From contig NZ_CP022098.1 of assembly GCF_002305875.1 (NCBI RefSeq), positions 11,284,001-11,348,000 on the forward strand: 64,000 nucleotides of DNA, in the 5' to 3' direction. The notes beneath the pieces were generated by a model that did not search any database, had not been told where the DNA came from, and was given only the letters and a program-made list of their open reading frames with translations. This document shows, piece by piece, positions 1 to 64,000 of the stretch; the stretch's first letter is position 1; every line of letters starts with the position of its first letter. Made by a program: the position numbers and the translations under genes. The DNA comes from Cystobacter fuscus (GTDB taxonomy: Bacteria; Myxococcota; Myxococcia; Myxococcales; Myxococcaceae).

Positions 1-1497
1 GTAGCCCTCCTGCTTGCAGTCGCGAGAGTCTCCCTCGGTCGCGATACTGGTGAGCGCCGAGCCCGCGAACGCGTTCTGCTTGAAGTGGACGGGGAAGAGG
101 TGGCGCAGGCCCATGGCCTGGTAATGGTCCAGCCGCTCCTCCACATACGCGCTCGTGCACGAGCCGTTGCGGCGACAGTCGAAGAGGTAGTCCACCTCGG
201 CGCCCAGCACCACCGCCAGCTTGCCCTGAGCGATGACGGTACGGGCCTCCGCGGGAGACTTCACGATGCGGAACCAGCCGCGCCCCGCGCCGCCCGCCTT
301 GTTGTCGAGGTAGCCCTGCATGGCGTAGGCCTCGGCGATCTGGAGCTCCACCGCCTCCATGTCCTCTCCCGTGCGGCCCGGCGCCTTGGTGGCATAGATG
401 GGGAAGCCGAAGATGTCCTGGTTGTTGACGGCCAGCATCACCATCAGCCGCAGGCCGCCCTGCACGGAGCGATAGAGCCAATCCTCATACATGGACTGGT
501 GCGTGTAGCTGTTCCAGCGGGGCCAGCCGTCGTACTGTGGATAGCCGCCCACCAGATGGCCCGCCCCACCCGTGCCGTAGCCGAGGGTCGCCATGATGCT
601 GCCGAAGGAGTCCCGAGTGCCCCCCGGCCCGTGGACACTGTCGCACCACGGCAGGGCGGTGCTGAGGGGACCATAGGCCTTGCCGAAGAAGGCCTGGCCG
701 CCGAAAGCGAGGTTGGCGAACGGGTGCGCATGGAGATCCGCGAAGCCCTTCGCGGGCGCCTTGCAGGTGCAGGTGACGCCGGTGTCGCCCTGCTCGGAGG
801 CGACGTCGGTGCAGGCCAGGCAGGTGCCCGCATGAGGGCCACTGGTGACCAGCCCCTTCACACACGTGCCGCGCTGGCCCCAGTTGGCGTCACGGTTGGC
901 GCAGAAGGCTTCACAGCTCACCGAGCCGGTGTTGCCGGGCTTGGAGAAGGTACCAGCCGGGAGGGAGGAGTTGCACTCCGTCACCGGGTTGCAGGTGGTG
1001 TCGTTCACCTCGAACTCGCCCCACATGCCGGAGGTGCCCTTGTTCACGCAGCGCGTAGGGCGCAGGAAGGTGTAGCCGGCCACGGTGGCGCCGGAGGCCT
1101 GGCACGCGTTCTCCCAGGAAGTGTTGGGAGGAATGTTCATCAGCTGCGCCGAGTACTGGCGCCGGCCCGAGTCGGTGCAGCGATCCTGTTTGAAGGTGCT
1201 CCAGTTGGGATTGCACGAGCTGTCGGGCACGTCGAACTCGCCCCACATGTTGGTGCTGGTCCTCACGCAGCGGTTCGGCCGTGCGTACCAGCGCCCATCA
1301 ATGGTGGCGCCCGTGTTCGCGCAGGCGGACTCCCACGAGGTCCCCGAGGGAATGCCCCAGAGGACGGAGGACTTCTGACGCTGGCCGAGACCCGTACAGG
1401 CGTCCGACTGGAAGGTTCCCCAATAAGGAGCGGCGAGTGCTTGTGAGGTGGAACACAGCACCCACCCCATCAGGGCAAGGCGAAGCATCTTCATCAT
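1..1497 (-). CDS. Secreted M19-like (membrane dipeptidase) amidohydrolase, C-terminus cut by window edge
   Basis: The reading frame is open from an ATG at 1497 to the first base, so 499 codons are visible and the C-terminus is missing. A signal peptide (hydrophobic residues 5-22, ending ALA) is followed by two tandem Cys-containing repeats of about 60 residues, each with a WGEF motif and a CNP ending. The catalytic part starts near FADLHAHPFANL, an HxH metal site. It continues with a VVLGAEVDYLF stretch and YQAMGLRHLFPVHFKQN, which resembles the metal-binding Glu region and the GvRyltLtHn..N motif of peptidase M19. The family hydrolyses dipeptides or related amides. The duplicated N-terminal module is probably for binding or surface display. 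Two in-frame ATGs lie just downstream (1494, 1488), so the exact start is uncertain. Confidence 0.7.
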   Translation of the reverse strand, partial: MMKMLRLALMGWVLCSTSQALAAPYWGTFQSDACTGLGQRQKSSVLWGIPSGTSWESACANTGATIDGRWYARPNRCVRTSTNMWGEFDVPDSSCNPNWSTFKQDRCTDSGRRQYSAQLMNIPPNTSWENACQASGATVAGYTFLRPTRCVNKGTSGMWGEFEVNDTTCNPVTECNSSLPAGTFSKPGNTGSVSCEAFCANRDANWGQRGTCVKGLVTSGPHAGTCLACTDVASEQGDTGVTCTCKAPAKGFADLHAHPFANLAFGGQAFFGKAYGPLSTALPWCDSVHGPGGTRDSFGSIMATLGYGTGGAGHLVGGYPQYDGWPRWNSYTHQSMYEDWLYRSVQGGLRLMVMLAVNNQDIFGFPIYATKAPGRTGEDMEAVELQIAEAYAMQGYLDNKAGGAGRGWFRIVKSPAEARTVIAQGKLAVVLGAEVDYLFDCRRNGSCTSAYVEERLDHYQAMGLRHLFPVHFKQNAFAGSALTSIATEGDSRDCKQEGY

Positions 1498-1720
1498 GGC
1501 GTGGTGACTCCAGAGGTGCCTGGGTAGGCTCTGTCCCCAGAGTACCTGCGAACAAGGCGTTCGCGGACTCTTCCTTCGCCGAGGACGACTTGCTTCTCGG
1601 TGTCTCATCCAACGCCTGGGCGAGGCGGAGGAGCGAAAGTGACAGCCCTCCGGAGAAGCGGTGGGGCCGTGCACCTGGCCCCACCGAGTGCCTGTCATCG
1701 ACACCCACTGACCACGAGGC

Positions 1721-4700
1721 TCAGGGCGTGTACAGCTCCGCCGACATCCCTCCCTTTCCCCCCGAGACGAGCACCTTGCCGTCGAGCAGCAGCGTCGCCG
1801 TGTGGTTTTCGCGACGCCCAGCCATGGAGCCGGCATCGCTCCAGGCGTCCAGGGCCGGGTCGTACACCTCCGCCACCGGTGTGTCGCCTCTGTTTCCCCC
1901 CGAGATGAGCACCCTACCGTCAGGGAGCAACGTCGCCGCGTGGCCCTCATGAGGCGAGAGCATGGCGCCAGTAGCGCGCCAGGTAGCCGTGGCCGGATCG
2001 TACATCTCCGCCGACACGGGGCATCTCGCGCTGCCGCATCCCGAGACGAGTACCTTGCCGTCGGGCAGCAGCGTCGCCGTGTGGCCACGGCGAGGCAAAA
2101 TCATGGAGCTGGCAGCGCTCCAGGTGTCCGTGGCCGGGTCGTATATCTCCGCCGTCGCGAGGTCGCCGCCACCGGAAGCATGTCCCCCCGAGACGAGCAC
2201 CTTGCCGTCGGACAGCAGCGTCGCCGTGTGGCCAGCACGGAGCGAGACCATGGAACCGGCAGCGCTCCAGGTGCCGGTGACCGGGTCGTATACCTCCGCC
2301 ATCGCGAAGGTACTGCCGCCACTGTATCCCCCCGTAACGAGCACCTTGCCGTCGGGCAGCAGCGTCGCCGTGTGGCGATAGCGAGGCGAGGCCATGGAGC
2401 CCGTGGCACTCCAAGCGCCCGTGGCCGGGTCGTACACCTCCGCCGTCCGGTGCAAGTAGATCGGGCCACTCCCCTCCCCCCCGGCGACGAGCACCTTGCC
2501 GCCGGGCAGCAGCGTCGCCGTGTGGCCAGAGCGAGACACGGCCATGGAGCCGGTAGCGATCCAGGTGCCCATTGCCGGGTCGTATACCTCCGCCGTCGCG
2601 AGGTGGACGCTCGAGTACATCCCCGCCCCCCCCGAAACGAGCACCTTGCCGTTGAGCAGCAGCGTCGCCGTGTGGCTTCCGCGAAGCCCGGCCATGGAGC
2701 CCGTCGAGGCCCACTCACAGGACGGCAGCCTCTTGACCAGGAAGCGCCTCACTGACTTCTGGTTGAAGGCGTTGGTGACCGTGGCGGTGAGGGTCGCGGT
2801 ACTGCCCGCGGTGATACAGGAGGGAGCCGTCCAGGTAATGCGGCTGGTGGATGCACCGGTGGCCGGTGCGCCAGGCGAGCCCGTGGTGGCGGTCCAGGAG
2901 AAGCCGAGCGCGGAGCCCTCGGGGTCCAAGGCATCCACCTCGAAGGTGAGCACCTGGCCGGGGGTGGCCGTCTCCGAGGAGCTGGAGGCCCGGGTGATGA
3001 CGGGATTGAAGTGGCTGGGAGTAGAGGGGGTGAGATCCATCTTCAGCACGAAGGAGGTGGAGGAGCACGTGTTCACCCGCCCCATCCCGAAGTCCACGGT
3101 GCCCTCGAACGCGCCCCCCAGCAGCAGGTTTCCCTCGGGGTCGACGCCTAGTTCGGCTCTCCAATAGTTTCCAAGCACTGTTCCGTCCACCGCACTGAGC
3201 GCCGGGAGGACGTAGTCCCTCAGATACCTTCCCTGTGGATCGTACCAGGCCACGAACACACCCCGGCCTCTGGACTGACGGATCCCACCGCCCAGGTCGA
3301 CACTGCCCTCGAATGTCCCGGTGACCAGTGCGTTGCCCGCGGCGTCGACCCCCAAGCCATCCACACCCCAGTCTGTGAAGATGTGGCTCCAGAGCTCATC
3401 GCCATCCGCGGAGAGCTTGGAAAGTATTGTCTCTCCACTCCCGTTATTCATCAGCACCAACACCGACCCTGCTCCCGCCACCTTCAGGTACGGAGGGTTT
3501 CCTCCTTCCCCATTTATCCGACCTGCGCTCCGGGCCCAGAGTTCCTTGCCCGTGAGGCCATCGAGCTTCATGACGAGAGCACTCAGGTAAACGTTCACCA
3601 CCAGCAGGACATTGCCCGCCTCATCCGCGTCGAGGGAGATGGCATAGTACAACGTGCCGAGGTTCCGGATGCTCCGGCTCCAGAGGGGCGCCCCCGTGCC
3701 CGCGTCGAGCTTCGCCACGTAGATGGCATCGTACCCGTACCTCGCCAGGAGGAGGACATTGCCTGCCGCGTCCGTGGCCACGGCCCCACCGCCGAGCCCG
3801 TCCCCCTCCGCGGGGAATTGCTGGGCCCACAGCAAGCGGCCATTGGGAGCGAACCTGGCCACGAAAACGTGCGGGGAGCCTTGGCTGAGCAGCGAGACAC
3901 CATCGATGAGCAGGGGACCAACGAACGACCCCGACACCACCACGCCCCCCATCGCGTCCACGGTGATGCTCTCCTTCGCCGTGTAATAGGAGGAGCGGCT
4001 GTAGATATCGAGGAGTTTGGCCCAGACGGGTTGACCCCTGGCATCCACCTTCACCAGGAGCAGATCGTCCTCGTCTCCCGTGAAGACCTCGCCGCCGATG
4101 GTGGTGGTGCCACTGAATGTGCTCAGGGTCAGCGTGTTGCCTTCGCCGTCCACATCCATGCCCAGCATCGCCGTGGAGGACGTGCAACTCACGCCATTGG
4201 TGTCCACTGCCCAGAACCACTGGGACACGGGCTCGCATTCTTCGTTCATGCCATCGCAGTTGTCGTCCTCGAGCGTCGAGCAGGTCTCCGGCACGGGAAG
4301 CCGTTGCCCCCGACAGACGACGCGGCCGAACATGTCACACGCCACCGTCCCGTCATGGCAGAAACCCACCCCTTGAGTCTCGATGGCGCCGCCATAGCAG
4401 GGCGAGCCCTCCAGATCGGAACAGCTGCAGTCCTCGTTCACCACGCCATCGCAGTCGTCATCGAAGGGAGTCCGGCAGCTCTCGGCCGCTGGCAGCACGT
4501 CCCCCTGGCAGGCGCTCCACTCCGTCCCGATGACGTTGCACTGCCGGCGGCCAGCCCGGCACGACCCCTTTCCCTCTGTTCCCGCCGGCCCCGGGTACGC
4601 GCATGCCTCGTAGGCACCCGGCGTGCAGATGACGTCCTCCAGGGTGAGTTGGACCTCGGTGCAGGGGCCGCTGCCACACACGGCCGCATCCGCCGTCCCC

Positions 4701-5821
4701 GTCACCGTCACCATGCCCGTGGCGAACTCACCGGCCAGTCCCGCGAAGACGTTGGCCGTGTGACCTCGCTTGATCTCGATGCACACCCGGCCACCGGCAC
4801 TGACCACGGGCCAGCTCACTCCCGAGTAGCTGGTCCCCTGGGCGTACACCGCCACCCCCTCGACGGGCGTTCCTTTCCCATCCACCACGAGCACGTTCAC
4901 ACAGCTCTTGTCCGTCCACGGCGCATCACAGTTCCACCAGGTGAAGTGCTTCACCTGGGCAACCCAGGCCAGCCTGTCTGGCTGCGTCGAGGAGGGTTGA
5001 ATGCGCCCCTCCCCTTCCTCGCGCCACTGGCCCTCGTCCAGGTCGAACCACCACGCCGGGACACTGTCCCCCGCGTGGAACTGGCTGGCCAGGGCCTCCG
5101 GGAGGACGAACTCCAGGGTGGCCGATTTCCCCGTCGCCAGTTGCACGGGGGCCCCGTTGCTCCACAGGCTCACCTCCGCCATGAAGAAGCTCTCCAGTTG
5201 CACCGTCGCGCCATCCGCCACACGGGTGGCCTCCAAGGGCCCCGGCATGGCCGCCAGCTGGGTCGTCGGATCCAGCGGAACGATGGTGACATTGACGGTG
5301 CCCGTGACGGGCTGACCCAGTGCATCCACGACCGCGTCGGGGGGAATGGTGACACGCACCCGCGGCGTCTGGATGATGCCACCCTGCTCGGCCTGGAAGG
5401 GAATGGGACTGGGCAGTGGGAGCAGCTTCACCCGGGCTCCAGCATGAACCCCCTCTTGCAACTCCACCACCGCGGTGGCCGAAGTGAAACCGAGCGCGTC
5501 CACGCGGGCCAGCAGGCGCCCGGGCGGGAGTTGCTCCAGGAGCAGGTGGCCGGAGCTGTCGACGGAGAAGACAGCACCCTGGGAGGAGACAGCGGCTCCC
5601 GCGACCGGGTTGCCCGAGTCATCGACGACCTGAAGTAGCAGGCTGGTACCCGCGGGCGCGGAAGGGTGCTCGGGCGCGGGGTTCTCCTGAGGAGGTTCCA
5701 CGCCCGGGTGATCGATGTCGGGATTGACACACCCAAAAATGGAGAGACATAGGAACCCCATGAGTACGGCGGATGAAGACAGACATGGATTCCACGGCCT
5801 TGGTAACAAGAGGCTCTGCAA
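1721..5821 (-). CDS. Large kelch-repeat lipoprotein with MopE-like metal-binding segments
   Basis: This 1366-residue protein has a lipoprotein signal (LSIFGC lipobox near residue 31), so it should be anchored in the outer membrane or on the surface. Domains in order: a carboxypeptidase-regulatory-like beta domain (about 55-130); beta-sandwich segments to about 410; two Cys-rich units of MopE type (about 410-530) with DDDCDG and NEDC/NEEC motifs, probably binding calcium or metal; a beta-propeller-like stretch of repeats (about 540-900) with VDAxGN/VDPEGN units; an Ig-like domain (about 920-1020); and seven kelch repeats ending the protein. This mosaic is common in myxobacterial surface proteins. 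Its ligand is unknown. It is transcribed in the same direction as the M19-like gene, 223 bp upstream of it. Confidence 0.8.
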   Translation of the reverse strand: MQSLLLPRPWNPCLSSSAVLMGFLCLSIFGCVNPDIDHPGVEPPQENPAPEHPSAPAGTSLLLQVVDDSGNPVAGAAVSSQGAVFSVDSSGHLLLEQLPPGRLLARVDALGFTSATAVVELQEGVHAGARVKLLPLPSPIPFQAEQGGIIQTPRVRVTIPPDAVVDALGQPVTGTVNVTIVPLDPTTQLAAMPGPLEATRVADGATVQLESFFMAEVSLWSNGAPVQLATGKSATLEFVLPEALASQFHAGDSVPAWWFDLDEGQWREEGEGRIQPSSTQPDRLAWVAQVKHFTWWNCDAPWTDKSCVNVLVVDGKGTPVEGVAVYAQGTSYSGVSWPVVSAGGRVCIEIKRGHTANVFAGLAGEFATGMVTVTGTADAAVCGSGPCTEVQLTLEDVICTPGAYEACAYPGPAGTEGKGSCRAGRRQCNVIGTEWSACQGDVLPAAESCRTPFDDDCDGVVNEDCSCSDLEGSPCYGGAIETQGVGFCHDGTVACDMFGRVVCRGQRLPVPETCSTLEDDNCDGMNEECEPVSQWFWAVDTNGVSCTSSTAMLGMDVDGEGNTLTLSTFSGTTTIGGEVFTGDEDDLLLVKVDARGQPVWAKLLDIYSRSSYYTAKESITVDAMGGVVVSGSFVGPLLIDGVSLLSQGSPHVFVARFAPNGRLLWAQQFPAEGDGLGGGAVATDAAGNVLLLARYGYDAIYVAKLDAGTGAPLWSRSIRNLGTLYYAISLDADEAGNVLLVVNVYLSALVMKLDGLTGKELWARSAGRINGEGGNPPYLKVAGAGSVLVLMNNGSGETILSKLSADGDELWSHIFTDWGVDGLGVDAAGNALVTGTFEGSVDLGGGIRQSRGRGVFVAWYDPQGRYLRDYVLPALSAVDGTVLGNYWRAELGVDPEGNLLLGGAFEGTVDFGMGRVNTCSSTSFVLKMDLTPSTPSHFNPVITRASSSSETATPGQVLTFEVDALDPEGSALGFSWTATTGSPGAPATGASTSRITWTAPSCITAGSTATLTATVTNAFNQKSVRRFLVKRLPSCEWASTGSMAGLRGSHTATLLLNGKVLVSGGAGMYSSVHLATAEVYDPAMGTWIATGSMAVSRSGHTATLLPGGKVLVAGGEGSGPIYLHRTAEVYDPATGAWSATGSMASPRYRHTATLLPDGKVLVTGGYSGGSTFAMAEVYDPVTGTWSAAGSMVSLRAGHTATLLSDGKVLVSGGHASGGGDLATAEIYDPATDTWSAASSMILPRRGHTATLLPDGKVLVSGCGSARCPVSAEMYDPATATWRATGAMLSPHEGHAATLLPDGRVLISGGNRGDTPVAEVYDPALDAWSDAGSMAGRRENHTATLLLDGKVLVSGGKGGMSAELYTP
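1740..2700 (-). repeat. Seven tandem kelch-coding DNA repeats of 138-150 bp
   Basis: The core GTCGCCGTGTGG, preceded by a GAGCACCTTGCCGTCGG-like stretch, recurs with anchor bases at 1771, 1909, 2050, 2197, 2341, 2491 and 2641. The spacing is 138, 141, 147, 144, 150 and 150 bp, always a multiple of three. Each unit encodes one kelch blade with the pattern HTATLLPDGKVLVSGG. Nucleotide similarity between units is high, which suggests recent duplication or conversion and possible copy-number variation between strains. Confidence 0.85.
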
Positions 5822-6204
5822 GGTGTTCTCCCCAGGTTTGTTTTCTCGGCATCTCCCCTCCCCGCCCTCCCCGCACGTATAGTCCGCCCGTCATACCCAC
5901 CGTGAAGAAGATTCGTGAGCGCTCACCTGGCGTGTTCGGGCGGATGCATCCTCGTTTATGAGAGGAGACCCTGAGGATGAAAATTATGCAGAAGAATCGA
6001 CAACAGGAGGTTCGGCGCAAGGAGGCTGGCGACCTCCAAGACTCCGAACGGTTCAGGAAAAACCTCGATGATTTCAGACTCGACTTTCGCCATTTGAGGA
6101 GGGCGAGCGAGGGAGCGCGGGAGCCGTAGGGAAGGGACGGCCACCGGACTGGTTGTGAGGTCGACCAAGACTTCTCCCGTCCAGTACACGATGACCGCCC
6201 CTCC
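5822..6204. other. Gene-poor spacer upstream of the kelch lipoprotein
   Basis: No convincing gene is seen. Short open frames exist on both strands, including a 50-codon frame on the plus strand from about 5977, but none has a recognisable family or a good ribosome-binding site. The kelch gene promoter is expected here. The segment grades into transposase debris to its right. Confidence 0.4.
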
Positions 6205-6627
6205 TCTAACACGCTGCTGTCGCTGCTTCTGCTCGTCCAGCCCGTTTTCACTCAACCCTCGTTCTGTCGCTTCCTCACCTTGTTTGCTGGCTGGGTGAGC
6301 ACCCGGGGATTGCACGCTGTCACGGAGGCTCTGGTGTCCGCGGGCGTCTCCGGCGTGCGCCACCACGCGGGCTTCCACCGCTTCTTCTCGCGTGCGAGCT
6401 GGAGCATTGACCACATGGGGCGCCTGCTCTTGCTGCGCCAGGTGGCGCTCGCGCCGGGGCCTGTGCGCCTGGCGCTCGACGACACCCTGTGCACGCACAA
6501 AGGGCCCAAGGTATTTGGCTCGGGTGTGCACATCGACCCGGTCCGCTCGACTCGGCGCACGCGCCTGCTCACCTTTGGCCATGTCTGGGTGGTGCTGGCC
6601 GTGCTTGTCCCGGTGCCCTTCTCGTAA
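6205..6627 (+). pseudogene. N-terminal fragment of a DDE transposase (IS701/IS4-like)
   Basis: The frame encodes about 140 residues with the layout of the N-terminus of myxobacterial DDE transposases: an FxxFxxxTRGLHAVTEAL-like start, an HHAGFHRFFSRASW block and then LALDDTLCTHKGPKVFG, where the first catalytic Asp is expected. A TAA at 6625-6627 follows VLVPVPFS, and neither the second Asp nor the Glu region is present afterwards, so the copy cannot be active. There is no clear ATG start. I saw no terminal inverted repeats. Family assignment is from motif pattern only. Confidence 0.6.
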
Positions 6628-6715
6628 GTCCTCGCCCGAGCCCGTCGTGACGAGAAAGCCGAGAGGTGAGCATGTCCGCCTACGCCAAGGAGGCGGACAA
6701 GATGGACAAGAAGTT

Positions 6716-6950
6716 GCTGTTGTCGAGCACGGCGGCCACCCGGCCCAGCGGCACGCTACCCCGGCGCAGCGTGCGCGTGGCGGCCCGCTCCAGCGCGGCG
6801 TGAAGCTCGTTCGGGTGGCGAGAGGCCGCTCGGGGAAGGCGGACACGACCAGCGAGTCAAGCCGCAAAAGCCAGATTCGGAAGTCGCATCACAGTCCCGC
6901 GAGCAACCCCGCCATGGTAGCACGACGGGCCTTCGCGGAAGCTCCTGAAA
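6716..6950 (-). pseudogene. Deletion copy of the TROVE/vWA gene locus
   Basis: Bases 6716-6809 match 18923-19016 with only a few mismatches. That segment encodes the DNS metal-site strand of the TROVE/vWA protein. Bases 6810-6950 continue directly with sequence matching 19874-20014, the upstream flank of the same gene. About 860 bp present in the intact locus are missing at the junction, which lies in the short shared motif AGCT. The result is a non-functional fossil next to the broken transposase. Both copies keep the same orientation. Confidence 0.75.
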
Positions 6951-7066
6951 GCACCCGCCGATCTGACAATCAGCCCTCTCGCCTGGCGCGGCGTCCTTGG
7001 TTAAAACCCCGCTCCTGACAAGCGCGACGGTCGCGCGGCAGTGCTCACCGGATTGGGGGAGGTCCC

Positions 7067-8203
7067 ATGTCATCGCCGAAACTCTTCGAGCCCATCACCT
7101 TGCGCGGCGTGCGTGCACGCAATCGCCTCGTCGTCTCACCCATGTGCCAGTACTCGGCGGTCGACGGGATCGCGACCGACTACCATCTCGCGCATCTGGG
7201 ACGGTTCGCGCTCGGAGGCTTTGGCATCGTGTTCGTGGAGGCCACCGGCGTCTCGCCCGAAGGCCGCATCACGCACGGTGACACGGGGTTGTGGAACGAT
7301 GCGCAGATCGCGCCACTCGCCCGCATCTCCACCTTTCTGCGCGCCCACGGAGCGGTGCCGGCCATCCAGCTCGGACACGCGGGGCGCAAGGGCTCGCGGC
7401 AGCGGCCCTGGGAGGGAGATGTCTCGCTGACCCAGGCGGACGCGGACGCGCGCGGGGAAGGCCCCTGGCCCACGGTGGCGCCGAGCGCCCTGCCCCACGC
7501 CGAGGGCTGGCAGGTCCCCAGCGCCCTGACGGACGAGGGCCTCGAGCGTCTGCGTCAGGCCTGGCGTTCCGCCGCCCAGCGGGCGCTCCAGGCGGGCTTC
7601 GACATCGTCGAGGTGCACTGCGCGCATGGCTACCTGTTCAATGAATTCCTCTCGCCCGTGGCCAACCGGCGCACGGATCGCTACGGCGGCACGCTGGACA
7701 ACCGGATGCGCTTTCCGCTCGAGGTCATCGAGAGCGTCCGCGCGCTCTGGCCCCAGGACAAGCCCGTGTTCGTCCGGGTCTCCGCCATCGACGGCGTCGA
7801 GGGGGGCTGGACCCTGGAGGACACCGTGACCTTCGCCCGGGAGTTGGAGAAACGAGGCGTCGACGTGCTCGACTGCTCCTCGGGAGGCGTGGCCAAGGAA
7901 TTCAAGGGCCCCTCCGGCCCTGGCTATCAGGTGGGTTTCGCCCAGCGCGTGCGCGAGGAGACGGGCCTGCGCACCATGGCGGTGGGCCTCATCACCGAGG
8001 CCGCGCAGGCGGAAGCCATCGTGGCGGAGGGCCGGGCGGATCTGGTGGCCCTGGCGCGCGAGGCCCTCGCCGCGCCCCAATGGCCCCTGAACGCGCGGCG
8101 CGCGCTGGAGGCCAATCCGCTCGACTTCCGGGATTGGCCCATCCAGTCGGGCCACTGGCTCGCCAACCGGGAGAAGGCACGGCGGATGCTCAAGAGCACC
8201 TGA
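7067..8203 (+). CDS. NADH:flavin oxidoreductase, old yellow enzyme family (YqjM-like)
   Basis: This 378-residue FMN enzyme reduces activated C=C bonds of enones and similar electrophiles with NAD(P)H. It has the features of the YqjM/XenA class: SPMCQYS near residue 26 (the Cys that tunes the flavin), DYHLAHLGRFALGG, QLGHAGRKGS, and the substrate-binding and loop motif HCAHGYLFNEFLSP followed by NRRTDRYGG near residues 180-205. The C-terminal phosphate-binding strand includes MAVGLITEA and RADLVALAREALAAP. Length is normal for the family. A strong GGGGGAGG ribosome-binding site sits just before the ATG. The gene stands alone, 37 bp before the racemase, with which it may be co-transcribed. Confidence 0.9.
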   Translation: MSSPKLFEPITLRGVRARNRLVVSPMCQYSAVDGIATDYHLAHLGRFALGGFGIVFVEATGVSPEGRITHGDTGLWNDAQIAPLARISTFLRAHGAVPAIQLGHAGRKGSRQRPWEGDVSLTQADADARGEGPWPTVAPSALPHAEGWQVPSALTDEGLERLRQAWRSAAQRALQAGFDIVEVHCAHGYLFNEFLSPVANRRTDRYGGTLDNRMRFPLEVIESVRALWPQDKPVFVRVSAIDGVEGGWTLEDTVTFARELEKRGVDVLDCSSGGVAKEFKGPSGPGYQVGFAQRVREETGLRTMAVGLITEAAQAEAIVAEGRADLVALAREALAAPQWPLNARRALEANPLDFRDWPIQSGHWLANREKARRMLKST

Positions 8204-8240
8204 CGGACGGGAATGACTATCACTTGAAAAGGTTCATCCC

Positions 8241-9467
8241 ATGCCCACAAGAGACTCCTCGATGCCTCATGCTCGACTGCTGCTCGTGCTGGTCGCCCCG
8301 CTGTTCCTCATGAACTGTCGGGCGCATCCGGGAACACCCGTCCCCCGTGCCCACGACTCCAATGCCTGGGTGGAGATCGACACGAAGGCCTTCGAGCACA
8401 ACCTCCGCACCGTGAAGACCCGGCTGTCGGACAAGACCCAACTCTGCGCGGTCATGAAAGCCGACGCCTACGGGCACGGAATCGACCTCCTCATTCCATC
8501 GATCGTGTCCCTGGGTGTCCCGTGCGTCGCCATCGCCAGCAACGAGGACGCCCGGCACGTGCGTGAAGGAGGATTCGGCGGAAGGCTGGTCCGGATCCGG
8601 ACCGCGACGCCCCAGGAAGTCGAGGACGCATTGCCCTACACGCTCGAGGAACTGGTCGGAAACCTCGCGCACGCGAAGCACGTCTCGGACATTGGCCAGC
8701 GGCATGCCCGGACCATCCCCATCCACCTCGATCTCAACGCGCGGGGCGTGGGCCGCAACGGCCTCGAATTGAGCACGGCGCGAGGCAAGAGCGACGCGCT
8801 CGAACTGCTGAAGCTCCCCCACCTCCAACTCACCGGAATCATGACCCAGTTACCGGTGGAGGACCGCGAGGATGTCCTGCGCGGAATCGCTCTCTTCAAG
8901 GAGGAAGCGGCGTGGATTATCGAACAGGGGCACCTGGACCGCGGCAAGCTCCTCCTCCATTGCGCCAACTCCTTCGCGACCCTGGACGTCCCGGAGAGCC
9001 ATCTCGACATGGTCCGTCCCGGAGGCGCCATCTATGGAGAGACCATGGCCACGCATCCGGAGTTCAAACAGGTGATGGAGGTGAAAACCCGCGTGGCCTC
9101 CGTCAATGCCTATCCGGCTGGGAGTACGATTGGCTATGACCGCACGGCCACCTTGCAGCGGGACTCCCTGCTCGCGAACATCCCCATGGGTTACGCCGAT
9201 GGCTACCGGCGCGCCTTCTCGAACCAGGGGCATGTCCTCATCCGGGGACGCCGCCATCCCGTCGTCGGGAGGATCTCCATGAACACGTTCATGGTCGATG
9301 TCACGGAAGCTCCGGACATCCAACCCGGTGACGAGGTCGTGCTGTTCGGCCACCAGGGCACCAACGCCATCACCCAGACGGAACTGGAGCAGGGGGCGGG
9401 CACGCTCATCGACGAGCTCCGCATGGGCTGGGGCAGGGCCAATCCCCGGGTGGTGAAGCCCGAGTAG
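8241..9467 (+). CDS. Lipoprotein broad-specificity amino acid racemase (Bsr/Alr fold)
   Basis: This is a fold-type III PLP racemase of 408 residues. The PLP lysine is K73 in MKADAYGHG, and the second catalytic residue is the Tyr of IGYDRTA. Unlike cytosolic alanine racemases it starts with a lipoprotein signal (VLVAPLFLMNC, Cys26). It also has Cys69, four residues before the lysine, and Cys95, the spacing of the disulfide known in the Vibrio broad-spectrum racemase BsrV. RISMNTFMVDVT replaces the usual MDQ-type motif. It is therefore likely to racemise several non-beta-branched amino acids in the periplasm and supply D-amino acids for cell-wall editing. An alternative ATG at 8262 would keep the signal peptide. 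Confidence 0.85.
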   Translation: MPTRDSSMPHARLLLVLVAPLFLMNCRAHPGTPVPRAHDSNAWVEIDTKAFEHNLRTVKTRLSDKTQLCAVMKADAYGHGIDLLIPSIVSLGVPCVAIASNEDARHVREGGFGGRLVRIRTATPQEVEDALPYTLEELVGNLAHAKHVSDIGQRHARTIPIHLDLNARGVGRNGLELSTARGKSDALELLKLPHLQLTGIMTQLPVEDREDVLRGIALFKEEAAWIIEQGHLDRGKLLLHCANSFATLDVPESHLDMVRPGGAIYGETMATHPEFKQVMEVKTRVASVNAYPAGSTIGYDRTATLQRDSLLANIPMGYADGYRRAFSNQGHVLIRGRRHPVVGRISMNTFMVDVTEAPDIQPGDEVVLFGHQGTNAITQTELEQGAGTLIDELRMGWGRANPRVVKPE

Positions 9468-9478
9468 CCAGGGGCTAC
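9464..9478. terminator. Short hairpin holding both convergent stop codons
   Basis: GTAGCC at 9464-9469 pairs with GGCTAC at 9473-9478 across a three-base loop. The racemase TAG (9465-9467) lies in one arm and the M23 gene's TAG (complement of 9475-9477) in the other. There is no U-tract, so termination activity is only a guess. Confidence 0.35.
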
Positions 9479-10368
9479 GGGGGGGAGAAGAAGTCCAGCT
9501 TGAGCAGCGTCTCGGAATCCACCCAGACGCCATCGATCTTCACGCCCCAGTGCAGGTGCGGGCCGGTGACACGGCCCGTGCTCCCCACGACGCCCAGCTT
9601 CTGCCCCTGCTTCACCTTCGCCCCTTCCTTCACGGAGATGCCCGAGAGGTGGAAGTAGGTCGTGTACAGGCCCCCGCCGTGGTAGACGAGCACGGAGTTG
9701 CCCTCGCTGTAGTTGTCGCGCGTCATCACCACCACGCCATCGTTGGCCGCGCGGACCGGAGCGCCCATGGCGCCCGCGATGTCCGTGCCGAAGTGCTGGC
9801 TCTGTAGCTTGCCATTGAAGGAGCGGCGGTCTCCGAAGCGCGCGGTGATTCGCTTGCGCCGCGGCCAGGCGAAGTTGCGCTGGAACAGCAGGGGGGACAA
9901 TTCCTGGGAAAAGGCGGCGGTGAGCGCGACCTGATCCTCCGCCATCCGGGCCTTCACGGACTCCGGAGGCTCGATGTACTTGGTCGCCACTTGAAGCTGC
10001 CGCTCCGGATAGCCCGGCGGCACCACCCGCACGCGTTCGACGAGCTCCACCGGCTCACTCCCCGCCGACTCGGGGCCAACGACCTTCACGTCCACCGTGC
10101 CCACGGGCTGCTCCACCGAGAGCCCGACGAGCGCATGAAAGGCGTCTCGCGCCTTGAAGAACCGCAAGGCACGTCCATCGAGCGTGCCCGCGGGGGGCGT
10201 CTCGAAGCCCCAGAGGGTGATGAGCACGGGATCACCGGGCTTCGCCGTCCGCGGTTGCACGGAAAGACTCGGACGAGCCTCGGCCCCCAGGGCCACGAGG
10301 CCCAGGGCGAGGGGAAGCAGGCGCCGCGCGAAGCGCAGCCGGAGGCAGACGATTACGGGAGACGACAT
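9475..10368 (-). CDS. Secreted M23 family metallopeptidase (LytM-type)
   Basis: This 297-residue protein has a signal peptide (hydrophobic residues 14-30, ending EARP), a beta-rich N-terminal domain and a C-terminal M23 peptidase domain from about 175. Zinc ligands are visible as HFGTD (His and Asp) and HLH in GRVTGPHLHWGV. A second conserved His lies in YFHLSG. The family cuts peptide cross-links of peptidoglycan or activates amidases. All catalytic residues are present, so it is probably an active enzyme. It converges on the racemase gene with 7 bp between the stops. No clear ribosome-binding site is seen before the ATG. Confidence 0.88.
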   Translation of the reverse strand: MSSPVIVCLRLRFARRLLPLALGLVALGAEARPSLSVQPRTAKPGDPVLITLWGFETPPAGTLDGRALRFFKARDAFHALVGLSVEQPVGTVDVKVVGPESAGSEPVELVERVRVVPPGYPERQLQVATKYIEPPESVKARMAEDQVALTAAFSQELSPLLFQRNFAWPRRKRITARFGDRRSFNGKLQSQHFGTDIAGAMGAPVRAANDGVVVMTRDNYSEGNSVLVYHGGGLYTTYFHLSGISVKEGAKVKQGQKLGVVGSTGRVTGPHLHWGVKIDGVWVDSETLLKLDFFSPP

Positions 10369-11008
10369 GGCGCCGTTATAAGACGGAAATCCAGAACTCC
10401 CAACAAACCATTTTCAGGGAGGAGGCGGCCTCCTCTTCGTCCCCTGCGTGGCGGAGGACTTCGCGTTCATTTCGTAGCGCATCGTGAAGAACGCTGTCGG
10501 TGCGCGCAAGCCCGGCGAAGGCGCCACGTTCATCATCCGCCCCCTCAAGCCCACCCAGTCCCATGAATCAGGGCTCGCAGACGGACCGTGACTTCCCAAC
10601 GGGAGGCACACCGAGACTCCGCCTCCAGACAGCACGACGCCTCCCGCACAGCACGAGCGCAAGTCCAGGCGCGAGAAGAAACGCCGGGCGGTCTGAGGTT
10701 GGCCGTCACCACCACGCGCAGCGCCGCGGGGGTCGCGAGCGAGGCTCTCACGGTGGTCGTGGTTCAGCTCAGGGCATCATCGAACGTCGGCTCGCATTCG
10801 ATCGATTGAGGGCTCGAAGCCCGGCACCGCAGCGGCCCTTCTCGGCCTCACGGCCCCCTCCCTCCCCTTCCACAGGGCCTCACTCCTCCCATGATCTCTC
10901 TGCCGGGTACCGTCATGTGGGCGAGCGCGGCCATCGTCTCGAAACCGATCAACCGCCCTGCCTCCCCGCCATTCTGGCAGAATGTACACATGACCCAGGA
11001 GCCACATC
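10369..11008. other. 640 bp spacer before the effector operon
   Basis: No intact gene is recognised. A short inverted repeat (GAGGAGG..CCTCCTC) lies near 10422-10438. A plus-strand stretch from about 10470 to 10590 reads like decayed coding sequence but contains an in-frame TAG and has no start. The last bases hold an AGGAG ribosome-binding site eight bases before the PAAR gene ATG. The promoter of the effector operon should be here, but no clear -35/-10 boxes are visible. Confidence 0.4.
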
Positions 11009-11368
11009 ATGCCTCCAGCCGCACGCATCAGTGACATACATGTCTGTCCGAAGGTGGAACCGGGCCCAGTGCCTCACGTGGGAGGACCGGTTTCGACCGG
11101 GGAGCCGACGGTGCTCATCGGATTCATGCCAGCCGCACGGGTCGGAGACATGGCGGTGTGCATCGGACCGCCGGACTCCATTTCGCAGGGTGAACCATCG
11201 GTGCTCATCGGCCACAAGCCGGCGGCACGATTGGGGGACCCCACATCACATGGAGGAAGGGTCGTGGCGGGCTGTCCGACAGTGCTGATTGGCGCGCCTG
11301 CGCAGGCCAGGTGCATGGCGTCCGCCGCCGACAGTGGAAATCCCTTTGTAAGCAAAGCCGGGTCATGA
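11009..11368 (+). CDS. PAAR-domain spike-tip protein
   Basis: This 119-residue protein is almost entirely a PAAR domain. It contains the repeated PAAR motif (MPPAARISD, FMPAARVGD, HKPAARLGD) alternating with PTVLIG/PSVLIG strands and His and Cys zinc-ligand candidates. PAAR proteins sharpen the VgrG tip of type VI secretion systems and carry effectors. It opens a five-gene operon, and its TGA overlaps the ATG of the adaptor gene (ATGA at 11365-11368). The product is therefore expected to link the RHS toxin to the secretion spike. No VgrG or T6SS structural gene is in the window. Confidence 0.9.
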   Translation: MPPAARISDIHVCPKVEPGPVPHVGGPVSTGEPTVLIGFMPAARVGDMAVCIGPPDSISQGEPSVLIGHKPAARLGDPTSHGGRVVAGCPTVLIGAPAQARCMASAADSGNPFVSKAGS

Positions 11369-12276
11369 CGGTTGACACCGCATCGGCGCGAGTCGCGAAC
11401 TCCGTGAGACACCTCATCGTCGAGGTGCTCTGGGGGGCGTCCGCCGGCGCCAAGGGCATAGTCGAGCCGGGGCGTGTCCTCCAGGTGGGTCGAGCGGAAA
11501 CGGCGGGGTTGTCAGTGCCCGGCGATGCCTCAATGTCCGAGTTCCACTTCGAACTCGCCTGGAACGGAACGCATTGCTTGCTACGCGACCTGAGGAGCAC
11601 AACCGGCACGTTGCTCGAAGGGCTGCGGGTGGAGGCGGGCCAAGTCTCCCATGGAAGTTGGGTGCGCGCTGGGATGACGGACTTCTCCGTACACGTGGAA
11701 GCGATGACCCCTCCGAGTAGACCGATGGAAGCGGAGACTCTGGCGCGAAAGGAGCTCGCGGACAAGGCCTTGAAGGCCTTGGCATCCCAATCAGGGCCAC
11801 TGTTCGCGGTGATGGACGCGGCGAGAGATGCGCGCGTACTCGTTCTGCTGCGGGAGTCCGTGGAAGAGTACCGCTCCCTCTACGAGGGTCCTGAGGGGGA
11901 TGCCCTGGCGGAGGTTGCGCCGGTACTGGCGAGCCTGCCCAAGGACTCGCGCCTGTTGGCGTCCTTGGTCCAAGAAGGATGGGGAATGAATTGGGGGTTG
12001 TTCCTCACCAGCCAACAGCCCTTCAGGGACGTGCGGCGACACCTGCGGAAGTTCCTCATGGTCCAGAGCGCCACGGCCCAGGAACTCTACTTTCGCTTCT
12101 ACGATCCACGAGTACTCCCCATCTTTCTTTCCGGGTGTTCGTCCGAGCAGCTCCAGGAGTTCTTCGGAGGCATCGATTCTTTCTCGATGGAGGGTTCCGG
12201 AGGAGGGCGCCTCCTCCTCTTTTCAGTGAGAGAGCACAAGGTTCTCCGGGACGAGGTATCACTCGTTTCCGCGTGA
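11365..12276 (+). CDS. FHA domain fused to DUF4123 effector adaptor
   Basis: About 303 residues. The N-terminal half (about 20-115) has an FHA pattern: a GRVLQVGR strand, then SEFHFEL, LRDLRSTTGTLLEG and a final FSVHVE strand. The C-terminal half (about 140-280) resembles DUF4123, with LFAVMDAARD, an inner helical part and RFYDPRVLPIFLSG, the family's best-conserved motif. DUF4123 proteins are chaperones or adaptors that load effectors onto VgrG or PAAR. The FHA domain suggests control by Ser/Thr phosphorylation. The ATG at 11365 was chosen because it overlaps the PAAR stop; an upstream in-frame start at 11311 would lie inside the PAAR gene. Confidence 0.82.
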   Translation: MTVDTASARVANSVRHLIVEVLWGASAGAKGIVEPGRVLQVGRAETAGLSVPGDASMSEFHFELAWNGTHCLLRDLRSTTGTLLEGLRVEAGQVSHGSWVRAGMTDFSVHVEAMTPPSRPMEAETLARKELADKALKALASQSGPLFAVMDAARDARVLVLLRESVEEYRSLYEGPEGDALAEVAPVLASLPKDSRLLASLVQEGWGMNWGLFLTSQQPFRDVRRHLRKFLMVQSATAQELYFRFYDPRVLPIFLSGCSSEQLQEFFGGIDSFSMEGSGGGRLLLFSVREHKVLRDEVSLVSA

Positions 12277-12321
12277 GCGCGTACTGCGGGGTCGAAGCGC
12301 ATAAGCAGATGGAGGGAAGAC

Positions 12322-15246
12322 ATGTTCAAGCTCAGCCAGGAGCAAATAGAGGCCTTCCGCCCAGTCTGGCGGACGAAGTCAGTCGAGCGTGTCCTCGCGG
12401 GTTTGCGGTTGGAAGGGTTCCAGGCCGAGCGAGAGCTGGCTACCGGTGACATCGTCACCACCGATGCGCGTGGCTTCCAGACGCGCATGACCTTCCAGAC
12501 GGACGGCCTGCCCGCCAAGCTGACGCCGCCCTCGGGAAACACGGTGGGCTTCGAGTTCGACGCCCAGGGGCGCTTGTCGACCATCATCCATCCAGGCCCC
12601 GAACGGTTGGAGATAGAGCGGGACGCGAGAGGCAATGTCGTCATGCTTCGCCGCCCTGGCCTGATGTCGTACCTGCTGCGGTATGACGACAAGGATCGCC
12701 CACTGTTGATCCGCTACCCAGACGGCAACACGGTCCGTTTCACCTACCACCCAGCGGGACCGGTGGAGAGCGTGACTGACCGCACCGGCGCGATCACCCG
12801 CTACGAGCGCGACGAGACCGGCAGACTGAGGGCCATCATCGATCCACTCGGCCGCAAGACGACTTATGAGACCGACGCAGAAGGGACGCTGAAGTCCGTC
12901 GTCTTCCCGGACGGGTCTCGCCAGGAGCACGTACCGCATCCGGAGGAGTTGTCCGCGGTGGTCGTCCTGCGTGATGGCCGTCAGGTCGTCCACGAGTTCG
13001 ATGAGGGTGTGCGGGTCCTCAAGGCCATCACCTGGGCCGATGGGTCGCGAACGGAGTTCGAGCTGAAGGGGAATACCCTGACGGCCGCGCGCAACGATTT
13101 CGGAGCCCTCACGAGCACCCTCGATGCCGACGGCAACCCGCTCACGGACGAGTCGCCATTCGGGCGGGTCGAGTACGCCTATGACGAAGAGGGGCGCATG
13201 GTGCGCATGGTCTCACCACACGGCGAGACCCTCGAATACGAGTATGACGAGGACGGTCGGCTCGGTCTGGTACGAGACTGGGGGAGGAACGAGACCCGAT
13301 TCCGTTACGCACCGGGCGGGACTGTCTCGGAGATACGTTACGGAAACGGTCTGCTCGAGACGCAGTCGTACGCGAGCACCGGAAGGCTGGCCCATGCATG
13401 TGTCGTCAGCCAGAATGGAAGGACACTCAGCGAGCAGCGATACGAATACGATTCCTGCGAGCGGCTGACGGCCGTCGCGGATGGGGGGGCCGAACGCTTT
13501 GGACAGCCCATGACCCGGCGCTTCCTTTATGACGCCGAGAGTCGGCTGCTTGGCGAGATGGATGCCACGACGGGTCAGTTGCTGGTGCGCTATGCGTATG
13601 ATGCAAAGGGGAACCTCGTCGATGACGCAGGCACCCGGGTGAGCATGGGGCTGATGGATGAGCCCCGTGTATATGGAGATCGATCTGTCGAGTATGACGG
13701 AAATGGAAACATAGTTCGGCTACCGACTCCAGGCGGCGAATTGTGGTGTTCCTTTGGTGGTGACGGGTTACTGCGCGAGACGCGCGGTGGGGACCGGGAA
13801 GTCCGCTATGGCTATGATGCCCTCGGACGCCGGGTGCTCAAGACGGATGGACGGACAACGTGGAAGTATGGCTGGGCAGGGCACCAGCTCCTATGGGAAG
13901 AGGTGCAGTGGAACCCCGGAGCGGCACCCGTGCGACGGGATTACCTCTTCCTGCCCGAGACGGTGATTCCTCACGCCTTCCGAGAGAACGGGCGGACATA
14001 CTGGCTGCAGACAGATGCGCGCGGGGCTGTCGTCCGGGCTTTCGACGAGTCGGGCCAGGTCGTCTGGAGCGCACGCTATGACTCTTTTGGTGTGGTTCGG
14101 GTGGAGATTGCCGAAGTGCGGCAACCCTGGCGACTGGCCGGGCAGTACGAGGATGAGGAGACAGGGCTCTACTACAATCATGCCCGGTACTATTGCGCAT
14201 GGCTGAAGTCCTACCTCTCACGCGATCCGCGTTGGTACGAGCCAGACGCGACGAACTACAGTTACTGCCGCAACGATCCCTGGAACCGGGCGGACCCTTT
14301 TGGTGGGCTCGCGCCCCTGCTCGCCGTGGGCATCGCTGGCCTGGTGGGGGCCGCGGTAGGGGCGGTGACCGCGGCCGTGACTGGAGGAGATCCCGTCGCC
14401 GGAGCCGTGGAAGGAGCCATCGCGGGAGCGGGAGCTCTCGTGGCTGTCGTCGCTGGGGCATCGGCTGGGGTGGTGCTCGCGGCGGGCGTGGTCGCCACCG
14501 GCATCGGCGCTTTCGCTGGTCAGCTCATCGAGCAGGCACAGAATGGGGATGGCTTCTGTCTCATGTGCGCCCTGAAAGGGGCGCTCGTGGCCGCGACCAT
14601 CGACCTCGCCCTCCTGGGGCTCGGAAAAATTCCCGGCGTCAAACAAGCCGCCAGACGGCTGGGGAGGAAGCTTCTCCAGGCGGTTCACCCCGGGCTGCGC
14701 AGAGCCCGGAAGATCGCTGACAAACGCCTGGCCAGGCACTTGGAAAACGTGGCGGCACACAAAGCCAAATACGAGAAGGCCCTGGAGGCGGCCAAGAAGC
14801 GCAATGCCAAACCCAGAACACTCGGCGCACACAAGGGGAAGATCACCGAAGCCGTGGGTGAAGAGGCCGCGGCGAAGCACGTGGCGAAGAACCATCCAGA
14901 ACTCGAATTGCGCCACGGATTCAAGCAGGGGGTCGGGTTCGATCAGGTCTATGTGAAGCGGGGTCTGGACGGGAAGATCAAGGAATATGTCATTGTCGAG
15001 GCCAAGGGGCCTGGCGCCAAACTCGGCACCACCAAGACCAAGGGAGACCAGATGAGCACACAGTGGGTCAAGGGCACGGCCGAGGAAATGGCAGCGAAGA
15101 ACATGGGTTTGGGCAGGGAATTGGTGGAAGCCCTGGGCAGCAAGCCCCCTCCAAAGGTGACCGGTATGGTGGTGGAAGCCCTGGAGGGAGGCGGAGCCCG
15201 CGAATATCTGCCGCCCGGGATTCAAGCGTCTGGTAGATACAACTGA
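12322..15246 (+). CDS. RHS-repeat effector with C-terminal nuclease-like toxin domain
   Basis: The 974-residue protein contains YD/RHS repeats from about residue 50 to 600 (patterns such as YEYDEDGRL and YAYDAKGNL). The RHS core follows at about 606-658, with GQYEDEETGLYYNHARYY, YLSRDP and DPFGGL. Next comes a Gly/Ala-rich hydrophobic segment (about 660-740) that may insert in a membrane during delivery. A charged linker leads to a C-terminal toxin domain (about 833-974). That domain has GFDQVY, then YVIVEAKG, then a QMSTQW motif, in the order D...ExK...Q expected of a PD-(D/E)XK nuclease. RHS shells encapsulate and release such toxins. A GGAGGGAAG ribosome-binding site precedes the ATG. The next genes are the likely immunity proteins. 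Confidence 0.88.
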   Translation: MFKLSQEQIEAFRPVWRTKSVERVLAGLRLEGFQAERELATGDIVTTDARGFQTRMTFQTDGLPAKLTPPSGNTVGFEFDAQGRLSTIIHPGPERLEIERDARGNVVMLRRPGLMSYLLRYDDKDRPLLIRYPDGNTVRFTYHPAGPVESVTDRTGAITRYERDETGRLRAIIDPLGRKTTYETDAEGTLKSVVFPDGSRQEHVPHPEELSAVVVLRDGRQVVHEFDEGVRVLKAITWADGSRTEFELKGNTLTAARNDFGALTSTLDADGNPLTDESPFGRVEYAYDEEGRMVRMVSPHGETLEYEYDEDGRLGLVRDWGRNETRFRYAPGGTVSEIRYGNGLLETQSYASTGRLAHACVVSQNGRTLSEQRYEYDSCERLTAVADGGAERFGQPMTRRFLYDAESRLLGEMDATTGQLLVRYAYDAKGNLVDDAGTRVSMGLMDEPRVYGDRSVEYDGNGNIVRLPTPGGELWCSFGGDGLLRETRGGDREVRYGYDALGRRVLKTDGRTTWKYGWAGHQLLWEEVQWNPGAAPVRRDYLFLPETVIPHAFRENGRTYWLQTDARGAVVRAFDESGQVVWSARYDSFGVVRVEIAEVRQPWRLAGQYEDEETGLYYNHARYYCAWLKSYLSRDPRWYEPDATNYSYCRNDPWNRADPFGGLAPLLAVGIAGLVGAAVGAVTAAVTGGDPVAGAVEGAIAGAGALVAVVAGASAGVVLAAGVVATGIGAFAGQLIEQAQNGDGFCLMCALKGALVAATIDLALLGLGKIPGVKQAARRLGRKLLQAVHPGLRRARKIADKRLARHLENVAAHKAKYEKALEAAKKRNAKPRTLGAHKGKITEAVGEEAAAKHVAKNHPELELRHGFKQGVGFDQVYVKRGLDGKIKEYVIVEAKGPGAKLGTTKTKGDQMSTQWVKGTAEEMAAKNMGLGRELVEALGSKPPPKVTGMVVEALEGGGAREYLPPGIQASGRYN

Positions 15247-15272
15247 CCTGGCAGGTGGCTCTGGAGAATCCA

Positions 15273-16049
15273 ATGGGACTGAAACTCAACAAGATCGCCG
15301 ATGATGTCGTTGTGAAGAACCTGGATTGGCGTGCAGGGCTGCTCAAGAAGGCGCTCCTCGAGAAGCCGCCCGCCGCGAGCGATGCCAGGGGGCTCGATAG
15401 ATACTACTCCTCGATCGGTGAGTCCTCGTGCGAAGTGGGTCTCATGCTGTACCAGCAGGAGAAGGACCCGAAACAGATCCGGGAGCATCTGGCCCTGGCT
15501 GGCCGAAACCTGCTCAAGATGCACGCGGTGCGGCAAAAGCCAGCTCCCAGCGAGTCCCGGATTCTGTGGGTATTCGAGAAGACGCTGTCCTTGGTGGTTT
15601 GCTTTGCCGGTACGGCGGAGCGAGAAGAACTCCTCCGGCTTCAGCCCTGGCAGTTTCGCAACCCCGTGGAGCCCTCGGATGACGCCTATGCTGGCTATCT
15701 GGAGCAGGTGAGGTTGTACCTGCGCAAGAGCGCTCTGGATCCGGCTGCCATCGAAGAACTGATTGCGAAGTGCTCATCCGATACGGCCTCCAAGGACGAC
15801 AGGCAATCCGTCCTTCCGGAGGTCCGGGCCCTCCGGGCCGTGGCAACCCAGGATACGAAGTCGTTGGACGAGTCCATTGCGGACGTCGTCAAGGCACACG
15901 AAGTTCAAGCGAAGCGTGGGGAACTCAAGCTTCGCTCGGAGGGATTCATCTGCCTGCCGGCGCTAACCCTTGCAAAGCTCGGGCAGGAGCGCGGTATGCA
16001 GTGCGGTGTGAAGTCTCTCTACCTCCCCCTGTTCCTGCTGGAGGGTTGA
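15273..16049 (+). CDS. Imm49-like immunity protein
   Basis: This mostly helical protein of 258 residues has no signal peptide. The C-terminal pattern GFICLPALTLAKLGQERGM, followed by a YLPLFLLEG ending, resembles the Imm49 family of polymorphic-toxin immunity proteins. It lies directly after the RHS toxin gene, where immunity genes are normally found, and would neutralise the C-terminal nuclease. The ATG at 15273 is preferred because CTGGAG precedes it at good spacing; a GTG at 15255 is possible. The family assignment rests on pattern memory, while position alone already argues for immunity. Confidence 0.65.
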   Translation: MGLKLNKIADDVVVKNLDWRAGLLKKALLEKPPAASDARGLDRYYSSIGESSCEVGLMLYQQEKDPKQIREHLALAGRNLLKMHAVRQKPAPSESRILWVFEKTLSLVVCFAGTAEREELLRLQPWQFRNPVEPSDDAYAGYLEQVRLYLRKSALDPAAIEELIAKCSSDTASKDDRQSVLPEVRALRAVATQDTKSLDESIADVVKAHEVQAKRGELKLRSEGFICLPALTLAKLGQERGMQCGVKSLYLPLFLLEG

Positions 16050-16050
16050 A

Positions 16051-16506
16051 GTGAGCGATACCTTGACGCTGTACGTTGTGGACGAAAGAAAGCTGCCCAC
16101 GGCTCGCCAGGGGCTATCTGACCAAGAATTCTATGACAAACTCGTTGCATCCGTCCAGAAGCAGGGAGCTCGCTGGGGGCAGTTGGAGATGAACACCCTC
16201 GATTTCGCCGAGGCGCTCGAAATCATCGACGAGCAGATGGGCGGAACAAAATTCCTGCCTGTGTTCGCATTCAACAACTCTCCGAACAATGTCCTCGGCG
16301 ACGACAGCGACTGCCCCAGCTTTGGCTATTTCAGCCCCGAGCAGGTTCAGGATCTCAAGACCTCCCTTGATGAACTGCCCGAGGACTTCATCGAGGAACT
16401 CGAGAGCGCCGATGACGACACAGTCGAGACGGCGCTGCACACCGTCCAGTCAGCAGCGGACGAGGCAGCTCGCAGGAGGTACGCCCTCGCCATCCTCCAT
16501 ATGTAG
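16051..16506 (+). CDS. Small acidic protein, possible second immunity protein
   Basis: This 151-residue acidic protein starts with GTG one base after the stop of the Imm49-like gene, so it belongs to the effector operon. It has no signal peptide or membrane segment. The centre contains a FLPVFAFNNSPNNVLGDDSD stretch, then an acidic helical C-terminus rich in Asp and Glu. I do not recognise the family. Its acidity and position fit a DNA-mimicking or toxin-binding immunity protein, or an inhibitor with a different specificity, but this is inference only. Confidence 0.6.
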   Translation: MSDTLTLYVVDERKLPTARQGLSDQEFYDKLVASVQKQGARWGQLEMNTLDFAEALEIIDEQMGGTKFLPVFAFNNSPNNVLGDDSDCPSFGYFSPEQVQDLKTSLDELPEDFIEELESADDDTVETALHTVQSAADEAARRRYALAILHM

Positions 16507-16549
16507 GCATTACCGAGTACGAGCCAGAAAGGGTGTCCCGGAAAGGGTG

Positions 16550-16800
16550 TCAAAGAACTCGAACAACACGCTCTGGCACGACACGCGGAGGGAAGGAGTA
16601 GAGGGGGAAGCTCACCGAGAAGTCCCCCCGTAGCCACCGAGCCGCCGCCTCTTGGAATGCTGCGACGAAGGCGCGGTATTGTTCACCCAGCTCTTTCAAT
16701 GCTCGTGCTGTGGAGGCATGCCCCAACGGCCGCGGAAGAAGCACGACGCCGACCACTACTTCCAGTTCTGCCCCCCACTTCGAGCGCTGGAGTTCAGGTG
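16550..16800 (-). pseudogene. Possible transposase C-terminal remnant
   Basis: Read on the reverse strand, the segment encodes a run with ALKELGEQYRAFVAAFQEAA, then RWLRGDFSVSFPLYSFPP. This resembles the end of a widespread family of putative transposases that finish with a rGD..v.FP..sfPP motif. There is no start and no catalytic core. It lies between the effector operon and the next conserved gene, so the operon may have arrived with mobile DNA. The call rests on a short motif. Confidence 0.35.
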
Positions 16801-17180
16801 CGCGTCTCCTGAAAGGGTTCGGCGACGACCTGATACTCGTCCTCATGGATGATGTACCCGGGTCGCCGTTCCTCGATGACGTCCACCTGGAGCCCATGCG
16901 CCTCGAGCACCCTGGCCAGCACATGCATGCGCGCGATGTGCTCTCTCGCCGTCGGCTTGAACCAGCTCAACGCGACCTTCGCGGCATGACGCTTCCGCGA
17001 TCGGGAGAACGTGTCTGGTCTGTCCAGATTGTCGAAAAGCCAGGCGAACACTTCATCGCAAACATCCCGTTCCTCGGGCAGCAGAAGGTCATGGTCCCTG
17101 AGTTCCCTCAAGGCTTGTAGTATTCCCTGACGTCGGCCTGAATCCGGATCGAGTCTGTCGATGACGAAGCGAATGAACAT
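16794..17180 (-). CDS. Conserved protein of unknown function
   Basis: This 128-residue protein starts MFIRFVIDR and contains QGILQALRELRDHDLL, a WLFDNLDRP turn and SRSRKRHAAKVALSWFK. The ending is RPGYIIHEDEYQVVAEPF. I recall similar small proteins in other myxobacteria, but no function. It has no signal peptide and is likely cytosolic. The His and Arg in the SRKRHA segment and the ArgProGlyTyr motif look conserved. It is transcribed towards the effector operon and lies 27 bp downstream of the ARPP-2-like gene, so it could be the last gene of that operon. Confidence 0.65.
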   Translation of the reverse strand: MFIRFVIDRLDPDSGRRQGILQALRELRDHDLLLPEERDVCDEVFAWLFDNLDRPDTFSRSRKRHAAKVALSWFKPTAREHIARMHVLARVLEAHGLQVDVIEERRPGYIIHEDEYQVVAEPFQETRT

Positions 17181-17207
17181 CCCAGGCTCCAGGACTATCG
17201 AGGGGCG

Positions 17208-18350
17208 CTACTTCACGGAGTCCTTGAGGAGATAGCCGAAGCCGGCGTTGCGCAGGCGGAGGATCAGCTCCGCCCGGGTCGTCTTCAGGGACTCCGCGGC
17301 GCGGTCCAGGTTCCAGTCCGCGAGCGCGAGCTGCTTGAGCAGGTAGGCGCGCCGGGTCTGGGCCGCGGAGAGGCGATACGTCTTGAGGTACTCGAGCGTG
17401 CCGTCCTCGCGGGTGATCAGCTCGCCGATGTGGTTCTCCTCCGACACCTGAAGGCTGGTGACGAAACGCTGGAGGTGGAAGGGGCCCGCCCCGTAGACGG
17501 ATGTCGCCCAGACCTCCGCGCCGAAGAGCCCTCCCGCCATGAAGCCCTGGAACCAGGCCCAGTCCTCGCGCATCCGCTCGACGGCGGCCCTCAACTCCCC
17601 GAGCGAGGACACCCGCCGCTCGTCGATGGGGGACTCCAGGGACGCGGCGCTGTCGAGGAAGCCGTACTGGAGCAGCAGCTCGCCGTAGAAGTCCTCCAGC
17701 AGCGTCCGGTGCAGGGCCCGATAGTCCTCGGGGTGCGAAACGATGAAGGCGGACAGCAGCAGGTCCGCGTGGAAGAGGAGCACGCCCACCTGCCGCTCGT
17801 GGATCTCGAAGACGCGCAGGGCCTCGTCGAAGAGCGGGTTCGCCCAGCCCGGCACGGACCACTCCGTCCGGGGATCCAGGCCATGGGAAAGCGCCTCCCG
17901 CGAGTACTCGGCCCAGGCCACCTCCGGCCCGCCGAAATGCAGGGAGAGGAAGCCCTCCATGGCCAGGTGCAGGGGCAGCATCCGCAGCCGGTTCTTCTCC
18001 TCCCGGCGCACCATGCGATGCATCAACCGGAGCGTGTGAGGCCCCACCTTCAACGCCTTGCCCTCGGGCTTCTTCAGTTGCGTGCCGACGACGGCCTCCG
18101 CGTGCCGGCCTTCCCACGACATCACCAGCCCGTGCGGCACATACGAGAGGTACTTGAGCCCGGGCTCCTTCAATCCGCCCTTCAAGGAGACGAGGGTGAG
18201 GTCATCGTCATACGAGCGCTGGGCGAAGCGCAGGTCTTCCCGCACCTCGTCGCGCAGCACGGGCACCAGCCGCAGGGTGCCCCACACCTGGGACGGAGCC
18301 AGCCGGAGACCCTTGGGCACGATGTTCGTCACCGAGACCTTCGCCTTCAT
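17208..18350 (-). CDS. ARPP-2-like protein with C-terminal Fis-type helix-turn-helix
   Basis: The 380-residue protein opens with a beta-rich segment (LAPSQVWGTLRLVPVLRDEV) resembling the domain called ARPP-2 in comparative studies of conflict-associated genes. A large helical middle follows. The last 45 residues (YLLKQLALADWNLDRAAESL, then TTRAELILRLRNAGFGYLL) form a Fis-like helix-turn-helix. Its ATG overlaps the stop of the TROVE/vWA gene (ATGA), and a GGGAGGACGC ribosome-binding site lies within that gene's end. The two are surely translated together. A role in binding or regulating RNA or stress genes is inferred from the partner only. The domain name is tentative. Confidence 0.65.
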   Translation of the reverse strand: MKAKVSVTNIVPKGLRLAPSQVWGTLRLVPVLRDEVREDLRFAQRSYDDDLTLVSLKGGLKEPGLKYLSYVPHGLVMSWEGRHAEAVVGTQLKKPEGKALKVGPHTLRLMHRMVRREEKNRLRMLPLHLAMEGFLSLHFGGPEVAWAEYSREALSHGLDPRTEWSVPGWANPLFDEALRVFEIHERQVGVLLFHADLLLSAFIVSHPEDYRALHRTLLEDFYGELLLQYGFLDSAASLESPIDERRVSSLGELRAAVERMREDWAWFQGFMAGGLFGAEVWATSVYGAGPFHLQRFVTSLQVSEENHIGELITREDGTLEYLKTYRLSAAQTRRAYLLKQLALADWNLDRAAESLKTTRAELILRLRNAGFGYLLKDSVK

Positions 18351-19843
18351 GCGTCCTCCCCGGCGTCCACGGTCGCCTCGTCTTCCACCGGGGAGACACC
18401 CGGCTCCGCCGCCCTCCGTCCGCGCTCCAGCAACCGCCGCACACGCGCGGCGAGGTAGTCCTCCAGTTCCGACAGCGGGGCCGCGCCCTCGGCGAAGCGC
18501 GCGAAGCCGAGCACCGTGGGCAGGTCCTCCGCGTCCCGCACACCCACCGTGGGGACGTGCGCGCCCAGCGCTCGCGGAGCGTAGAGATCCGAGGCGAACA
18601 CCGGGTTCACGTGGAGGAGGGTGGTGCGGCGCGAGGGATCCAACTTCGTGCGGAACACGCGGGTGAGCTCGGCCACGGCATGGGGCGGGTCGTTGTCGTA
18701 GCCATCGGACACGATGACGACCAACTCCGCGCCCCAGTCCAGGGCATCGAGCAGCGGCGAGGCGAGGTTCGTCTGTCCCCGGGCCTCGACGAGCAGCGGC
18801 GCCTCCGGGGGCGAGGTCCAGAAGGCGCGGTACTCGCGGGCCATGGAGGACAGGAGGTAGTGCGCGGCGAGCGCCACGCCCAGGGGACGGCGGCGCTTCT
18901 CGGTGGAGCCCGAGGCGGAATAGCTGTTGTCGAGCACGGCGGCCACCCGGCCCAGCGGCACGGAGCCCCGGCGCAGCGTGCGCGTGGCGGCCCGCTCCAG
19001 CGCGGCGTGAAGCTCGACGTGGCGCTCCCGGCGTGTCTCCGGCTTCATCGAGAGCAGGTAGAGCGCCAGCTTCGTGAGCGGCGCCTTCCCGAGCTCAATG
19101 GCGATGACACCCTCCTGGCGCGCCGCGGCCCCTTGCAGGCGCAGCCGCTCGCCCGCGGTGAGGCGCGGCTCGATGCGCTCGAGGAACACGTCGCGGGCAA
19201 TGCCGTGCTTCACGGCCAGTCCCTCGGCGATGGTGAAGGGCAGCTCGAAGAGGGAGGCCTGTTCGTAATGGGCCCGGCGGAACGCCTCCAACAGCGGCGT
19301 CTTGAACACGCGCTTGCGCCAGCCATGGAACAGGAAGGCGTTGAGCTCCCCGGCGAGCTTCAGATGTCCATGCGCCACCGTGGCCCGCAGCTTGGAGCGG
19401 TACTTCACCGCGTCGAAGCTCGGATCCTCGCGGCCCTCCAGGTATTCGCGGGCGATGGCGCGAGCCCGGCGGTTGTTGATGCGCCGCTCGCGCAGCAGCT
19501 CCAGGACGCGGAAGGCCCGCTGGGGCGGCAGCGACCGGAGCGACGCGGCGATGAGGGCCCCTTCCTCGCGCCGGTCCTCGGGAGGCGTCTGCTTCCCGGT
19601 GGCCAGCAGGTTGAGGATGATCTGCCCCTGGTTGAAGTGGTTGATGCCCGCGGCCAGGGTCCGGGCGTAGAGGCGGCGGTAGTTGCCCAGGATATAGGCG
19701 TGCAGGAACTCGATGGAGACCGACTGCCCGCGTGCGTCGTTGTAGAACTCGCGCTGCCCGGTGCACGAGAAGCACGCGTTCACGAACATCACCAGATCTT
19801 CGCGAGCCACCTGCTCGGCGCGCTGCACCACCGACTGTTCCAC
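18347..19843 (-). CDS. TROVE/Ro60-like protein with C-terminal vWA domain
   Basis: The 498-residue protein has an N-terminal helical-repeat region (about 30-290) of the TROVE type and a vWA domain (about 305-460). The metal-ion-dependent adhesion site begins with AAVLDNSYSASGS (DxSxS), and a later Asp lies in VVIVSDGYDNDP. Proteins of this build bind small non-coding RNAs such as Y RNAs and work in RNA quality control. The GTG start at 19843 is supported by a GGAGG seven bases upstream. It is the first gene of a pair with the ARPP-2-like gene. No Y-like RNA or Rtc ligase gene is seen nearby. Part of this locus is duplicated at 6716-6950. Confidence 0.75.
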   Translation of the reverse strand: MEQSVVQRAEQVAREDLVMFVNACFSCTGQREFYNDARGQSVSIEFLHAYILGNYRRLYARTLAAGINHFNQGQIILNLLATGKQTPPEDRREEGALIAASLRSLPPQRAFRVLELLRERRINNRRARAIAREYLEGREDPSFDAVKYRSKLRATVAHGHLKLAGELNAFLFHGWRKRVFKTPLLEAFRRAHYEQASLFELPFTIAEGLAVKHGIARDVFLERIEPRLTAGERLRLQGAAARQEGVIAIELGKAPLTKLALYLLSMKPETRRERHVELHAALERAATRTLRRGSVPLGRVAAVLDNSYSASGSTEKRRRPLGVALAAHYLLSSMAREYRAFWTSPPEAPLLVEARGQTNLASPLLDALDWGAELVVIVSDGYDNDPPHAVAELTRVFRTKLDPSRRTTLLHVNPVFASDLYAPRALGAHVPTVGVRDAEDLPTVLGFARFAEGAAPLSELEDYLAARVRRLLERGRRAAEPGVSPVEDEATVDAGEDA

Positions 19844-19873
19844 CGCCGCCTCCAGGATTGCCTCGTCTCGAGC

Positions 19874-20014
19874 TTCGGGTGGCGAGAGGCCGCTCGGGGA
19901 AGGCGGACACGACTAGCTAGTCAAGCCTCAAAAGCAAGGTTCGGAAGTCGCATCACAGTCCCGCGAGCGGCCCCGCCACGGTAGCACGACGACCTTCGCG
20001 CAAGCACCTGACAA
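19874..20014. repeat. Upstream flank of the TROVE gene, also present at 6810-6950
   Basis: The 141 bp are similar to 6810-6950, with scattered substitutions, and then diverge after ACGACG and the CTTCGCG stretch. They lie in the 5' non-coding region of the TROVE/vWA gene and probably include its promoter. No coding capacity is apparent. The sequence could also be a dispersed element present elsewhere in the genome. Confidence 0.65.
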
Positions 20015-20080
20015 GTACCCACCCACCTGAAGCCATACCCCGAACCGTTCCTTGTGCTGGAGAGGGCGGCCGAAGGCTCA

Positions 20081-20512
20081 TCAAACACGGTGTTCCTCCT
20101 GCCGCGCACGCAGTTGAACGAGAAGCTCCCGTGCCCTGTCCCGCGTGGAGACGAAGTAGATCTTCGTGCTCGGGGGATCACCCTCCGACCGGGTCATCTC
20201 CGCGGCGAGGAGCAGGCCCTTGGCGATGGCTCGGTGCAGCAGCCGCGTCTTGAAATAGATGACGCCCAGGAGCCACTCCTGCCGGACGTGCTCGTTGATA
20301 TAGCGCCGGGCCTCTGCCTCGATCCCTCCGGCCTCCTCCATGTCCCCCAGGATGAAGAAGGGGCGGACCGTGCCCAGTTCCTGGTAGAGTTTCACCAGGA
20401 GTATGGCTTCATCCAGGGAGCACTCTCCCTCCCACTTCGCCCAGAGCAGATCGGGAGCCTCGAAGTGGAAGGTGTTCCTCCCGATCGTCCACTTTCGTTG
20501 GGTGGGCGCCAT
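20081..20512 (-). CDS. STAS-like (SpoIIAA-like) protein, paralogue 1
   Basis: A cytosolic protein of 143 residues containing WTIGRNTFHFEAPDLLWAKW, LDEAILLVKLYQELG, RPFFILGDM and a C-terminal KIYFVSTRDRARELL. The alternating strand and helix pattern with a central acidic strand fits a SpoIIAA/STAS-like fold. Proteins of this type act as signalling or anti-anti-sigma-like partners, but no clear phosphorylatable Ser is identified. The ATG at 20512 was chosen because it matches the start of the paralogue at 21612 (MAPTQRKW against MEPLQRQW); an upstream GTG at 20530 also exists. The two paralogues are roughly 60 percent identical by eye. Confidence 0.7.
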   Translation of the reverse strand: MAPTQRKWTIGRNTFHFEAPDLLWAKWEGECSLDEAILLVKLYQELGTVRPFFILGDMEEAGGIEAEARRYINEHVRQEWLLGVIYFKTRLLHRAIAKGLLLAAEMTRSEGDPPSTKIYFVSTRDRARELLVQLRARQEEHRV

Positions 20513-20633
20513 GTGTCTTCCATATGACACAAGGTCCTCCCATCGCCAACAGGGGGGGCCCTACCCCTTGGGTCCTGGTACCAGGCAACACGGAGGGAAC
20601 GGACAGGAACGCACTCGCAGGAGGTGCATTCCC

Positions 20634-20978
20634 TCACGGGACATAGGCGCGGCCGGTCCGAGCGTCGTACGTGCAGCCCATGCGCACGTAGCCGCCATAC
20701 GTCCGGGCGCGCAGTTCGACCCGGGCCGTCTCGGGCCCCGTCACGTCCACGGCCCCCACGCGAACCCCCTGGTAGCCCCGGAAGTCACGTGCCACGCGGA
20801 AGCATTCCCGCTGAGCCTCCCGCGGGTCCACGTCAGTGGAATAGCCGCTCCCCCCATAGCCATAGGCCGAACGACTCCGGGGCCTCGACTCCACGGGCAC
20901 GACGATGCATGCCTGAAGCATCAGACTGAGCAGAATGATGAGCAGCACCATCATTCCCAAACGCACTCGGGATGCCAT
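20634..20978 (-). CDS. Small lipoprotein
   Basis: About 114 residues. A hydrophobic signal ends in LSLMLQAC, a lipobox. A Ser/Gly/Tyr-rich linker (YGYGGSGYS) leads to a compact domain with AQRECFRVARDF and VRMGCTYDARTGRAYVP, where two Cys could form a disulfide. No family is recognised. The ATG at 20978 is preceded by GGAGG. It sits between the two STAS-like paralogues, all on the reverse strand. Confidence 0.65.
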   Translation of the reverse strand: MASRVRLGMMVLLIILLSLMLQACIVVPVESRPRSRSAYGYGGSGYSTDVDPREAQRECFRVARDFRGYQGVRVGAVDVTGPETARVELRARTYGGYVRMGCTYDARTGRAYVP

Positions 20979-21180
20979 GAAACACCTCCGCGCATGATGG
21001 CCCCTCATGACGGTGGGGACGGAGCCACGAGGAGGGAACCGACGATCGGGCCGGCGCAACCCCGCTCACACGTCCACCTGGGATCTTCCCGAGGAAGGTG
21101 GCGAGCGCCCGCCCCCCGGGCATGACACGAGCCAGCGCATCGACGAGGGACCCGGACCACGGCTCCTCGAGGCCTCCGGC

Positions 21181-21612
21181 TCAGACGCGGTGTTCCTCCC
21201 GCTGCGCGCGCAACCGGGCGCTGAGCTCTCGCGCGCTCTCCCGGGTGGAGACGAAGTGGATCTCCGTCCGCGGAGGATCATTCTCCGACCGGGCCAGTTG
21301 CGCGGCGAGGAGCAGACCCCTGGCGATGGCTTTGTGCAGCAGCCGTGCGTTGAAATAGATGGCGCCCAGGAGCCACTCGGGCCGGAGATTCTCGCTGACA
21401 TGGCGCCGGGCCTCCGGCTCCATTCCCTCGGCCTGAGCCATGTCACTCAGGAGGAAGAAGGGACGAATCCCGCCCAGCTCCCGGTAGAGGCTCACCATCC
21501 CCATGGCCTCATCCAGGGTGCAGTACCCCTGGTGCGTCGCCCAGAGGAGATCGGGGGCCTCGAAGTGGAAGGTGTGATTGCCTATCGTCCACTGTCGCTG
21601 GAGGGGCTCCAT
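21181..21612 (-). CDS. STAS-like (SpoIIAA-like) protein, paralogue 2
   Basis: This 143-residue protein aligns end to end with the one at 20081-20512 without gaps, sharing HFEAPDLLWA, LDEAM, GGIRPFFLLSDM and the FVSTRESAREL ending. The duplication probably arose in tandem and was later separated by the lipoprotein gene. The function is unknown, with a signalling role inferred only from the fold. It has no membrane segment or signal peptide. Confidence 0.7.
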   Translation of the reverse strand: MEPLQRQWTIGNHTFHFEAPDLLWATHQGYCTLDEAMGMVSLYRELGGIRPFFLLSDMAQAEGMEPEARRHVSENLRPEWLLGAIYFNARLLHKAIARGLLLAAQLARSENDPPRTEIHFVSTRESARELSARLRAQREEHRV

Positions 21613-21686
21613 GGGCCCGTCCTATGACACAAAACGCGCCAGTCGTAACGGGGCGCCCACCTCTCCCGAGTGTCCCCGCGGAGCAA

Positions 21687-23738
21687 TCAGGCGGCGACCC
21701 GGTCGGCTTCGCGCAGGAGCGCACGGGCCTTCGGGAACGAGCGCTCGACGAACGCGCGCATCTCCGTGTCCTTCTCCTTCAGCGCCGCGCCCTCCTGGGA
21801 GAGCTTCTGGAGGTAGTCGGCGGAGTCCTGCGCGAGGACATCGAAGAACTTGCGCACGTTGTCCCCCCGCATGCCGCACGCCCGGGCGAACTCGACGGCA
21901 TCCTGGGAGGCCCGGGCCGACGCGAACACCTCGGGGTGCGAGACGGCGAGCGACGCGATCTGCGCGGGCGTCAGGCCCACCTTCTTGCTCAACGCCTTGG
22001 GCAGTTCCACGCCCTTGGCGAGCGTCTTCGCCAGGTTGCGCTCCACGCCCGCCTTCTCGAGCAACTCCCGGTTCTCCTGCTCCCGGTCCTCCTTCTCGCG
22101 GACCTCCTCGTCGCGGCTCCTCTCCTCGCGCTCCGTCCGCTTCTCCTCCTCGGCCGCCTGATTGCTCTTGAGCTCGGTGATCTCCTCGCCCAGGTCGGTG
22201 ATGAGGTCGGTGATGCTCTCGGTGAGCGTCTCCGGCTGCGGCGCCGCGGCCGGCGCACCGCTGTCGGCCAGGGCGCTCAAGTCCGTCAACGCCTGCTGCG
22301 CGCCATCGTCGAAGGAGGACGCGCTGAAGAGATCCAGGGTCTCCGTGCCGCTGTCGAGCGTGGTGGTCAACGCGCCCAGGGTCGACGCGATCTGCGCGGG
22401 CACGGCCGAGCCCTCCGGCGCGGCGAGGCTCGCCCCGGCCAGGGAGTGGAGCGCATCACCCAGCACCTTCGCTCCCGCCGGCGTGGCGGCCAGGTCCTTG
22501 AGGAACTTCCCATACGCGGCCTGCTGGGTGGCGTTGCGGGCATTGAGTCCGGCGAACACCGCCGCGGCCGTGCCCAGACCCTGGGTGAACGGATCCGCCG
22601 AGTTGAGCAACTGCGAGAGGCCCGAGTAGTCGCCCGCCGAGGCCTTGTTGAGGGCGGAGAGCAGCTCGTTGGTCTTCGCGGGATCTCCGCCCACGGCCGA
22701 CGCGAGTGCCGCGAAGTTCGCCAGGGCCGCCTGGGGATCGCCGTTGGCCTGGGCCAGCAGCTCCCCGGCCGCACCGCCCAGCGCCAGACGCTGGAGCTCC
22801 GCGAAGTCGACCGGCGCGTGCAGCTCGCTCGTCCCCTTCCAGCCGGGAATCGACACCCCCGGCTCGGTCTGCTCGAACATGTCCTGGGCGACGTTGGCCT
22901 CGTTCAGGACACGCGCCGCCCACTGGAGCACTTCCACCGAGTGCGCGCCGCCGGCCAGGGCCTGGGCCGCCTCCGCCGACACATAGGCGAGGTGGAGATC
23001 CCGGCCGAGCATCTTGTCCAGCTCGGGATTCAGCAGCGAGGCGGCGAGCGTGGCCTCCGTCTGGAGCGCGCGGTCGTAGTCCGCCTGGTGCGCGGCGCGG
23101 AAGGCCTCGATGTAGGCCTGCTTCTGCGCGCCCGTGAGCGCGGGGCCGAGCGCATCCAGGCCGGCGGCCAGCTGCTGATCCAACACGTTCACCACGTCGC
23201 GCGCGTGAGTGTAGGCGTTGCGCGCCGTGGTGAGGGCGTTGGCGGCCTGCGTCGCCGCGACGTCCGGGGTGGAGCCCACCGGCAGCGGGGCGCTGGAGCC
23301 GAGCTGCTGCGCGAGGGTGACGAGCTGGGTGAAGAGCTCCGGCTGGGTCTGCTGCAGCTTCTCGAGGGCGGCCTGCTTGTCCGGCCACAGCGAGAACTTG
23401 CCGCTCGTCAGCAGGCTGCCCAGGGCGGCCAGGGCCGCGCCGTCCCGCACCCGCAGGGCGTTGAGCGCCCGCGCCGTCACCGCATCCTCCATGAGCCGGG
23501 TGTAGGTCGAGGTCACCGCGAGCTGGCGCTGCACGCTGTCCTGAGTCCACGCGCTCGAGGTCCCCTGGAGATTCACGGCCTCGGTCTTCGTCTGGAAGCT
23601 CGAGCCCCGCGCCCCATTGGCGGGAACGGAGGCCGACGGTGCCTGCACTCCGGAGGGAGGCGTGGAAACCCCCGAGGGTTTCTGCTCCAAGAGCGGTCGG
23701 TGGGTGGGGACGTTGTTCGGGTTGATCCGAATGGACAT
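21687..23738 (-). CDS. Large helical coiled-coil protein of unknown function
   Basis: About 683 residues starting MSIRINPNNVPTHRP, with GGAGGAG upstream. There is no signal peptide and no membrane segment. The N-terminal 60 residues are Pro/Ser/Gln-rich and unstructured. Most of the rest is Ala/Leu-rich helix. A charged coiled coil (about 540-590, Glu/Arg/Lys-rich) precedes a conserved-looking C-terminal domain with KVGLTPAQIASLAVSHPEVF and CGMRGDNVRKFFDVL. The leaderless disordered start and helical body are reminiscent of secreted effectors or scaffold proteins, but no family is recognised. Confidence 0.65.
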   Translation of the reverse strand: MSIRINPNNVPTHRPLLEQKPSGVSTPPSGVQAPSASVPANGARGSSFQTKTEAVNLQGTSSAWTQDSVQRQLAVTSTYTRLMEDAVTARALNALRVRDGAALAALGSLLTSGKFSLWPDKQAALEKLQQTQPELFTQLVTLAQQLGSSAPLPVGSTPDVAATQAANALTTARNAYTHARDVVNVLDQQLAAGLDALGPALTGAQKQAYIEAFRAAHQADYDRALQTEATLAASLLNPELDKMLGRDLHLAYVSAEAAQALAGGAHSVEVLQWAARVLNEANVAQDMFEQTEPGVSIPGWKGTSELHAPVDFAELQRLALGGAAGELLAQANGDPQAALANFAALASAVGGDPAKTNELLSALNKASAGDYSGLSQLLNSADPFTQGLGTAAAVFAGLNARNATQQAAYGKFLKDLAATPAGAKVLGDALHSLAGASLAAPEGSAVPAQIASTLGALTTTLDSGTETLDLFSASSFDDGAQQALTDLSALADSGAPAAAPQPETLTESITDLITDLGEEITELKSNQAAEEEKRTEREERSRDEEVREKEDREQENRELLEKAGVERNLAKTLAKGVELPKALSKKVGLTPAQIASLAVSHPEVFASARASQDAVEFARACGMRGDNVRKFFDVLAQDSADYLQKLSQEGAALKEKDTEMRAFVERSFPKARALLREADRVAA

Positions 23739-23924
23739 GGGCCGGCTCCTCCGTCGTCCATCACATGATACGTAATTCAAGGAGCGCGGTCGTCTGGATT
23801 TCAGCAGCAGTCTGTCTTTTCCTGCTGCTGAGAAATCAGCGGCGTGAAGTTCTCTTTTTCTCAGCCGAAGAGAGACGGACGGTGTCTGCTTTGAGCACCA
23901 CGCACGCTCCCACGTCCGCTCGTC

Positions 23925-26900
23925 TCAACGCTTCGCGTGTGCGTCCAGCCAGGCCGTCACCTGGGAGGCCGCGGAGTCCTCGTGCTCCTGGAGCAACACC
24001 TGCTGGGCTTGCAGGGCCAGTTCTCGGGCACGGGCCTCGGCACCGCCCTCCTCCCAGATGGCCCGGGCGAGCAGGAAACGGGCATGGGCCAGGGAGCCGG
24101 CGGAGAAGCGGGAGAGCGGCTCGGTCGTCAGGGCCCGCTCCAGCGCGGCGCGGGCCGCGGCGGGCGCGTGGAGCGCGAGCTGACACTCCGCCACCCCCAC
24201 CAGCGGCGAGAAGAGCTCCGGGTGGCGCGCGGGCACCCGCTTCTCCTCCAGCGCCAACGCCCGCTGGTAGTACGGCAACGCCTGGCGGTGCTGGCCCCCC
24301 TTCAGGTACCAGTCGGCCATATCCTCCACCACGGTGGCGAGCGCCCAGACCTCATCGACCTCGCTCTTCTCCGCCAGGGCCAGCGCCCGCTGCAGGTAGG
24401 GCAGCGCCTCCGCGCGCTTGCCCTGCGCGAGCAGCACCTCACCGATACCGCTCAGGGGATTGATGAGCTGATAGGGCACCTGCTCCCGGGCCGCCTCCGC
24501 GAGCCGCAGGGCCCGCTGGTAGTGCTCCAACGCCTCGCCCGGACGGCCCAGGGCCAGGAGGACCCCCGCCACGTCCACCAGGCTGGCGGCCACGTCCGTG
24601 TGCTCGGGACCGAAGACCTGGCGACGGATGTCCAGGGCGCGCTCGTGGGCGGACAGACACCGCGCGTGGTCGCGCAGGTGGCAATAGCTCGCGCCCAGGG
24701 TGGAATACGTCATGGCCACATCGAGCGTCTCGCGCCGCGAGCCCACCTCGCGTGCCTCCAGGGCCCCCTTGAAATAGCCCACGGCGGCCTCGTCATCGGC
24801 GGTCTTCTGCGCGAGGATCCCCAGGTTGTGCAACGCATTGCCCGTCTCCAGGTGATGCGCACCCAGCGTCTTCGCGTAGAGCGCCTGCGCGTGCGACAGC
24901 GCCTCGCGCGCCTCGGACAACCGGCCGGCCTTGGTGAGCGCCGCCCCGAGGTTGTTGTAGGCCGCCGCCACCTCCGGGTGCTCGGTGGAGTAGACCTTCT
25001 GGCGCAACGCCACCACCTGACGGAAGTTCTCCAGAGCGTCGGCCGTCTTGTCCTCGCGCATGAAGATGGCGCCCAGGGCGTTGGTGACGAAGGCCTCGAT
25101 GCGCGCGTCCCCGCCCATGCGCTCCAGGACGGCGCGGGTGTGCTCGGCCCACTCCCGGCCCTGCTCGAAGTGCGCCTGGAGCATCGCCGAGCGCACCAGC
25201 CGGGCCGAGGCCGAGGCGATCACCTCGTCGTGGCGGCCCGCCTCCGCGGCCCACACCGCCTGACGGAGCGAGGCCTCCGAGTCCTCCAGGTTCCCGAACT
25301 TCTCCTCCAGGGCGCCGCGCAACTCGAGCACCTCGGCCTGCAGGGGACGGTAGCGCAGCGCCAGGGCGTCGTCGGCGAGCGCCCGGGTGCGCTCCAGGGC
25401 CGGCTTGAACTGGCCGCTGTCGAAGAGCGCCCGGGCCTCGGCCAGACGCACCTCGAGCCGCTCGACCTTCTGGCGCGTGGCCGCATCCTCCGGCGGGAGC
25501 ACGGGCGCCTGGAGCGCCTCCACGTTCGCGCACCCCGTGATGAGGGGCAGGGCGCTGGCCGCCTTGGCCGCCTGGTCCACCAGGGCGGCGTCCGGCTGGG
25601 CATAGACTTCAGTGAGGGCGCGCAGCGACTGCAACCGCCGCTCCAGACAGGCCATGCGCAGCGAGAGCACCGCGTCGGATTGAGCCCCCCGCACGCGCGT
25701 GGCCTCGCACGCCTCGACATGCATGGCCGTCCAGTCGCGAGCGTAGGTGTCCAACACCTGCGCGGTGCGGGCCCAGGACTCCTCCGCGTTGGGCTTGCCG
25801 GTGGCCTGGAAGGCCTGGCCGAGCGCCGCCCCTCGAGCCCCGTCCCACAGCCCCTCCAGGCGCCGGGCACCGCCCTGACACGGCGGCTCGGCCATGCTCC
25901 GCAGTTGCAGTGGCAGCCCGACGCCGAGCGAGAGCGCCAGCAGCCCTCCCACCGCGAGCCACTGGCGCTGCCGCCGGGGCAGGGTGTCTCCGAGCGCCCC
26001 GAGCAACGCATCCATGGACGGCCAGCGCTGCTCGGGTTCGAGCTCGAGCCCCCGCAGGACGATGCGCCGCACGTTGGCGGGGACCCGCGCGTCGCGGGGG
26101 GGCTCCGGGGTGCGCCAGGTCGAGGGAGGGCCCGGCGTCTTGCCCTGGGGCCGCTCGCCATAGAGCAGCTCGTAGAGCGCCACGCAGTAGCCGAACTGGT
26201 CCGCGCGCGCGTCGAAGATGCCCTCGTACGACTCCGGCGCCATGTAGGCCAGGGTGCCGATGACGAGCCCCGCGCGCGTCAGGGGCGTGTTCAAGGGCGA
26301 TTGGCCCAGTTCGGACCAGGGGACGTCCACGGGCCGCGGCGAGGGCGCCTCCCCCGCCTCCCCTGGAGTCGTGGCGGAGACCTGCCGGGCCAGCCCGAAG
26401 TCCAGCACGCGCACCCGCCCATCCTTGCCCAGCAGCACGTTGTCTGGCTTGAAGTCGCGGTGCACGAGGCCCGCGGCATGCGCGGCCGCCAGTCCCCGTC
26501 CCGCGGCGATGAAGACCTCCACCACCTCGCGCCAGGGCCGCGGCCCCTGCTTGAGCCAGTCGCGCAGCGACGGCCCCTCCACCAGCTCCATGGCGATGAA
26601 GACGCGCTCCTCCCACGTCCCCACGTCATAGATGGAGGTGACGTTGGGATGGGACAGCCGCGCCAGGGCCTGCGCCTCGCGCAGCAGCCGGGCCTGTCCG
26701 CCGCTGCGCTCCAGCTGCTCCGACCCGGCATGCAGCAGCTTGAGGGCCAGCCGGCGGTTGAGCTCCGGGTCATACGCCGCGTACACCACCCCCATGCCGC
26801 CGGCGCCCAGCTTCTCCAACACCATATAGCGGCCCACCATCGCGCCGCGCGGGAGCACCTCCTCGGGCGCGGGGGTCGACGGGGGCGCGGGAGGCGGCAC

Positions 26901-27086
26901 CACGTGGGTGGGCACCTCCCCCGTCGCCTCGAAACCACCGGAGCGCACCAGCAGCCGGCCACAGGCGGGACAGTTCTCCGCGTGCGCGAGCAACCGCGCG
27001 ACCTCCGCCTCCGGGAAGCGTCCCGAGGCGACTTCTCGCACGAGGGGTTCCTCGGGGCAGATGCTGTCGATGACGCCGTGAGCCAT
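23925..27086 (-). CDS. Serine/threonine protein kinase with C-terminal TPR repeats
   Basis: The 1053-residue protein starts at an ATG preceded by GGAGGAGG. An N-terminal zinc-finger-like segment (HAENCPACGRLL, about 35-46) is followed by a Pro-rich linker and a Hanks-type kinase domain (about 83-350). That domain has GAGGMG, the Lys in LALKLL, HRDFKPDN and DFGLAR in place of DFG, so it should be active. One membrane span lies near residue 385. The rest is a long array of TPR-type repeats (patterns such as AAAYNNLGAALTKAGRL), usually protein-interaction scaffolds. This domain order is very common in myxobacteria. The kinase faces the cytoplasm and the TPR part would be outside it. Confidence 0.9.
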   Translation of the reverse strand: MAHGVIDSICPEEPLVREVASGRFPEAEVARLLAHAENCPACGRLLVRSGGFEATGEVPTHVVPPPAPPSTPAPEEVLPRGAMVGRYMVLEKLGAGGMGVVYAAYDPELNRRLALKLLHAGSEQLERSGGQARLLREAQALARLSHPNVTSIYDVGTWEERVFIAMELVEGPSLRDWLKQGPRPWREVVEVFIAAGRGLAAAHAAGLVHRDFKPDNVLLGKDGRVRVLDFGLARQVSATTPGEAGEAPSPRPVDVPWSELGQSPLNTPLTRAGLVIGTLAYMAPESYEGIFDARADQFGYCVALYELLYGERPQGKTPGPPSTWRTPEPPRDARVPANVRRIVLRGLELEPEQRWPSMDALLGALGDTLPRRQRQWLAVGGLLALSLGVGLPLQLRSMAEPPCQGGARRLEGLWDGARGAALGQAFQATGKPNAEESWARTAQVLDTYARDWTAMHVEACEATRVRGAQSDAVLSLRMACLERRLQSLRALTEVYAQPDAALVDQAAKAASALPLITGCANVEALQAPVLPPEDAATRQKVERLEVRLAEARALFDSGQFKPALERTRALADDALALRYRPLQAEVLELRGALEEKFGNLEDSEASLRQAVWAAEAGRHDEVIASASARLVRSAMLQAHFEQGREWAEHTRAVLERMGGDARIEAFVTNALGAIFMREDKTADALENFRQVVALRQKVYSTEHPEVAAAYNNLGAALTKAGRLSEAREALSHAQALYAKTLGAHHLETGNALHNLGILAQKTADDEAAVGYFKGALEAREVGSRRETLDVAMTYSTLGASYCHLRDHARCLSAHERALDIRRQVFGPEHTDVAASLVDVAGVLLALGRPGEALEHYQRALRLAEAAREQVPYQLINPLSGIGEVLLAQGKRAEALPYLQRALALAEKSEVDEVWALATVVEDMADWYLKGGQHRQALPYYQRALALEEKRVPARHPELFSPLVGVAECQLALHAPAAARAALERALTTEPLSRFSAGSLAHARFLLARAIWEEGGAEARARELALQAQQVLLQEHEDSAASQVTAWLDAHAKR

Positions 27087-27219
27087 TCCGCCTCCTCCGT
27101 GCGCCCCCATCTTCCCCCGACCTCCGGAGTCTTGGCTACCCCGCAACCCCCGGAAGGCGGGCCTATCTCGCGGAGGTTCCCACTCCACCCACACGGCGGG
27201 TGCTAGCGCATCCGGATGC

Positions 27220-27945
27220 TCACGAGACCTCGTGCGCGAGGTAGCGGGCCACGCGATCCAGGAGCCCATCGATCTCGGTGCGGGCCGCCTCGAGCCGGGG
27301 AAGGTCCCGCGTGAGCACGTCCTCGAGCCGCCGGCCCGAGCGCTCGAGGGATTCGGGCAAGGCGCGCACCCAGGACTCCAGCATCGGAGGCACGACCTCC
27401 GGGTGGAAGAGGAAGCCCACCGAGTTCGACAGGAGGAAGGCTTCCTGGGGCTGGCGCTCCGAGGCGGCGAGTGCCTCCGCGCCACGCACGGTGTCGAACG
27501 TATCGCCGTGCCACTGGACGACGGGAAAGGACGCCGGGGCCCCGGAGAAGACGGGGTGTGCGTGGCCCGCGGACGTGACGTGGATGGGCTCCACGCCCAG
27601 GACCATTCCCTTGGGGTCCGGGTAGACGCGGGCGCCGGAGACGGCCGCGAGCATCTGGGCGCCCAGGCAGATGCCCAGACAGGGACGGCGCCGCGCCAGC
27701 CGCCCCTCCATCAAGGCGAGCTCCTCGCGAAGGTACGGGTGGTGCTCGGCCTCGTAGACGCCCATGAAGCCGCCCAGGACGACCACGAGCTCCGCGTCGG
27801 CGTCTCCCGGCCGGACCTCGCGAAAGCGCGTCTCGAGGGAGAAACCGGCCCGCGTGAGCGCCCCCTCGAGGGCCCCCACGCTCACCGGAAGGTCGTGCTG
27901 GAAGAGGATCGCGCGGGGTCTGGGAGCGGAGAGGGAATCGGACAT
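27220..27945 (-). CDS. Class I glutamine amidotransferase-like protein
   Basis: The 241-residue protein has the GATase1 triad: nucleophile Cys in PCLGICLGAQML, His in GFLFHPEV and the following Glu. VVQWHGDTF is also typical. The fold hydrolyses glutamine and passes ammonia to a partner, as in GMP synthase, but stand-alone members like this one often act on gamma-glutamyl compounds or have unknown substrates. No synthetase partner is adjacent. The gene lies 20 bp downstream of the amidohydrolase gene on the same strand, so the two are probably one operon. Confidence 0.85.
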   Translation of the reverse strand: MSDSLSAPRPRAILFQHDLPVSVGALEGALTRAGFSLETRFREVRPGDADAELVVVLGGFMGVYEAEHHPYLREELALMEGRLARRRPCLGICLGAQMLAAVSGARVYPDPKGMVLGVEPIHVTSAGHAHPVFSGAPASFPVVQWHGDTFDTVRGAEALAASERQPQEAFLLSNSVGFLFHPEVVPPMLESWVRALPESLERSGRRLEDVLTRDLPRLEAARTEIDGLLDRVARYLAHEVS

Positions 27946-27965
27946 GGGCGACAGGATAACCGCTC

Positions 27966-29255
27966 CTACCGGCGATGGAGGGTGCCGCCCTTCATGACCA
28001 GGCGGACGTGGCGGAGCGCGGAGATATCCCGGGTGGGGTCCCCCTCCACCGCGACGAGGTCCGCAAGCAACCCTGGCTTCACCTGCCCGATAACGTCTTG
28101 CAAGTGGAGCATGCGCGCGTTCACGGAGGTGGCGGCTTGGAGTGCCCGCACGGGAGTCATGCCATGGTCGACCATCAGCGCCAGCTCGCGCGCGTTGTCG
28201 CCATGGGCGAACACGCCCACGTCACTGCCAGCGCAAATCGTCACACCGGCGGCGAGTGCGGCCCGGAAGCTGGCGCGCTTGCGCTGGAGGGCGGCGGGCT
28301 CGGGGTCGCTGCCCTTCTTCCACCCCCCGTACTGGTGAAGGGCGTCACCCGCGGCGAGCGTGGGGCAGAGGAAGACACCGCGCTCGGCCATGAGCTTGAA
28401 GACCTCGGGCGTGCCCCCATCCCCATGCTCGATCGTCTCGACCCCCGCGAGCACCGCGCGGCGCATGCCCTCGGGCGTGCTGGCATGCACCACCACGGGG
28501 CGTCCCCCATCGCGGGCCGTGCGCACGATGAGCTTCAACTCCTCCTCGGAGAACGTGGGCAGCGCCTCGCCCCCGGGCCCCCAGCGATAATCGCCGTAGA
28601 CCTTGATCCAATCCGCCCCCCGGCCCATCTGTCCGCGCACCACGCGCACGAGCGCGTCGACCCCATCGGCCTCCTCGGCGCCCTGGGGGACGTGCCACTC
28701 GGGAGCGAAGCCCTTGGGGCCATAGGAGCCGGTGGCGATGATGGCGCGGGTGGTGGCGAGCACGCGCGGCCCGGGAATGATGCCCTGCTGGATGGCCTGC
28801 CGCAGTCCCACGTCGGCGTCGGCGGCGCCCTCCGTGCCCAGGTCGCGCACGGTGGTGAAGCCAGCCATCAACGTGGCGCGGGCATGGTTGGTGGCGCGGG
28901 CCACCCGGAGCGCCAGCGGCTCGCGCAGCACCTGATCATTCCAGGAGGTCTCGTTGTAGGGGTGCAACAACAGGTGCGAGTGGCCCTCGATGAGACCGGG
29001 CAGGAGGGTGGTGCCGGGCAGCTCGATGACCTCGGCGCCAGCGGGCGCCTTCACCTGGGCCGCTGGACCCGCGGAGGCGATGCGATCCCCTTGGACGAGC
29101 ACGACCCAGCCCTCCTGAGGCTTCGCGGAGACTCCATCGAAGACACGCGCGGGGCGTAGGAGATAGGCGACGGGCGCCGCGGACGCCGTCTGGGCGGCCA
29201 CGAGGCGGGGCACGACGCACAGCAACATGACAAGAAACGAGAGCAGGCAGCGCAT
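27966..29255 (-). CDS. Secreted metal-dependent amidohydrolase (imidazolonepropionase-like)
   Basis: About 429 residues with a signal peptide ([21 protein letters not shown]). Amidohydrolase motifs are all visible: HSH in LIEGHSHLL, a Lys in DWIKVYGDY, a His in VVVHAST, IEHGD and the Asp in CAGSDVG. The family includes Xaa-Pro and Xaa-Lys dipeptidases and other hydrolases of cyclic or peptide amides. The substrate is unknown. It is exported, which fits peptide scavenging. The start at 29255 gives a cleaner signal peptide than an upstream in-frame ATG at 29291. Confidence 0.85.
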
Positions 29256-29493
29256 GGGGCGGCACGATATGCCCACCCGCCCGGGGCGCATACGGCTCCA
29301 AATACAACAGAGCGCGCGAGCGTGGATTTCGGGTCAATCCTCCACCTCTCACGATTTTTAACGTTTTCTTCTCAGTACGGATCTGGCGGGCTATTCCATT
29401 TCATGCTTTAGTTTGGCTTCTCGACGCAGGCACGCGGCTCCAGACACATCAGGTGTCCGCGGAGTGCGTGCCCGCCAGAACCAGGAGCATGAA

Positions 29494-30705
29494 ATGTTTT
29501 ACAAACCCACGTATCGCGGCATGGCGCTGTTGGGTGTCCTCGGTGGATTGAGCGGATGCACGGTGGACGAGGTGGCGTCCACCGAGAAACTCTCACAGCT
29601 CGAGAGTGCCGCCATCGTCTCCAGCATCAGCGAGGGGGACTACGTCATCCGGTCCGTGATGACGAACAAGTGCATCGACGTGGCGTCGTCCAGCACCGAG
29701 GATGGCGCCAAGGTGCAGCAGTGGGACTGCAACGGCACCAACGCCCAGAAGTTCCACATCTCCCCGACGTCGGATGGCTATTTCAAGATCATCAACGTCA
29801 ACAGCAACAAGGGGCTCGACATCAAGGAGGTGAGCACCGCGCAGAACGCCCAGCTCCATCAGTGGAGCTACGTGGGCGGCGGCAACCAGCAGTTCAAGTT
29901 CGTGGGCCGGGGCAACAGCCAGTTCAGCATGCACGTGCGCCACACGGACATGGCGATCGATCTGTACTGGGGCTCGGCGGACAATGGCACGCAGTACGTC
30001 CAGTACCCGTACACCGGCACCGCCAACCAGCTCTACACCTTCGACAAGGTCGACGGGGGCACCACCCCGCCCCCCACGGGCACGGGCATCGCCGCCATCC
30101 TGAGCGAGGCCACGTTCAACTCGATGTTCCCCGGCCGCAACGGCTTCTACACCTACTCGGCCCTGGTGGCCGCGGCCAACACCTTCCCCGGGTTCGCCAC
30201 CACGGGTGACACCGACACGCGCAAGCGCGAGGTGGCCGCCTTCCTCGCCAACATCGCCCACGAGACCGGTGGCCTCGTCTACATCGAGGAGATCAACAAG
30301 AGCGTCATGTGTGACACGAGCTGGGGCCCTCCGGGCTGCGGCTGCGCGGCGGGCAAGATGTACTACGGCCGTGGCCCCATCCAGTTGTCGTGGAACGGCA
30401 ACTACTGCGCCGCGGGCAACGCGCTCGGCGTGGACCTCAAGAACGACCCCGACCGGGTCGCGCGCGATGCCACCATCGCCTGGCGCACCGGCCTCTGGTT
30501 CTGGATGACCCAGGCGGGCGCGGGCTACAGGCCGGCGCATGACTCCATGGTCAACAACCTGGGCTTCGGTGAGACCATCCGCACCATCAACGGCGCCCTG
30601 GAGTGCAACGGCAAGAACCCCGCCCAGGTGCAGAGCCGCGTGAACAACTACCTGAACTTCACGGGCAAGCTCGGCGTGAACCCCGGCGGCAACACCGGCT
30701 GCTGA
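29494..30705 (+). CDS. Lipoprotein GH19 chitinase with ricin-type lectin domain
   Basis: About 403 residues. The signal ends in GGLSGC, a lipobox, so the enzyme is lipid-anchored. A ricin B-like (CBM13) domain follows at about 45-185, with CIDVASSSTEDGAKVQQWDC and QxF/QxW motifs. A short Pro/Thr linker leads to a GH19 chitinase or lysozyme-like domain (about 200-400), with HETGG (catalytic Glu), YYGRGPIQLSWNGNY and TAIWRTGLWFW-like packing. The enzyme should hydrolyse chitin or peptidoglycan-like glycans of prey. The ATG follows AGGAGCATGAA. Its upstream region contains TTTAACGTTTTC, loosely like the palindrome before the GH18 gene. Confidence 0.88.
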   Translation: MFYKPTYRGMALLGVLGGLSGCTVDEVASTEKLSQLESAAIVSSISEGDYVIRSVMTNKCIDVASSSTEDGAKVQQWDCNGTNAQKFHISPTSDGYFKIINVNSNKGLDIKEVSTAQNAQLHQWSYVGGGNQQFKFVGRGNSQFSMHVRHTDMAIDLYWGSADNGTQYVQYPYTGTANQLYTFDKVDGGTTPPPTGTGIAAILSEATFNSMFPGRNGFYTYSALVAAANTFPGFATTGDTDTRKREVAAFLANIAHETGGLVYIEEINKSVMCDTSWGPPGCGCAAGKMYYGRGPIQLSWNGNYCAAGNALGVDLKNDPDRVARDATIAWRTGLWFWMTQAGAGYRPAHDSMVNNLGFGETIRTINGALECNGKNPAQVQSRVNNYLNFTGKLGVNPGGNTGC

Positions 30706-30710
30706 GTCCC

Positions 30711-30745
30711 CGCGCCTCGCCAGGAACACCTCCTGACGAGGCGCG
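30711..30745 (+). terminator. GC-rich hairpin after the GH19 gene
   Basis: CGCGCCTCG (30711-30719) pairs perfectly with CGAGGCGCG (30737-30745), with additional CAGG/CCTG pairing inside. It starts a few bases after the stop codon. No long U-tract follows. Confidence 0.55.
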
Positions 30746-30817
30746 TCAAGGGCCCTGGAGACGCCTGGGGGGCGGTGCTATGACACAGCCGCTGTCCGCC
30801 CCCCTCCCAGGCCTCCC

Positions 30818-31747
30818 ATGAACAACCTCGGTTCCGTGTCCCGCGTCCTCCTCGTCCTGAGCCTGGGCGCCACCTTGTTGGAAATCCTGGCCTACAAGTT
30901 TGTCTTCAAACGTGAGTATGGCTGGCGTTCCGCCCTGGCGACGCTCGCCGTGATCGTGGGACGGGGCTTCACCCGGCTCATTCCCATCGCGCTCGTCCTG
31001 CCCGGCGCGGCGTGGCTCTACGAGCACCGGCTCTTCGATGCCTCGGCCCATGGTGTGGTGTCCTGGGTGGTGCTCTTCTTCGGCATCGAGTTCTTCTACT
31101 ACTGGTACCACCGGCTGGGTCACCGCGTACGGTGGTTCTGGCTGTCACACGCGGTGCATCACTCGACCAACGAGATCAACCTCGTCGCCGCGGGCCGGCT
31201 CGCGTGGACATCGCAGATCACGGGCGCCTACGTCATCTTCACGCCGCTGGCGCTCCTCGGCTTCACTCCCGAGACCATCCTCGCCGGCTACGCCCTGAAC
31301 CTGAGCTATCAGTTCTGGATCCACGCGGACTGGTTTCCGAAGCTGGGCTTCCTCGAGGGCATCCTCAACACCCCGTCGGCGCATCGCGTCCACCACGCGG
31401 CCAACCTCGACTACCTGGATGCCAATTACGGAGGCGTGCTCATGCTCTTCGATCGCCTCTTCGGCACGTACACCCCCGAGCGCGATGACCTGCCCTGCCG
31501 CTACGGCCTGGTGCACCCGCTGACGACGAACAATCCCTTGAAGATCGTCTTCCACCAGTTCGGCCCGTTCCTGCGTGACGTGATGAGCGCCCGGAGCCCA
31601 CGCGAGGTGTGGGGCTACATCAGCTCTCCGCCGGGCTGGCGACCGGATGGCAACAGCGAGACCACCGAGGACATGCGCCGCAAGGCCGCGGGCGCGAAGC
31701 CAGCCGAGACGACACCGGCTCCAGTCTACGAAGCCGCCCTGCCCTGA
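30818..31747 (+). CDS. Sterol desaturase / fatty acid hydroxylase family membrane protein
   Basis: This 309-residue multi-pass membrane protein has four to five hydrophobic segments. The di-iron histidine boxes are present: HRLGH near residue 98, HAVHHS near 111 and HRVHHAANLDY near 189-199. Family members hydroxylate or desaturate sterols, fatty acids or carotenoids using oxygen. Length is typical. Its substrate cannot be told from sequence. It converges on the SNF2 gene with 15 bp between the stops. Confidence 0.88.
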   Translation: MNNLGSVSRVLLVLSLGATLLEILAYKFVFKREYGWRSALATLAVIVGRGFTRLIPIALVLPGAAWLYEHRLFDASAHGVVSWVVLFFGIEFFYYWYHRLGHRVRWFWLSHAVHHSTNEINLVAAGRLAWTSQITGAYVIFTPLALLGFTPETILAGYALNLSYQFWIHADWFPKLGFLEGILNTPSAHRVHHAANLDYLDANYGGVLMLFDRLFGTYTPERDDLPCRYGLVHPLTTNNPLKIVFHQFGPFLRDVMSARSPREVWGYISSPPGWRPDGNSETTEDMRRKAAGAKPAETTPAPVYEAALP

Positions 31748-31762
31748 GCCCCGTGGGGGGAG

Positions 31763-34700
31763 TCAGTGCATCGTCCGGGCGCGCGGCTCTTCCTCGTCGT
31801 CATCCCGGTCACGAGGCGAATCGCCCCCCTCCAGCAGCGCGAGGAGATCCTGGGTGGTCAACCGGGCCGCGACGTTCGTCCCCTCGAGCACCCCCGCCAC
31901 GAGCGCCCGCTTGTCCGAGTGGAGCGAGAGGATCTGCTCCTCGATGGTGCCGCGCGCGACCAGCCGGTACACCGTCACCGGCCGCGTCTGTCCGATGCGG
32001 TGGGCGCGATCCGTCGCTTGATCCTCGACCGCCGGGTTCCACCAGGGCTCCAGGTGGATGACATAGTCGGCGGCGGTGAGGTTGATGCCCGTGCCACCCG
32101 CCTTGAGGGAGATCAGGAACAGCTCGCCCTCCCCCGCCTGGAACGCATGGATCCGCTTCGCCCGCGCCGCCGCGGGCGTCGACCCATCCAGGTACTGGTA
32201 GGTGAACCCCGCGCGCTCCAACTCCTCGCGAACGAGCTCCAGGTGCGAGGTGAACTGGCTGAACACCAGCACCCGGTGGCCCTCGCTCCGCAGTTCCTCC
32301 AGCAGCTCGATCAGACGCCGCATCTTGGAGGATGAAAGGGCCGACTGCCCATCGTAGAGCCGCGGATGCGAGGCGAGCAGCCGCAACCGCGTGAGCGCCG
32401 CGAGCACCTGGAAGCGCTGCTGCTCGTCACGAATGCCCTTGCCCTGCGTGCTCACCTCCGCCACCGCCGCGAGCCGGGCGTCCTCGTACAGCGTCCATTC
32501 CTCCTCGGAGAGCGCCACGGGCACCAGGATCTCCGTGCGTGGCGGCAGCTCCCGCGCCACCTCGCGCTTGGTGCGCCGCAACAGGAAGGGACGGATGACC
32601 CGCGAGAGGGCAGCGTTCGCCTCGGGATCCTTGCCCCGCTCGATGGGCCCGGCGAAGCGCTCGCGGAACTGCTCCCAACTGCCGAGCAGGCCCGGGAAGA
32701 CGATCGCGAAGAGGCTCCACAGCTCACCCAGGTGGTTCTCCAGGGGCGTGCCCGACAGGGCGATGCGGAAGCCCGCATTCAACTGCCGCGCGGCCCGGGC
32801 CCGCCGGGTGTTCGGGTTCTTCAACGCCTGCGCCTCGTCGACCACGAGCGTCGCGAACTGCACCGCGCCCAGACTCGCCGCATCGCGCACCAGCAGGCCA
32901 TAGCTCACGATGAGCACGTCGTTCTTCTTGAGCTTCGCCAGGCACTTCACGCGATCCGCCTGCTCGGCGTAGAGCACGGGGCGCAGGCCCGGCGCGAAGC
33001 GCTGGATCTCCTCCACCCAGTTGAAGGCCACCGAGGTGGGCGCGAGAACGAGGGCGGGACCAAGCCGCGAGCGATCCAACAGCATCGCGAGCGCCTGCAC
33101 CGTCTTTCCCAGGCCCATGTCATCCGCGAGGCACGCACCCGCCCCCCAGGCCGCCACCCGGCTGAGCCACGCATGCCCCTCCACCTGGTAGTCGCGCAGC
33201 GTGGTTCCCAGCGAGGCGGGAGGCTTCGGCTTGAGCGACAGCGACGCGGCGAGGCGCTCCGTCAACAGCCGCCACGCGGGCGCGACCTCGACCTCGGCGC
33301 CCGCGTCGAACAGCGCGCTGATGGCGGGCACCGCGCCGGGAGACAACTCCACGCGGTTCTTCCCGAGGAAGGCGTGATCCGCCACCGCCTGTAGTCGCTG
33401 TCTCAGGGTGTCACCGAGCTCGACCCACCGGTTGGCATCCACTCGCACGAAGCGCTTCTGCCGCCGGGCCGCGTCCAGGAGGACCGCGAGCTCGATCCTC
33501 CCCGTCTCGACCTTCAGCTCACCCGAGACCCCGAACCAATCCTTCTTGCGCTCGACACGCACCTTCAGGAATTCCGGTCCCGTCGACGAGGTGATGACGG
33601 GCCGCTCGTCCACCCACTCGACCTCGAGCCCCTCCTGGGGCCGCTGCAACGCGGCGACGAGCCGCAGCGCCGACTCCGTGTCCCCGAGGCGGAAGCGGAA
33701 CGGCGGCCCCTCCTCGGCGCCCTCGAGGGGAAGGGGGACGAGCGCCGCGCGGGCACGCTCCTCCTCGGACATCAGGTGGCGGCGCACGTAGCCGCGCTCC
33801 CCGTGACGCGAGAGCAGCACATCGCGCGGGCCCACGCCGGGAGGGTACAGCGGCGCGCCCGGACCGGGCCTCACGAGCAGCTCCAGCTCGAGTGACACAT
33901 CGGGCAACAGGCGCAGGCGGACGACGGGAACCATCTCCGTCGGGTGCTCGCGTCCCTTGAGCGCGGGCGGGACGACGAGGGGCAGCCGTGTCTCGAGGCG
34001 CGACAACCGCTCGAGCAGTTGCTCGTGGCTCTCGGGGGGAAACTGGTCCCCGTGCTTGTCGAGCACGTGCCAGAGCTGCCGCGCCTCCTCGTTCACGTCG
34101 ATGAGCAGGAACCGACCCCGCTCCGCCTCGGCGAGGAACAGCGGCTCGCCCGGGGTGAACGCACGCAGGAGCGCCCCCATCGTCTTGGGGTTGAGACGCT
34201 CGCCTTCGACGGAGGGCTCCAGGCGGATGTGGTCCGCGGCGGAGAGCGCGGTGAAGCCGAGCCGCACCCGCTTCACCTCGAGCGGCTCGTCGGGACGAAG
34301 CTCGAGCGCGACCCGCGGATGTCCGACGAGCGCGAGGAAGGCCCGCGAGGGGTAGGTCCCGGCCGCGCGTGACGCCGGAGCCCAGGAGGCGAGGTGCTCG
34401 GCGACCCGGAGATCCACCTCGGAGAGCAGCTCGCGATGCTCCTCGAGCAGCCGGGCCGCGGTCATCCGCGCGCCGGTGCTCCAGGTGCCCTTGCGCGTCT
34501 GTTTCTTCACCAGGGGCGACACCGTCAGCGCGCCCAGCTCATGCTCGACGCACCACCACACCTCGATTCCCGCACGGGGCCTGGCCGCCTCCGTCTCGAG
34601 CAGCTCGAGGTCCTTCAACGCGCGGGCCCAGCCCGGCAGGAGAAGTTCCTCGGCGATCCTCCGCGCCTCGGGGGCCCGGGCGGGCTCGGCCAGGACGTCG

Positions 34701-35611
34701 AGCACGGTATCGACGAGCGCGAGCGCGTGGGCACAGCCGCGTTGCCGGGCCGCGCAGCTGCACTCGACGCGGCTCTCACCGCCGCCGGGAAACGACAACC
34801 GGGTGGAGACGCCGATGGTGCCGTAATCCGGCCCGGAGCGGACGACCCGGTCCCGCTCCTTCCAGGTGAGCGAGCACGTCGCCGCGTCGAAGCCCCAGGT
34901 CGCCGAGGCCCGGCGCTCGCGGGAGCGCGGAAAGGCCTGGGCCCGGAGCGAGCGGCGCACCTCGAGCAGGCGCGTCCACAACGGCGCGAGCATGGCATCC
35001 GCGTGCGCCTCCCCACGGGCCGCCTCCTCGGAGAGCGCCTGCCGCACCGAGTCCGCTTCCTGGCGCAGGTAGGCCCACGCCGCCTCGGTGATCGCCGTCT
35101 CCAGGCCACTGCCGCGCGCGCCCACGTAGCGCAGGGCCCCCTCGCGCGAGCCCACATCGCGCAGGGCGAGCCCATTGAGGGCGTGCTGGAGTCCATTGCG
35201 CCGCGCCTCGTTGAGGGGCAGCTCCGCCACGAGCACGGACACGGAGACCGCGAGCGCGTGCCGGACGTGGTGCGCGTCCGCCCAGCGCTCCAGGTCCGCG
35301 CGCGTCGCGAAGGGCCCCTCGGGCGGCTCGGCCGGGACAGAACCCTGGGAGAGAAAAGACAGCCCGAGGGCGATGGCATGCTCGCAGACCGCGTCGCGCA
35401 CCGGGCACGCGCAGCGGGACACGAGCGCGCCCCCCGAGGCCGTGAGCCGGACTCGGTACGTCTCCCGTCCCCGGACGAGCCCCTCGAGGGCATCGTTCTC
35501 GAGGGCACAGGAGAGGACCCGCCCCTCGCGCCAGGAGGCCTCACCGGAGAGGAAGGCACTTCCCGAGGCCGCGCGGAGGGAGTCGGCGGTCAGCAACGTG
35601 GACAACGACAT
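31763..35611 (-). CDS. SNF2-family helicase with two SWIM zinc fingers
   Basis: The 1282-residue protein has a SWIM motif near residue 67 (CACPVRDAVCEH) and a second near 288 (CSCAARQRGCAH), both of CxCx6CxH form. A long middle follows, then a SNF2 ATPase at about 780-1270. Motif I is DDMGLGKT (about 830), motif II is DEAQ (about 920), and SGTPLENH is present. The C-terminal helicase lobe has FSQFTSHLELV, SLKAGGTGINLT and DRAHRIGQ. Bacterial relatives of this layout remodel protein-DNA or RNA polymerase complexes, but the role is not established. All ATPase motifs look intact. Confidence 0.92.
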   Translation of the reverse strand: MSLSTLLTADSLRAASGSAFLSGEASWREGRVLSCALENDALEGLVRGRETYRVRLTASGGALVSRCACPVRDAVCEHAIALGLSFLSQGSVPAEPPEGPFATRADLERWADAHHVRHALAVSVSVLVAELPLNEARRNGLQHALNGLALRDVGSREGALRYVGARGSGLETAITEAAWAYLRQEADSVRQALSEEAARGEAHADAMLAPLWTRLLEVRRSLRAQAFPRSRERRASATWGFDAATCSLTWKERDRVVRSGPDYGTIGVSTRLSFPGGGESRVECSCAARQRGCAHALALVDTVLDVLAEPARAPEARRIAEELLLPGWARALKDLELLETEAARPRAGIEVWWCVEHELGALTVSPLVKKQTRKGTWSTGARMTAARLLEEHRELLSEVDLRVAEHLASWAPASRAAGTYPSRAFLALVGHPRVALELRPDEPLEVKRVRLGFTALSAADHIRLEPSVEGERLNPKTMGALLRAFTPGEPLFLAEAERGRFLLIDVNEEARQLWHVLDKHGDQFPPESHEQLLERLSRLETRLPLVVPPALKGREHPTEMVPVVRLRLLPDVSLELELLVRPGPGAPLYPPGVGPRDVLLSRHGERGYVRRHLMSEEERARAALVPLPLEGAEEGPPFRFRLGDTESALRLVAALQRPQEGLEVEWVDERPVITSSTGPEFLKVRVERKKDWFGVSGELKVETGRIELAVLLDAARRQKRFVRVDANRWVELGDTLRQRLQAVADHAFLGKNRVELSPGAVPAISALFDAGAEVEVAPAWRLLTERLAASLSLKPKPPASLGTTLRDYQVEGHAWLSRVAAWGAGACLADDMGLGKTVQALAMLLDRSRLGPALVLAPTSVAFNWVEEIQRFAPGLRPVLYAEQADRVKCLAKLKKNDVLIVSYGLLVRDAASLGAVQFATLVVDEAQALKNPNTRRARAARQLNAGFRIALSGTPLENHLGELWSLFAIVFPGLLGSWEQFRERFAGPIERGKDPEANAALSRVIRPFLLRRTKREVARELPPRTEILVPVALSEEEWTLYEDARLAAVAEVSTQGKGIRDEQQRFQVLAALTRLRLLASHPRLYDGQSALSSSKMRRLIELLEELRSEGHRVLVFSQFTSHLELVREELERAGFTYQYLDGSTPAAARAKRIHAFQAGEGELFLISLKAGGTGINLTAADYVIHLEPWWNPAVEDQATDRAHRIGQTRPVTVYRLVARGTIEEQILSLHSDKRALVAGVLEGTNVAARLTTQDLLALLEGGDSPRDRDDDEEEPRARTMH

Positions 35612-35660
35612 GGGCGGCGGACTCTAACCGCGAGGCGGGTGCCCGGCTGCCCATTCCGAC

Positions 35661-35709
35661 AGGAGGGGCCGCGCCCCGGTCTCCCCGGAGAGCGGGCGAG
35701 GCCCCTCCT
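35661..35709. terminator. Inverted repeat between the GH30 and SNF2 genes
   Basis: AGGAGGGGCC (35661-35670) pairs with GGCCCCTCCT (35700-35709), a perfect 10 bp stem with a GC-rich loop. It lies downstream of the reverse-strand GH30 gene and upstream of nothing else transcribed into it, so it may end GH30 transcription. Confidence 0.45.
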
Positions 35710-35756
35710 CTTCACCCGGGAGCGCTTGACTACCGCCACCGGGGGCCTCTCGTGGC

Positions 35757-37655
35757 CTACTGCTTGACGAGCTCGAACTGGTCGAAGGCCGCCCAGTTCC
35801 CCGCGTTCGCGTCGCTGTAGACGCCCACCTCGATGTTGCCGTTGGTGACCGGGATGTTGTTGATGATGTACTGCGTATAGCCCGTGACGGCGCCAGAGCC
35901 GATCTCCGCCGTCAGCTCGGCGCCACCGTAGCCCTTCGCGTACAGCCGCAGCGCGCGCTGGCCGCCGCTGGAGCGGGCCCACACGCTGGCGCGGTAGGTG
36001 CCGTTGGCCACGGCCTTCGTCTGGCCCGAGATCTGCTGGTAGGCGGCCGCCGAGTAGTGCGTGAGCTTGTAATTGCCCGTGTACGGGTAGTCCGTGTCCA
36101 CCTTGTGCGCCAGCTCGGCGTTGTGCCACTCGGCGTTCCAGCTCGACAGGGTGCCGTCCGCCTCGAAGCCGGGGTTGGCGAGCAGGTTCGTCGCCGTGGG
36201 GGCGTTCTCACGCGCCCACACGTAGGTGCCCACGGTCTTCGCCGGCAGCGTGGCGAGCAGCTCCCAGCCCTCGGACGCGAGCTTGAAGCGCTGGCTGGAG
36301 GCGGTCTGGTTGATGACCACGGAGACGATGGTGTTGTCCGGGTTGAGGAAGGACACGTTCGTCACCGTGCTGGCCGAGCCGTAGGTGCTGGAGATGCGTT
36401 TGGCGCCCGCCTTCACGTACTTGGAGTACTGGCCGATCAGGTAGACCTCGGGAAGGGCCCAGTAGTTGTCGTAGGAGGAGGCGCTCTGGATGAGCATCGT
36501 GGGGCCGGGCGTCCCGGTCCACTTCTCCGGCTGGATGTTGCTGTCCAGCATCGTCACCCAGCCGTTGTAGCCCGCGGCCCAGTTGCGGAAGTACTGCGCC
36601 ATGCGGTCCGCTCCGCTCGTGCCCCAGACCGAGCGCTCGGTCATCATGATGTTCTTGCCAGGCCAGGCGTTGCGCACCTGGGTCATGCTGCTGGGGTCGC
36701 CCGCGTAGTCGTGGAACGCCACGCCGTCCGTCGCCGCGTTCCCGGCGGCATCGTTCAGGGTAGGCGTCACATAGGCCAGCGCCGAGTCGAAGTTGTGGTC
36801 GAACGCCCAGATGCGGGTGCTCAAGCCGTTCGCGTTCAGCTCGTTCTTCAGGGCGACGATGAGCTGGCGCGCCTGGGTCGAATCCACCGAGGTGCTGGGG
36901 TAGTCCGGCGCCTGATACAGGGGCTCGTTCTGCACGGTCAGCGCGTAGATGGGGATGCCCTGCGCCTGGTAGGCCTGGATGGCCTTGCGGTAGTACGTCG
37001 CCAGGGTCGGGATGTACTGGGACAGCAGCTTGCCGCCGATGAGGCTGCCGTTGTCCTTCATCCAGGCGGGCGGGCTCCACGGGCTCGCGAAGATCTTCAG
37101 GTTCGGGTTGACCGCCAGCGCCTGCTTGATCGTCGAGACGATGTTGTAGTCGATGTCCTTCTGGATGGAGAAGTACGTGAGGTTCGGGTCGGTCTGGCCA
37201 GCGGGCCGGTCGTCGTAGGTGTAGAACTGGCGGCCGGTGAAGTCAGACGTGCCGAAGGTGATGCGCAGCAGGTTCATGCCCGCCCCGGTGGCCGGATCGA
37301 GCAGCTTCTTCAAGACCTCCGTGCGCTTCGCCTGGGACATGCGCGAGAGGTTGAAGACCGTCGACTCCTCCAGCGAGGTGCCGATGCCCAGCATCGTCTG
37401 GAACTGCACCGAGGGGTCCACCGCCAGCGTGGTGGCCGAGGTGGTGGTCGGGCTCGTCAGGGCGATGTTCGCCTGCGGGCTCAGCGCATAGGGAATGGAC
37501 AGGGGACCGCTGAACCAGGCGCCGTCACCGGGGTTCTTCTCCGAACTCCAGATGACCTGCGCGGAGGGCGCGGCCGAGGCGGCCGTTCCCATCACGAGCG
37601 CCCCGAATGCCAGGGCGGACGTCGTCAAGCGCTTCCATGGGGTAAGGAATGCCAT
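35757..37655 (-). CDS. Secreted GH30 glycoside hydrolase with C-terminal carbohydrate-binding module
   Basis: The 632-residue protein has a signal peptide (TTSALAFGALVMGTAASAAP). The GH30 catalytic domain (about 35-490) shows SPWSPPAWMKDNGSLIGG, the acid/base Glu in LTVQNEPLYQA and the nucleophile Glu in MMTERSVWG. A beta-sandwich tail (about 493-632) resembles CBM-type modules that bind xylan or glucans. The family includes beta-1,6-glucanases, glucosylceramidases and xylanases, and the specificity is open. The tail is almost the same as that of the neighbouring GH18 chitinase. The GH30 gene lies 73 bp upstream of the SNF2-side terminator region and downstream of the GH18 gene on the same strand. 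Confidence 0.92.
   Translation of the reverse strand: MAFLTPWKRLTTSALAFGALVMGTAASAAPSAQVIWSSEKNPGDGAWFSGPLSIPYALSPQANIALTSPTTTSATTLAVDPSVQFQTMLGIGTSLEESTVFNLSRMSQAKRTEVLKKLLDPATGAGMNLLRITFGTSDFTGRQFYTYDDRPAGQTDPNLTYFSIQKDIDYNIVSTIKQALAVNPNLKIFASPWSPPAWMKDNGSLIGGKLLSQYIPTLATYYRKAIQAYQAQGIPIYALTVQNEPLYQAPDYPSTSVDSTQARQLIVALKNELNANGLSTRIWAFDHNFDSALAYVTPTLNDAAGNAATDGVAFHDYAGDPSSMTQVRNAWPGKNIMMTERSVWGTSGADRMAQYFRNWAAGYNGWVTMLDSNIQPEKWTGTPGPTMLIQSASSYDNYWALPEVYLIGQYSKYVKAGAKRISSTYGSASTVTNVSFLNPDNTIVSVVINQTASSQRFKLASEGWELLATLPAKTVGTYVWARENAPTATNLLANPGFEADGTLSSWNAEWHNAELAHKVDTDYPYTGNYKLTHYSAAAYQQISGQTKAVANGTYRASVWARSSGGQRALRLYAKGYGGAELTAEIGSGAVTGYTQYIINNIPVTNGNIEVGVYSDANAGNWAAFDQFELVKQ
35760..36180 (-). 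repeat. Duplicated carbohydrate-binding module, GH30 copy
   Basis: About 420 bp coding for the last 140 residues of GH30 match the 3' end of the GH18 gene (37732-38150). The protein copies are identical over long runs, for instance VANGTYRASVWARSSGGQ and the ending NAGNWAAFDQFELVKQ. I estimate about 80-85 percent protein identity by eye. The pattern suggests recent module transfer or gene conversion between neighbouring hydrolases. Confidence 0.85.
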
Positions 37656-37728
37656 GTCTTGGTTCTTTCGTGTTCAAGCGACGGGACGGCACCCGGTGCC
37701 TCACCGAGGCACCGGGAACCGCGGAGGC

Positions 37729-39177
37729 TCACTGCTTGACGAGCTCGAACTGGTCGAAGGCCGCCCAGTTCCCCGCGTTCGCGTCGCTGTAGACACCCAC
37801 CTCGATGCTGCCGTTGGTGACGGGAATGTTGCTGATGGTGTACTGCGTATAGCCCGCGACGGCGCCGGAGCCGATCTCCGCCGTCACCTCGGCCCCGCCG
37901 TAGTTCTTCGCGTACAGGCGCAGCGCCTTCTGGCCGCCGCTGGAGCGGGCCCACACGCTGGCGCGGTAGGTGCCATTGGCCACGGCCTTCGACTGGCCCG
38001 ACACCTGCTGGTAGGCAGCCGCCGAGTAGTGCGTGAGCTTGGAGGCGCCCGCGTAGGGGTAGTCGGTGTCCACCTTGTGCGCCAGCGCCGGGCTGTGCCA
38101 CTCGGAGTTCCAGCTCGTCAGACCCGACTCGAAGCTGGGGTTGTCCAGCAGGTTGCTGCCCGTGGGCGGGGGCGTGGTGCTCCCCACCGCCTGGGCAATG
38201 GCGGTCAGCAGCGAGGCGCTGCCCTTGGCGTCATCGGAGATGTCCCAGATCATCACGCCGCCGCCCCGCTGGAGCGCCAGCTTGGACTTCGACTGGATGG
38301 TGGCGATGCCGTTGTAATAGACGGCGCCCACGTTGTCCTTGTAGGGCGCCTGGGAGTCCTGGGCCACCAGCGCGGCATAGCCCACGTACGCGGTCTGCGA
38401 GCGGCCGTAGAACGGCACGCCGAGCACCGCCTTGTCCTTGGGCAGACCGCGGCCGAGCCAGTAATCCAGGGACTGGACGGCATAGTTATACGTGGAGTGC
38501 GGATAGCCGCCGTCGTAGGCCATGATGTTGAGGAAGTCCACGTCGGCGAAGGTCGCCGTGGGGATGCCCCCGCCCGTGTACCCGTTGGCCACGACCGCCG
38601 CGGTGAGCAGCTTGCCGCGGCTGTGCATCGCGCTGGACAGCTCCTTCATCAGCAGGCCGTAGTTCGTGGCCGAGTTGCCCGGATCCGGGTACTCCCAATC
38701 GATATCAACGCCATCCAGCCCGGCCTGGTTCACGAAGTTCACCAGGTTGTTGACGAAGGCCGTCCGGGTCGAGGCATTGGCGGCCAGCTGCTCGAAGCCG
38801 GAGTCGTTTCCGTCATTCCAGCCGCCCACCGCGATGAGCACCTTGACGCCCCGCGAGTGCGCCGTCTGGACCAGGGACTTGAGCCGGGCGTCCCCGCTGC
38901 TCAACCCCGTGAGCCCACCCTGCGCGGTGGGAAGGAGGAAGGAGTAGTTGATGTGCGTGAGGTTGTCGTACTGGATGTCATTGACGTTGCCATTCCAGGT
39001 GGGGAAGTAGCCAACGACCCGGGTGGTGAGCGCGGCCTGCTCCTGGGTGTCCAGGGGCTGCTCGGAGAGCGCGTCCGGCGCCCCGGAGCACGCAACCACG
39101 GTGGAGAGGACAGCACCTACGGTCAACCTGCGCAAGGGGTAGGGAATGTAGGACAAGGAGGATTCCTCAGCTTTCAT
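37729..39177 (-). CDS. Lipoprotein GH18 chitinase with C-terminal carbohydrate-binding module
   Basis: About 482 residues. A lipoprotein signal ends in STVVAC. The GH18 catalytic domain (about 50-330) contains the signature DGVDIDWEYP (DxxDxDxE), with the catalytic Glu intact, and the strand LIAVGGWN. A Pro-rich linker leads to the C-terminal beta-sandwich shared with GH30. It should degrade chitin or related N-acetylglucosamine polymers at the cell surface. The ATG at 39177 is preceded by AGGAA; an in-frame ATG at 39192 has poorer spacing. The promoter region upstream contains two perfect inverted repeats. Confidence 0.9.
   Translation of the reverse strand: MKAEESSLSYIPYPLRRLTVGAVLSTVVACSGAPDALSEQPLDTQEQAALTTRVVGYFPTWNGNVNDIQYDNLTHINYSFLLPTAQGGLTGLSSGDARLKSLVQTAHSRGVKVLIAVGGWNDGNDSGFEQLAANASTRTAFVNNLVNFVNQAGLDGVDIDWEYPDPGNSATNYGLLMKELSSAMHSRGKLLTAAVVANGYTGGGIPTATFADVDFLNIMAYDGGYPHSTYNYAVQSLDYWLGRGLPKDKAVLGVPFYGRSQTAYVGYAALVAQDSQAPYKDNVGAVYYNGIATIQSKSKLALQRGGGVMIWDISDDAKGSASLLTAIAQAVGSTTPPPTGSNLLDNPSFESGLTSWNSEWHSPALAHKVDTDYPYAGASKLTHYSAAAYQQVSGQSKAVANGTYRASVWARSSGGQKALRLYAKNYGGAEVTAEIGSGAVAGYTQYTISNIPVTNGSIEVGVYSDANAGNWAAFDQFELVKQ
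37732..38150 (-). repeat. Duplicated carbohydrate-binding module, GH18 copy
   Basis: This is the partner of the module at 35760-36180, in direct orientation about 2 kb away. The last 20 residues are identical to the other copy, while the linker before it (Pro/Thr-rich TTPPPTG) differs. Homologous recombination between the two would delete the GH30 catalytic domain, so this is a potential instability point. Confidence 0.85.
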
Positions 39178-39243
39178 CGGTTTTTCCTGCATCTCCGTTT
39201 TCGATGGACTGGAGATAAAGTTGCTTTTTTTCGGGTCAATCAA

Positions 39244-39257
39244 TCGAAACGTTTCGA
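39244..39257. promoter_or_regulatory. LacI-type palindrome upstream of the GH18 gene
   Basis: TCGAAACGTTTCGA is a perfect 14 bp palindrome with a central CG, the style of LacI/CcpA-family operators (core GAAACGTTTC). It lies 67 bp before the GH18 start and 177 bp before the protease start, between the divergent genes. It could bring sugar-responsive control to either or both. No LacI-type regulator gene is in the window. Confidence 0.5.
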
Positions 39258-39341
39258 CCGACGGCCTCCCGCGGACATTTCTTGGAAAATGGGCATTAGG
39301 GACTTTTTCGATCTCGTTAGTTCCTCTTGCTAAACCCGGGT

Positions 39342-39362
39342 TGATTGAATCATAGTCAATCA
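39342..39362. promoter_or_regulatory. Second inverted repeat in the divergent GH18/protease promoter region
   Basis: TGATTGA (39342-39348) and TCAATCA (39356-39362) form a perfect 7 bp inverted repeat with a 7-base spacer, about 72 bp before the protease ATG. A related GTCAATCAATCG stretch lies at 39235-39246. The spacing suits a dimeric regulator. No function has been shown. Confidence 0.4.
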
Positions 39363-39433
39363 CAAACCTGCCCCTCGCCGTGCGCTGCTGAAACCGCGCG
39401 GCCGAGGAGGTTCTACCCACCGAGAAGACAAAC

Positions 39434-41011
39434 ATGAAGAATACGAAGTTCAACGCGCTCTCCACCGTGACGGCGTTGTTCGCCAGCATCGCCACCGTGA
39501 ATGCCTTGCCAGCCGTTGCCGAGGCAGCTTCCGCTGACAAGAGCGTGACCGCGCCGGAGGTGTCGCCGGACATCCTCAACGCGATGCGTCGGGACCTGAA
39601 GGGCACCGAGGAGCAGTTGCTGCGCCGGCTGGACTTCGAGGCGAAGGCGCCCTCCCTGGAGCGGGGCCTGCGCGAGCAGCTGGGAGACCGCTTCGGCGGC
39701 GCCTGGTTGAACGAGGAGGGCACCGGGCTCATCGTCGGCGTCACCGACGAGGCCAGCGCCGCGCGCGTTCGCCGCGCTGGAGCCGAGCCCCGGCTCGTCA
39801 AGCACAGCAAGGCGCGGCTGGACGAGGTCATGGCGGAGCTGGATCGCAACGCCCACAACGCGCCCGCCTCGGTCTACTCCTGGTACGTGGACGTCGCCAC
39901 CAACAGCGTCGTCGTGCAGGCCGAGAGCGCCACGAGCCTGATGGCCTCGCGCGCCCAGTCGTTCACCGCCCTGAGCAGCGGCGCCAAGGACGGGACGATC
40001 CGCGTGGAGCACTCCGCCCAGGCCCCGCGCCCGGCGTACGACGTGCGCGGCGGCGAGGTCTACTTCACCGGCACCGGGGCCGGTGGCTCCTATGCCGCGT
40101 GCTCGGTGGGCTTCTCCGTGTACGGCGGCTTCGTCACCGCGGGACACTGTGGCAGCGCGGGCACCCCCACCCTCGGCTTCAACTGGCAGGCCATGGGCAC
40201 CGTCCGCGCGTCCGTCTGGCCCGGCAATGACTGGGCGTGGGTGGCCACCAACAGCTCGTGGACGCCGCAGCCCTGGGTGTACAACTACGCCAACGCCCAC
40301 GTCCTGGTGCAGGGCTCCAACGCGGCGGGCATCGGCGCCTCCATCTGTCGCTCCGGCAACACGACGGGCTGGCGGTGTGGAACGCTCCAGGCCACGAACA
40401 TCACCGTCAACTACTCCAATGGCCCCGTCTATGGTCTGTCCAAGACCAACGCGTGCGCCGACCCCGGTGACTCGGGTGGCTCGGTCATCTCCGGCAACCA
40501 GGCGCAGGGCGTGACCTCGGGCATCGCGGGCGGTTGCGCCAGCAGCGCTCCCCAGACGTTCTTCCAGCCCATCAACCCCATCCTCAGCGCCTACGGCCTC
40601 ACGCTCGTCACCAGCGGCGGCAGCAGCGGCGGCGGCGCGTCGTTCGTGTCGCGGATGAACGGCAAGTGCATCGACGTGCCCAACAGCAACTTCTCCGACG
40701 GCGTCCAGCTGCAGATGTGGACCTGCAATGGCACCAACGCCCAGAAGTTCACCTGGGACGGCGCCCGGCTGAAGATCGGCGGCAAGTGCATGGACGTGTC
40801 CGGGGCCTCCACGGCCAACGGCACCCGCATCCAGCTCGCCAACTGCAATGGCAACCGCGCCCAGGACTTCACGCTCAGCCCCGCGGGCGACCTGGTCAGC
40901 TACCTCGCCGACAAGTGCGTGGACATCGAGGGCTTCAACGCCAACGACGGCGCCAAGCTGAGCATCTACACCTGCAACGGCACCTCGAACCAGAAGTGGG
41001 ACTTCCGCTAG
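39434..41011 (+). CDS. Secreted S1 (alpha-lytic-like) serine protease with ricin-type lectin domain
   Basis: The 525-residue preproprotein has a signal peptide (residues 1-31), then a pro-region of about 160 residues rich in Ala and Arg, as in S1E proteases that fold with a foldase prodomain. The catalytic domain (about 200-395) shows His in VTAGHCG, Asp in NDWAWV and Ser in DPGDSGGS, a complete triad. A Gly/Ser linker leads to a ricin-type CBM13 domain (about 405-525) with CIDVPNS and QKFTW/QKWDF repeats. It probably degrades prey proteins while bound to glycans. It is transcribed divergently from the GH18 gene. Confidence 0.92.
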   Translation: MKNTKFNALSTVTALFASIATVNALPAVAEAASADKSVTAPEVSPDILNAMRRDLKGTEEQLLRRLDFEAKAPSLERGLREQLGDRFGGAWLNEEGTGLIVGVTDEASAARVRRAGAEPRLVKHSKARLDEVMAELDRNAHNAPASVYSWYVDVATNSVVVQAESATSLMASRAQSFTALSSGAKDGTIRVEHSAQAPRPAYDVRGGEVYFTGTGAGGSYAACSVGFSVYGGFVTAGHCGSAGTPTLGFNWQAMGTVRASVWPGNDWAWVATNSSWTPQPWVYNYANAHVLVQGSNAAGIGASICRSGNTTGWRCGTLQATNITVNYSNGPVYGLSKTNACADPGDSGGSVISGNQAQGVTSGIAGGCASSAPQTFFQPINPILSAYGLTLVTSGGSSGGGASFVSRMNGKCIDVPNSNFSDGVQLQMWTCNGTNAQKFTWDGARLKIGGKCMDVSGASTANGTRIQLANCNGNRAQDFTLSPAGDLVSYLADKCVDIEGFNANDGAKLSIYTCNGTSNQKWDFR

Positions 41012-41024
41012 TCCCGGCCCGGGG

Positions 41025-42269
41025 TCACGCCGCCCACTGACGTACGATGCGATGCGTGGCCTCGGCCTGCACGGAGTCCGGCCGCAACTGCATCCCCACG
41101 CCGCGGGCGCCCACCAGACACACGTGGCCGGCGCTCGCGGCCTCTCCGGGCCGCACCTCATCCGCGAACCACAGCTCACCGCCCAGGGCGAACACCGCCT
41201 GGCGCAGGTACGCGTCGAAGTCCGCCTCGGGCAACAGCCGCAGGTGCTCCACCAGCAGCTCCACCGTGACGTCCACCTCGGCGGCATCCGCCTCCGGCTT
41301 CGCGCCGAGCGGAGCCGTCAGGCCCCGGAACATCTCGGTGGCGCGGCGCGCCGGCAGGAACGCGGCATAGCCGGGCCGCAGCACCGCCACGCCCGGCTCC
41401 GTGCGCGAGCCCGGCGCGGCCCCCTCGGGCACACGCCAGGCGGGCACCACGGACACGTCCTCCACCCGCCGCGTGCCGTCCACCCGCCCGAGGAAGGGCG
41501 CGCGGTGGTGCAGCTCGAGCAGCGCGGCCAGGCGTCCCGCGGCCCCCGCGTGGCGCACGGTCACCCGGCGCTCGCCCTCGACGCGCACCTCACCCCAGGC
41601 CGCCAGGGCGGTGATGCCCTCCGGAGCGATGGACGCGAGCGACACCTGCACCGGCTCACCCAGGCGCGGCTGCCACACGAGCCGCTTCGCGGTGAGCCAG
41701 AAGCGCCCCGTGTAGCGCGAGAAGTAGACGGCCAGGAGCGCCCCGCCCAGGACGAGCACCGGCACGACGCTGGCCCGCCGCCCGAGGAGATGTTGGTGGG
41801 TGAGCACGAGCAGCGCGAACACCCATGCGCCTGGCCATGCGAGGAAGTGCCGCAACCCCTGCGAGCCCTCGAACAACACCGGCTCGTCGTCCCCCGGGGG
41901 CTGGGGCAGCGGCTCGGACATCAGCCGCTCCAGATGCCCCCACACCTCGGCGAGCGACGCCCCCTCCTGGTGCGTGAGGCGGGCGAGCCGCGCACGGGCC
42001 ACGCGCTCCAGCCGCTCGCGCCGCGCGAGCAACCGCCGGTGGGCCCCCGGAGCGCCCCGGGCGAGCCACTCGCTCACGGCGGGCTCCAGCGCCAGCGCCC
42101 CGCGCAGCAGGTCCACCCGCACGCGCAGCCGCCACTTCCAGCGCGGCGAGCGCAACACCCGCAGCAGCTCGCCGTAGCAGGCCAGGGCCTGGGGACCGAG
42201 CGCCTCGTCCGCGACGTCCGGGGAGCCGCTCTCGCGGGCATTCACATCGCGGGGAAAGGCCAGATGCAT
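41025..42269 (-). CDS. Membrane protein of unknown function
   Basis: About 414 residues, starting MHLAFPRDVNARES. The N-terminal half is Arg/Leu-rich helix (ARRERLERVARARLARL). A hydrophobic hairpin near 160-205 (WPGAWVFALLVLTH, VVPVLVLGGALLAVYF) gives two membrane spans. The C-terminal part has beta-rich and Arg-rich segments with a PH-like feel (RFWLTAKRLVWQPRLGEPVQV), then a charged tail. No family is recognised. It follows the protease gene in convergent orientation, with 13 bp between stops. Confidence 0.55.
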   Translation of the reverse strand: MHLAFPRDVNARESGSPDVADEALGPQALACYGELLRVLRSPRWKWRLRVRVDLLRGALALEPAVSEWLARGAPGAHRRLLARRERLERVARARLARLTHQEGASLAEVWGHLERLMSEPLPQPPGDDEPVLFEGSQGLRHFLAWPGAWVFALLVLTHQHLLGRRASVVPVLVLGGALLAVYFSRYTGRFWLTAKRLVWQPRLGEPVQVSLASIAPEGITALAAWGEVRVEGERRVTVRHAGAAGRLAALLELHHRAPFLGRVDGTRRVEDVSVVPAWRVPEGAAPGSRTEPGVAVLRPGYAAFLPARRATEMFRGLTAPLGAKPEADAAEVDVTVELLVEHLRLLPEADFDAYLRQAVFALGGELWFADEVRPGEAASAGHVCLVGARGVGMQLRPDSVQAEATHRIVRQWAA

Positions 42270-42400
42270 GCCGGAAGTCCTCTCGACGATTCCCCGTCCC
42301 AACAGTCCGGGTCCGCCCGTTCCATCCACCCGCGTCCGCCCGGCCATCCCCCACGGCGGAGCCCGGAGGGCAACCAGGAGGGCATGCGCCCTCTCATCCG

Positions 42401-42772
42401 TCAGGAGGCCGAGCGCTGCGCGCCCAGCAGTGCCCGGACATCGGCGATGAGGCGGTCATCATCCCACGGCTTGCTGATGAAGTGGGAGATGACACCGGCC
42501 TCGGGTCCACCGGAAGACAGGTCCGCATGGCCGGAGATGAGCACCCGCACGGCCGAAGGCGCGATCCGCAACACCTGGCCGAGCAGTTCCAGGCCGTTCA
42601 TCCCCCGCATGCGGAAGTCGGAGATGACGACGTCCGCGGGAAACGTGGCCAGCTTCTCGATGGCCTCCTCGCCCCCGAGCGCGACCTCGATGGAGAAGCC
42701 CTCGCGCCGCAGCAGTCTGCGGAGGGCGCCCACCACATGAACTTCGTCATCGACGATGAGAATCCTGGCCAT
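42401..42772 (-). CDS. Single-domain response regulator (CheY-like receiver)
   Basis: A 123-residue receiver domain, complete with the acidic pair in ILIVDDE, the phospho-acceptor Asp in VVISDFRM, a Ser in LISGHAD and the Lys in ISKPW. No output domain follows. It probably relays phosphate from a histidine kinase elsewhere. The ATG at 42772 begins at MARILIVDD. No cognate kinase is adjacent. Confidence 0.9.
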   Translation of the reverse strand: MARILIVDDEVHVVGALRRLLRREGFSIEVALGGEEAIEKLATFPADVVISDFRMRGMNGLELLGQVLRIAPSAVRVLISGHADLSSGGPEAGVISHFISKPWDDDRLIADVRALLGAQRSAS

Positions 42773-43026
42773 ACGGGCTCCGAACCACACCGGCACGCCC
42801 CCGCCCCACCCCATGCGGGTTGCTCGTTCCGGGACACACCGTGCCACGGATGAACGAGCGCTCGGGAGACGAGTCAGAGACGACGCGCGGCGAGCCCGAA
42901 CCATCCACGAAGAAGCCGGGTGCGAGCAATAGCAACAGCGGACGCGCGACCTGGAACGTCTCGGGCCATGCACCCGCACCGGAGCATGCGGCGCCAGCCT
43001 GTAATTTCTAAAGCCCTGGAAGCACC

Positions 43027-43614
43027 TCAAGGCGGGGACAACGCGCGGGTGAGGCCCAACAGATGACGCAGGATGCGGCCGGTGGCGCCCCAGATGACGT
43101 GGCTCTCGTAGGTGTAGAAATCCACCTCGTACGCCACGCCCCGTGAGAAGTGGGGCTCGACGCGGTGGGCGGTGGGATCCATCAGGTGCGCCAGGGGCAC
43201 CTCGACGATGAACTCCACTTCCGCGGGGTTGGGCTTGTACTCCAGGCCATGGGGAAGCACGCCCACGAAGGGTTGGATGCGGAAGCCCGAGCCGCCCAGG
43301 GTGGGCACTTCGTCCAGGGCACCGAGCACGCGCACTCCCGTCACGTCGATGCCGAGTTCCTCGCGCGTCTCGCGCAGCGCGGTCTGCAGGGGCGTGGGGT
43401 CCACGGCGTCGCGCGAGCCGCCGGGGAAGGAGTACTGGCCGGCGTGGTGGCGCAGCGTGGTGGGCCGCTTGGTGAAGAGCACCTGGGGCACCCCGTCGCG
43501 CAGGAGCAGGGGCACCAACACCGCCGCCTCGCGCAGCACGAGCCCCGGCATGCGCAACGCCTGGGGCGGCCGGGTGGACAGCTGATTCTCGAGCGCGTCG
43601 AAGAGAGGGTGCAC
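43027..43614 (-). CDS. Nudix hydrolase, CoA pyrophosphatase type
   Basis: The 195-residue enzyme has a Nudix box variant: GGSRDAVDPTPLQTALRETR followed by EELG, with the UPF0035-like start FPGG, typical of CoA pyrophosphatases (NudL). These cleave CoA to 4'-phosphopantetheine and 3',5'-ADP. The GTG start follows GGAG and lies two bases after the stop of uppP, so the two are co-transcribed. The C-terminus carries a YTYESHVIWGATGRI motif common in this subfamily. Confidence 0.85.
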   Translation of the reverse strand: MHPLFDALENQLSTRPPQALRMPGLVLREAAVLVPLLLRDGVPQVLFTKRPTTLRHHAGQYSFPGGSRDAVDPTPLQTALRETREELGIDVTGVRVLGALDEVPTLGGSGFRIQPFVGVLPHGLEYKPNPAEVEFIVEVPLAHLMDPTAHRVEPHFSRGVAYEVDFYTYESHVIWGATGRILRHLLGLTRALSPP

Positions 43615-43616
43615 GG

Positions 43617-44510
43617 CTACTCCGTCAGTTGCTTCTCCACGGGGACCATGAGGGGCTTCTTCGGGGTGTCCGTGTTCTCCAACCCGGACTGGGGGTGCAG
43701 CACGCCCCGCTGCAACAGCACGAGCAGCAGGCAGCCGAGCGCCACGCGGTAGACGATGAAGACGAGCGTGGAGCGTCGGCGCAGGTAGCTCAACAGCCAC
43801 GCGATGGCGGCCCATCCCGAGCCGAAGGCCACCAGCGTGCCCACCACCAGCGCCAGCGTCGAGGGACGCTCGGTGGCCTCCAGCAGGTGCTTGAGTTCGA
43901 AGAGACCCGCGAGCGAGGTGGCGGGAATGGACAGGAGGAAGGAGTAGCGCGCCGCGTCCTCGCGCCGCAGCCCCAGGGACAGGGCCCCGGTGATGGTGGT
44001 GCCCGAGCGCGAGGAGCCCGGAATGAGGGCGAGCGCCTGCCACAGCCCCACGATGATGCCGTCGCGCCAGGTCATCTGCTCCAGGGTGCGCTGGTGCGAG
44101 GCCAGGCGCTCCACGACGAAGAGGATGAGGGCGAGCAGGATGAGGCTCGCCGAGATGACGTAGAGCGAGCGCAGCGACGTCTCGATGCTCTTCTTGAAGA
44201 GCAGGCCGCACACGCCGATGGGCAGCGTGCCCACGAGCACGAACCACGCGAGGCGCGAGTCGGTGGTGGCCATGGGCTGGCGCCGCACGAGCCCCTGGAA
44301 GAAGGCCCGGCCGAGCGTGACCAGATCCTTGCGGAAGTAGATGAGCACGGCCGCCACGGTGCCCAGTTGGATGACGGCCGAGTACGCCGCGCCCGGATCG
44401 GCCCAGCCGAACAGCTCCGGAACGATGCGCAGGTGCGCGGTGGAGCTGATGGGCAGGAACTCGGTCAACCCCTGGACCAGTCCGAGAACGATGGCTTGGA
44501 AGAGACTCAT
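43617..44510 (-). CDS. uppP: Undecaprenyl-diphosphatase UppP
   Basis: The 297-residue multi-pass membrane enzyme recycles the cell-wall lipid carrier by removing phosphate from undecaprenyl diphosphate. Signatures are GLTEFLPISSTAHL near residues 14-27 and IPGSSRSGTTITG near 163-175, both with catalytic residues intact. Length is near the family norm. It is the first gene of a pair with the Nudix gene and faces ychJ across an 80 bp divergent spacer. Confidence 0.95.
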   Translation of the reverse strand: MSLFQAIVLGLVQGLTEFLPISSTAHLRIVPELFGWADPGAAYSAVIQLGTVAAVLIYFRKDLVTLGRAFFQGLVRRQPMATTDSRLAWFVLVGTLPIGVCGLLFKKSIETSLRSLYVISASLILLALILFVVERLASHQRTLEQMTWRDGIIVGLWQALALIPGSSRSGTTITGALSLGLRREDAARYSFLLSIPATSLAGLFELKHLLEATERPSTLALVVGTLVAFGSGWAAIAWLLSYLRRRSTLVFIVYRVALGCLLLVLLQRGVLHPQSGLENTDTPKKPLMVPVEKQLTE

Positions 44511-44590
44511 AGAGGAGGGAAGTGCATGTATGCGCTAGCCTCCAGGGCAGCAAGGTCCTTCACGTCGGAGCTGTCTTCCGGAAACACCTC

Positions 44591-45082
44591 ATGCCCCCCA
44601 CTCCCCCCTGCCCCTGCTCCTCGGGCCTGCGCTACACCGCGTGCTGCGCCCGCTACCACCGTGGCACCGCGGAAGCACCCGACGCCGAGGCCCTCATGCG
44701 CTCGCGCTACAGCGCCTTCGCCCTGCGCGAGGTGGACTACCTCTGGCGCACCCTGCACCCCGACCACCCGGACCGCTCCCGGCCCCGGGAAGACTTCGTG
44801 CGCGAGCTGCGCGCCCAGGCCAGCGCCCTCAAGTACCCCCGGCTGTACGTGTTGGACCGCCAGCTCACCGACCCGTCCGGGACGTCGGTGGTGCTCTTCT
44901 ACGCGCGCGTCTTCGAGAGCGGCAAGGATCGCTCCTTCGTGGAGCGCTCGGAGTTCCGCCACGATGGCACCGGCTGGCGCTACCGGAGCGGCGAGGCGCG
45001 CGCCCCCCAGTCCCTGCCCGCGCCCCCCGAGTCCCTCACCCTGGCCACCTTCGCCGCGTCCGGGGGTCCGGCCGGGGAGTAG
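44591..45082 (+). CDS. YchJ family (UPF0225) SEC-C motif protein
   Basis: The 163-residue protein starts with a Cys cluster: [19 protein letters not shown], a SEC-C-like zinc motif, followed by [20 protein letters not shown]. The central domain carries an NTF2-like fold with [11 protein letters not shown] and [17 protein letters not shown]. The molecular role of the family is unclear. The ATG at 44591 directly begins the zinc motif; upstream in-frame starts would add a tail unlike the family. A double hairpin follows the stop. Confidence 0.88.
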
Positions 45083-45098
45083 GGGGTCCGCCCGGTTG

Positions 45099-45143
45099 AA
45101 GGGGGGATGACCCCCCCCTTTCAGACCCGAGGCCCCTTCGGGT
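45099..45143 (+). terminator. Two consecutive hairpins after ychJ
   Basis: AAGGGGGG (45099-45106) pairs with CCCCCCTT (45113-45120), followed by TTC. A second stem ACCCGA (45125-45130) pairs with TCGGGT (45138-45143). They separate ychJ from the next operon and probably end its transcription. Confidence 0.6.
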
Positions 45144-45196
45144 AAAACGCTGCCCACCACGCGCATGCGGGCCGAAGCGGGGGACGGGTCGTTCAC

Positions 45197-46183
45197 GTGA
45201 ATCGGACGCGGTCGAGGTCATCACGCCACCAGGGCAGAGGAAGTCTCGGCGGTCTGGCGCTCCTGGGCGCCCTGTTGGCCGGCTGCGAGACGTACTTCGT
45301 GGACCCCTACCCGCCCGACATCAGCACCCTGCCCCGTGAACGGGTGATGAAGGTGCGCGATACTCCCGTGGTCTACGGCCTCATCTTCGACCTCCACATT
45401 CCCAATGCCGCCGAGTGCACCCGCGTCAAGGGGCAGCTGACGGCGACCCTGCGGGCCGCGCTGCTCCCCCCGGGCCGGGAGGGGATGGAGCTGTCCGTCC
45501 ATGACCTCTCACCGGGGTGTGTACAGCCCAGCCAACGGACGTACCCCTATACCCGCTATGCGGAGCAGCACGCGGCGGCGGTGGCACGCTTCGGTCAGGG
45601 ACGGTTCAAGCCGGTGTTGCTCTACTTCAACAACGTGGAGCTGACGCTTCCGCCGTCCCTGAGGGAAGACTTCATCAATCTGCAAAACGGGGGCGGCAAC
45701 TCCCCTCAAGTCTGGGCCCTGACGACCCAGGAGGTCCTGAGCAACATCCGGTTCACCCAGAGCGCGCTCTGGACCTACAGCTCGGATCCCCGCCTGACGG
45801 CGAAGCTCGAGGAGCTGGCCCGGGCGCAGTTGCCTTTCATCCAGCACGAGCAGCCCCCCGCGGGGGGCTTTGCCCTGTTCACCTCGCAGGAGCTCTCCTG
45901 GGTGCGGGAATTCAAGGGGTGTACCTACGCGACCGGCCTGAGCGGCATGAACTTCGTCTACGGACCCCAGACCCTCACGGTGAACGCGGCCTATCCCCCC
46001 CGCTACCAGGTGACCGTCCCCACGCAGGAGCCGGTCCCTCGCAACCAGAAGCTCGAACCGGTGACCATCCGCTTCGCGCTCGAGGCGTGTCGCGAGCATT
46101 GCGAGCGCTTCTTCTCCACCTCCGAGGGCGAGTTGCTGTCCTGGAACGCCACGCCCCGCTGTCTCCTGTCGGGCTCCCTCTGA
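45197..46183 (+). CDS. Lipoprotein opening the motor-like operon
   Basis: A 328-residue protein starting with GTG. A signal ends LLGALLAGC, a lipobox with +2 Glu, so it may go to the outer membrane. The body has a VYGLIFDLHIPNAAECTRVK segment, an RFKPVLLYFNNVELTLPPSL strand, YPYTRYAEQHAA and several Cys that could form disulfides (GCVQPSQ, GCTYATGL, CREHCERF, PRCLL). No family is recognised. Its TGA overlaps the ATG of the next gene (TGATG at 46181-46185), so it leads a ten-gene operon. The last half repeats TxxxVPTQEPVPRN-like beta strands. Confidence 0.7.
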   Translation: MNRTRSRSSRHQGRGSLGGLALLGALLAGCETYFVDPYPPDISTLPRERVMKVRDTPVVYGLIFDLHIPNAAECTRVKGQLTATLRAALLPPGREGMELSVHDLSPGCVQPSQRTYPYTRYAEQHAAAVARFGQGRFKPVLLYFNNVELTLPPSLREDFINLQNGGGNSPQVWALTTQEVLSNIRFTQSALWTYSSDPRLTAKLEELARAQLPFIQHEQPPAGGFALFTSQELSWVREFKGCTYATGLSGMNFVYGPQTLTVNAAYPPRYQVTVPTQEPVPRNQKLEPVTIRFALEACREHCERFFSTSEGELLSWNATPRCLLSGSL

Positions 46184-46785
46184 TGCTCTCCGGACTCCTC
46201 CTCGTCCTGCTCGCCGCGGATCCCGCCTCGCCCATTCCCGGCACCGAGGGCACGCCCGTGCGCGTCGAGCGGCGGCTCCTGCTCAAGCAGGGCCACGTGT
46301 TCGCCACGGGAGGCCCGGGCTACCTGGCGCGCGGCGACTACTACAACAACCCGGGCCTGCTGCTCTCCGGGAGCTGGTACCCGATGGAGACGGGCGGCGT
46401 GGAGCTCAAGCTCGCCCTGTTCTTCTCCTCGCTCAGCGCCGCGGGCTCCGAGGTCTTCGACCGCACCGGCCTCGTCCCCGACGCCCAACGCCCCGTCGCG
46501 CTGCTCGCGGCCGGCTGGCGGCATGCGCTCGGCTACGGCAAGGTGCTCGTCGGCACCGGGACGCTGCTGCACTTCGACGTGCAGGCCGCCGGCCACCTGG
46601 GCTTCACCTTCACCGATCGCGGGGTGAGCCCCTCGCCGATGGTCGGCCCCGGCCTGCTCGTGCGCGTGAGTCCGCGCGTCCACGCCCAGCTCGATGTGCC
46701 CCTCGTGGTGACCTTCGAGAAGCGCCAGCGGGGACTCGTGTCGCTCGGGGTACTGCCCACGCTGACGTTCGGGGTGGTGCTGTGA
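46183..46785 (+). CDS. Predicted outer-membrane beta-barrel protein
   Basis: About 200 residues. A signal peptide (MLSGLLLVLLAADPAS) is followed by alternating strands rich in Gly, Tyr and Leu (LYLARGDYYNNPGLLLSGSW-like, LALFFSSLSAAG) and ending LPTLTFGVVL, an aromatic/hydrophobic terminal strand typical of outer-membrane barrels. It overlaps both neighbours: the ATG shares bases with the previous stop and its TGA overlaps the next GTG. The function is probably structural or a pore for the operon's complex. Confidence 0.6.
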   Translation: MLSGLLLVLLAADPASPIPGTEGTPVRVERRLLLKQGHVFATGGPGYLARGDYYNNPGLLLSGSWYPMETGGVELKLALFFSSLSAAGSEVFDRTGLVPDAQRPVALLAAGWRHALGYGKVLVGTGTLLHFDVQAAGHLGFTFTDRGVSPSPMVGPGLLVRVSPRVHAQLDVPLVVTFEKRQRGLVSLGVLPTLTFGVVL

Positions 46786-48485
46786 GGGTACCGCTGCTCG
46801 CGGTGGCGCTCGCCACCCATCCCTACGCCGAGCCCTTCTGGGCCCGCGATCTCACCGCGCTGGTGGAGCGGCTCACCGCGCCTCCCGTGGACCCGGCCGA
46901 TGCCGAGCGGCAGCGGCTCTTCGGCGACGTGGTGAGCTTCCTCAACTGCGAGCCCCTCGCGCCGCTGCGGCCCGAGGACAGCCCCCGGGCCCCGCGCGCT
47001 CTGTTGCGACTGGAGGTGGCCCGCCGGGGCCGGCTCGGCGCGTCCGCCGCCTCCTCCGCCACGCTGTGGCGCGACGTGCTCACCCCCGACTTCTTCCGGC
47101 GCGCCGCGCTGCTCCCCAAGGAGCAGGCGCTGCGCTGGCCCATCGAGGAGGAGAACTGGTCCTCCGAGACGCTCGAGCTGCGGCTGCGGCCCTCGTCCTG
47201 TGGGCAGCCCGTCCCCGCCACGGATGAGCTGCCCCTGCTCACCTCCGAGCTGGAGCAGGAGGTGGACAAGACCCTGGGCGCGGAGGTGGCGCACCGGCTG
47301 CTCTACCACCGCGCATCCCGGCTGCTCACGCTCGGGCGGGCCGACGAGGCGCGGGAGGTGGCGCGCCGGTTGAATCCCTCCGCCATGGGCGACGCCCTGC
47401 GGCCCCTGGGCCAACTGCTGCGGCTCGGCCTCGGAATCGATCCCCCCGCGGGCTACCTGTCCCTCGTGGACGAGCCCGTGCTCTCCCCGTTGCGGATGCC
47501 CATCGTCGCGCAGGCCGCGGCGCACCTGTCCACCGAGGCCCGCTGGCGGGAGGTGCTCGCGATCACCGAGCCCTACGCCCCGAGGCCCGATGCCCGGGCC
47601 TCCCTCTCCGAGTCGCCCCAGCGCTGGGATGTCTTCTACCGGCGGGCGCTGGCGTACCAGGCGCTCGGGGAACGAGAGTCGCTCGCGCGCATGTGGCCCT
47701 CCATCTTCCCCGCCCTCGCCAGCGCCCAGGACTCCCGGGTGGAGGCGCTGCGAGGCATCGCCCTGGCCGATCTGGCGCGCGGCACGCTGGACACCCAGGC
47801 CCTGACGCTGCTGCGCGACCTGGGACCCGCCGCCGCCTTCCCCCGGCGGCTGGCCACCCTGGGAGGCCTCGCGCTGGACCGGGGCAACGTGCGGCTGGCG
47901 CTCGACGTCTCCGAGCGGTTGCTCCTCGAGAAGAGCGCCCTCTTCCGGGTCCGGGGGCACACCCTGCGCGCCGAGGTGGCGCTCGCCTCGGGCGACGCGA
48001 CGGGGCTCACCCGCGCCATCGAGCGGCTGCTCTCGCTGCGCCGTCAGGAGCCCGTGCCCACGAAGGACCTGGAAGAGGTGGACCGCATCGTGCTCGCGCT
48101 CGCACAGACGTTGGTGACGGCGAGCGCGGACCTGACGGAGGCGCGGTGGCGCCCCCTGCTCGCCGCCCAGTTGGAGGGGATGCGCCAGGCGGTGCACTCG
48201 CGCCACGAGAAGGCCTTTCCCGCGCTCCTCGCGGCACTCGAGGACCGGGGGCCCCAGGCGGCGGCGAAGGGCAAGCGACTGGAGGCCTTCGTCGCGGTGG
48301 GCCAGGTGGCGGTGGGCGCGCCTCCGGGACTCGAGCCTCCGCCGCCCCTCACCGTGAGCTGGCCAGAGCTGTGGTCCCTGCTCGCCCTTCCCCTTCCCGA
48401 GGGCTCCTGGCGCGACTGGTTCCCGCGCGAGCCCGCTTCCCCCGTCTCCGCTCCCGCGAAGACCGAGGTTCCGCATGCGCCGTGA
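46782..48485 (+). CDS. Helical-repeat (TPR-like) protein
   Basis: The 567-residue protein begins with GTG inside the previous stop (GTGA). The N-terminus is hydrophobic (VRVPLLAVALATH) and may be a signal. The rest is helical, with TPR- or SEL-like blocks: RLLTLGRADEAREVARRLNP, YQALGERESLARMW and LALDRGNVRLALDVSERLL. Such arrays bind protein partners. The end is Pro-rich (EPPPPLTVSW). No family is recognised. It overlaps the next gene by 11 bases. Confidence 0.6.
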   Translation: MRVPLLAVALATHPYAEPFWARDLTALVERLTAPPVDPADAERQRLFGDVVSFLNCEPLAPLRPEDSPRAPRALLRLEVARRGRLGASAASSATLWRDVLTPDFFRRAALLPKEQALRWPIEEENWSSETLELRLRPSSCGQPVPATDELPLLTSELEQEVDKTLGAEVAHRLLYHRASRLLTLGRADEAREVARRLNPSAMGDALRPLGQLLRLGLGIDPPAGYLSLVDEPVLSPLRMPIVAQAAAHLSTEARWREVLAITEPYAPRPDARASLSESPQRWDVFYRRALAYQALGERESLARMWPSIFPALASAQDSRVEALRGIALADLARGTLDTQALTLLRDLGPAAAFPRRLATLGGLALDRGNVRLALDVSERLLLEKSALFRVRGHTLRAEVALASGDATGLTRAIERLLSLRRQEPVPTKDLEEVDRIVLALAQTLVTASADLTEARWRPLLAAQLEGMRQAVHSRHEKAFPALLAALEDRGPQAAAKGKRLEAFVAVGQVAVGAPPGLEPPPPLTVSWPELWSLLALPLPEGSWRDWFPREPASPVSAPAKTEVPHAP

Positions 48486-49638
48486 AGCCATCGTCCTCCT
48501 CACCGGGCTCCTGTGGGCGCTCGGCGCGGGGGCCCAGACGCCCACAGAAGAGGCGCCGCCGACGTCACCCCCCGACAACGAGATGTCCGCCGAGGCCAGC
48601 ATCTACGCCCGGCCGCGCACGCCCCCACGGCTGGAGGCGCGCGAGGGACGGCTCGTGCGACCGGGTGACCGCGTGGACGCCAACGACGTGCTGGATGAGA
48701 TCATCGACGAGTTCGCCGCGGACGTGGCGCGCCTGGGCGCCAGCCGCATCTCTCCCATCCTCCTGGAGCGGGTGCGCGTCTCGGAGAACATGAATCCCGA
48801 GTTCGCGAGCGTCTTCGAGGCGCGCCTGGTGGCCGCCATCTACCGCGCGGCGAACGTGCGGGTGGTGCGCTGCTACGAGTGCTACGCCACGCACGCCCAG
48901 GTGGAGGATGGCACGTGGGTGGTGCGCCGGGGTCTGGCGCGCCGAGAGGACCTGCAGGAGGTGATGAAGAAGTACAACGCCCAGGTGGTGCTCAGCGCGA
49001 GCCTCACCCTGTACACCGCGCCCAACTCCTTCGCGTTCGACGTGGAGATGGTGCGCGGGGATGACGCCTCCATCTTCTTCGCCGAGGGCTACCGGGTGCA
49101 CCCGCACACGGCGCTGCTCTACCGCTCCGCGGACAAGGTGCAGCACCGGGAGGCGCGGCTCAAGGACCTGGAGGACCGCATCAACGCGAAGCCGCGCTTC
49201 AATCACGCGGTGCACCTGGGCGCCATCATCATCCCCACCCAGAACCATCCGGACGGGGCCATCTGGGCGCCCTACACCGCCTACCGGTTCACCGAGGCGT
49301 TCGGGGAGGAGCGCACCTGGCGCGCGGGCGGGACGGTGGCGGCCATCATCAACCCCACGCGCATCGGAGGCGCGCTGCTGGAGGCCACGCTGCTCTCGCG
49401 CATCAACAAGGAGAACGTCTACAGCATCAACTGCTTCGGGGGCGGTTCCGTGGGCTTCCTCGTCACGGGGGTGACGGGCAACTCGCCCATGATCAACGCC
49501 CAGGCGGAGTGTGTGCTGGCGCACCGGATCACCGTCCAGGCGAGCCTCGGGTACCTGGTGCCCTTCGCGAGCAGCGAGGACAGTACGTATTTCGTGGGCG
49601 GGGTGACCCCGCAGCTAGGGATGGGTTTCACATGGTGA
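48475..49638 (+). CDS. Exported protein with predicted C-terminal beta-barrel
   Basis: A 387-residue protein with a signal peptide (VLLTGLLWALGAGAQ). The middle (about 60-200) is an alpha/beta domain with VVRCYECYATHAQVEDG and VVLSASLTLYTAPNSF, resembling FlgT- or CsgG-like ABC/periplasmic domains. From about 235 the alternating strands (AVHLGAIIIPTQNH, GGTVAAIINPTRIGG, SVGFLVTG) finish TPQLGMGFTW, with a terminal aromatic residue as in outer-membrane barrels. It could be the envelope ring or channel of the complex. Comparison to FlgT-like domains is a weak structural hint. Confidence 0.6.
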   Translation: MRREAIVLLTGLLWALGAGAQTPTEEAPPTSPPDNEMSAEASIYARPRTPPRLEAREGRLVRPGDRVDANDVLDEIIDEFAADVARLGASRISPILLERVRVSENMNPEFASVFEARLVAAIYRAANVRVVRCYECYATHAQVEDGTWVVRRGLARREDLQEVMKKYNAQVVLSASLTLYTAPNSFAFDVEMVRGDDASIFFAEGYRVHPHTALLYRSADKVQHREARLKDLEDRINAKPRFNHAVHLGAIIIPTQNHPDGAIWAPYTAYRFTEAFGEERTWRAGGTVAAIINPTRIGGALLEATLLSRINKENVYSINCFGGGSVGFLVTGVTGNSPMINAQAECVLAHRITVQASLGYLVPFASSEDSTYFVGGVTPQLGMGFTW

Positions 49639-50309
49639 ACTCCAGGTACTGGGGATTGCTGCTCGCGGCGGTGCTGCCCGCGTGCACGACCACTCCGACC
49701 ACCAAGGTGATGGTGGTGCCGGATGAGATGCGGCGCTCGGCGGCCCCGAGCCGGCGGCCAGGAGCCGACAGGGACAGGGGCCCGCCCCTCACGCCGCCGC
49801 AGAAGTACATCCTGCGTCTGGCCGAGAACGGCCGCGTGTGGGAGATGGAGCTGCCCGAGGAGTCGGGGGGCTACGAGGTGCGCCTGCCGCTCGCGGGCGG
49901 AAGTCCCGTGGAGATGCTCACCTCCGCGGACGAGGAGATGCTCGCCGAGTCCGTGCTGGGCTTGAAGCAGGACAAGGCCCCCGCGTCCAAGGGCGAGACG
50001 AAGCCGGCGGGCAACGCCCCGGTGGTGGACGCGAACCGGGCGGCGCGCACGCGCAGCTACCTGGGGGGCGTGGCGCGGGTGAAGGAGATGTACGCCGCGC
50101 GCAAATACGAACTGGCCCTCATCGAGCTCGTGGCGCTGGAGAAGGAATACCCCCAGGACGCGCGGCTGCTGGCCATGAAGGGCTCGCTCTACGTCAAGCT
50201 GAACCAGCCCAAGCTGGCCCGGCAGGCGTGGGAGAAGGCCCTGTCCATCAATCCGGACGACGCGGGCGTGGCCGAGGCCCTGCGCGCCACCACCGCGGGA
50301 GAGGAGTAG
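49632..50309 (+). CDS. TPR lipoprotein
   Basis: About 225 residues, with a lipobox LLAAVLPAC. A short beta segment (QKYILRLAENGRVWEMELPE) is followed by a linker and a C-terminal TPR pair (AARKYELALIELVALEKEYP, LLAMKGSLYVKLNQPKLARQ). It overlaps the preceding stop by seven bases (ATGGTGA) and stops four bases before the MotA-like gene. The arrangement resembles pilotin- or PilF-like lipoproteins that stabilise outer-membrane assemblies. GTG at 49635 is an alternative start. Confidence 0.65.
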   Translation: MVNSRYWGLLLAAVLPACTTTPTTKVMVVPDEMRRSAAPSRRPGADRDRGPPLTPPQKYILRLAENGRVWEMELPEESGGYEVRLPLAGGSPVEMLTSADEEMLAESVLGLKQDKAPASKGETKPAGNAPVVDANRAARTRSYLGGVARVKEMYAARKYELALIELVALEKEYPQDARLLAMKGSLYVKLNQPKLARQAWEKALSINPDDAGVAEALRATTAGEE

Positions 50310-50313
50310 GACC

Positions 50314-51114
50314 ATGCACTTCATCGTCGGAATGCTGGGGCTCGGCCTGACCCTGGCCTACACCCTGACCCAGGGGCACGCGAGCGGCTTCGGGGGCATC
50401 ATCCACGTGCCCTCGCTCGTGCTGCTGGGGTTCGCGCCGCTGTGCATGACGGTGGCCTCGTACAAGTTCAGCGAGCTCGGGGGCGCGGCGCGGGCGGTGG
50501 TGCGCGCGCTGCGCTTCTCCGCGTCGCGCTCGCGCGCCCAGCTCTATGAGGCCCTCACCCAGTTCGCCGCCGAGGTGCGCCAGCGTCGTCCGGCCCGCGC
50601 GCTGGAGATCGCCAATCAGGCGCAACACGACGTGCTGCGGCAGCTCGGGCCCCTCGTCATCCGCCAGTACTCCACCGCGGACATCGAAAGCACCGCCAGC
50701 ACGTCGCTCTTCTGCATGGTGAGTGGCATGAAGCGCGCCGAGGACGTCCTGGGCACGCTGTCGCGCGTGGCGCCGGCCACGGGCCTCGTGGGCACGGTGC
50801 TCGGACTCATCTCGCTGCTCAAGGACCTGTCGCGCTTCGAGCAGCTCGGCCCCTCCATGGCGCTCGCGCTCTTGTGCACCCTGTACGGCCTGCTGCTCGC
50901 CAATGCCGTGTACCAGCCGCTCGGACGCGTCATCCACTCGCACATGACGGTGGCGGTGGAGGAGGCGCGGCTCATCACCCGCGCGCTCGTGCTCATCCGC
51001 GAGGACAAGCCGCTCGCGGACGTGCGCAAGCTCTTCGAGCTGTCCGGCACCTCGCCCCATGGCGCGGGCGCCCCGGCCGCCGAGATCGCCACCGGAACGG
51101 CGGGTGAGCCGTGA
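50314..51114 (+). CDS. MotA/TolQ/ExbB-family proton channel protein
   Basis: The 266-residue protein has four membrane segments: residues 1-18, about 26-50, about 150-168 (VAPATGLVGTVLGLISLL) and 187-210 (GPSMALALLCTLYGLLLANA). The TGLVGTVLGL signature and the large cytoplasmic loop between segments 2 and 3 are those of MotA. With the next gene it should form a proton-driven stator. A GAGGAGTAGG ribosome-binding site lies before the ATG. The tail is short, unlike the long tail of ZorA in the Zorya defence system. It is not part of a flagellar operon. Confidence 0.88.
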   Translation: MHFIVGMLGLGLTLAYTLTQGHASGFGGIIHVPSLVLLGFAPLCMTVASYKFSELGGAARAVVRALRFSASRSRAQLYEALTQFAAEVRQRRPARALEIANQAQHDVLRQLGPLVIRQYSTADIESTASTSLFCMVSGMKRAEDVLGTLSRVAPATGLVGTVLGLISLLKDLSRFEQLGPSMALALLCTLYGLLLANAVYQPLGRVIHSHMTVAVEEARLITRALVLIREDKPLADVRKLFELSGTSPHGAGAPAAEIATGTAGEP

Positions 51115-51737
51115 AGGAGGATCCAGAGCTGCAAGAGATGCTGCGAGGCGGCCAGGAGGACGAGCTGTGGCTCATCAGCTACGCGGACCTGCTGACGCTG
51201 CTCATCGGCTTCTTCGTGCTGCTGCTCGCCGTGTCGCCGCCGAAGATGGCGCAGTTCGAGCGCATGGCGGCCTCGCTCTCGGGCGAGGCGCCCCCCCTGG
51301 AGGAGCTCAAGGACAAGGTGGACACCTTCATCACCCAGGAGGGGTTGCAGCAGAAGGTGCTCACCCGCCAGGAGACGGACGGGCTGGCCATCGAGTTCAA
51401 GGACGCGCTCCTGTTCGACTCGGGCTCGGCGGACATCCGCGCCGAGGGCAACGCGGCGATCACCTCGATCGCCCGGATGCTACAGACGCTGCCCTCTCGT
51501 GGGCTCGTCATCGAGGGGTACACCGATGACGTGCCCATCCGCACCGCCCGCTTCGCCTCCAACTGGGAGCTGTCCTCGCAGCGCGCCATCAACGTGCGCA
51601 CCGCCCTCGAGCAGAGCGGTGTGGGCCGTGAGCGGATGTCGGTGCGGGGCTTCGCCGATACCCGCCGCGTCGACGTCCCGGGCTCGCCCGAGGAACAACG
51701 CGCCGCCAACCGCCGGGTCGTCATCCGGGTGGAATAG
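51111..51737 (+). CDS. MotB-like stator protein with OmpA-type peptidoglycan-binding domain
   Basis: The 208-residue protein starts with a GTG overlapping the MotA-like stop (GTGA). One membrane span (about 19-40, ELWLISYADLLTLLIGFFVL) contains Asp26, placed like the proton-carrying Asp of MotB. A short linker and plug-like helix lead to an OmpA-type domain (about 95-208) with LLFDSGSADIRAEG, EGYTDDVPI, NWELSSQRA and ANRRVVIRVE, which binds peptidoglycan. It is compact compared with flagellar MotB. Confidence 0.9.
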   Translation: MKEDPELQEMLRGGQEDELWLISYADLLTLLIGFFVLLLAVSPPKMAQFERMAASLSGEAPPLEELKDKVDTFITQEGLQQKVLTRQETDGLAIEFKDALLFDSGSADIRAEGNAAITSIARMLQTLPSRGLVIEGYTDDVPIRTARFASNWELSSQRAINVRTALEQSGVGRERMSVRGFADTRRVDVPGSPEEQRAANRRVVIRVE

Positions 51738-51740
51738 CCA

Positions 51741-53453
51741 ATGACTCGCCTGTCACGACATCTTCTGCCGCTGCTTCCCGTCCTGGCCTGGGCGGGCATT
51801 GCCCCGGCCGCGCCCTCCACGCCCCAGGCCCGCCTGCGCGCGGAGTCCGAGGAGCGGGCTCGCACGGAGATCACCGATTTGTTGCGCACCCTCTGCCCCG
51901 AGCAATGCGTGCTCGTGTCGGTGGAGGCCCGCGTCGAGGAGGAGGCCGTGGGCGGCGCGGCTCCGGGCTTCGAGAGCCTGTCGACGAGCGCGAGCCTGCC
52001 TACCCTGCGCTCGGTGAGCGCGCGCGTGCTGACGGACAGCCAGCTACCGGGCCCCTTCCGCACCCGGCTCAAGGACCTGGTGGCCCAGCGTCTCAAGACG
52101 GTGAGCGCCCAGCCCACGGTCGAGATGGAATCCGTGGCCTTCCCGCCACGCAACGCCCCCCACCTGGAGGCGCCCCCCCGCGAGGCGAAGCCGCCCCCGC
52201 CCTCGGCCACGCCCACCCCTCCACCCGAAAACGAGCCAGAGCCCAAGCCCGAGGTGCCCCTGAGCCAGCGCGCCGAGGAGCGACTGCTGGAGGCGGCCCC
52301 CTTGCTGGCGGTGGCGGCGCTGCTCGCGCTGACGGTGCTGGTGCTGGGCGTGCTGCTCGTGGTGGCCACCCGCCGCGCGTCGCCGCCCCCGGGCCTGGAG
52401 TATGGGCCGGAGCTGCCCCTGCCTCCCCTCGAGCCCGCGCCCGCGGCCCCTCCCGCCCCCACCGAGTACCCGTCCCAACGGGCCGGGCGGCTGGAGCGGA
52501 CGCTGCGCGAGGAGCGCTCGGTGCGCAACGCCGTGGTGCGCGAGGCGCTCGCGCGGGGCGAGCTGCGGCAGGTGGCGCTGTGGACCCGGGAGATGGGGGA
52601 GTTCCTCCTGGAGGACCTGAGAGGAGACCCCGCTCTGTCCGCGTCGCTGGTGGGACTCGCCGCCGAGCTGGGGCGCGTGCCCTCCGTGGACGAGGGAGCA
52701 CGGGCCTCCGCGCTGTACGACCTGGAGGGGCGGACCATCGCCTCGCGGCTGACCCAGGCGGAAGGCTCGGTGGAGATGGCCTTCGCCTTCCTGGAGGGGG
52801 TGCGGCCCGAACGCTTCGCGAGCGCGTGCCTGGGCCTGGCGCCGGGAGCCCGGGAGGTGGCGCTGCGCTTCGCGCCCTCCGCGCTGCGCTCGACGGCCCT
52901 GCAGTCCCTGAACTCCGCCCAGCGACGGGAGCTCGCGCTGGGCCTCGCCCGCCAGCCCGAGCTGAGCACGCGCTACGCCCTGGCGGTGGCGGACGAGCTG
53001 CGCACCCAGCTCGCCGAGAGCACGGGAGGCGTCTCCCAGCTCGAGCGCGTCCTGGGCGAGGTGCTCGACACGCTGTCCATGGCCGATCAGGACCGGCTCG
53101 TCGAGCGGCTGCGGCAGGAAGGCTCGGAGAAGCTGGCCTCGTCCCTGGTCACCGAGTCCACCCTGGTGAACGCGCCGGTGGAGGTGCTCGGTGCGGCCCT
53201 GCTGCGCCTGCCCGCGGCCCAGGTCGTCACCTATCTGAGTGGGGCCGAGGGCTCGTTGCGTGAACAACTGTTGAATGCCTGCCCCGCCTCGCTCCAGCGC
53301 GAATTGCGCGAGGAGCTGGGAATGCGCGGCGGGGGACGTCCAGAGGAGTTCACTGGCGCCAGAAGAGAGCTGCTTGCCTGTGTGAAGGATGAGATGATTC
53401 GCAGGGGATTGAGCACATCGCAGAATGGCGCGCGCGCCGGGCGCGCCAATTGA
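51741..53453 (+). CDS. FliF-like/FliG-like fusion (rotor-like ring protein)
   Basis: The 570-residue protein has a signal peptide (1-23), then a periplasmic domain at about 30-136. Its order is a helix (RTEITDLLRTLC), a strand with VLVSVEARVEEEAV, a SVSARVLTDSQLPGPF strand and RTRLKDLVAQRLKTV helix, ending in VEMESVAFP, like the ring-building part of FliF. A Pro-rich linker and one membrane span (about 186-210) follow. The cytoplasmic part (about 250-560) is helical. Its last 90 residues align by pattern with FliG-C: TLVNAPVEVLGAALLRLP, VVTYLSGAEGSLREQLL, ELREELGMRG, then ARRELLACVKDEMIRRGL. That is the domain stators push in flagella. It directly follows motA- and motB-like genes. This is inference from pattern, not a search. 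Confidence 0.7.
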   Translation: MTRLSRHLLPLLPVLAWAGIAPAAPSTPQARLRAESEERARTEITDLLRTLCPEQCVLVSVEARVEEEAVGGAAPGFESLSTSASLPTLRSVSARVLTDSQLPGPFRTRLKDLVAQRLKTVSAQPTVEMESVAFPPRNAPHLEAPPREAKPPPPSATPTPPPENEPEPKPEVPLSQRAEERLLEAAPLLAVAALLALTVLVLGVLLVVATRRASPPPGLEYGPELPLPPLEPAPAAPPAPTEYPSQRAGRLERTLREERSVRNAVVREALARGELRQVALWTREMGEFLLEDLRGDPALSASLVGLAAELGRVPSVDEGARASALYDLEGRTIASRLTQAEGSVEMAFAFLEGVRPERFASACLGLAPGAREVALRFAPSALRSTALQSLNSAQRRELALGLARQPELSTRYALAVADELRTQLAESTGGVSQLERVLGEVLDTLSMADQDRLVERLRQEGSEKLASSLVTESTLVNAPVEVLGAALLRLPAAQVVTYLSGAEGSLREQLLNACPASLQRELREELGMRGGGRPEEFTGARRELLACVKDEMIRRGLSTSQNGARAGRAN

Positions 53454-53464
53454 GGGGATAGTTC

Positions 53465-54505
53465 ATGCGCGCGTTGGGGCTGATTCTTGTCGCCACCCTG
53501 GGCAGCGGCTGCATCATCGAGCCACCGGATCTGATCCGCTTGGACGGAGGAGATGAGTGGCCCGATGGGGGCAAACGTCCGACATCGGACGGCGGCTTCG
53601 ACATCGAATGGGACGGCGGTCTCGGAGGCGGAGGTGGCGGCTGGGACGGCGGAGCCTGGGACGCGGGCTCTGGGCCACGGGGGAACTTCCCGGGTGGCGG
53701 CGCGAACGGAGACCGTGGAACGGGCGTACTCTGGCTGGTGCGCATCGACCGGAGCACGGCGAATCTGGCCGCCTCGTATGGCTCGCTCATCGAGACGATG
53801 ACCCAGCAGCTCATCGCCCAGGGCTTCGACATCCGGAGAACGGCCGTGGGCTCGCTCTATGAGCCGAGGCTGTTGTCGGGCAACGAGAGCGCGACTCCAT
53901 CCGCCGCGAGCGTGCAGTCCCTGCTGGAGAGCGCGGCCACCTACAGCGGCACGACTCCCACCGGCTGCAGCAGCCAGCACCTGCTGTCGCTCACGGTCCG
54001 GCTCAGCGAGGCCACGGTGGCATCGTCTGGCTCCCGTCCCTTCGCGGACCCGCTCGGCGCCCTGCTCGTGGTGATGATCGACCATGGGAGCCATCCGCAA
54101 GACTACGGCCCCGGTTGTGACCCGGCCGAGAAGACCCCGGCGGAGCGGTTCGGCGTCGAGCACATGCCCTGGCTCAACATCGGCAGTCCCCCGACCTCCG
54201 CCTGGCGCATCCCCCGATCCCAGACGCGCTTCCTCTTCGTCTCCACGTCGGAGAACGAGAGCTACGCGCAGTTGCGTGAGCGCTGCGCGAGAATGAGCAC
54301 CTTCCCGCGGACCGCGCTCGATGCCATCAGCCCCTCGGAGCACCCCTTCTACGAGCCCTTCAGCGTCGGGCTGAACGGCTTCCAGCCCGGACTGGGGACG
54401 CGGATCGACCTGTGCCAGGCCGTGGCGCAGGACTGGGCGGGCTTCTCGCGCGGCTTCGCGAGGAACTGGGCCCAACTGCTGAGCCTGCCCGCCGACCAGA
54501 GATGA
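53465..54505 (+). CDS. Lipoprotein with Gly/Asp-rich linker
   Basis: A 346-residue protein with the lipobox LGSGC. A Gly/Asp-rich linker (GGGGGWDGGAWDAGSG) leads to a globular domain of vWA-like alternation: VLWLVRIDRSTANLA (a possible metal-site start), LLVVMIDHGSHPQDYGPGCD and FLFVSTSENESY. Cys residues probably form disulfides. The fold call is tentative. The gene is 11 bp after the FliF/FliG-like gene and overlaps the next one by an ATGA. It may be an envelope partner of the motor. Confidence 0.6.
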   Translation: MRALGLILVATLGSGCIIEPPDLIRLDGGDEWPDGGKRPTSDGGFDIEWDGGLGGGGGGWDGGAWDAGSGPRGNFPGGGANGDRGTGVLWLVRIDRSTANLAASYGSLIETMTQQLIAQGFDIRRTAVGSLYEPRLLSGNESATPSAASVQSLLESAATYSGTTPTGCSSQHLLSLTVRLSEATVASSGSRPFADPLGALLVVMIDHGSHPQDYGPGCDPAEKTPAERFGVEHMPWLNIGSPPTSAWRIPRSQTRFLFVSTSENESYAQLRERCARMSTFPRTALDAISPSEHPFYEPFSVGLNGFQPGLGTRIDLCQAVAQDWAGFSRGFARNWAQLLSLPADQR

Positions 54506-55107
54506 GGGCACGGGGCGCACCGCGAAGGGCCGGGCCGGTGGCGGGGGGAGTCCGCACCGCCTGGCGTCCGCGCGGAGCGCCCCGAGTCGTGGCCGCACGT
54601 GGGGCCAGGAGGCGCCCGACCGCCGCGTCCCGGCCCGCGCGGCGCTGGAGGTGGGGCCTCGCGGCGCTGCTCCTACTGTTCATGCTCTTCTGGCTGTGGC
54701 CCTCCACTCCCGAGCCCGTGCCCCCACCCGTGGCCGTGCCCGAGGCACCACCGCCGCCCCCCGTCGTCACGCGACCGGTGGTGAAGAAGAAGGTGGCACC
54801 CAAGCCCTCCCCTCCCCCCCCGGCGGCGCCCATGTCCTCGCAGCGGGCGCTGCTGCGCCGGGCCATGGAGGCGCGAGCCCCGGACCTGCGCGCCTGCGCC
54901 CTGCCCCCCGGAGCGCCCACGACGCTGGGAGCGAGGATTCGCGTGGCGCGCGGGGGAGCCACGAAGTCGGTCGCCTTCGCGTCCGGACAGCGCCTGCCCC
55001 GGGAGCTGGCCGAGTGCCTTCGCCAGCGCCTGCTCCAGTGGGAGTTCTCGGACGTGGGACTGAGCTCGGACGTGGAGATCTTCGTCGACTTCGCGCTCGG
55101 CGGATGA
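54502..55107 (+). CDS. Single-span TonB/AgmX-like protein
   Basis: The 201-residue protein has an Arg-rich N-terminus (about 1-48), one membrane span (WGLAALLLLFMLFWLW), a Pro-rich stretch (PVPPPVAVPEAPPPPPV) and a Lys-rich segment. It ends in a small domain with ALLRRAMEARAPDLRACALP, GARIRVARGGATKSVAF and ECLRQRLLQWEF. The layout is like TonB or the GltJ/AgmX proteins, which couple an inner-membrane motor to the outer membrane. Its ATG overlaps the previous stop. It ends the operon just before a strong hairpin. Confidence 0.7.
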   Translation: MRARGAPRRAGPVAGGVRTAWRPRGAPRVVAARGARRRPTAASRPARRWRWGLAALLLLFMLFWLWPSTPEPVPPPVAVPEAPPPPPVVTRPVVKKKVAPKPSPPPPAAPMSSQRALLRRAMEARAPDLRACALPPGAPTTLGARIRVARGGATKSVAFASGQRLPRELAECLRQRLLQWEFSDVGLSSDVEIFVDFALGG

Positions 55108-55114
55108 AACGAAA

Positions 55115-55147
55115 AACGCGCGTGGACCCCAGAGGCCCACGCGCGTT
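55115..55147. terminator. Shared terminator between the motor-like operon and metK
   Basis: AACGCGCGTGG (55115-55125) pairs perfectly with CCACGCGCGTT (55137-55147), an 11 bp stem with an 11-base loop. GAAAAA on its left gives a U-tract in the reverse direction, so it should be a good intrinsic terminator for metK. It also ends the convergent plus-strand operon. Confidence 0.8.
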
Positions 55148-55177
55148 CATGCTCCGGATGCGCTCAGGCGCGCGACG

Positions 55178-56389
55178 TCAGACGGCCGCCTTGAGGCGGG
55201 TGCTGGCGGCCACCGGCGCCGGCGCCGGCGCCGACGCGGAGAGGCCCACGAAAGCGCGCAGGGCATCCTTCTTGTCGATGCGCTCCCAGGTGAACTCCTT
55301 CTCCGCGCGGCCGAAGTGACCGTACGCGGCGGTCTTCTGGTAGATGGGGCGCAGCAGATCCAGGTGCTCGGTAATCTCGCGCGGCTTGAGGCCAAACGTC
55401 TGCTTGATGGCGGCGACGATCTTCTCCTCGGGCACGGCGGCCGTGCCGAAGGTCTCCACCAGGACGCTCACGGGGTCGGCCACGCCGATGGCGTAGGAGA
55501 CCTGCACCTCGCAGCGGCGCGCGAGTCCCGCGGCCACCACGTTCTTGGCGATGTAGCGGCCCATGTACGCGGCCGAGCGATCCACCTTGGACGGATCCTT
55601 GCCCGAGAAGGCACCGCCACCGTGACGGCCCATGCCGCCGTAGGTGTCCACGATGATCTTCCGGCCCGTCACGCCCGAGTCGCCCATGGGGCCGCCGATG
55701 ACGAAGCGCCCGGTGGGGTTGATGTAGATCTTCGTCTTGGCGTCGATGAGCTTCTTGGGCAGGGCCTTGGCGATGACGTCCTCGCGGATGGCCTCGTGGA
55801 TCTTCTTGTTGGAGATGTCGTCCGAGTGCTGCGTGGACAGCACCACCGCGTCGATGCGCACGGGACGGCCGCCCCGGTACTCGACGGTGACCTGGCTCTT
55901 GCCGTCCGGACGCAGCCAGTCGTGCGTCTTGCGGCGCACGTCCGCCAGGCGCCTGGTGAGCGCGTGGGCGTAGTGGATGGGGGCCGGCATGAACTCCGGC
56001 GTCTCGTCACAGGCGAAGCCAAACATCATGCCCTGGTCGCCCGCGCCCTGCTCCTTCTTGTTGTCCACGCCGCGCGCGATGTCCTGGCTCTGGCCCTCGA
56101 TGGCCACCATGACGCCGCAGGTGTTGCCGTCATAGCCCATGGAGCTGTCCGTGTAGCCGATGCGGCAGATGGTGCTGCGGACGATCTTCGGGATGTCGAC
56201 GTAACAGTTGGTGGTCACCTCACCAGCGACGATCGCCAGACCCGTCTTCACCAGGGTCTCCACGGCCACGCGGCCCTGGGGATCCTTGGAGAGGATGGCG
56301 TCCAGCACCCCGTCGGAGATCTGATCGGCGATCTTGTCCGGGTGCCCTTCAGTGACGGATTCGGAGGTGAACAGGTAGTCAGTCGGCAT
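55178..56389 (-). CDS. metK: S-adenosylmethionine synthetase
   Basis: The 403-residue enzyme makes S-adenosylmethionine from methionine and ATP. It has the family start [32 protein letters not shown], the loop motif [14 protein letters not shown] near 120-135, and [19 protein letters not shown] near 255-275. Length is normal. The C-terminal tail ([13 protein letters not shown]) is short and Ala/Pro-rich, slightly longer than usual. The ATG follows AAGAAGAACTC. I looked for a SAM-sensing leader in the 230 bp upstream and saw none that I could support. Confidence 0.97.
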
Positions 56390-56620
56390 GAGTTCTTCTT
56401 GGGGGTTGACGGGCAGGCGAATCGAGGAAGCGGGTCACAGTAGACTTGGGGATTCAGGAGAGTCAAACCCGGAACCACTCCTGGAAAATTCACCCACCGC
56501 TGCCACCGGCCAGGCGGGCCCCCGGCTGTGTCCACCGGCAGAAAGCCTTCTGAATTTCACCCCCGGCCTTCCGTTCCTCTCTGGGCTAGTAGAGACCGCT
56601 CCTCAACCTGAAGGAACCTC

Positions 56621-57199
56621 ATGAACACTCGACTTCGCTCCCTGACCCTCCTGGCCTCTCTCGTGCTCTGCATGCCCGCGCTCGCCGCGGAGTCCAACGA
56701 GGCCGCGGCCAAGCCCGTGAAGACGGTCGTCCAGTCCGTGCGCCTGAGCAAGGACGACCTGGCGCTCAAGCAGTTGGCCGACGAGGAGATGGGCCGCTTC
56801 CTGCTCGGCGAGGACTGGGCCAAGGGCACCGACGCCCAGCGCAAGGAATTCACCAGGCTCTTCCACAGCCTCTTCGCGAAGATCGCCTTCCCCAAGGTGC
56901 GCGAGAACTTCAAGAACCTGCAATCCATCACCTACGACCCGCCCTCGGTGGAAGGGAACAAGGGCAACGTGGGCTCGCTCGTCATCATCAACCACCCGAT
57001 GAAGAAGCAGGAGATGAAGCTGAAGTACGCGGTGGTGAAGGACTCGAACGCCTGGAAGGTGCTCGACGTGTTCGTGCTCGGCGACTCCATGCTCACCGGT
57101 ATCCGCGATGACCAGGTGCGCCCCATCTTCCAGCAGGGGGGTTGGGAGCACCTGCTCGACATGATGCGCAAGAAGGACGCGGAACTGTCCAAGAAGTAG
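56621..57199 (+). CDS. MlaC/Ttg2D/HpnM-family lipid-binding periplasmic protein
   Basis: A 192-residue secreted protein with a signal peptide ending PALAAES. It has the Tgt2/MlaC-type pattern: KQLADEEMGRFLLGEDWAKG, then RKEFTRLFHSLF and a VVKDSNAWKVLDVFVLG strand with the lipid-pocket style. These proteins shuttle phospholipids or hopanoids across the periplasm. With the RND transporter 145 bp downstream it forms the HpnM/HpnN-like arrangement known from hopanoid clusters. No hopanoid biosynthesis gene is in view. Confidence 0.85.
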   Translation: MNTRLRSLTLLASLVLCMPALAAESNEAAAKPVKTVVQSVRLSKDDLALKQLADEEMGRFLLGEDWAKGTDAQRKEFTRLFHSLFAKIAFPKVRENFKNLQSITYDPPSVEGNKGNVGSLVIINHPMKKQEMKLKYAVVKDSNAWKVLDVFVLGDSMLTGIRDDQVRPIFQQGGWEHLLDMMRKKDAELSKK

Positions 57200-57344
57200 C
57201 AGTCGTGGTCTTGCCGCGGGGGCCCGGGTTTATTCCCATCGGGAGGCTCGGGCCCCAGGGCACCCCGGAGAGCGGCTGGACGGGCGATGAGGACCCTCGC
57301 CGCGCTTCTGGTGGGGGCGGTTCTCCGCTAGGGTCCGCGGCCGC

Positions 57345-60002
57345 ATGAGTGACTCGATCCACAAGCCGCCGCGCCTCGCCCTCGCCTATGCCAGCCTGCT
57401 GGTCCGCAGGCCCGGGCTCGTTCTCCTGGTCATCGCCGCGTTGTTCGCCGTGTGCCTGTGGGGAACCACGAAGCTGACCATCAACTCCAACCAGCTCGAC
57501 CTCATCGACCAGGGCCTGCCCGAGGTCAAGGAGGTCAAGCGCATCATCGACATGATCGGTGGCAGCGGCCACCTGATGCTCGCGCTGCGCGGAGACGACG
57601 AGGCCACGCTCAAGAAGGTCGCGGACGACCTCGGCGCCCAGTTGCTGGCGGACAAGCAGAACGTGCGCTCCGTCACCTGGAAGCTGCCCGTGGAGTTCAT
57701 CCAGCAGAACATGGCCCTGTTCATCAAGACGGAGGACCTGGTCGAGGGCAAGCGCCGCATCATGGCCTTCCTCAAGGATCAGATCCGCCGCGCCAACCCC
57801 TTCTTCATCGAGATCCAGAAGACCGAGCCGGTGAAGCTCGACATGACGGACCTCCTGAACAAGTACGGCAGCGTCGGCAAGAAGAGCATCCGGGATGACT
57901 ACAACATCTCGAACGACAAGAAGATGATCATGATGCTCATCAAGCCGATGTGGGACTCCAACGAGCTGGGCAAGTCCCGGGCGTACATCGAGGAGCTGCG
58001 CCAGAAGCTCACGGCCTACTCGAGCCTGCCCGAGTCCGGCGGGGTGAAGCTCGTGGAGGACTACGAGCTGATGGGCAACAAGCAGACCGTGGCCTATGGC
58101 TTCACGGGCTCCTACAAGACGGCGGTGGACGACTCGTACGCCATCGAGGAGTCGCTCCAGCCGGTGACGCTGCTGGCGTTCGCGGCCATCTTCATCATCA
58201 CCATCTTCGCCTTCCGCAAGTGGGTGCCCACCATCATCGTGGCGAGCGGCACGGTGGTCGGCACCATCATCACCATGGGCTTCACCTACGTGACCGTGGG
58301 CGAGCTGAACATGATCACCAGCATCCTCGGTGGCTTGCTCATGGGCTTCGGCATCGACTACGGCATCCACTTCATCTTCCGCACCCGGCTGGAGCTGGGC
58401 CAGGGCAAGCGGTACGACCAGGCCATCCGCGACGCGGTGGTGAACGCGGGCCGGCCCGCCCTGGTGGCCGCGGTGGTGACGTCCGGCTCGTTCTTCGTGC
58501 TCATGGTCAGCGAGTTCCGCGGCTTCAGCCAGTTCGGCTTCCTGGCCGGCTGCGGCACCTTCATCATCGGCGTGCTGCTCTTCGCATGGAGCCCCGCGCT
58601 GCTGTCCATCGCGGGCCGCATCAACCCCGAGCTGCCGCGCAAGCTCATCGGCGAGATGAAGCCCCCGGCGCTCAACAGCAAGTCGGGCCAGGAGCTGCGC
58701 GTGCCCAAGCCGGGGCTGGTGCTCGGCGTGAGCACCGTCGTCGTGCTCGCCCTGTGCGCCTGCGCCATCAACTGGACGAGCGAGGAGATCCCCCTGGACC
58801 GCTCCACCACCCTGTGGGAGCGCGTCAAGGGAGGCGTGCGCTTCAACTACAACAGCCGCGCGCTCATCCCCGAGGGCCAGCCGTCGGTGCGGCTGCAGGA
58901 TGAGATCACCAGGCGCTTCAACATCTCCGCGGACCCCATCGCCGTCTATTCCAAGACGCTGGAGGAGGCGAAGGCCATCTACGAGGAGCTCACCCAGCAC
59001 CCGGACAAGTACAACACCGTGGATCAGGTGGTGAGCATCTACACCTTCGTTCCGCCGCCCGAGACGGCGGCCGCCAACGCGAAGATCCTCCAGGAGTGGA
59101 AGGAAGAGCTCAAGGACATCGACGTGAACGCGCTGCCGCCCGAGACCCAGGACAAGGCGGCGCTGTTCATGAAGATGCTCGAGGCCCGGCCCTTCGACGT
59201 GCACGGCGTGCCGGCCAACTACCGCGAGCAGTTCATCCACCTGCCGGAGACGAAGCCGGAGAACCACGGCTACCTCACCTTCATCTACCCGGCCGTGGAC
59301 CTGTGGGACGGCAAGAAGATGCTCGACTTCGCGGACCAGACGAGCTCCATCCCCACGCCTGAAATCAAGGACGCGTCGGGCAAGGTGATCGCCCCGGCGC
59401 AGATCCACCGGGCCGCGGGGGCGGCGCCGCTGTTCGCGCGGCTGGCGCGCATCGTGCTCGCGGACGGCAAGCTGGCGGTGTTCCTGGTGACGCTGTGGAT
59501 TCTGTTCATGCACTTCCTGGACTTCCGCAGCGTGTCGCTGGCACTCGCCTCGGTCATCCCGCTCACGGTGGGTCTGGCGATGATGCTCGGCATCATGTCG
59601 CTGGCGGACATCCACCTGAACTTCATGAACATCATCATCCTGCCCATCCTCCTGGGCTTCGGGGTGAGCCACGGCCTGTACCTGCTGCACCGCTTCCTCG
59701 AGGGCACCTCCCCCATGGTGGCCCTGCGCAGCGTGGGCGCCGCCGTGGCCTCGTCCACGCTGACGACGGCCGCGGGCTTCGCCGCCCTGCTCGTCGCCAG
59801 CCACAACGGCCTGAAGTCCATGGGGCTCGTGGCGTGCATCGGCCTCATCACCACGCTCATCGTGTCCTTCACGGTGCTCGCCGCGGTGATGCAGGTGATG
59901 TGGGATCGCCGCGCGGGTCAGCGCGCCGCGAGTGCTTCCGCTCCGGGCGCCCCCAGCGCTCCGTCCACCGACAAGTCGGACACGCCGGAGCACGCCGCCT
60001 GA
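57345..60002 (+). CDS. MMPL/RND-family lipid transporter (HpnN-like)
   Basis: The 885-residue protein has the two-fold RND layout: span 1 near residues 25-45, a large periplasmic domain, five or so spans near 255-420 (ILGGLLMGFGIDYGIHFIF), a second domain, and a second span cluster from about 700 to 860 (IIILPILLGFGVSHGLYLL). The GxxxDY and GVSHG motifs in the transmembrane region fit a proton-driven MMPL pump. Paired with the MlaC/HpnM-like gene, it probably exports lipids or hopanoids to the outer membrane. It ends with an Ala/Pro/Ser-rich tail. Confidence 0.9.
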   Translation: MSDSIHKPPRLALAYASLLVRRPGLVLLVIAALFAVCLWGTTKLTINSNQLDLIDQGLPEVKEVKRIIDMIGGSGHLMLALRGDDEATLKKVADDLGAQLLADKQNVRSVTWKLPVEFIQQNMALFIKTEDLVEGKRRIMAFLKDQIRRANPFFIEIQKTEPVKLDMTDLLNKYGSVGKKSIRDDYNISNDKKMIMMLIKPMWDSNELGKSRAYIEELRQKLTAYSSLPESGGVKLVEDYELMGNKQTVAYGFTGSYKTAVDDSYAIEESLQPVTLLAFAAIFIITIFAFRKWVPTIIVASGTVVGTIITMGFTYVTVGELNMITSILGGLLMGFGIDYGIHFIFRTRLELGQGKRYDQAIRDAVVNAGRPALVAAVVTSGSFFVLMVSEFRGFSQFGFLAGCGTFIIGVLLFAWSPALLSIAGRINPELPRKLIGEMKPPALNSKSGQELRVPKPGLVLGVSTVVVLALCACAINWTSEEIPLDRSTTLWERVKGGVRFNYNSRALIPEGQPSVRLQDEITRRFNISADPIAVYSKTLEEAKAIYEELTQHPDKYNTVDQVVSIYTFVPPPETAAANAKILQEWKEELKDIDVNALPPETQDKAALFMKMLEARPFDVHGVPANYREQFIHLPETKPENHGYLTFIYPAVDLWDGKKMLDFADQTSSIPTPEIKDASGKVIAPAQIHRAAGAAPLFARLARIVLADGKLAVFLVTLWILFMHFLDFRSVSLALASVIPLTVGLAMMLGIMSLADIHLNFMNIIILPILLGFGVSHGLYLLHRFLEGTSPMVALRSVGAAVASSTLTTAAGFAALLVASHNGLKSMGLVACIGLITTLIVSFTVLAAVMQVMWDRRAGQRAASASAPGAPSAPSTDKSDTPEHAA

Positions 60003-60060
60003 GAAACCCGGTGGTGGAGCCGGAAGCACCTGTCCGGATCCACCCGTTCCGCCCCGGAAC

Positions 60061-60798
60061 TCAGCTCCGGGACGCCGGCCCGGTGGCCTTGCGCCAGGCG
60101 CCGATGATGTGATCGATGACCGACTGGAGCCCCACCCCCTTGGTCACCTGGGTGAAGACGAAGGGCCCGTCGCCGCGCATCTTCCGGGCATCACGCTCCA
60201 TGACGGCCAGATCCGCGCCCACGTGCGGCGCGAGGTCCGTCTTGTTGATGATGAGCAGGTCCGACTGGGTGATGCCCGGCCCGCCCTTGCGCGGCACCTT
60301 GTCCCCACCCGCCACGTCGATGACGTAGAGGGTGTAGTCGGCCAGCTCCCGGCTGTACTGCGCCGCCAGGTTGTCGCCACCGCTCTCCACGATGAGCAGC
60401 TCCGGCTTGAGCTCCTCCATCAGCTCTTCCAGGGCGAGCAGGTTGTGGCTGATGTCCTCGCGGATGGCCGCGTGGGGGCAGCCGCCCGTCTCCACCGCCT
60501 TGATGCGCTCGGGCGACAGGGCCTGGTTGCGCACGAGGAACTCGGCGTCCTCCTTGGTGAAGATGTCGTTGGTCACCACGCCCAGGCGGTAGTTGTCGCG
60601 CAGCGCCCGGCACAGGGCCAGCACCAGCGCCGTCTTGCCACTGCCCACCGGCCCGCCAATGCCGATGGTGAAGGAGCGCTGGGCGAAGTCGGCGCGGTGG
60701 GGCTTCTCGCGTTCGTGGAAGTGCCCGGGATGGTCCCACTCCTCGTGCGTGTGGTCAGCGTCGTCCTGGCCGTGGCCACGGTGTTCGTCGTCGTGCAT
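60061..60798 (-). CDS. ureG: Urease accessory GTPase UreG with His-rich N-terminus
   Basis: The 245-residue nickel-chaperone GTPase has a P-loop [23 protein letters not shown], and [12 protein letters not shown] as the guanine-specificity motif. [16 protein letters not shown] carries the nickel-binding CPH. Before the GTPase core, the first 38 residues hold nine His (patterns HRGHG, HTHEEW, HPGHFH), a likely nickel store. It is the last gene of the urease operon in transcription order. No ureE is seen, so the His-rich tail may do part of its job. Confidence 0.95.
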
Positions 60799-60806
60799 GG
60801 ATCACC

Positions 60807-61469
60807 TCAAGAGAGAAAGAGCCGCGAGTACAACCGGTCATGCGTGGAGCCGAGCAGGTCCAACAACGGTGACGTCTGGGCGAGCGCCTCCAGGCCCAGT
60901 CCGCCACAGGTAGCGAGCACCTCGTCGAGCAGTGGGGTGAGCTGGTGCTGAAGCTGGTGGGACTCGTGCGTGCCGACGATTCCCATGCGCACCGCCGCCG
61001 ACAGCGCGCCGCGGAGCGACAGGGACAGCAGGAGCTGCTGGGCCTCGAGCAGCTCCACCTCCAGCACGCGCAGCACCGCGCCGAAGAGGGGCGCGTGGTG
61101 GAAGCGCACCCCGGCCTCGCGCGCGGCATGGCGCAGGGGCCCGACCTGCTCGGGGAAGATGCGCGCGCAGGTGTCCAGGAAGGCCCGGCCCTGGGTGCGG
61201 CTCGCCCGGTTGGCCACGTGGTTGGTGAGGAACGCCTCCACCCGCGCGTCCACCACCGCCACCTGGGAGGGCTCGCGGTGGGCGGCGCCCAGCGCGGGCA
61301 GGGCGCCATGCCCCACCTGCCAGAGCAGCTCCCGCGCGAAGCGCTCCAGCCCCTCGCGGCCGCGCACCTCGCCGTGCTGCACCGCCGCCTCCAGTCCCCC
61401 CGAGTGCGCGAAGCCCCCGGTGGGAAAGCCCGAGTCCGCCAGCTGCAACACCCTCCAGGAAGAGCCCAT
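60807..61469 (-). CDS. ureF: Urease accessory protein UreF
   Basis: The 220-residue protein has the UreF start LQLADSGFPTGGFAHSGGLE and is helical throughout, with QLQHQLTPLLDEVL near the end and a STHDRLYSRLFLS tail. UreF works with UreG and UreD/H to insert nickel into urease. The ATG at 61469 begins MGSSWRVLQL and lies 10 bp after ureC ends. The stop is eight bases before the ureG start codon. Confidence 0.92.
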   Translation of the reverse strand: MGSSWRVLQLADSGFPTGGFAHSGGLEAAVQHGEVRGREGLERFARELLWQVGHGALPALGAAHREPSQVAVVDARVEAFLTNHVANRASRTQGRAFLDTCARIFPEQVGPLRHAAREAGVRFHHAPLFGAVLRVLEVELLEAQQLLLSLSLRGALSAAVRMGIVGTHESHQLQHQLTPLLDEVLATCGGLGLEALAQTSPLLDLLGSTHDRLYSRLFLS

Positions 61470-61479
61470 GGTGCGAGTC

Positions 61480-63191
<1,712 letters not shown>

Positions 63192-63195
<4 letters not shown>

Positions 63196-63965
63196 GCGCC
63201 CTCCTTGTGTCCGAACCCACGCGCGGCCACCTCGGCCAGGGCGCGCTCCTTGTTCTCCGGCGTCATCGGCCCGGAACTCAACGCATTGCCACCGCGCACC
63301 ACCTGCGCTCCCGCGATGGTCACCAGCGACACCTTCTTGGGGTCTCCCGGCTCGAAGCGCACCGCCGTGCCCGCGGGGATGTTCAGCCGCCGCCCATAGG
63401 CCTGGGTGCGGTCGAAGACGAGCGCCCGGTTCGTCTCGAAGAACGGGTAGTGGCTGCCCACCTGGATGGGACGGTCTCCCTTGTTGACGACCTCCAGGGT
63501 GACCGCGTCGCGGCCCTCGTTGAGCACCAGCTCGCCCGGCTGCACGATCACCTCACCGGGCCGCTGCTCCGCGGCTGTCGCGTCCGCCGCGCGCGAGAAG
63601 CGCTCCAGCGAGGGGACCGGCAGGAAGCTGCCGTAGAGGGCCAGGGACAGGTCTCCGTGCTCGGCCTCGATGGGGTGGTGCACCGTCACCAGCTTCGAGC
63701 CGTCCGGAAAGGTGCCCTCCACCTGCACCTCCGCCACCATCTCCGGCACGCCCTCCATCACCTGCGCGCGGCCCAGGAGCTTGCGCCCCAGGTCCATCAG
63801 CTCGGCGACGCTCCGGCCATCGCGGATGAATTCGAGCAGCTGCGTGGCGATGAGCGCCACGGACTCGGGGTAACTGAGCCGCAAGCCCCGCGCCAGACGC
63901 TTCTGGGCCAGGAAGCCCGCGCCGTGCAGCAGCAGCTTGTCGATCTCACGCGGCGACAAATGCAT
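63192..63965 (-). CDS. Fused urease gamma-beta subunit (UreAB)
   Basis: The 257-residue protein joins the gamma subunit (about 1-100, [53 protein letters not shown]) to the beta subunit (about 130-245, [46 protein letters not shown]). A linker with [18 protein letters not shown] connects them. Such fusions occur in Helicobacter and a few other groups, whereas most bacteria keep ureA and ureB separate. It starts 35 bp before the window end, so ureD/H or a promoter may lie beyond. Confidence 0.95.
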
Positions 63966-64000
63966 GCGTTCCTCCGAACAGGTGGCCCCGGAGTGAAAAC

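Follow-up and report, generated by a model that had tools for sequence, protein, structure and literature searches.

The window, by which we mean the whole stretch of 64,000 nucleotides of Cystobacter fuscus DNA analysed here, carries an operon of ten genes on the plus strand between positions 45197 and 55107, in which neighbouring genes either overlap by 1 to 11 bases or are separated by gaps of 3 to 11. Listed in their order, the genes are as follows.

45197..46183, plus strand: gene 1, predicted lipoprotein of 328 aa, GTG start, LLAGC lipobox by reading
46183..46785, plus strand: gene 2, protein of about 200 aa, by reading a predicted barrel-like protein of the outer membrane; start at CTG 46180 or ATG 46183
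46782..48485, plus strand: gene 3, exported protein of 567 aa, signal by reading
48475..49638, plus strand: gene 4, protein of 387 aa with a predicted TolB-N/LpoB-like domain in the periplasm (71-210) and an 8-strand outer-membrane barrel (239-387), from the model, Foldseek and VIA
49632..50309, plus strand: gene 5, TPR lipoprotein of 225 aa beside motA; start chosen, a longer frame running from 49509
50314..51114, plus strand: gene 6 (motA), MotA/PomA-type stator protein of 266 aa, ATG start
51111..51737, plus strand: gene 7 (motB), MotB-type stator protein of 208 aa, GTG start, with a plug helix and an OmpA-like peptidoglycan-binding domain
51741..53453, plus strand: gene 8, rotor-like protein of 570 aa whose signal peptide is followed by a periplasmic domain, a single helix through the membrane and a cytoplasmic part resembling FliG
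53465..54505, plus strand: gene 9, predicted lipoprotein of 346 aa, LGSGC lipobox by reading
54502..55107, plus strand: gene 10, TonB-like protein of 201 aa with one membrane span, a Pro-rich stretch and a TonB/AgmX-tail-like end

A gene read as metK lies 70 bases past the end of the operon, on the opposite strand and facing it. Elsewhere in the window we read a trypsin-like protease that is secreted and has a lectin tail of the ricin type (39434-41011) and the urease genes ureG, ureF and ureC on the minus strand (60061-63195).

An earlier, sequence-only reading had recognised genes 6 and 7 as a compact stator pair. The pair is real, but it does not stand alone: the operon and its conservation rule out a lone stator pair, and a FliG-like gene, overlooked in that reading, lies directly 3' of it. 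The features then ascribed to the two proteins were borne out, i.e., the TGLVGTVLGL motif is present in the translation of 50314-51114, Asp26 of the MotB-like protein is invariant in all 14 aligned MotB-like proteins, and the OmpA domain is complete (PF00691, E 9.7e-18, profile positions 1-96 of 98). Pfam also assigned gene 6 to MotA_ExbB (PF01618, E 8.8e-17) and gene 7 to MotB_plug (PF13677, E 1.9e-12), and gene 7 matched E. coli MotB in hhalign at E 2.5e-19. The GTGA overlap of four bases between the two genes exists as described, but it does not imply the fixed stoichiometry once read from it; since equal overlaps occur at 46782 and 54502, it points to translational coupling within the operon. 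The operon proteins were also searched for phage origin, which was rejected: PHROGs of unknown function were returned for MotA and MotB, and none for genes 4 and 8.

The remaining genes are of envelope type. Gene 1 had no Pfam match, although its homologues hold the same place in relatives; gene 2 had no credible Pfam match, and gene 3 matched no family above its cut-off in family profile scans, including Pfam. The structure model of gene 4 (mean pLDDT 72.2; the other four of the five models 51-56, the next best 56.4) placed its barrel close to OmpW 2f1t (VIA Z 16.2, 2.4 A, 135 aligned) and residues 71-210 close to LpoB 4q6l (VIA Z 12.3, 3.7 A, 129 aligned). Gene 5 matched TPR_1 at E 1.4e-5, under its cut-off in Pfam, and gene 10 matched NF033768 at E 0.03 (14.4 bits, under its cut-off of 40). 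Together, genes 4, 5, 9, 10 and 1 may offer a path to the outer membrane. Family profile scans recognised no FliM, export, rod, hook or filament genes in the operon.

We then determined the class of the stator. Against PDB profiles the MotA-like protein matched PomA best (2.4e-31), followed by MotAs down to 1.5e-17, while ExbB and TolQ reached 2.1e-6 and 1.6e-3, respectively. The phylogeny that the sequence-only reading had proposed as its check was built twice. A quick tree of 67 rows, which took in 34 of 70 PF01618 matches (nine of the remainder being cluster MotAs that entered through a separate MotA search), placed the protein among MotAs of flagellar type, with a value of 100 for the split from the TolQ/ExbB side. 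A careful tree of 49 rows again placed it on the flagellar-stator side, split from TolQ/ExbB at 100/100; from this tree 22 generic-side rows were omitted, together with E. coli MotA (long branch, 3.07) and the type II MotA (see below) of G010, and rows L077 and L088 were relabelled as flagellar-type. "Flagellar-type" here is a tree label, flagellar neighbours not being confirmed row by row, and neither tree included rows named AglR, AglQ or ZorA; a Methylobacterium plasmid protein considered as a named MotA row was a weak match (29%, E 1e-3) and was left out. In the careful tree the 17 MotAs of the present operon type (type I) were separated at 100/100 from a neighbouring group, in which type II MotAs stood together with those of flagellar type; they did not form one clade, and a single clade was not rejected (AU p 0.352). 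The source genome, a single contig of 12.35 Mb, has eight MotA_ExbB genes in all, and the seven other proteins fell on the TolQ/ExbB side in both trees. Trees and PDB profiles together thus rule out membership of TolQ/ExbB. TolQ and ExbB also have threonines at the two channel positions of MotA. An attempt to tell Na+ from H+ by these threonines was dropped, since every type I and type II row has them, as do nearly all flagellar-type rows.

It was also considered whether the operon is a minimal Zorya-like antiphage system. Among the eight operon proteins scanned with PADLOC, the MotB-like protein matched ZorB models, the best at 1.1e-23, which can be explained because OmpA and plug domains are shared. 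The MotA-like protein gave no match at E<=1 and the six others besides the stator pair gave none, so that ZorA, ZorC, ZorD and ZorE went unmatched, in agreement with the earlier remark that a compact MotA/MotB-type stator stands here without ZorC, ZorD or ZorE neighbours. With MotA in the flagellar class, we consider the probability of a Zorya-like system close to negligible.

Gene 8, the FliG-like gene, matched FliG_C in Pfam at E 7.8e-6 (26.6 bits, above the cut-off of 23.3). Its structure model, built from 9 sequences, was of moderate quality (mean pLDDT 69.5, pTM 0.33) and showed a periplasmic alpha-beta-beta-alpha-beta domain, a long helix that contains the membrane span, and a cytoplasmic part made up entirely of helices, arranged as follows.

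51804..52145, plus strand: gene 8 codons 22-135, periplasmic domain resembling RBM3 of FliF, C52 and C56 invariant
52263..52373, plus strand: gene 8 codons 175-211, helix with the single membrane span
52557..53417, plus strand: gene 8 codons 273-559, FliG-like region with two acids, E524 and E525, at the D288/D289 site of FliG

All 13 Foldseek matches of this model at E<=1e-3 were FliG or C-ring entries. In the VIA comparisons, where a Z below about 13 for helical folds may reflect merely a common arrangement, it aligned with FliG 4fhr (Z 14.2, 10.1 A, 148 aligned), FliG-C 1qc7 (Z 13.3, 1.9 A, 89 aligned) and the MotAB-bound FliG-C of 8ucs (Z 12.7, 2.0 A, 88 aligned). Residues 273-559 aligned with FliG 8wiw_3 over 243 positions (Z 14.1), the rmsd of 20.3 A indicating that the domains are set differently from those of FliG. 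Residues 22-135 aligned with the RBM3 domain of FliF (8z5v; Z 11.1, 3.5 A, 99 aligned) and, 1 Z apart, with MamB (5hok; Z 10.1, 1.9 A, 81 aligned). The models support the FliG fold and, less clearly, the ring fold of gene 8, which has one ring-type domain and one membrane helix where FliF has three ring domains and two membrane helices (PMC4768692). At the level of profiles, the gene 8 profile (A2) found FliG 3usw in the PDB at E 1.2e-4 over 229 positions, with the nonflagellar chain 2qk2 (0.014) among the weaker FliG matches. The type I profile matched the single E. coli FliG weakly in hhalign (prob 4.6, E 0.0088), and the match to E. coli FliF was not significant (E 0.45). In the far copies of gene 8, MgtE_N outscored FliG_C (L049) or was the sole match (L050), all of these under their cut-offs. 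The two cysteines of the periplasmic domain, C52 and C56 (CPEQC), were invariant in 12 of 12 aligned rotors, two far copies included, and could possibly form a disulphide in the ring domain.

According to PMC7564593, MotA contacts D289 and R281 of FliG through its R90 and E98. The charges at these and related sites were counted in type I, type II and flagellar rows, the 5 flagellar FliG rows being those of 14 loci tried that passed the ORF filter. On the stator side, the R90 site was basic throughout (all 17 type I, all 6 type II, and all 14 flagellar-type rows), whereas the E98 site was acidic in 1/17, 5/6, and 14/14, respectively; the neighbouring column, window column 98 of MotA, held an acid in 7 of the 17 type I rows. 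On the rotor side, the D289 site was acidic in 13/14 type I, 7/7 type II, and 5/5 flagellar rows, the D288 site in 12/14, 0/7, and 5/5. Basic residues occupied the R281 site in 9/14, 7/7, and 5/5 rows, the K264 site in 1/14, 1/7, and 5/5, and the R297 site in 4/14, 0/7, and 5/5. Gene 8 of the window itself has Glu-Glu at D288/D289, Arg at R297, and Ser at both R281 and K264. The EHPQ motif of FliG binds FliM. This motif, as EHPQ or EQPQ, occurred in all 5 flagellar rows and in none of the 14 type I and 7 type II rotor rows. By these counts the main torque pair is kept, the other charges are kept only in part, and the FliM site is gone.

A reading that makes use of this partial retention is that MotAB acts like ExbBD or TolQR, energizing the TonB-like product of gene 10 so that it works on the outer membrane, with the FliG-like protein as a fixed dock or brake for the stators instead of a ring that turns. 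It draws on the TonB/AgmX-tail-like protein (a weak match), the TolB-N/LpoB-type domain on a barrel and the predicted lipoproteins in the operon, and on the observation that, of the charged sites tested, type I keeps well only MotA R90 and FliG D288/D289. It has to contend with a MotA of the flagellar class, not of the ExbB/TolQ class, and with a FliG-like M/C region whose acid at the D289 site is kept in both lineages. Furthermore, no gene 10 match came up in BLAST at the loci of G070 and G067 or in the called type II genes; this is weak evidence, since the type II rotor, which is homologous, escaped BLAST there as well. On balance we hold this reading to be unlikely.

To see how far the operon extends, we searched 195 Myxococcota genomes. 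The type I rotor gene was found in 18 of them (12 of the 18 in the tally being >=90% complete and <=5% contaminated), and MotA of this type (>200 bits; next 128) in 17, all within the 18 rotor carriers; in the 18th (G081), which lacks this MotA type, the rotor match sits at a contig end. The copies fall into six family groups (f1, f2, f10, f12, f15, and f17), and in the family of the source genome 6 of 58 sampled genomes have the operon. A contig scan with two peptide patterns returned 8 loci (Archangium lansinium, six Deltaproteobacteria MAGs, and one Myxococcales MAG); it missed the far copies and thus does not bound the range.

Synteny was determined by comparing the window genes by tblastn with 17 loci from 16 other genomes, whose frames were re-read. 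All ten genes were present in one order and on one strand in 9 of the 17 loci (L034-L038, L040, L041, L043, and L044), of which L034 and L037 end inside gene 1, while the TPR frame of L038 and genes 9 and 10 of L043 appear broken or merged in draft assemblies. Five shorter loci (L039, L042, L045, L047, and L048, with 7, 7, 3, 2, and 5 genes, respectively) kept the order, and three, all from far relatives, were rearranged (L046 with 4 genes, L049 with 9, and L050 with 7); in L049 and L050, gene 4, the TPR gene, motA, motB and gene 8 are still adjacent. The dN/dS ratio, a plain NG86 estimate on GC-rich genes, was 0.21-0.27 against G011 for motA, motB and gene 8 and 0.54-0.71 for the fast genes 1, 3, and 9; against G008 it was 0.41-0.79 across all ten genes. 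These values bear on the idea that the operon is left over from a lost flagellum and is decaying. MotAs and FliGs of flagellar type are indeed common in the phylum, and flagellar remnants are known (PMC12199754). Decay is, however, hard to reconcile with ten genes in one order in nine relatives, with dN/dS well below 1, with a spread over six family groups, and with a reshaped rotor protein accompanied by seven further nonflagellar genes, and we judge it highly improbable.

Most of the carriers turned out to have no recognisable flagellum. Flagellin (PF00669) was found in 1 of the 18 type I carriers (G070), the source genome being among those without it, and in 2 of the 8 type II carriers. An ordinary FliG at E<=1e-6 was present in 2 of the 18 type I carriers, G070 and G074. 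The FliM profile found nothing in 8 of the 15 carriers tested, gave 46-51 bits in 6, and 205 bits in G074, a 75% complete genome that has FliG and FliM and no flagellin; the match in the source genome sits near its type III secretion system (T3SS)-like genes. Several carriers are incomplete, which makes a missing flagellin or FliG there a soft result. With the stator pair lying in a conserved operon that also encodes a membrane-anchored FliG relative, these mostly flagellum-less carriers appear to have retained a reduced motor of flagellar type for another task at the envelope.

Further FliG_C domains came to light in the course of these searches. The T3SS-like locus of the source genome encodes a 500 aa protein with FliG_C above the cut-off (1.1e-6; L010:1042-2541, i.e., about 3308820-3310320 of G000:C1), which sits between SctJ-like and SctL-like frames, the place of FliG between FliF and FliH; a like protein of G020 (L159:7587-9353) matched FliG_C at 1.3e-7. 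Myxobacterial T3SSs are described as lacking FliG in the account given by PMC3459982. A 200 aa frame of G178 (L158:7803-8405) combines one likely membrane helix with a FliG_C domain (3.5e-11).

The other machines of the cell raise the question of whether genes 6 and 7 belong to an auxiliary stator set for one of them, the Agl-Glt gliding motor or a T3SS. Besides motA, the source genome does have seven MotA_ExbB genes, as well as two FlhA/SctV genes, and AglRQS is what Myxococcus uses for gliding (PMC9389320). The operon, however, has rotor-like and envelope genes of its own, the T3SS-like loci found lie megabases away from it, and only the 6 of 58 sampled genomes of the family given above have it. 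We regard an auxiliary role as improbable.

A search of the phylum with FliG_C revealed another FliG fusion, which we call type II and in which the joining of FliF to FliG is more evident than in gene 8, in 8 of the 195 genomes (G010, G091, G095, G099, G100, G111, G163, and G192); no genome carries both types. MotA lies close by in 7 of the 8, the contig of G111 ending too early. In the two loci read whole (L150 and L151; the others were read in part) the operon consists of a FliF-FliG fusion, a TPR-like protein, MotA, MotB, and a second MotB. The TPR-like protein precedes motA in L150, L151, and L156, as it does in type I. The two MotB-like genes are consecutive (L151:11008-12321, L150:3977-5324, L154:10745-12102, L155:7488-8797, and L156:2847-3887), which may be compared with AglQ and AglS beside AglR. 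In the five fusions scanned, FliG_C scored 49-85 bits and YscJ_FliF_C was under its cut-off in 3. The type II profile matched a solved FliG at 2.4e-37, E. coli FliG at E 1.2e-10, and E. coli FliF at 0.003 (prob 10), and the N-terminal half matched the C terminus of a relative's FliF at 8.5e-8; this C terminus is PF08345 (57 bits) and lies directly 5' of the fliG frame. Type I and type II rotors aligned in hhalign with prob 96.8 and E 2.7e-10, within the FliG part. On this profile comparison, we take the second lineage to settle the homology of the FliG part of gene 8. The two types have in common the four-part core and a rotor homologous in its FliG part. They differ in that type II has another gene order, a second MotB, and a ring domain that is longer and has an end of the FliF type, its MotA falls inside the flagellar-type group, and none of the other six genes of type I was recognised in it by BLAST.

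We think it probable that the operon encodes an ion-driven rotor-stator machine derived from flagellar motor parts and working without a flagellum. In such a machine, MotA5MotB2 units (the stoichiometry being that of homologues) would grip the peptidoglycan through the OmpA domain, and ions would pass Asp26 of MotB. The turning MotA wheel would contact the FliG-like C-terminal domain of gene 8, copies of which would be held as an inner-membrane ring by the RBM3-like domain and the one membrane helix. Rotation or stepping of this ring would then be passed across the periplasm to the outer membrane, the products of gene 5 (TPR lipoprotein), gene 10 (TonB-like) and gene 4 (TolB-N/barrel) serving as the link. 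The sequence itself shows the operon, its conservation, its domains and the retention of the main torque residues; ring assembly, rotation, force transfer and the output for the cell are inferred. A broader proposal is that a rotary machine independent of the flagellum exists in Myxococcota in two or more lineages, with a FliF-FliG fusion ring that is driven by MotAB stators of its own and passes force, by turning or stepping, to outer-membrane partners, and with neither an export apparatus nor a filament; on this our judgement is evenly divided.

Among the open-licence PMC papers listed by our searches (at most 20 for each), none showed a description of this operon system. A survey from 2025 reports rotor proteins without a filament in 11% of nonmotile species and raises another function as a possibility (PMC12199754), and flagellar-class stators have been described as one flagellum-associated clade (PMC12505986). 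The operon presents a concrete case, in which a stator of the flagellar class comes with a fused rotor-like protein of its own in bacteria that mostly lack flagellin; should the motor turn, the flagellar engine becomes open to study, and its evolution to argument, apart from the flagellum. With the flagellar motor it has in common MotA and MotB of the flagellar class, a FliG-like M/C region with the acid at the D289 site, and possibly an RBM3-like ring domain. It differs in that a single chain with one membrane helix unites the parts resembling FliF and FliG, the FliM-binding motif is absent, and seven further genes of envelope type are present. Zorya ZorAB likewise includes a MotB-like OmpA protein, while the MotA-like protein of the operon is just 266 aa long and has no long ZorA tail. 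The AglRQS-Glt system of Myxococcus resembles the operon in combining a stator-type motor with outer-membrane partners (PMC9389320), and a TonB/AgmX-type tail, a weak match in gene 10, may be common to both; AglRS, however, is placed in the generic-transporter clade (PMC12505986), whereas the motor of the operon is of the flagellar class and comes with a FliG-like protein. The closest precedent is the FliF-FliG fusion of Chlamydia, a natural fusion in bacteria not regarded as flagellated (PMC4768692). As described there, it is about 330 aa long with homology to the M region of FliG, and the flagellar genes named in that account are FliF, FliL, and FlhA only, with no MotAB (PMC4768692). To such a fusion the operon adds the C domain of FliG, a stator pair, and the envelope genes.

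Follow-up and report, generated by a model that had tools for sequence, protein, structure and literature searches.

We asked what a single open reading frame in Cystobacter fuscus, a soil bacterium without flagella, could be making from two parts of a flagellar rotor. FliF and FliG are ordinarily separate proteins that join at the FliF C-terminus. A preliminary description of the window (the whole stretch of DNA analysed, 64,000 nucleotides, positions 11,284,001 to 11,348,000 of NZ_CP022098.1) had read the frame at 51741-53453 as a polypeptide resembling both, and as part of a pared-down rotor. We therefore looked at the two halves of the protein, its neighbours and the rest of the genome, which is complete (12.35 Mb).

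Results

A conserved gene of ten in one operon

The frame is open from ATG to TGA on the forward strand and encodes 570 residues (Table 1). In relatives sharing 96 to about 46% identity it is likewise open and lies at the same genomic position. The dN/dS of 0.27 against a congener with 80% identity shows that the gene is under purifying selection. Among the Myxococcota genomes searched, 17 carry proteins of this family (type 1). When a divergent member was used as the query, a second clade of fusions (type 2) was detected in eight others. A scan of genome contigs with two peptide patterns returned loci of the Myxococcota type only, a result that does not by itself establish absence outside the phylum. 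No viral relative of the fusion protein was found.

The anatomy of the protein was read from an AlphaFold model (pLDDT 71.6) and agrees with the four parts proposed earlier: a signal-peptide-like start that is disordered in the model, one periplasmic domain (residues 28-132) with the alpha-beta-beta-alpha-beta order of a ring-building fold, a single span located by hydropathy, and a helical cytoplasmic region. A Pro-rich linker separates the periplasmic domain from the span.

Table 1. Features of the fusion gene and of its operon, in window coordinates.
Feature	Coordinates	Strand	Evidence
Lipoprotein with conserved Cys	45197..46183	+	lipobox LAGC
Exported 200-aa protein, beta-barrel-like by eye	46183..46785	+	kept in 13/13 loci searched
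Exported protein, 567 aa	46782..48485	+	conserved in cluster
Periplasmic LpoB-like domain and 8-stranded outer-membrane beta-barrel	48475..49638	+	AlphaFold model; structure comparison
TPR lipoprotein	49632..50309 (also open from GTG 49509)	+	TPR matches; lipobox LPAC; conserved
MotA, flagellar-type	50314..51114	+	PF01618 E 9e-17; NCBIfam best = PomA; P173, P222, R90 equivalents
MotB with plug and OmpA-like peptidoglycan-binding domain	51111..51737	+	PF13677, PF00691; D32 equivalent
fliF(RBM3-TM2)-fliG fusion gene, 570 aa	51741..53453	+	Pfam, hhalign, Foldseek, structure comparison
Signal-peptide-like N-terminus, residues 1-25	51741..51815	+	sequence; disordered in AlphaFold model
FliF RBM3-like periplasmic domain, residues 28-135, without beta-collar	51822..52145	+	model fold, FliF RBM3 Z 9.2-9.9, hhalign
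Cys52 and Cys56 (CPEQC), invariant, periplasmic domain	51894..51908	+	15/15 homologues covering site
Single transmembrane span, residues 190-208, FliF TM2 equivalent	52308..52364	+	hydropathy; hhalign alignment
FliG-like helical region, cytoplasmic, residues 245-554	52473..53402	+	hhalign, AlphaFold model, structure comparison
FliG_C torque domain, residues 456-550	53106..53390	+	PF01706 E 7.8e-6; 1qc7 rmsd 1.9 A/89 residues
E524-E525, equivalents of FliG D288/D289 facing MotA Arg90	53310..53315	+	E-E in 14/16 homologues
Lipoprotein	53465..54505	+	lipobox GSGC; conserved in cluster
TonB-like Pro-rich protein, single-span	54412..55107, start codon uncertain	+	sequence features

All ten operon genes (45197-55107) are on one strand, spaced by -94 to +11 bases, and distant Myxococcota families also carry the set. 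In the model of the 48475 product, the periplasmic part resembles LpoB (Z 11.7) and the barrel resembles those of NspA, OmpA and OmpW (Z 15-17); in one relative the gene for this protein is present in two tandem copies. The C-terminus of the 54412 product matches the AgmX/PglI model NF033768 weakly (E 0.03; 14 bits, where the cut-off is 40). Pfam and PDB searches gave no name to most of the other operon proteins. Several exported members carry invariant cysteines, and together with the pair in the periplasmic domain of the fusion these suggest disulphides across the machine. Zorya was considered and set aside: MotB alone matched ZorB models, while MotA and four other operon proteins that were scanned matched none. 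Elsewhere in the window, visual inspection picked out a secreted protease of the trypsin type that carries a ricin-type lectin domain at its C-terminus (39434-41011), as well as an exported MlaC/HpnM-like protein and, after it, a large RND transporter of the MMPL/HpnN type, adjoining metK on the opposite strand (56621-60002).

The cytoplasmic half is FliG

The last 90 or so residues had been said to follow the FliG-C pattern, and PF01706 was indeed matched there above its cut-off (26.6 bits against 23.3); FliG_C was found in 16 of the 17 homologues. When the cytoplasmic part of the family was compared with 21 FliG proteins by hhalign, the profiles aligned over FliG residues 81-306 (96%, E 3.4e-9). 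Within this match (E 3e-9), residues about 330-440 correspond to FliG_M and align with FliG 81-199, a segment that by itself matches weakly (22%); in Pfam, FliG_M was detected in type-2 fusions only, below cut-off. FliG_N was matched in two of 17 homologues at E 0.02, and the full-chain alignment extends to FliG residue 22.

Against the PDB, phmmer with the single fusion sequence gave no match. Profile searches retrieved FliG, at E 0.006 with a narrower alignment and at E 3e-14 when the family alignment included one type-2 member. With the AlphaFold model as the Foldseek query, matches 1-13 were all FliG, and the C-terminal domain superposed on FliG from the MotAB-FliG complex 8ucs with 2.1 A over 88 residues, close to the value for 1qc7 (Table 1). 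MgtE_N, which appeared weakly in 13 of 17 homologues, was rejected as the identity of the helical part, since FliG_C is stronger and FliG heads all structure lists.

The periplasmic half is the end of FliF without its collar

The periplasmic domain had been attributed to FliF/YscJ. This attribution held for the RBM3 domain of FliF, and it did not hold for whole FliF or for YscJ/SctJ. RBM1, RBM2, TM1 and the beta-collar are all absent, and with one periplasmic domain and one span the fusion is not classed as a full FliF. For the window family alone, FliF similarity stays weak as long as the collar is included: the match improves only upon deleting the collar columns, and removing 64 columns elsewhere in FliF brought no gain. 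Against collar-less FliF, the N domain and span aligned collinearly with RBM3-TM2 (E 9e-6, score 46.3) and the full window family reached 88% with E 3.2e-6, RBM3, TM2 and the C-tail being matched, although these E-values are somewhat optimistic because the deletion site was picked by a scan. The score of 46.3 compares with 22.9 at most in 100 column shuffles and 17 at most for five unrelated operon families. In a comparison restricted to the N domain, at the initial choice of collar boundary, the true alignment was outscored by one shuffle in 60.

Structure comparison also retrieved FliF RBM3, in an alignment spanning the collar. The same fold occurs in MamB/MamM and OsmC, which score about 8-9 (MamB Z 9.2, rmsd 1.9; OsmC Z 8.7). 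MamB and OsmC thus come so close to FliF RBM3 that the fold alone does not decide FliF identity. FliG could then have been attached to some other periplasmic alpha-beta domain, one that resembles RBM3 without deriving from FliF, as the near-equal fold of the MamB/MamM C-terminal domains might suggest; Pfam FliF_C, too, has no match in the window protein or in any type-1 genome. We consider this quite improbable, given a collinear RBM3-TM2-C-tail match (E 3e-6) that far outscores its nulls, and given the type-2 fusions, which match FliF themselves and to which the window family aligns after the collar cut.

Type-2 fusions have their own operon order, fliFG-TPR-motA-motB-motB. Their proteins aligned with FliF through RBM3, the collar region and TM2 (97%, E 4.9e-11) and with FliG (E 1.8e-23). 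In Pfam, FliG_C was detected in seven of seven (up to E 5e-24) and FliF_C in five of seven, below cut-off (E 6e-4 to 0.02); in these five the two domains follow in order. Type 2 and the window family aligned in the FliG part at E 4.6e-11. As judged from these alignments, type-2 fusions, with RBM3 and collar both recognisable, bridge FliF/FliG and the window family. In a FliG tree, type 1 forms one group and type 2 another, both apart from flagellar FliG, a topology compatible with one shared fusion event or with separate ones. Altogether, both halves passed profile-profile comparison, and 51741-53453 encodes a natural fusion protein in which the final part of FliF (RBM3 and TM2, beta-collar deleted) is joined to FliG.

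A flagellar-type stator with part of the FliG contact

We then looked at the stator genes located directly upstream. Flagellar PomA/MotP models fit the operon MotA far better than TolQ/ExbB do, and all the aligned type-1 stators share the equivalents of MotA P173, P222 and Arg90 and of MotB Asp32. Two contact pairs are known between MotA and FliG, R90/D288-D289 and E98/R281 (PMC12505986). The charged FliG residues of this interface are retained in part. The acidic pair is present as E524/E525 and is missing only from two homologues that are among the most divergent, whereas the K264 equivalent is lost and R281 is replaced by Ser in the window protein and its closest relatives (R or K in 10 of 16 homologues). 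MotA E98 is not kept, and the E98/R281 pair survives only in part. R533 corresponds to FliG R297 in the closest five only, and type-2 MotA is without the Arg90 equivalent.

No flagellum in the genome

The operon contains neither FliM nor FliN, as had been supposed for a rotor without a switch. The complete genome contains no FliF_C or full FliF and no rod proteins. FliM models gave two matches, one about 5 kb from the FliG-like gene of a type III secretion locus and the other far below cut-off; the genome is without flagellar FliM. Among 22 fusion-bearing genomes tested, rod proteins are absent in 18, and the remaining four also carry flagellar genes.

The type III secretion locus, at about 3309000 of the genome, encodes a FliG-like 500-aa protein, flanked by an SctJ-like lipoprotein on one side and an SctL/FliH-like gene on the other; this secretion system is non-flagellar and has a FliG-like component of its own. 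A second, weak FliG_C match in the genome proved to belong to it. An explanation of the fusion resting on this secretion system and on the persistence of rotor proteins in non-motile bacteria, which some species do retain (PMC12199754), could draw on that FliG-like protein. It is very hard to reconcile with the selection on the fusion gene, with ten-gene synteny across the phylum, with an operon that holds no export genes and lies 8 Mb away from the secretion locus, and with FliG parts that form their own clade separate from flagellar FliG; we regard it as highly improbable.

Discussion

The best reading of the locus, to which we give a probability of roughly 70%, is a self-contained rotary machine in the envelope that is powered by ions and has a fused rotor without a switch. 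It is based on the domain identities, the channel and contact residues, the conservation of the operon and the lack of a flagellum, as these were read from sequence. By analogy with the flagellar homologues, MotA5MotB2 units anchored to peptidoglycan via MotB would conduct ions at the MotB Asp and act on the FliG_C domains to rotate a ring built of one fused subunit, in which the FliF:FliG stoichiometry would be fixed at 1:1. As FliG is linked to RBM3 by one membrane helix, torque would go straight to the periplasmic RBM3 ring. With no FliM/FliN there would be no direction switch, and the ring would probably turn in a single direction. Movement would be relayed through the wall as far as the outer membrane by the operon's other envelope proteins: the periplasmic ones, the lipoproteins, the TonB-like protein and the outer-membrane barrels. 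The ring, its rotation, the load and the purpose are all inferred.

What the machine would move can be proposed with modest confidence. The most likely use is to move a surface or outer-membrane complex, as in a gliding-type motility, which we prefer because the one MotA and two MotB of type-2 loci and the weak AgmX/PglI similarity recall Agl-Glt. The same likeness feeds another explanation, a stator-driven machine without full rotation, in which the FliFG ring serves as a scaffold or clutch and MotAB pulls, as proposed for Agl-Glt, Ton and Tol. The TonB-like protein, lipoproteins and barrels would suit it, as would type-2 loci arranged like AglR/AglQ/AglS (PMC9389320), but the operon MotA is closer to PomA/MotP than to TolQ/ExbB, its Arg90 contact with the acidic pair of FliG is kept, and no FliG is known in Agl-Glt or Ton/Tol. 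We hold it to be unlikely, though less so than the other alternatives.

Compared with the flagellar motor, the rotary machine proposed here shares RBM3, TM2, FliG_M, FliG_C, the MotA/MotB channel Asp and prolines, and the MotA Arg90/FliG acidic pair. It differs in having FliF and FliG as one chain and new envelope partners, and in being without RBM1, RBM2, TM1, collar and, in its operon, FliM/FliN, rod, hook, filament and export genes. In Myxococcota, Agl-Glt and other 5:2 motors (PMC9389320) likewise pair a motor resembling MotAB with lipoproteins, barrels and TonB-like proteins, but no FliF or FliG part is known there, and the window MotA is of the flagellar type.

Our literature search turned up a single natural FliF-FliG fusion, that of non-flagellated Chlamydia, where a truncated FliF is joined to FliG (Bergeron 2016, PMC4768692). 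The Chlamydia protein has no RBM3-type (SpoIIIAG-like) domain and only an M-like region of FliG, whereas the window protein keeps RBM3, has FliG_C and stands alongside MotA/MotB. An engineered FliF-FliG of Salmonella is functional and turns with a directional bias (PMC4768692), and in Vibrio such a single chain forms rings (PMC11481574, PDB 8z4d); these were made in the laboratory from complete or almost complete FliF and sit in a flagellum, unlike the natural fusion described here. In the open-access literature searched, with few subscription papers or preprints, a stand-alone MotAB and FliF-FliG unit is not described; the FliG-MotA torque pair is there only from flagella, and other ion-driven 5:2 motors are without a described FliG rotor.

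We incline, by a small measure, to see in this flagellum-free, switchless motor, whose one-chain rotor would drive a load via the periplasm up to outer-membrane components, a new class of rotary machine, widely though unevenly distributed across Myxococcota and occurring in two forms (with or without the beta-collar; one or two MotB). If so, the motor core would be able to exist independently of the flagellum, which bears on the origin or the stripping-down of the flagellar motor, and the operon would offer a minimal switchless system, with FliF and FliG fixed at one to one, for tests of torque generation. For the myxobacteria themselves, the fusion operon may represent a second envelope motor besides Agl-Glt.
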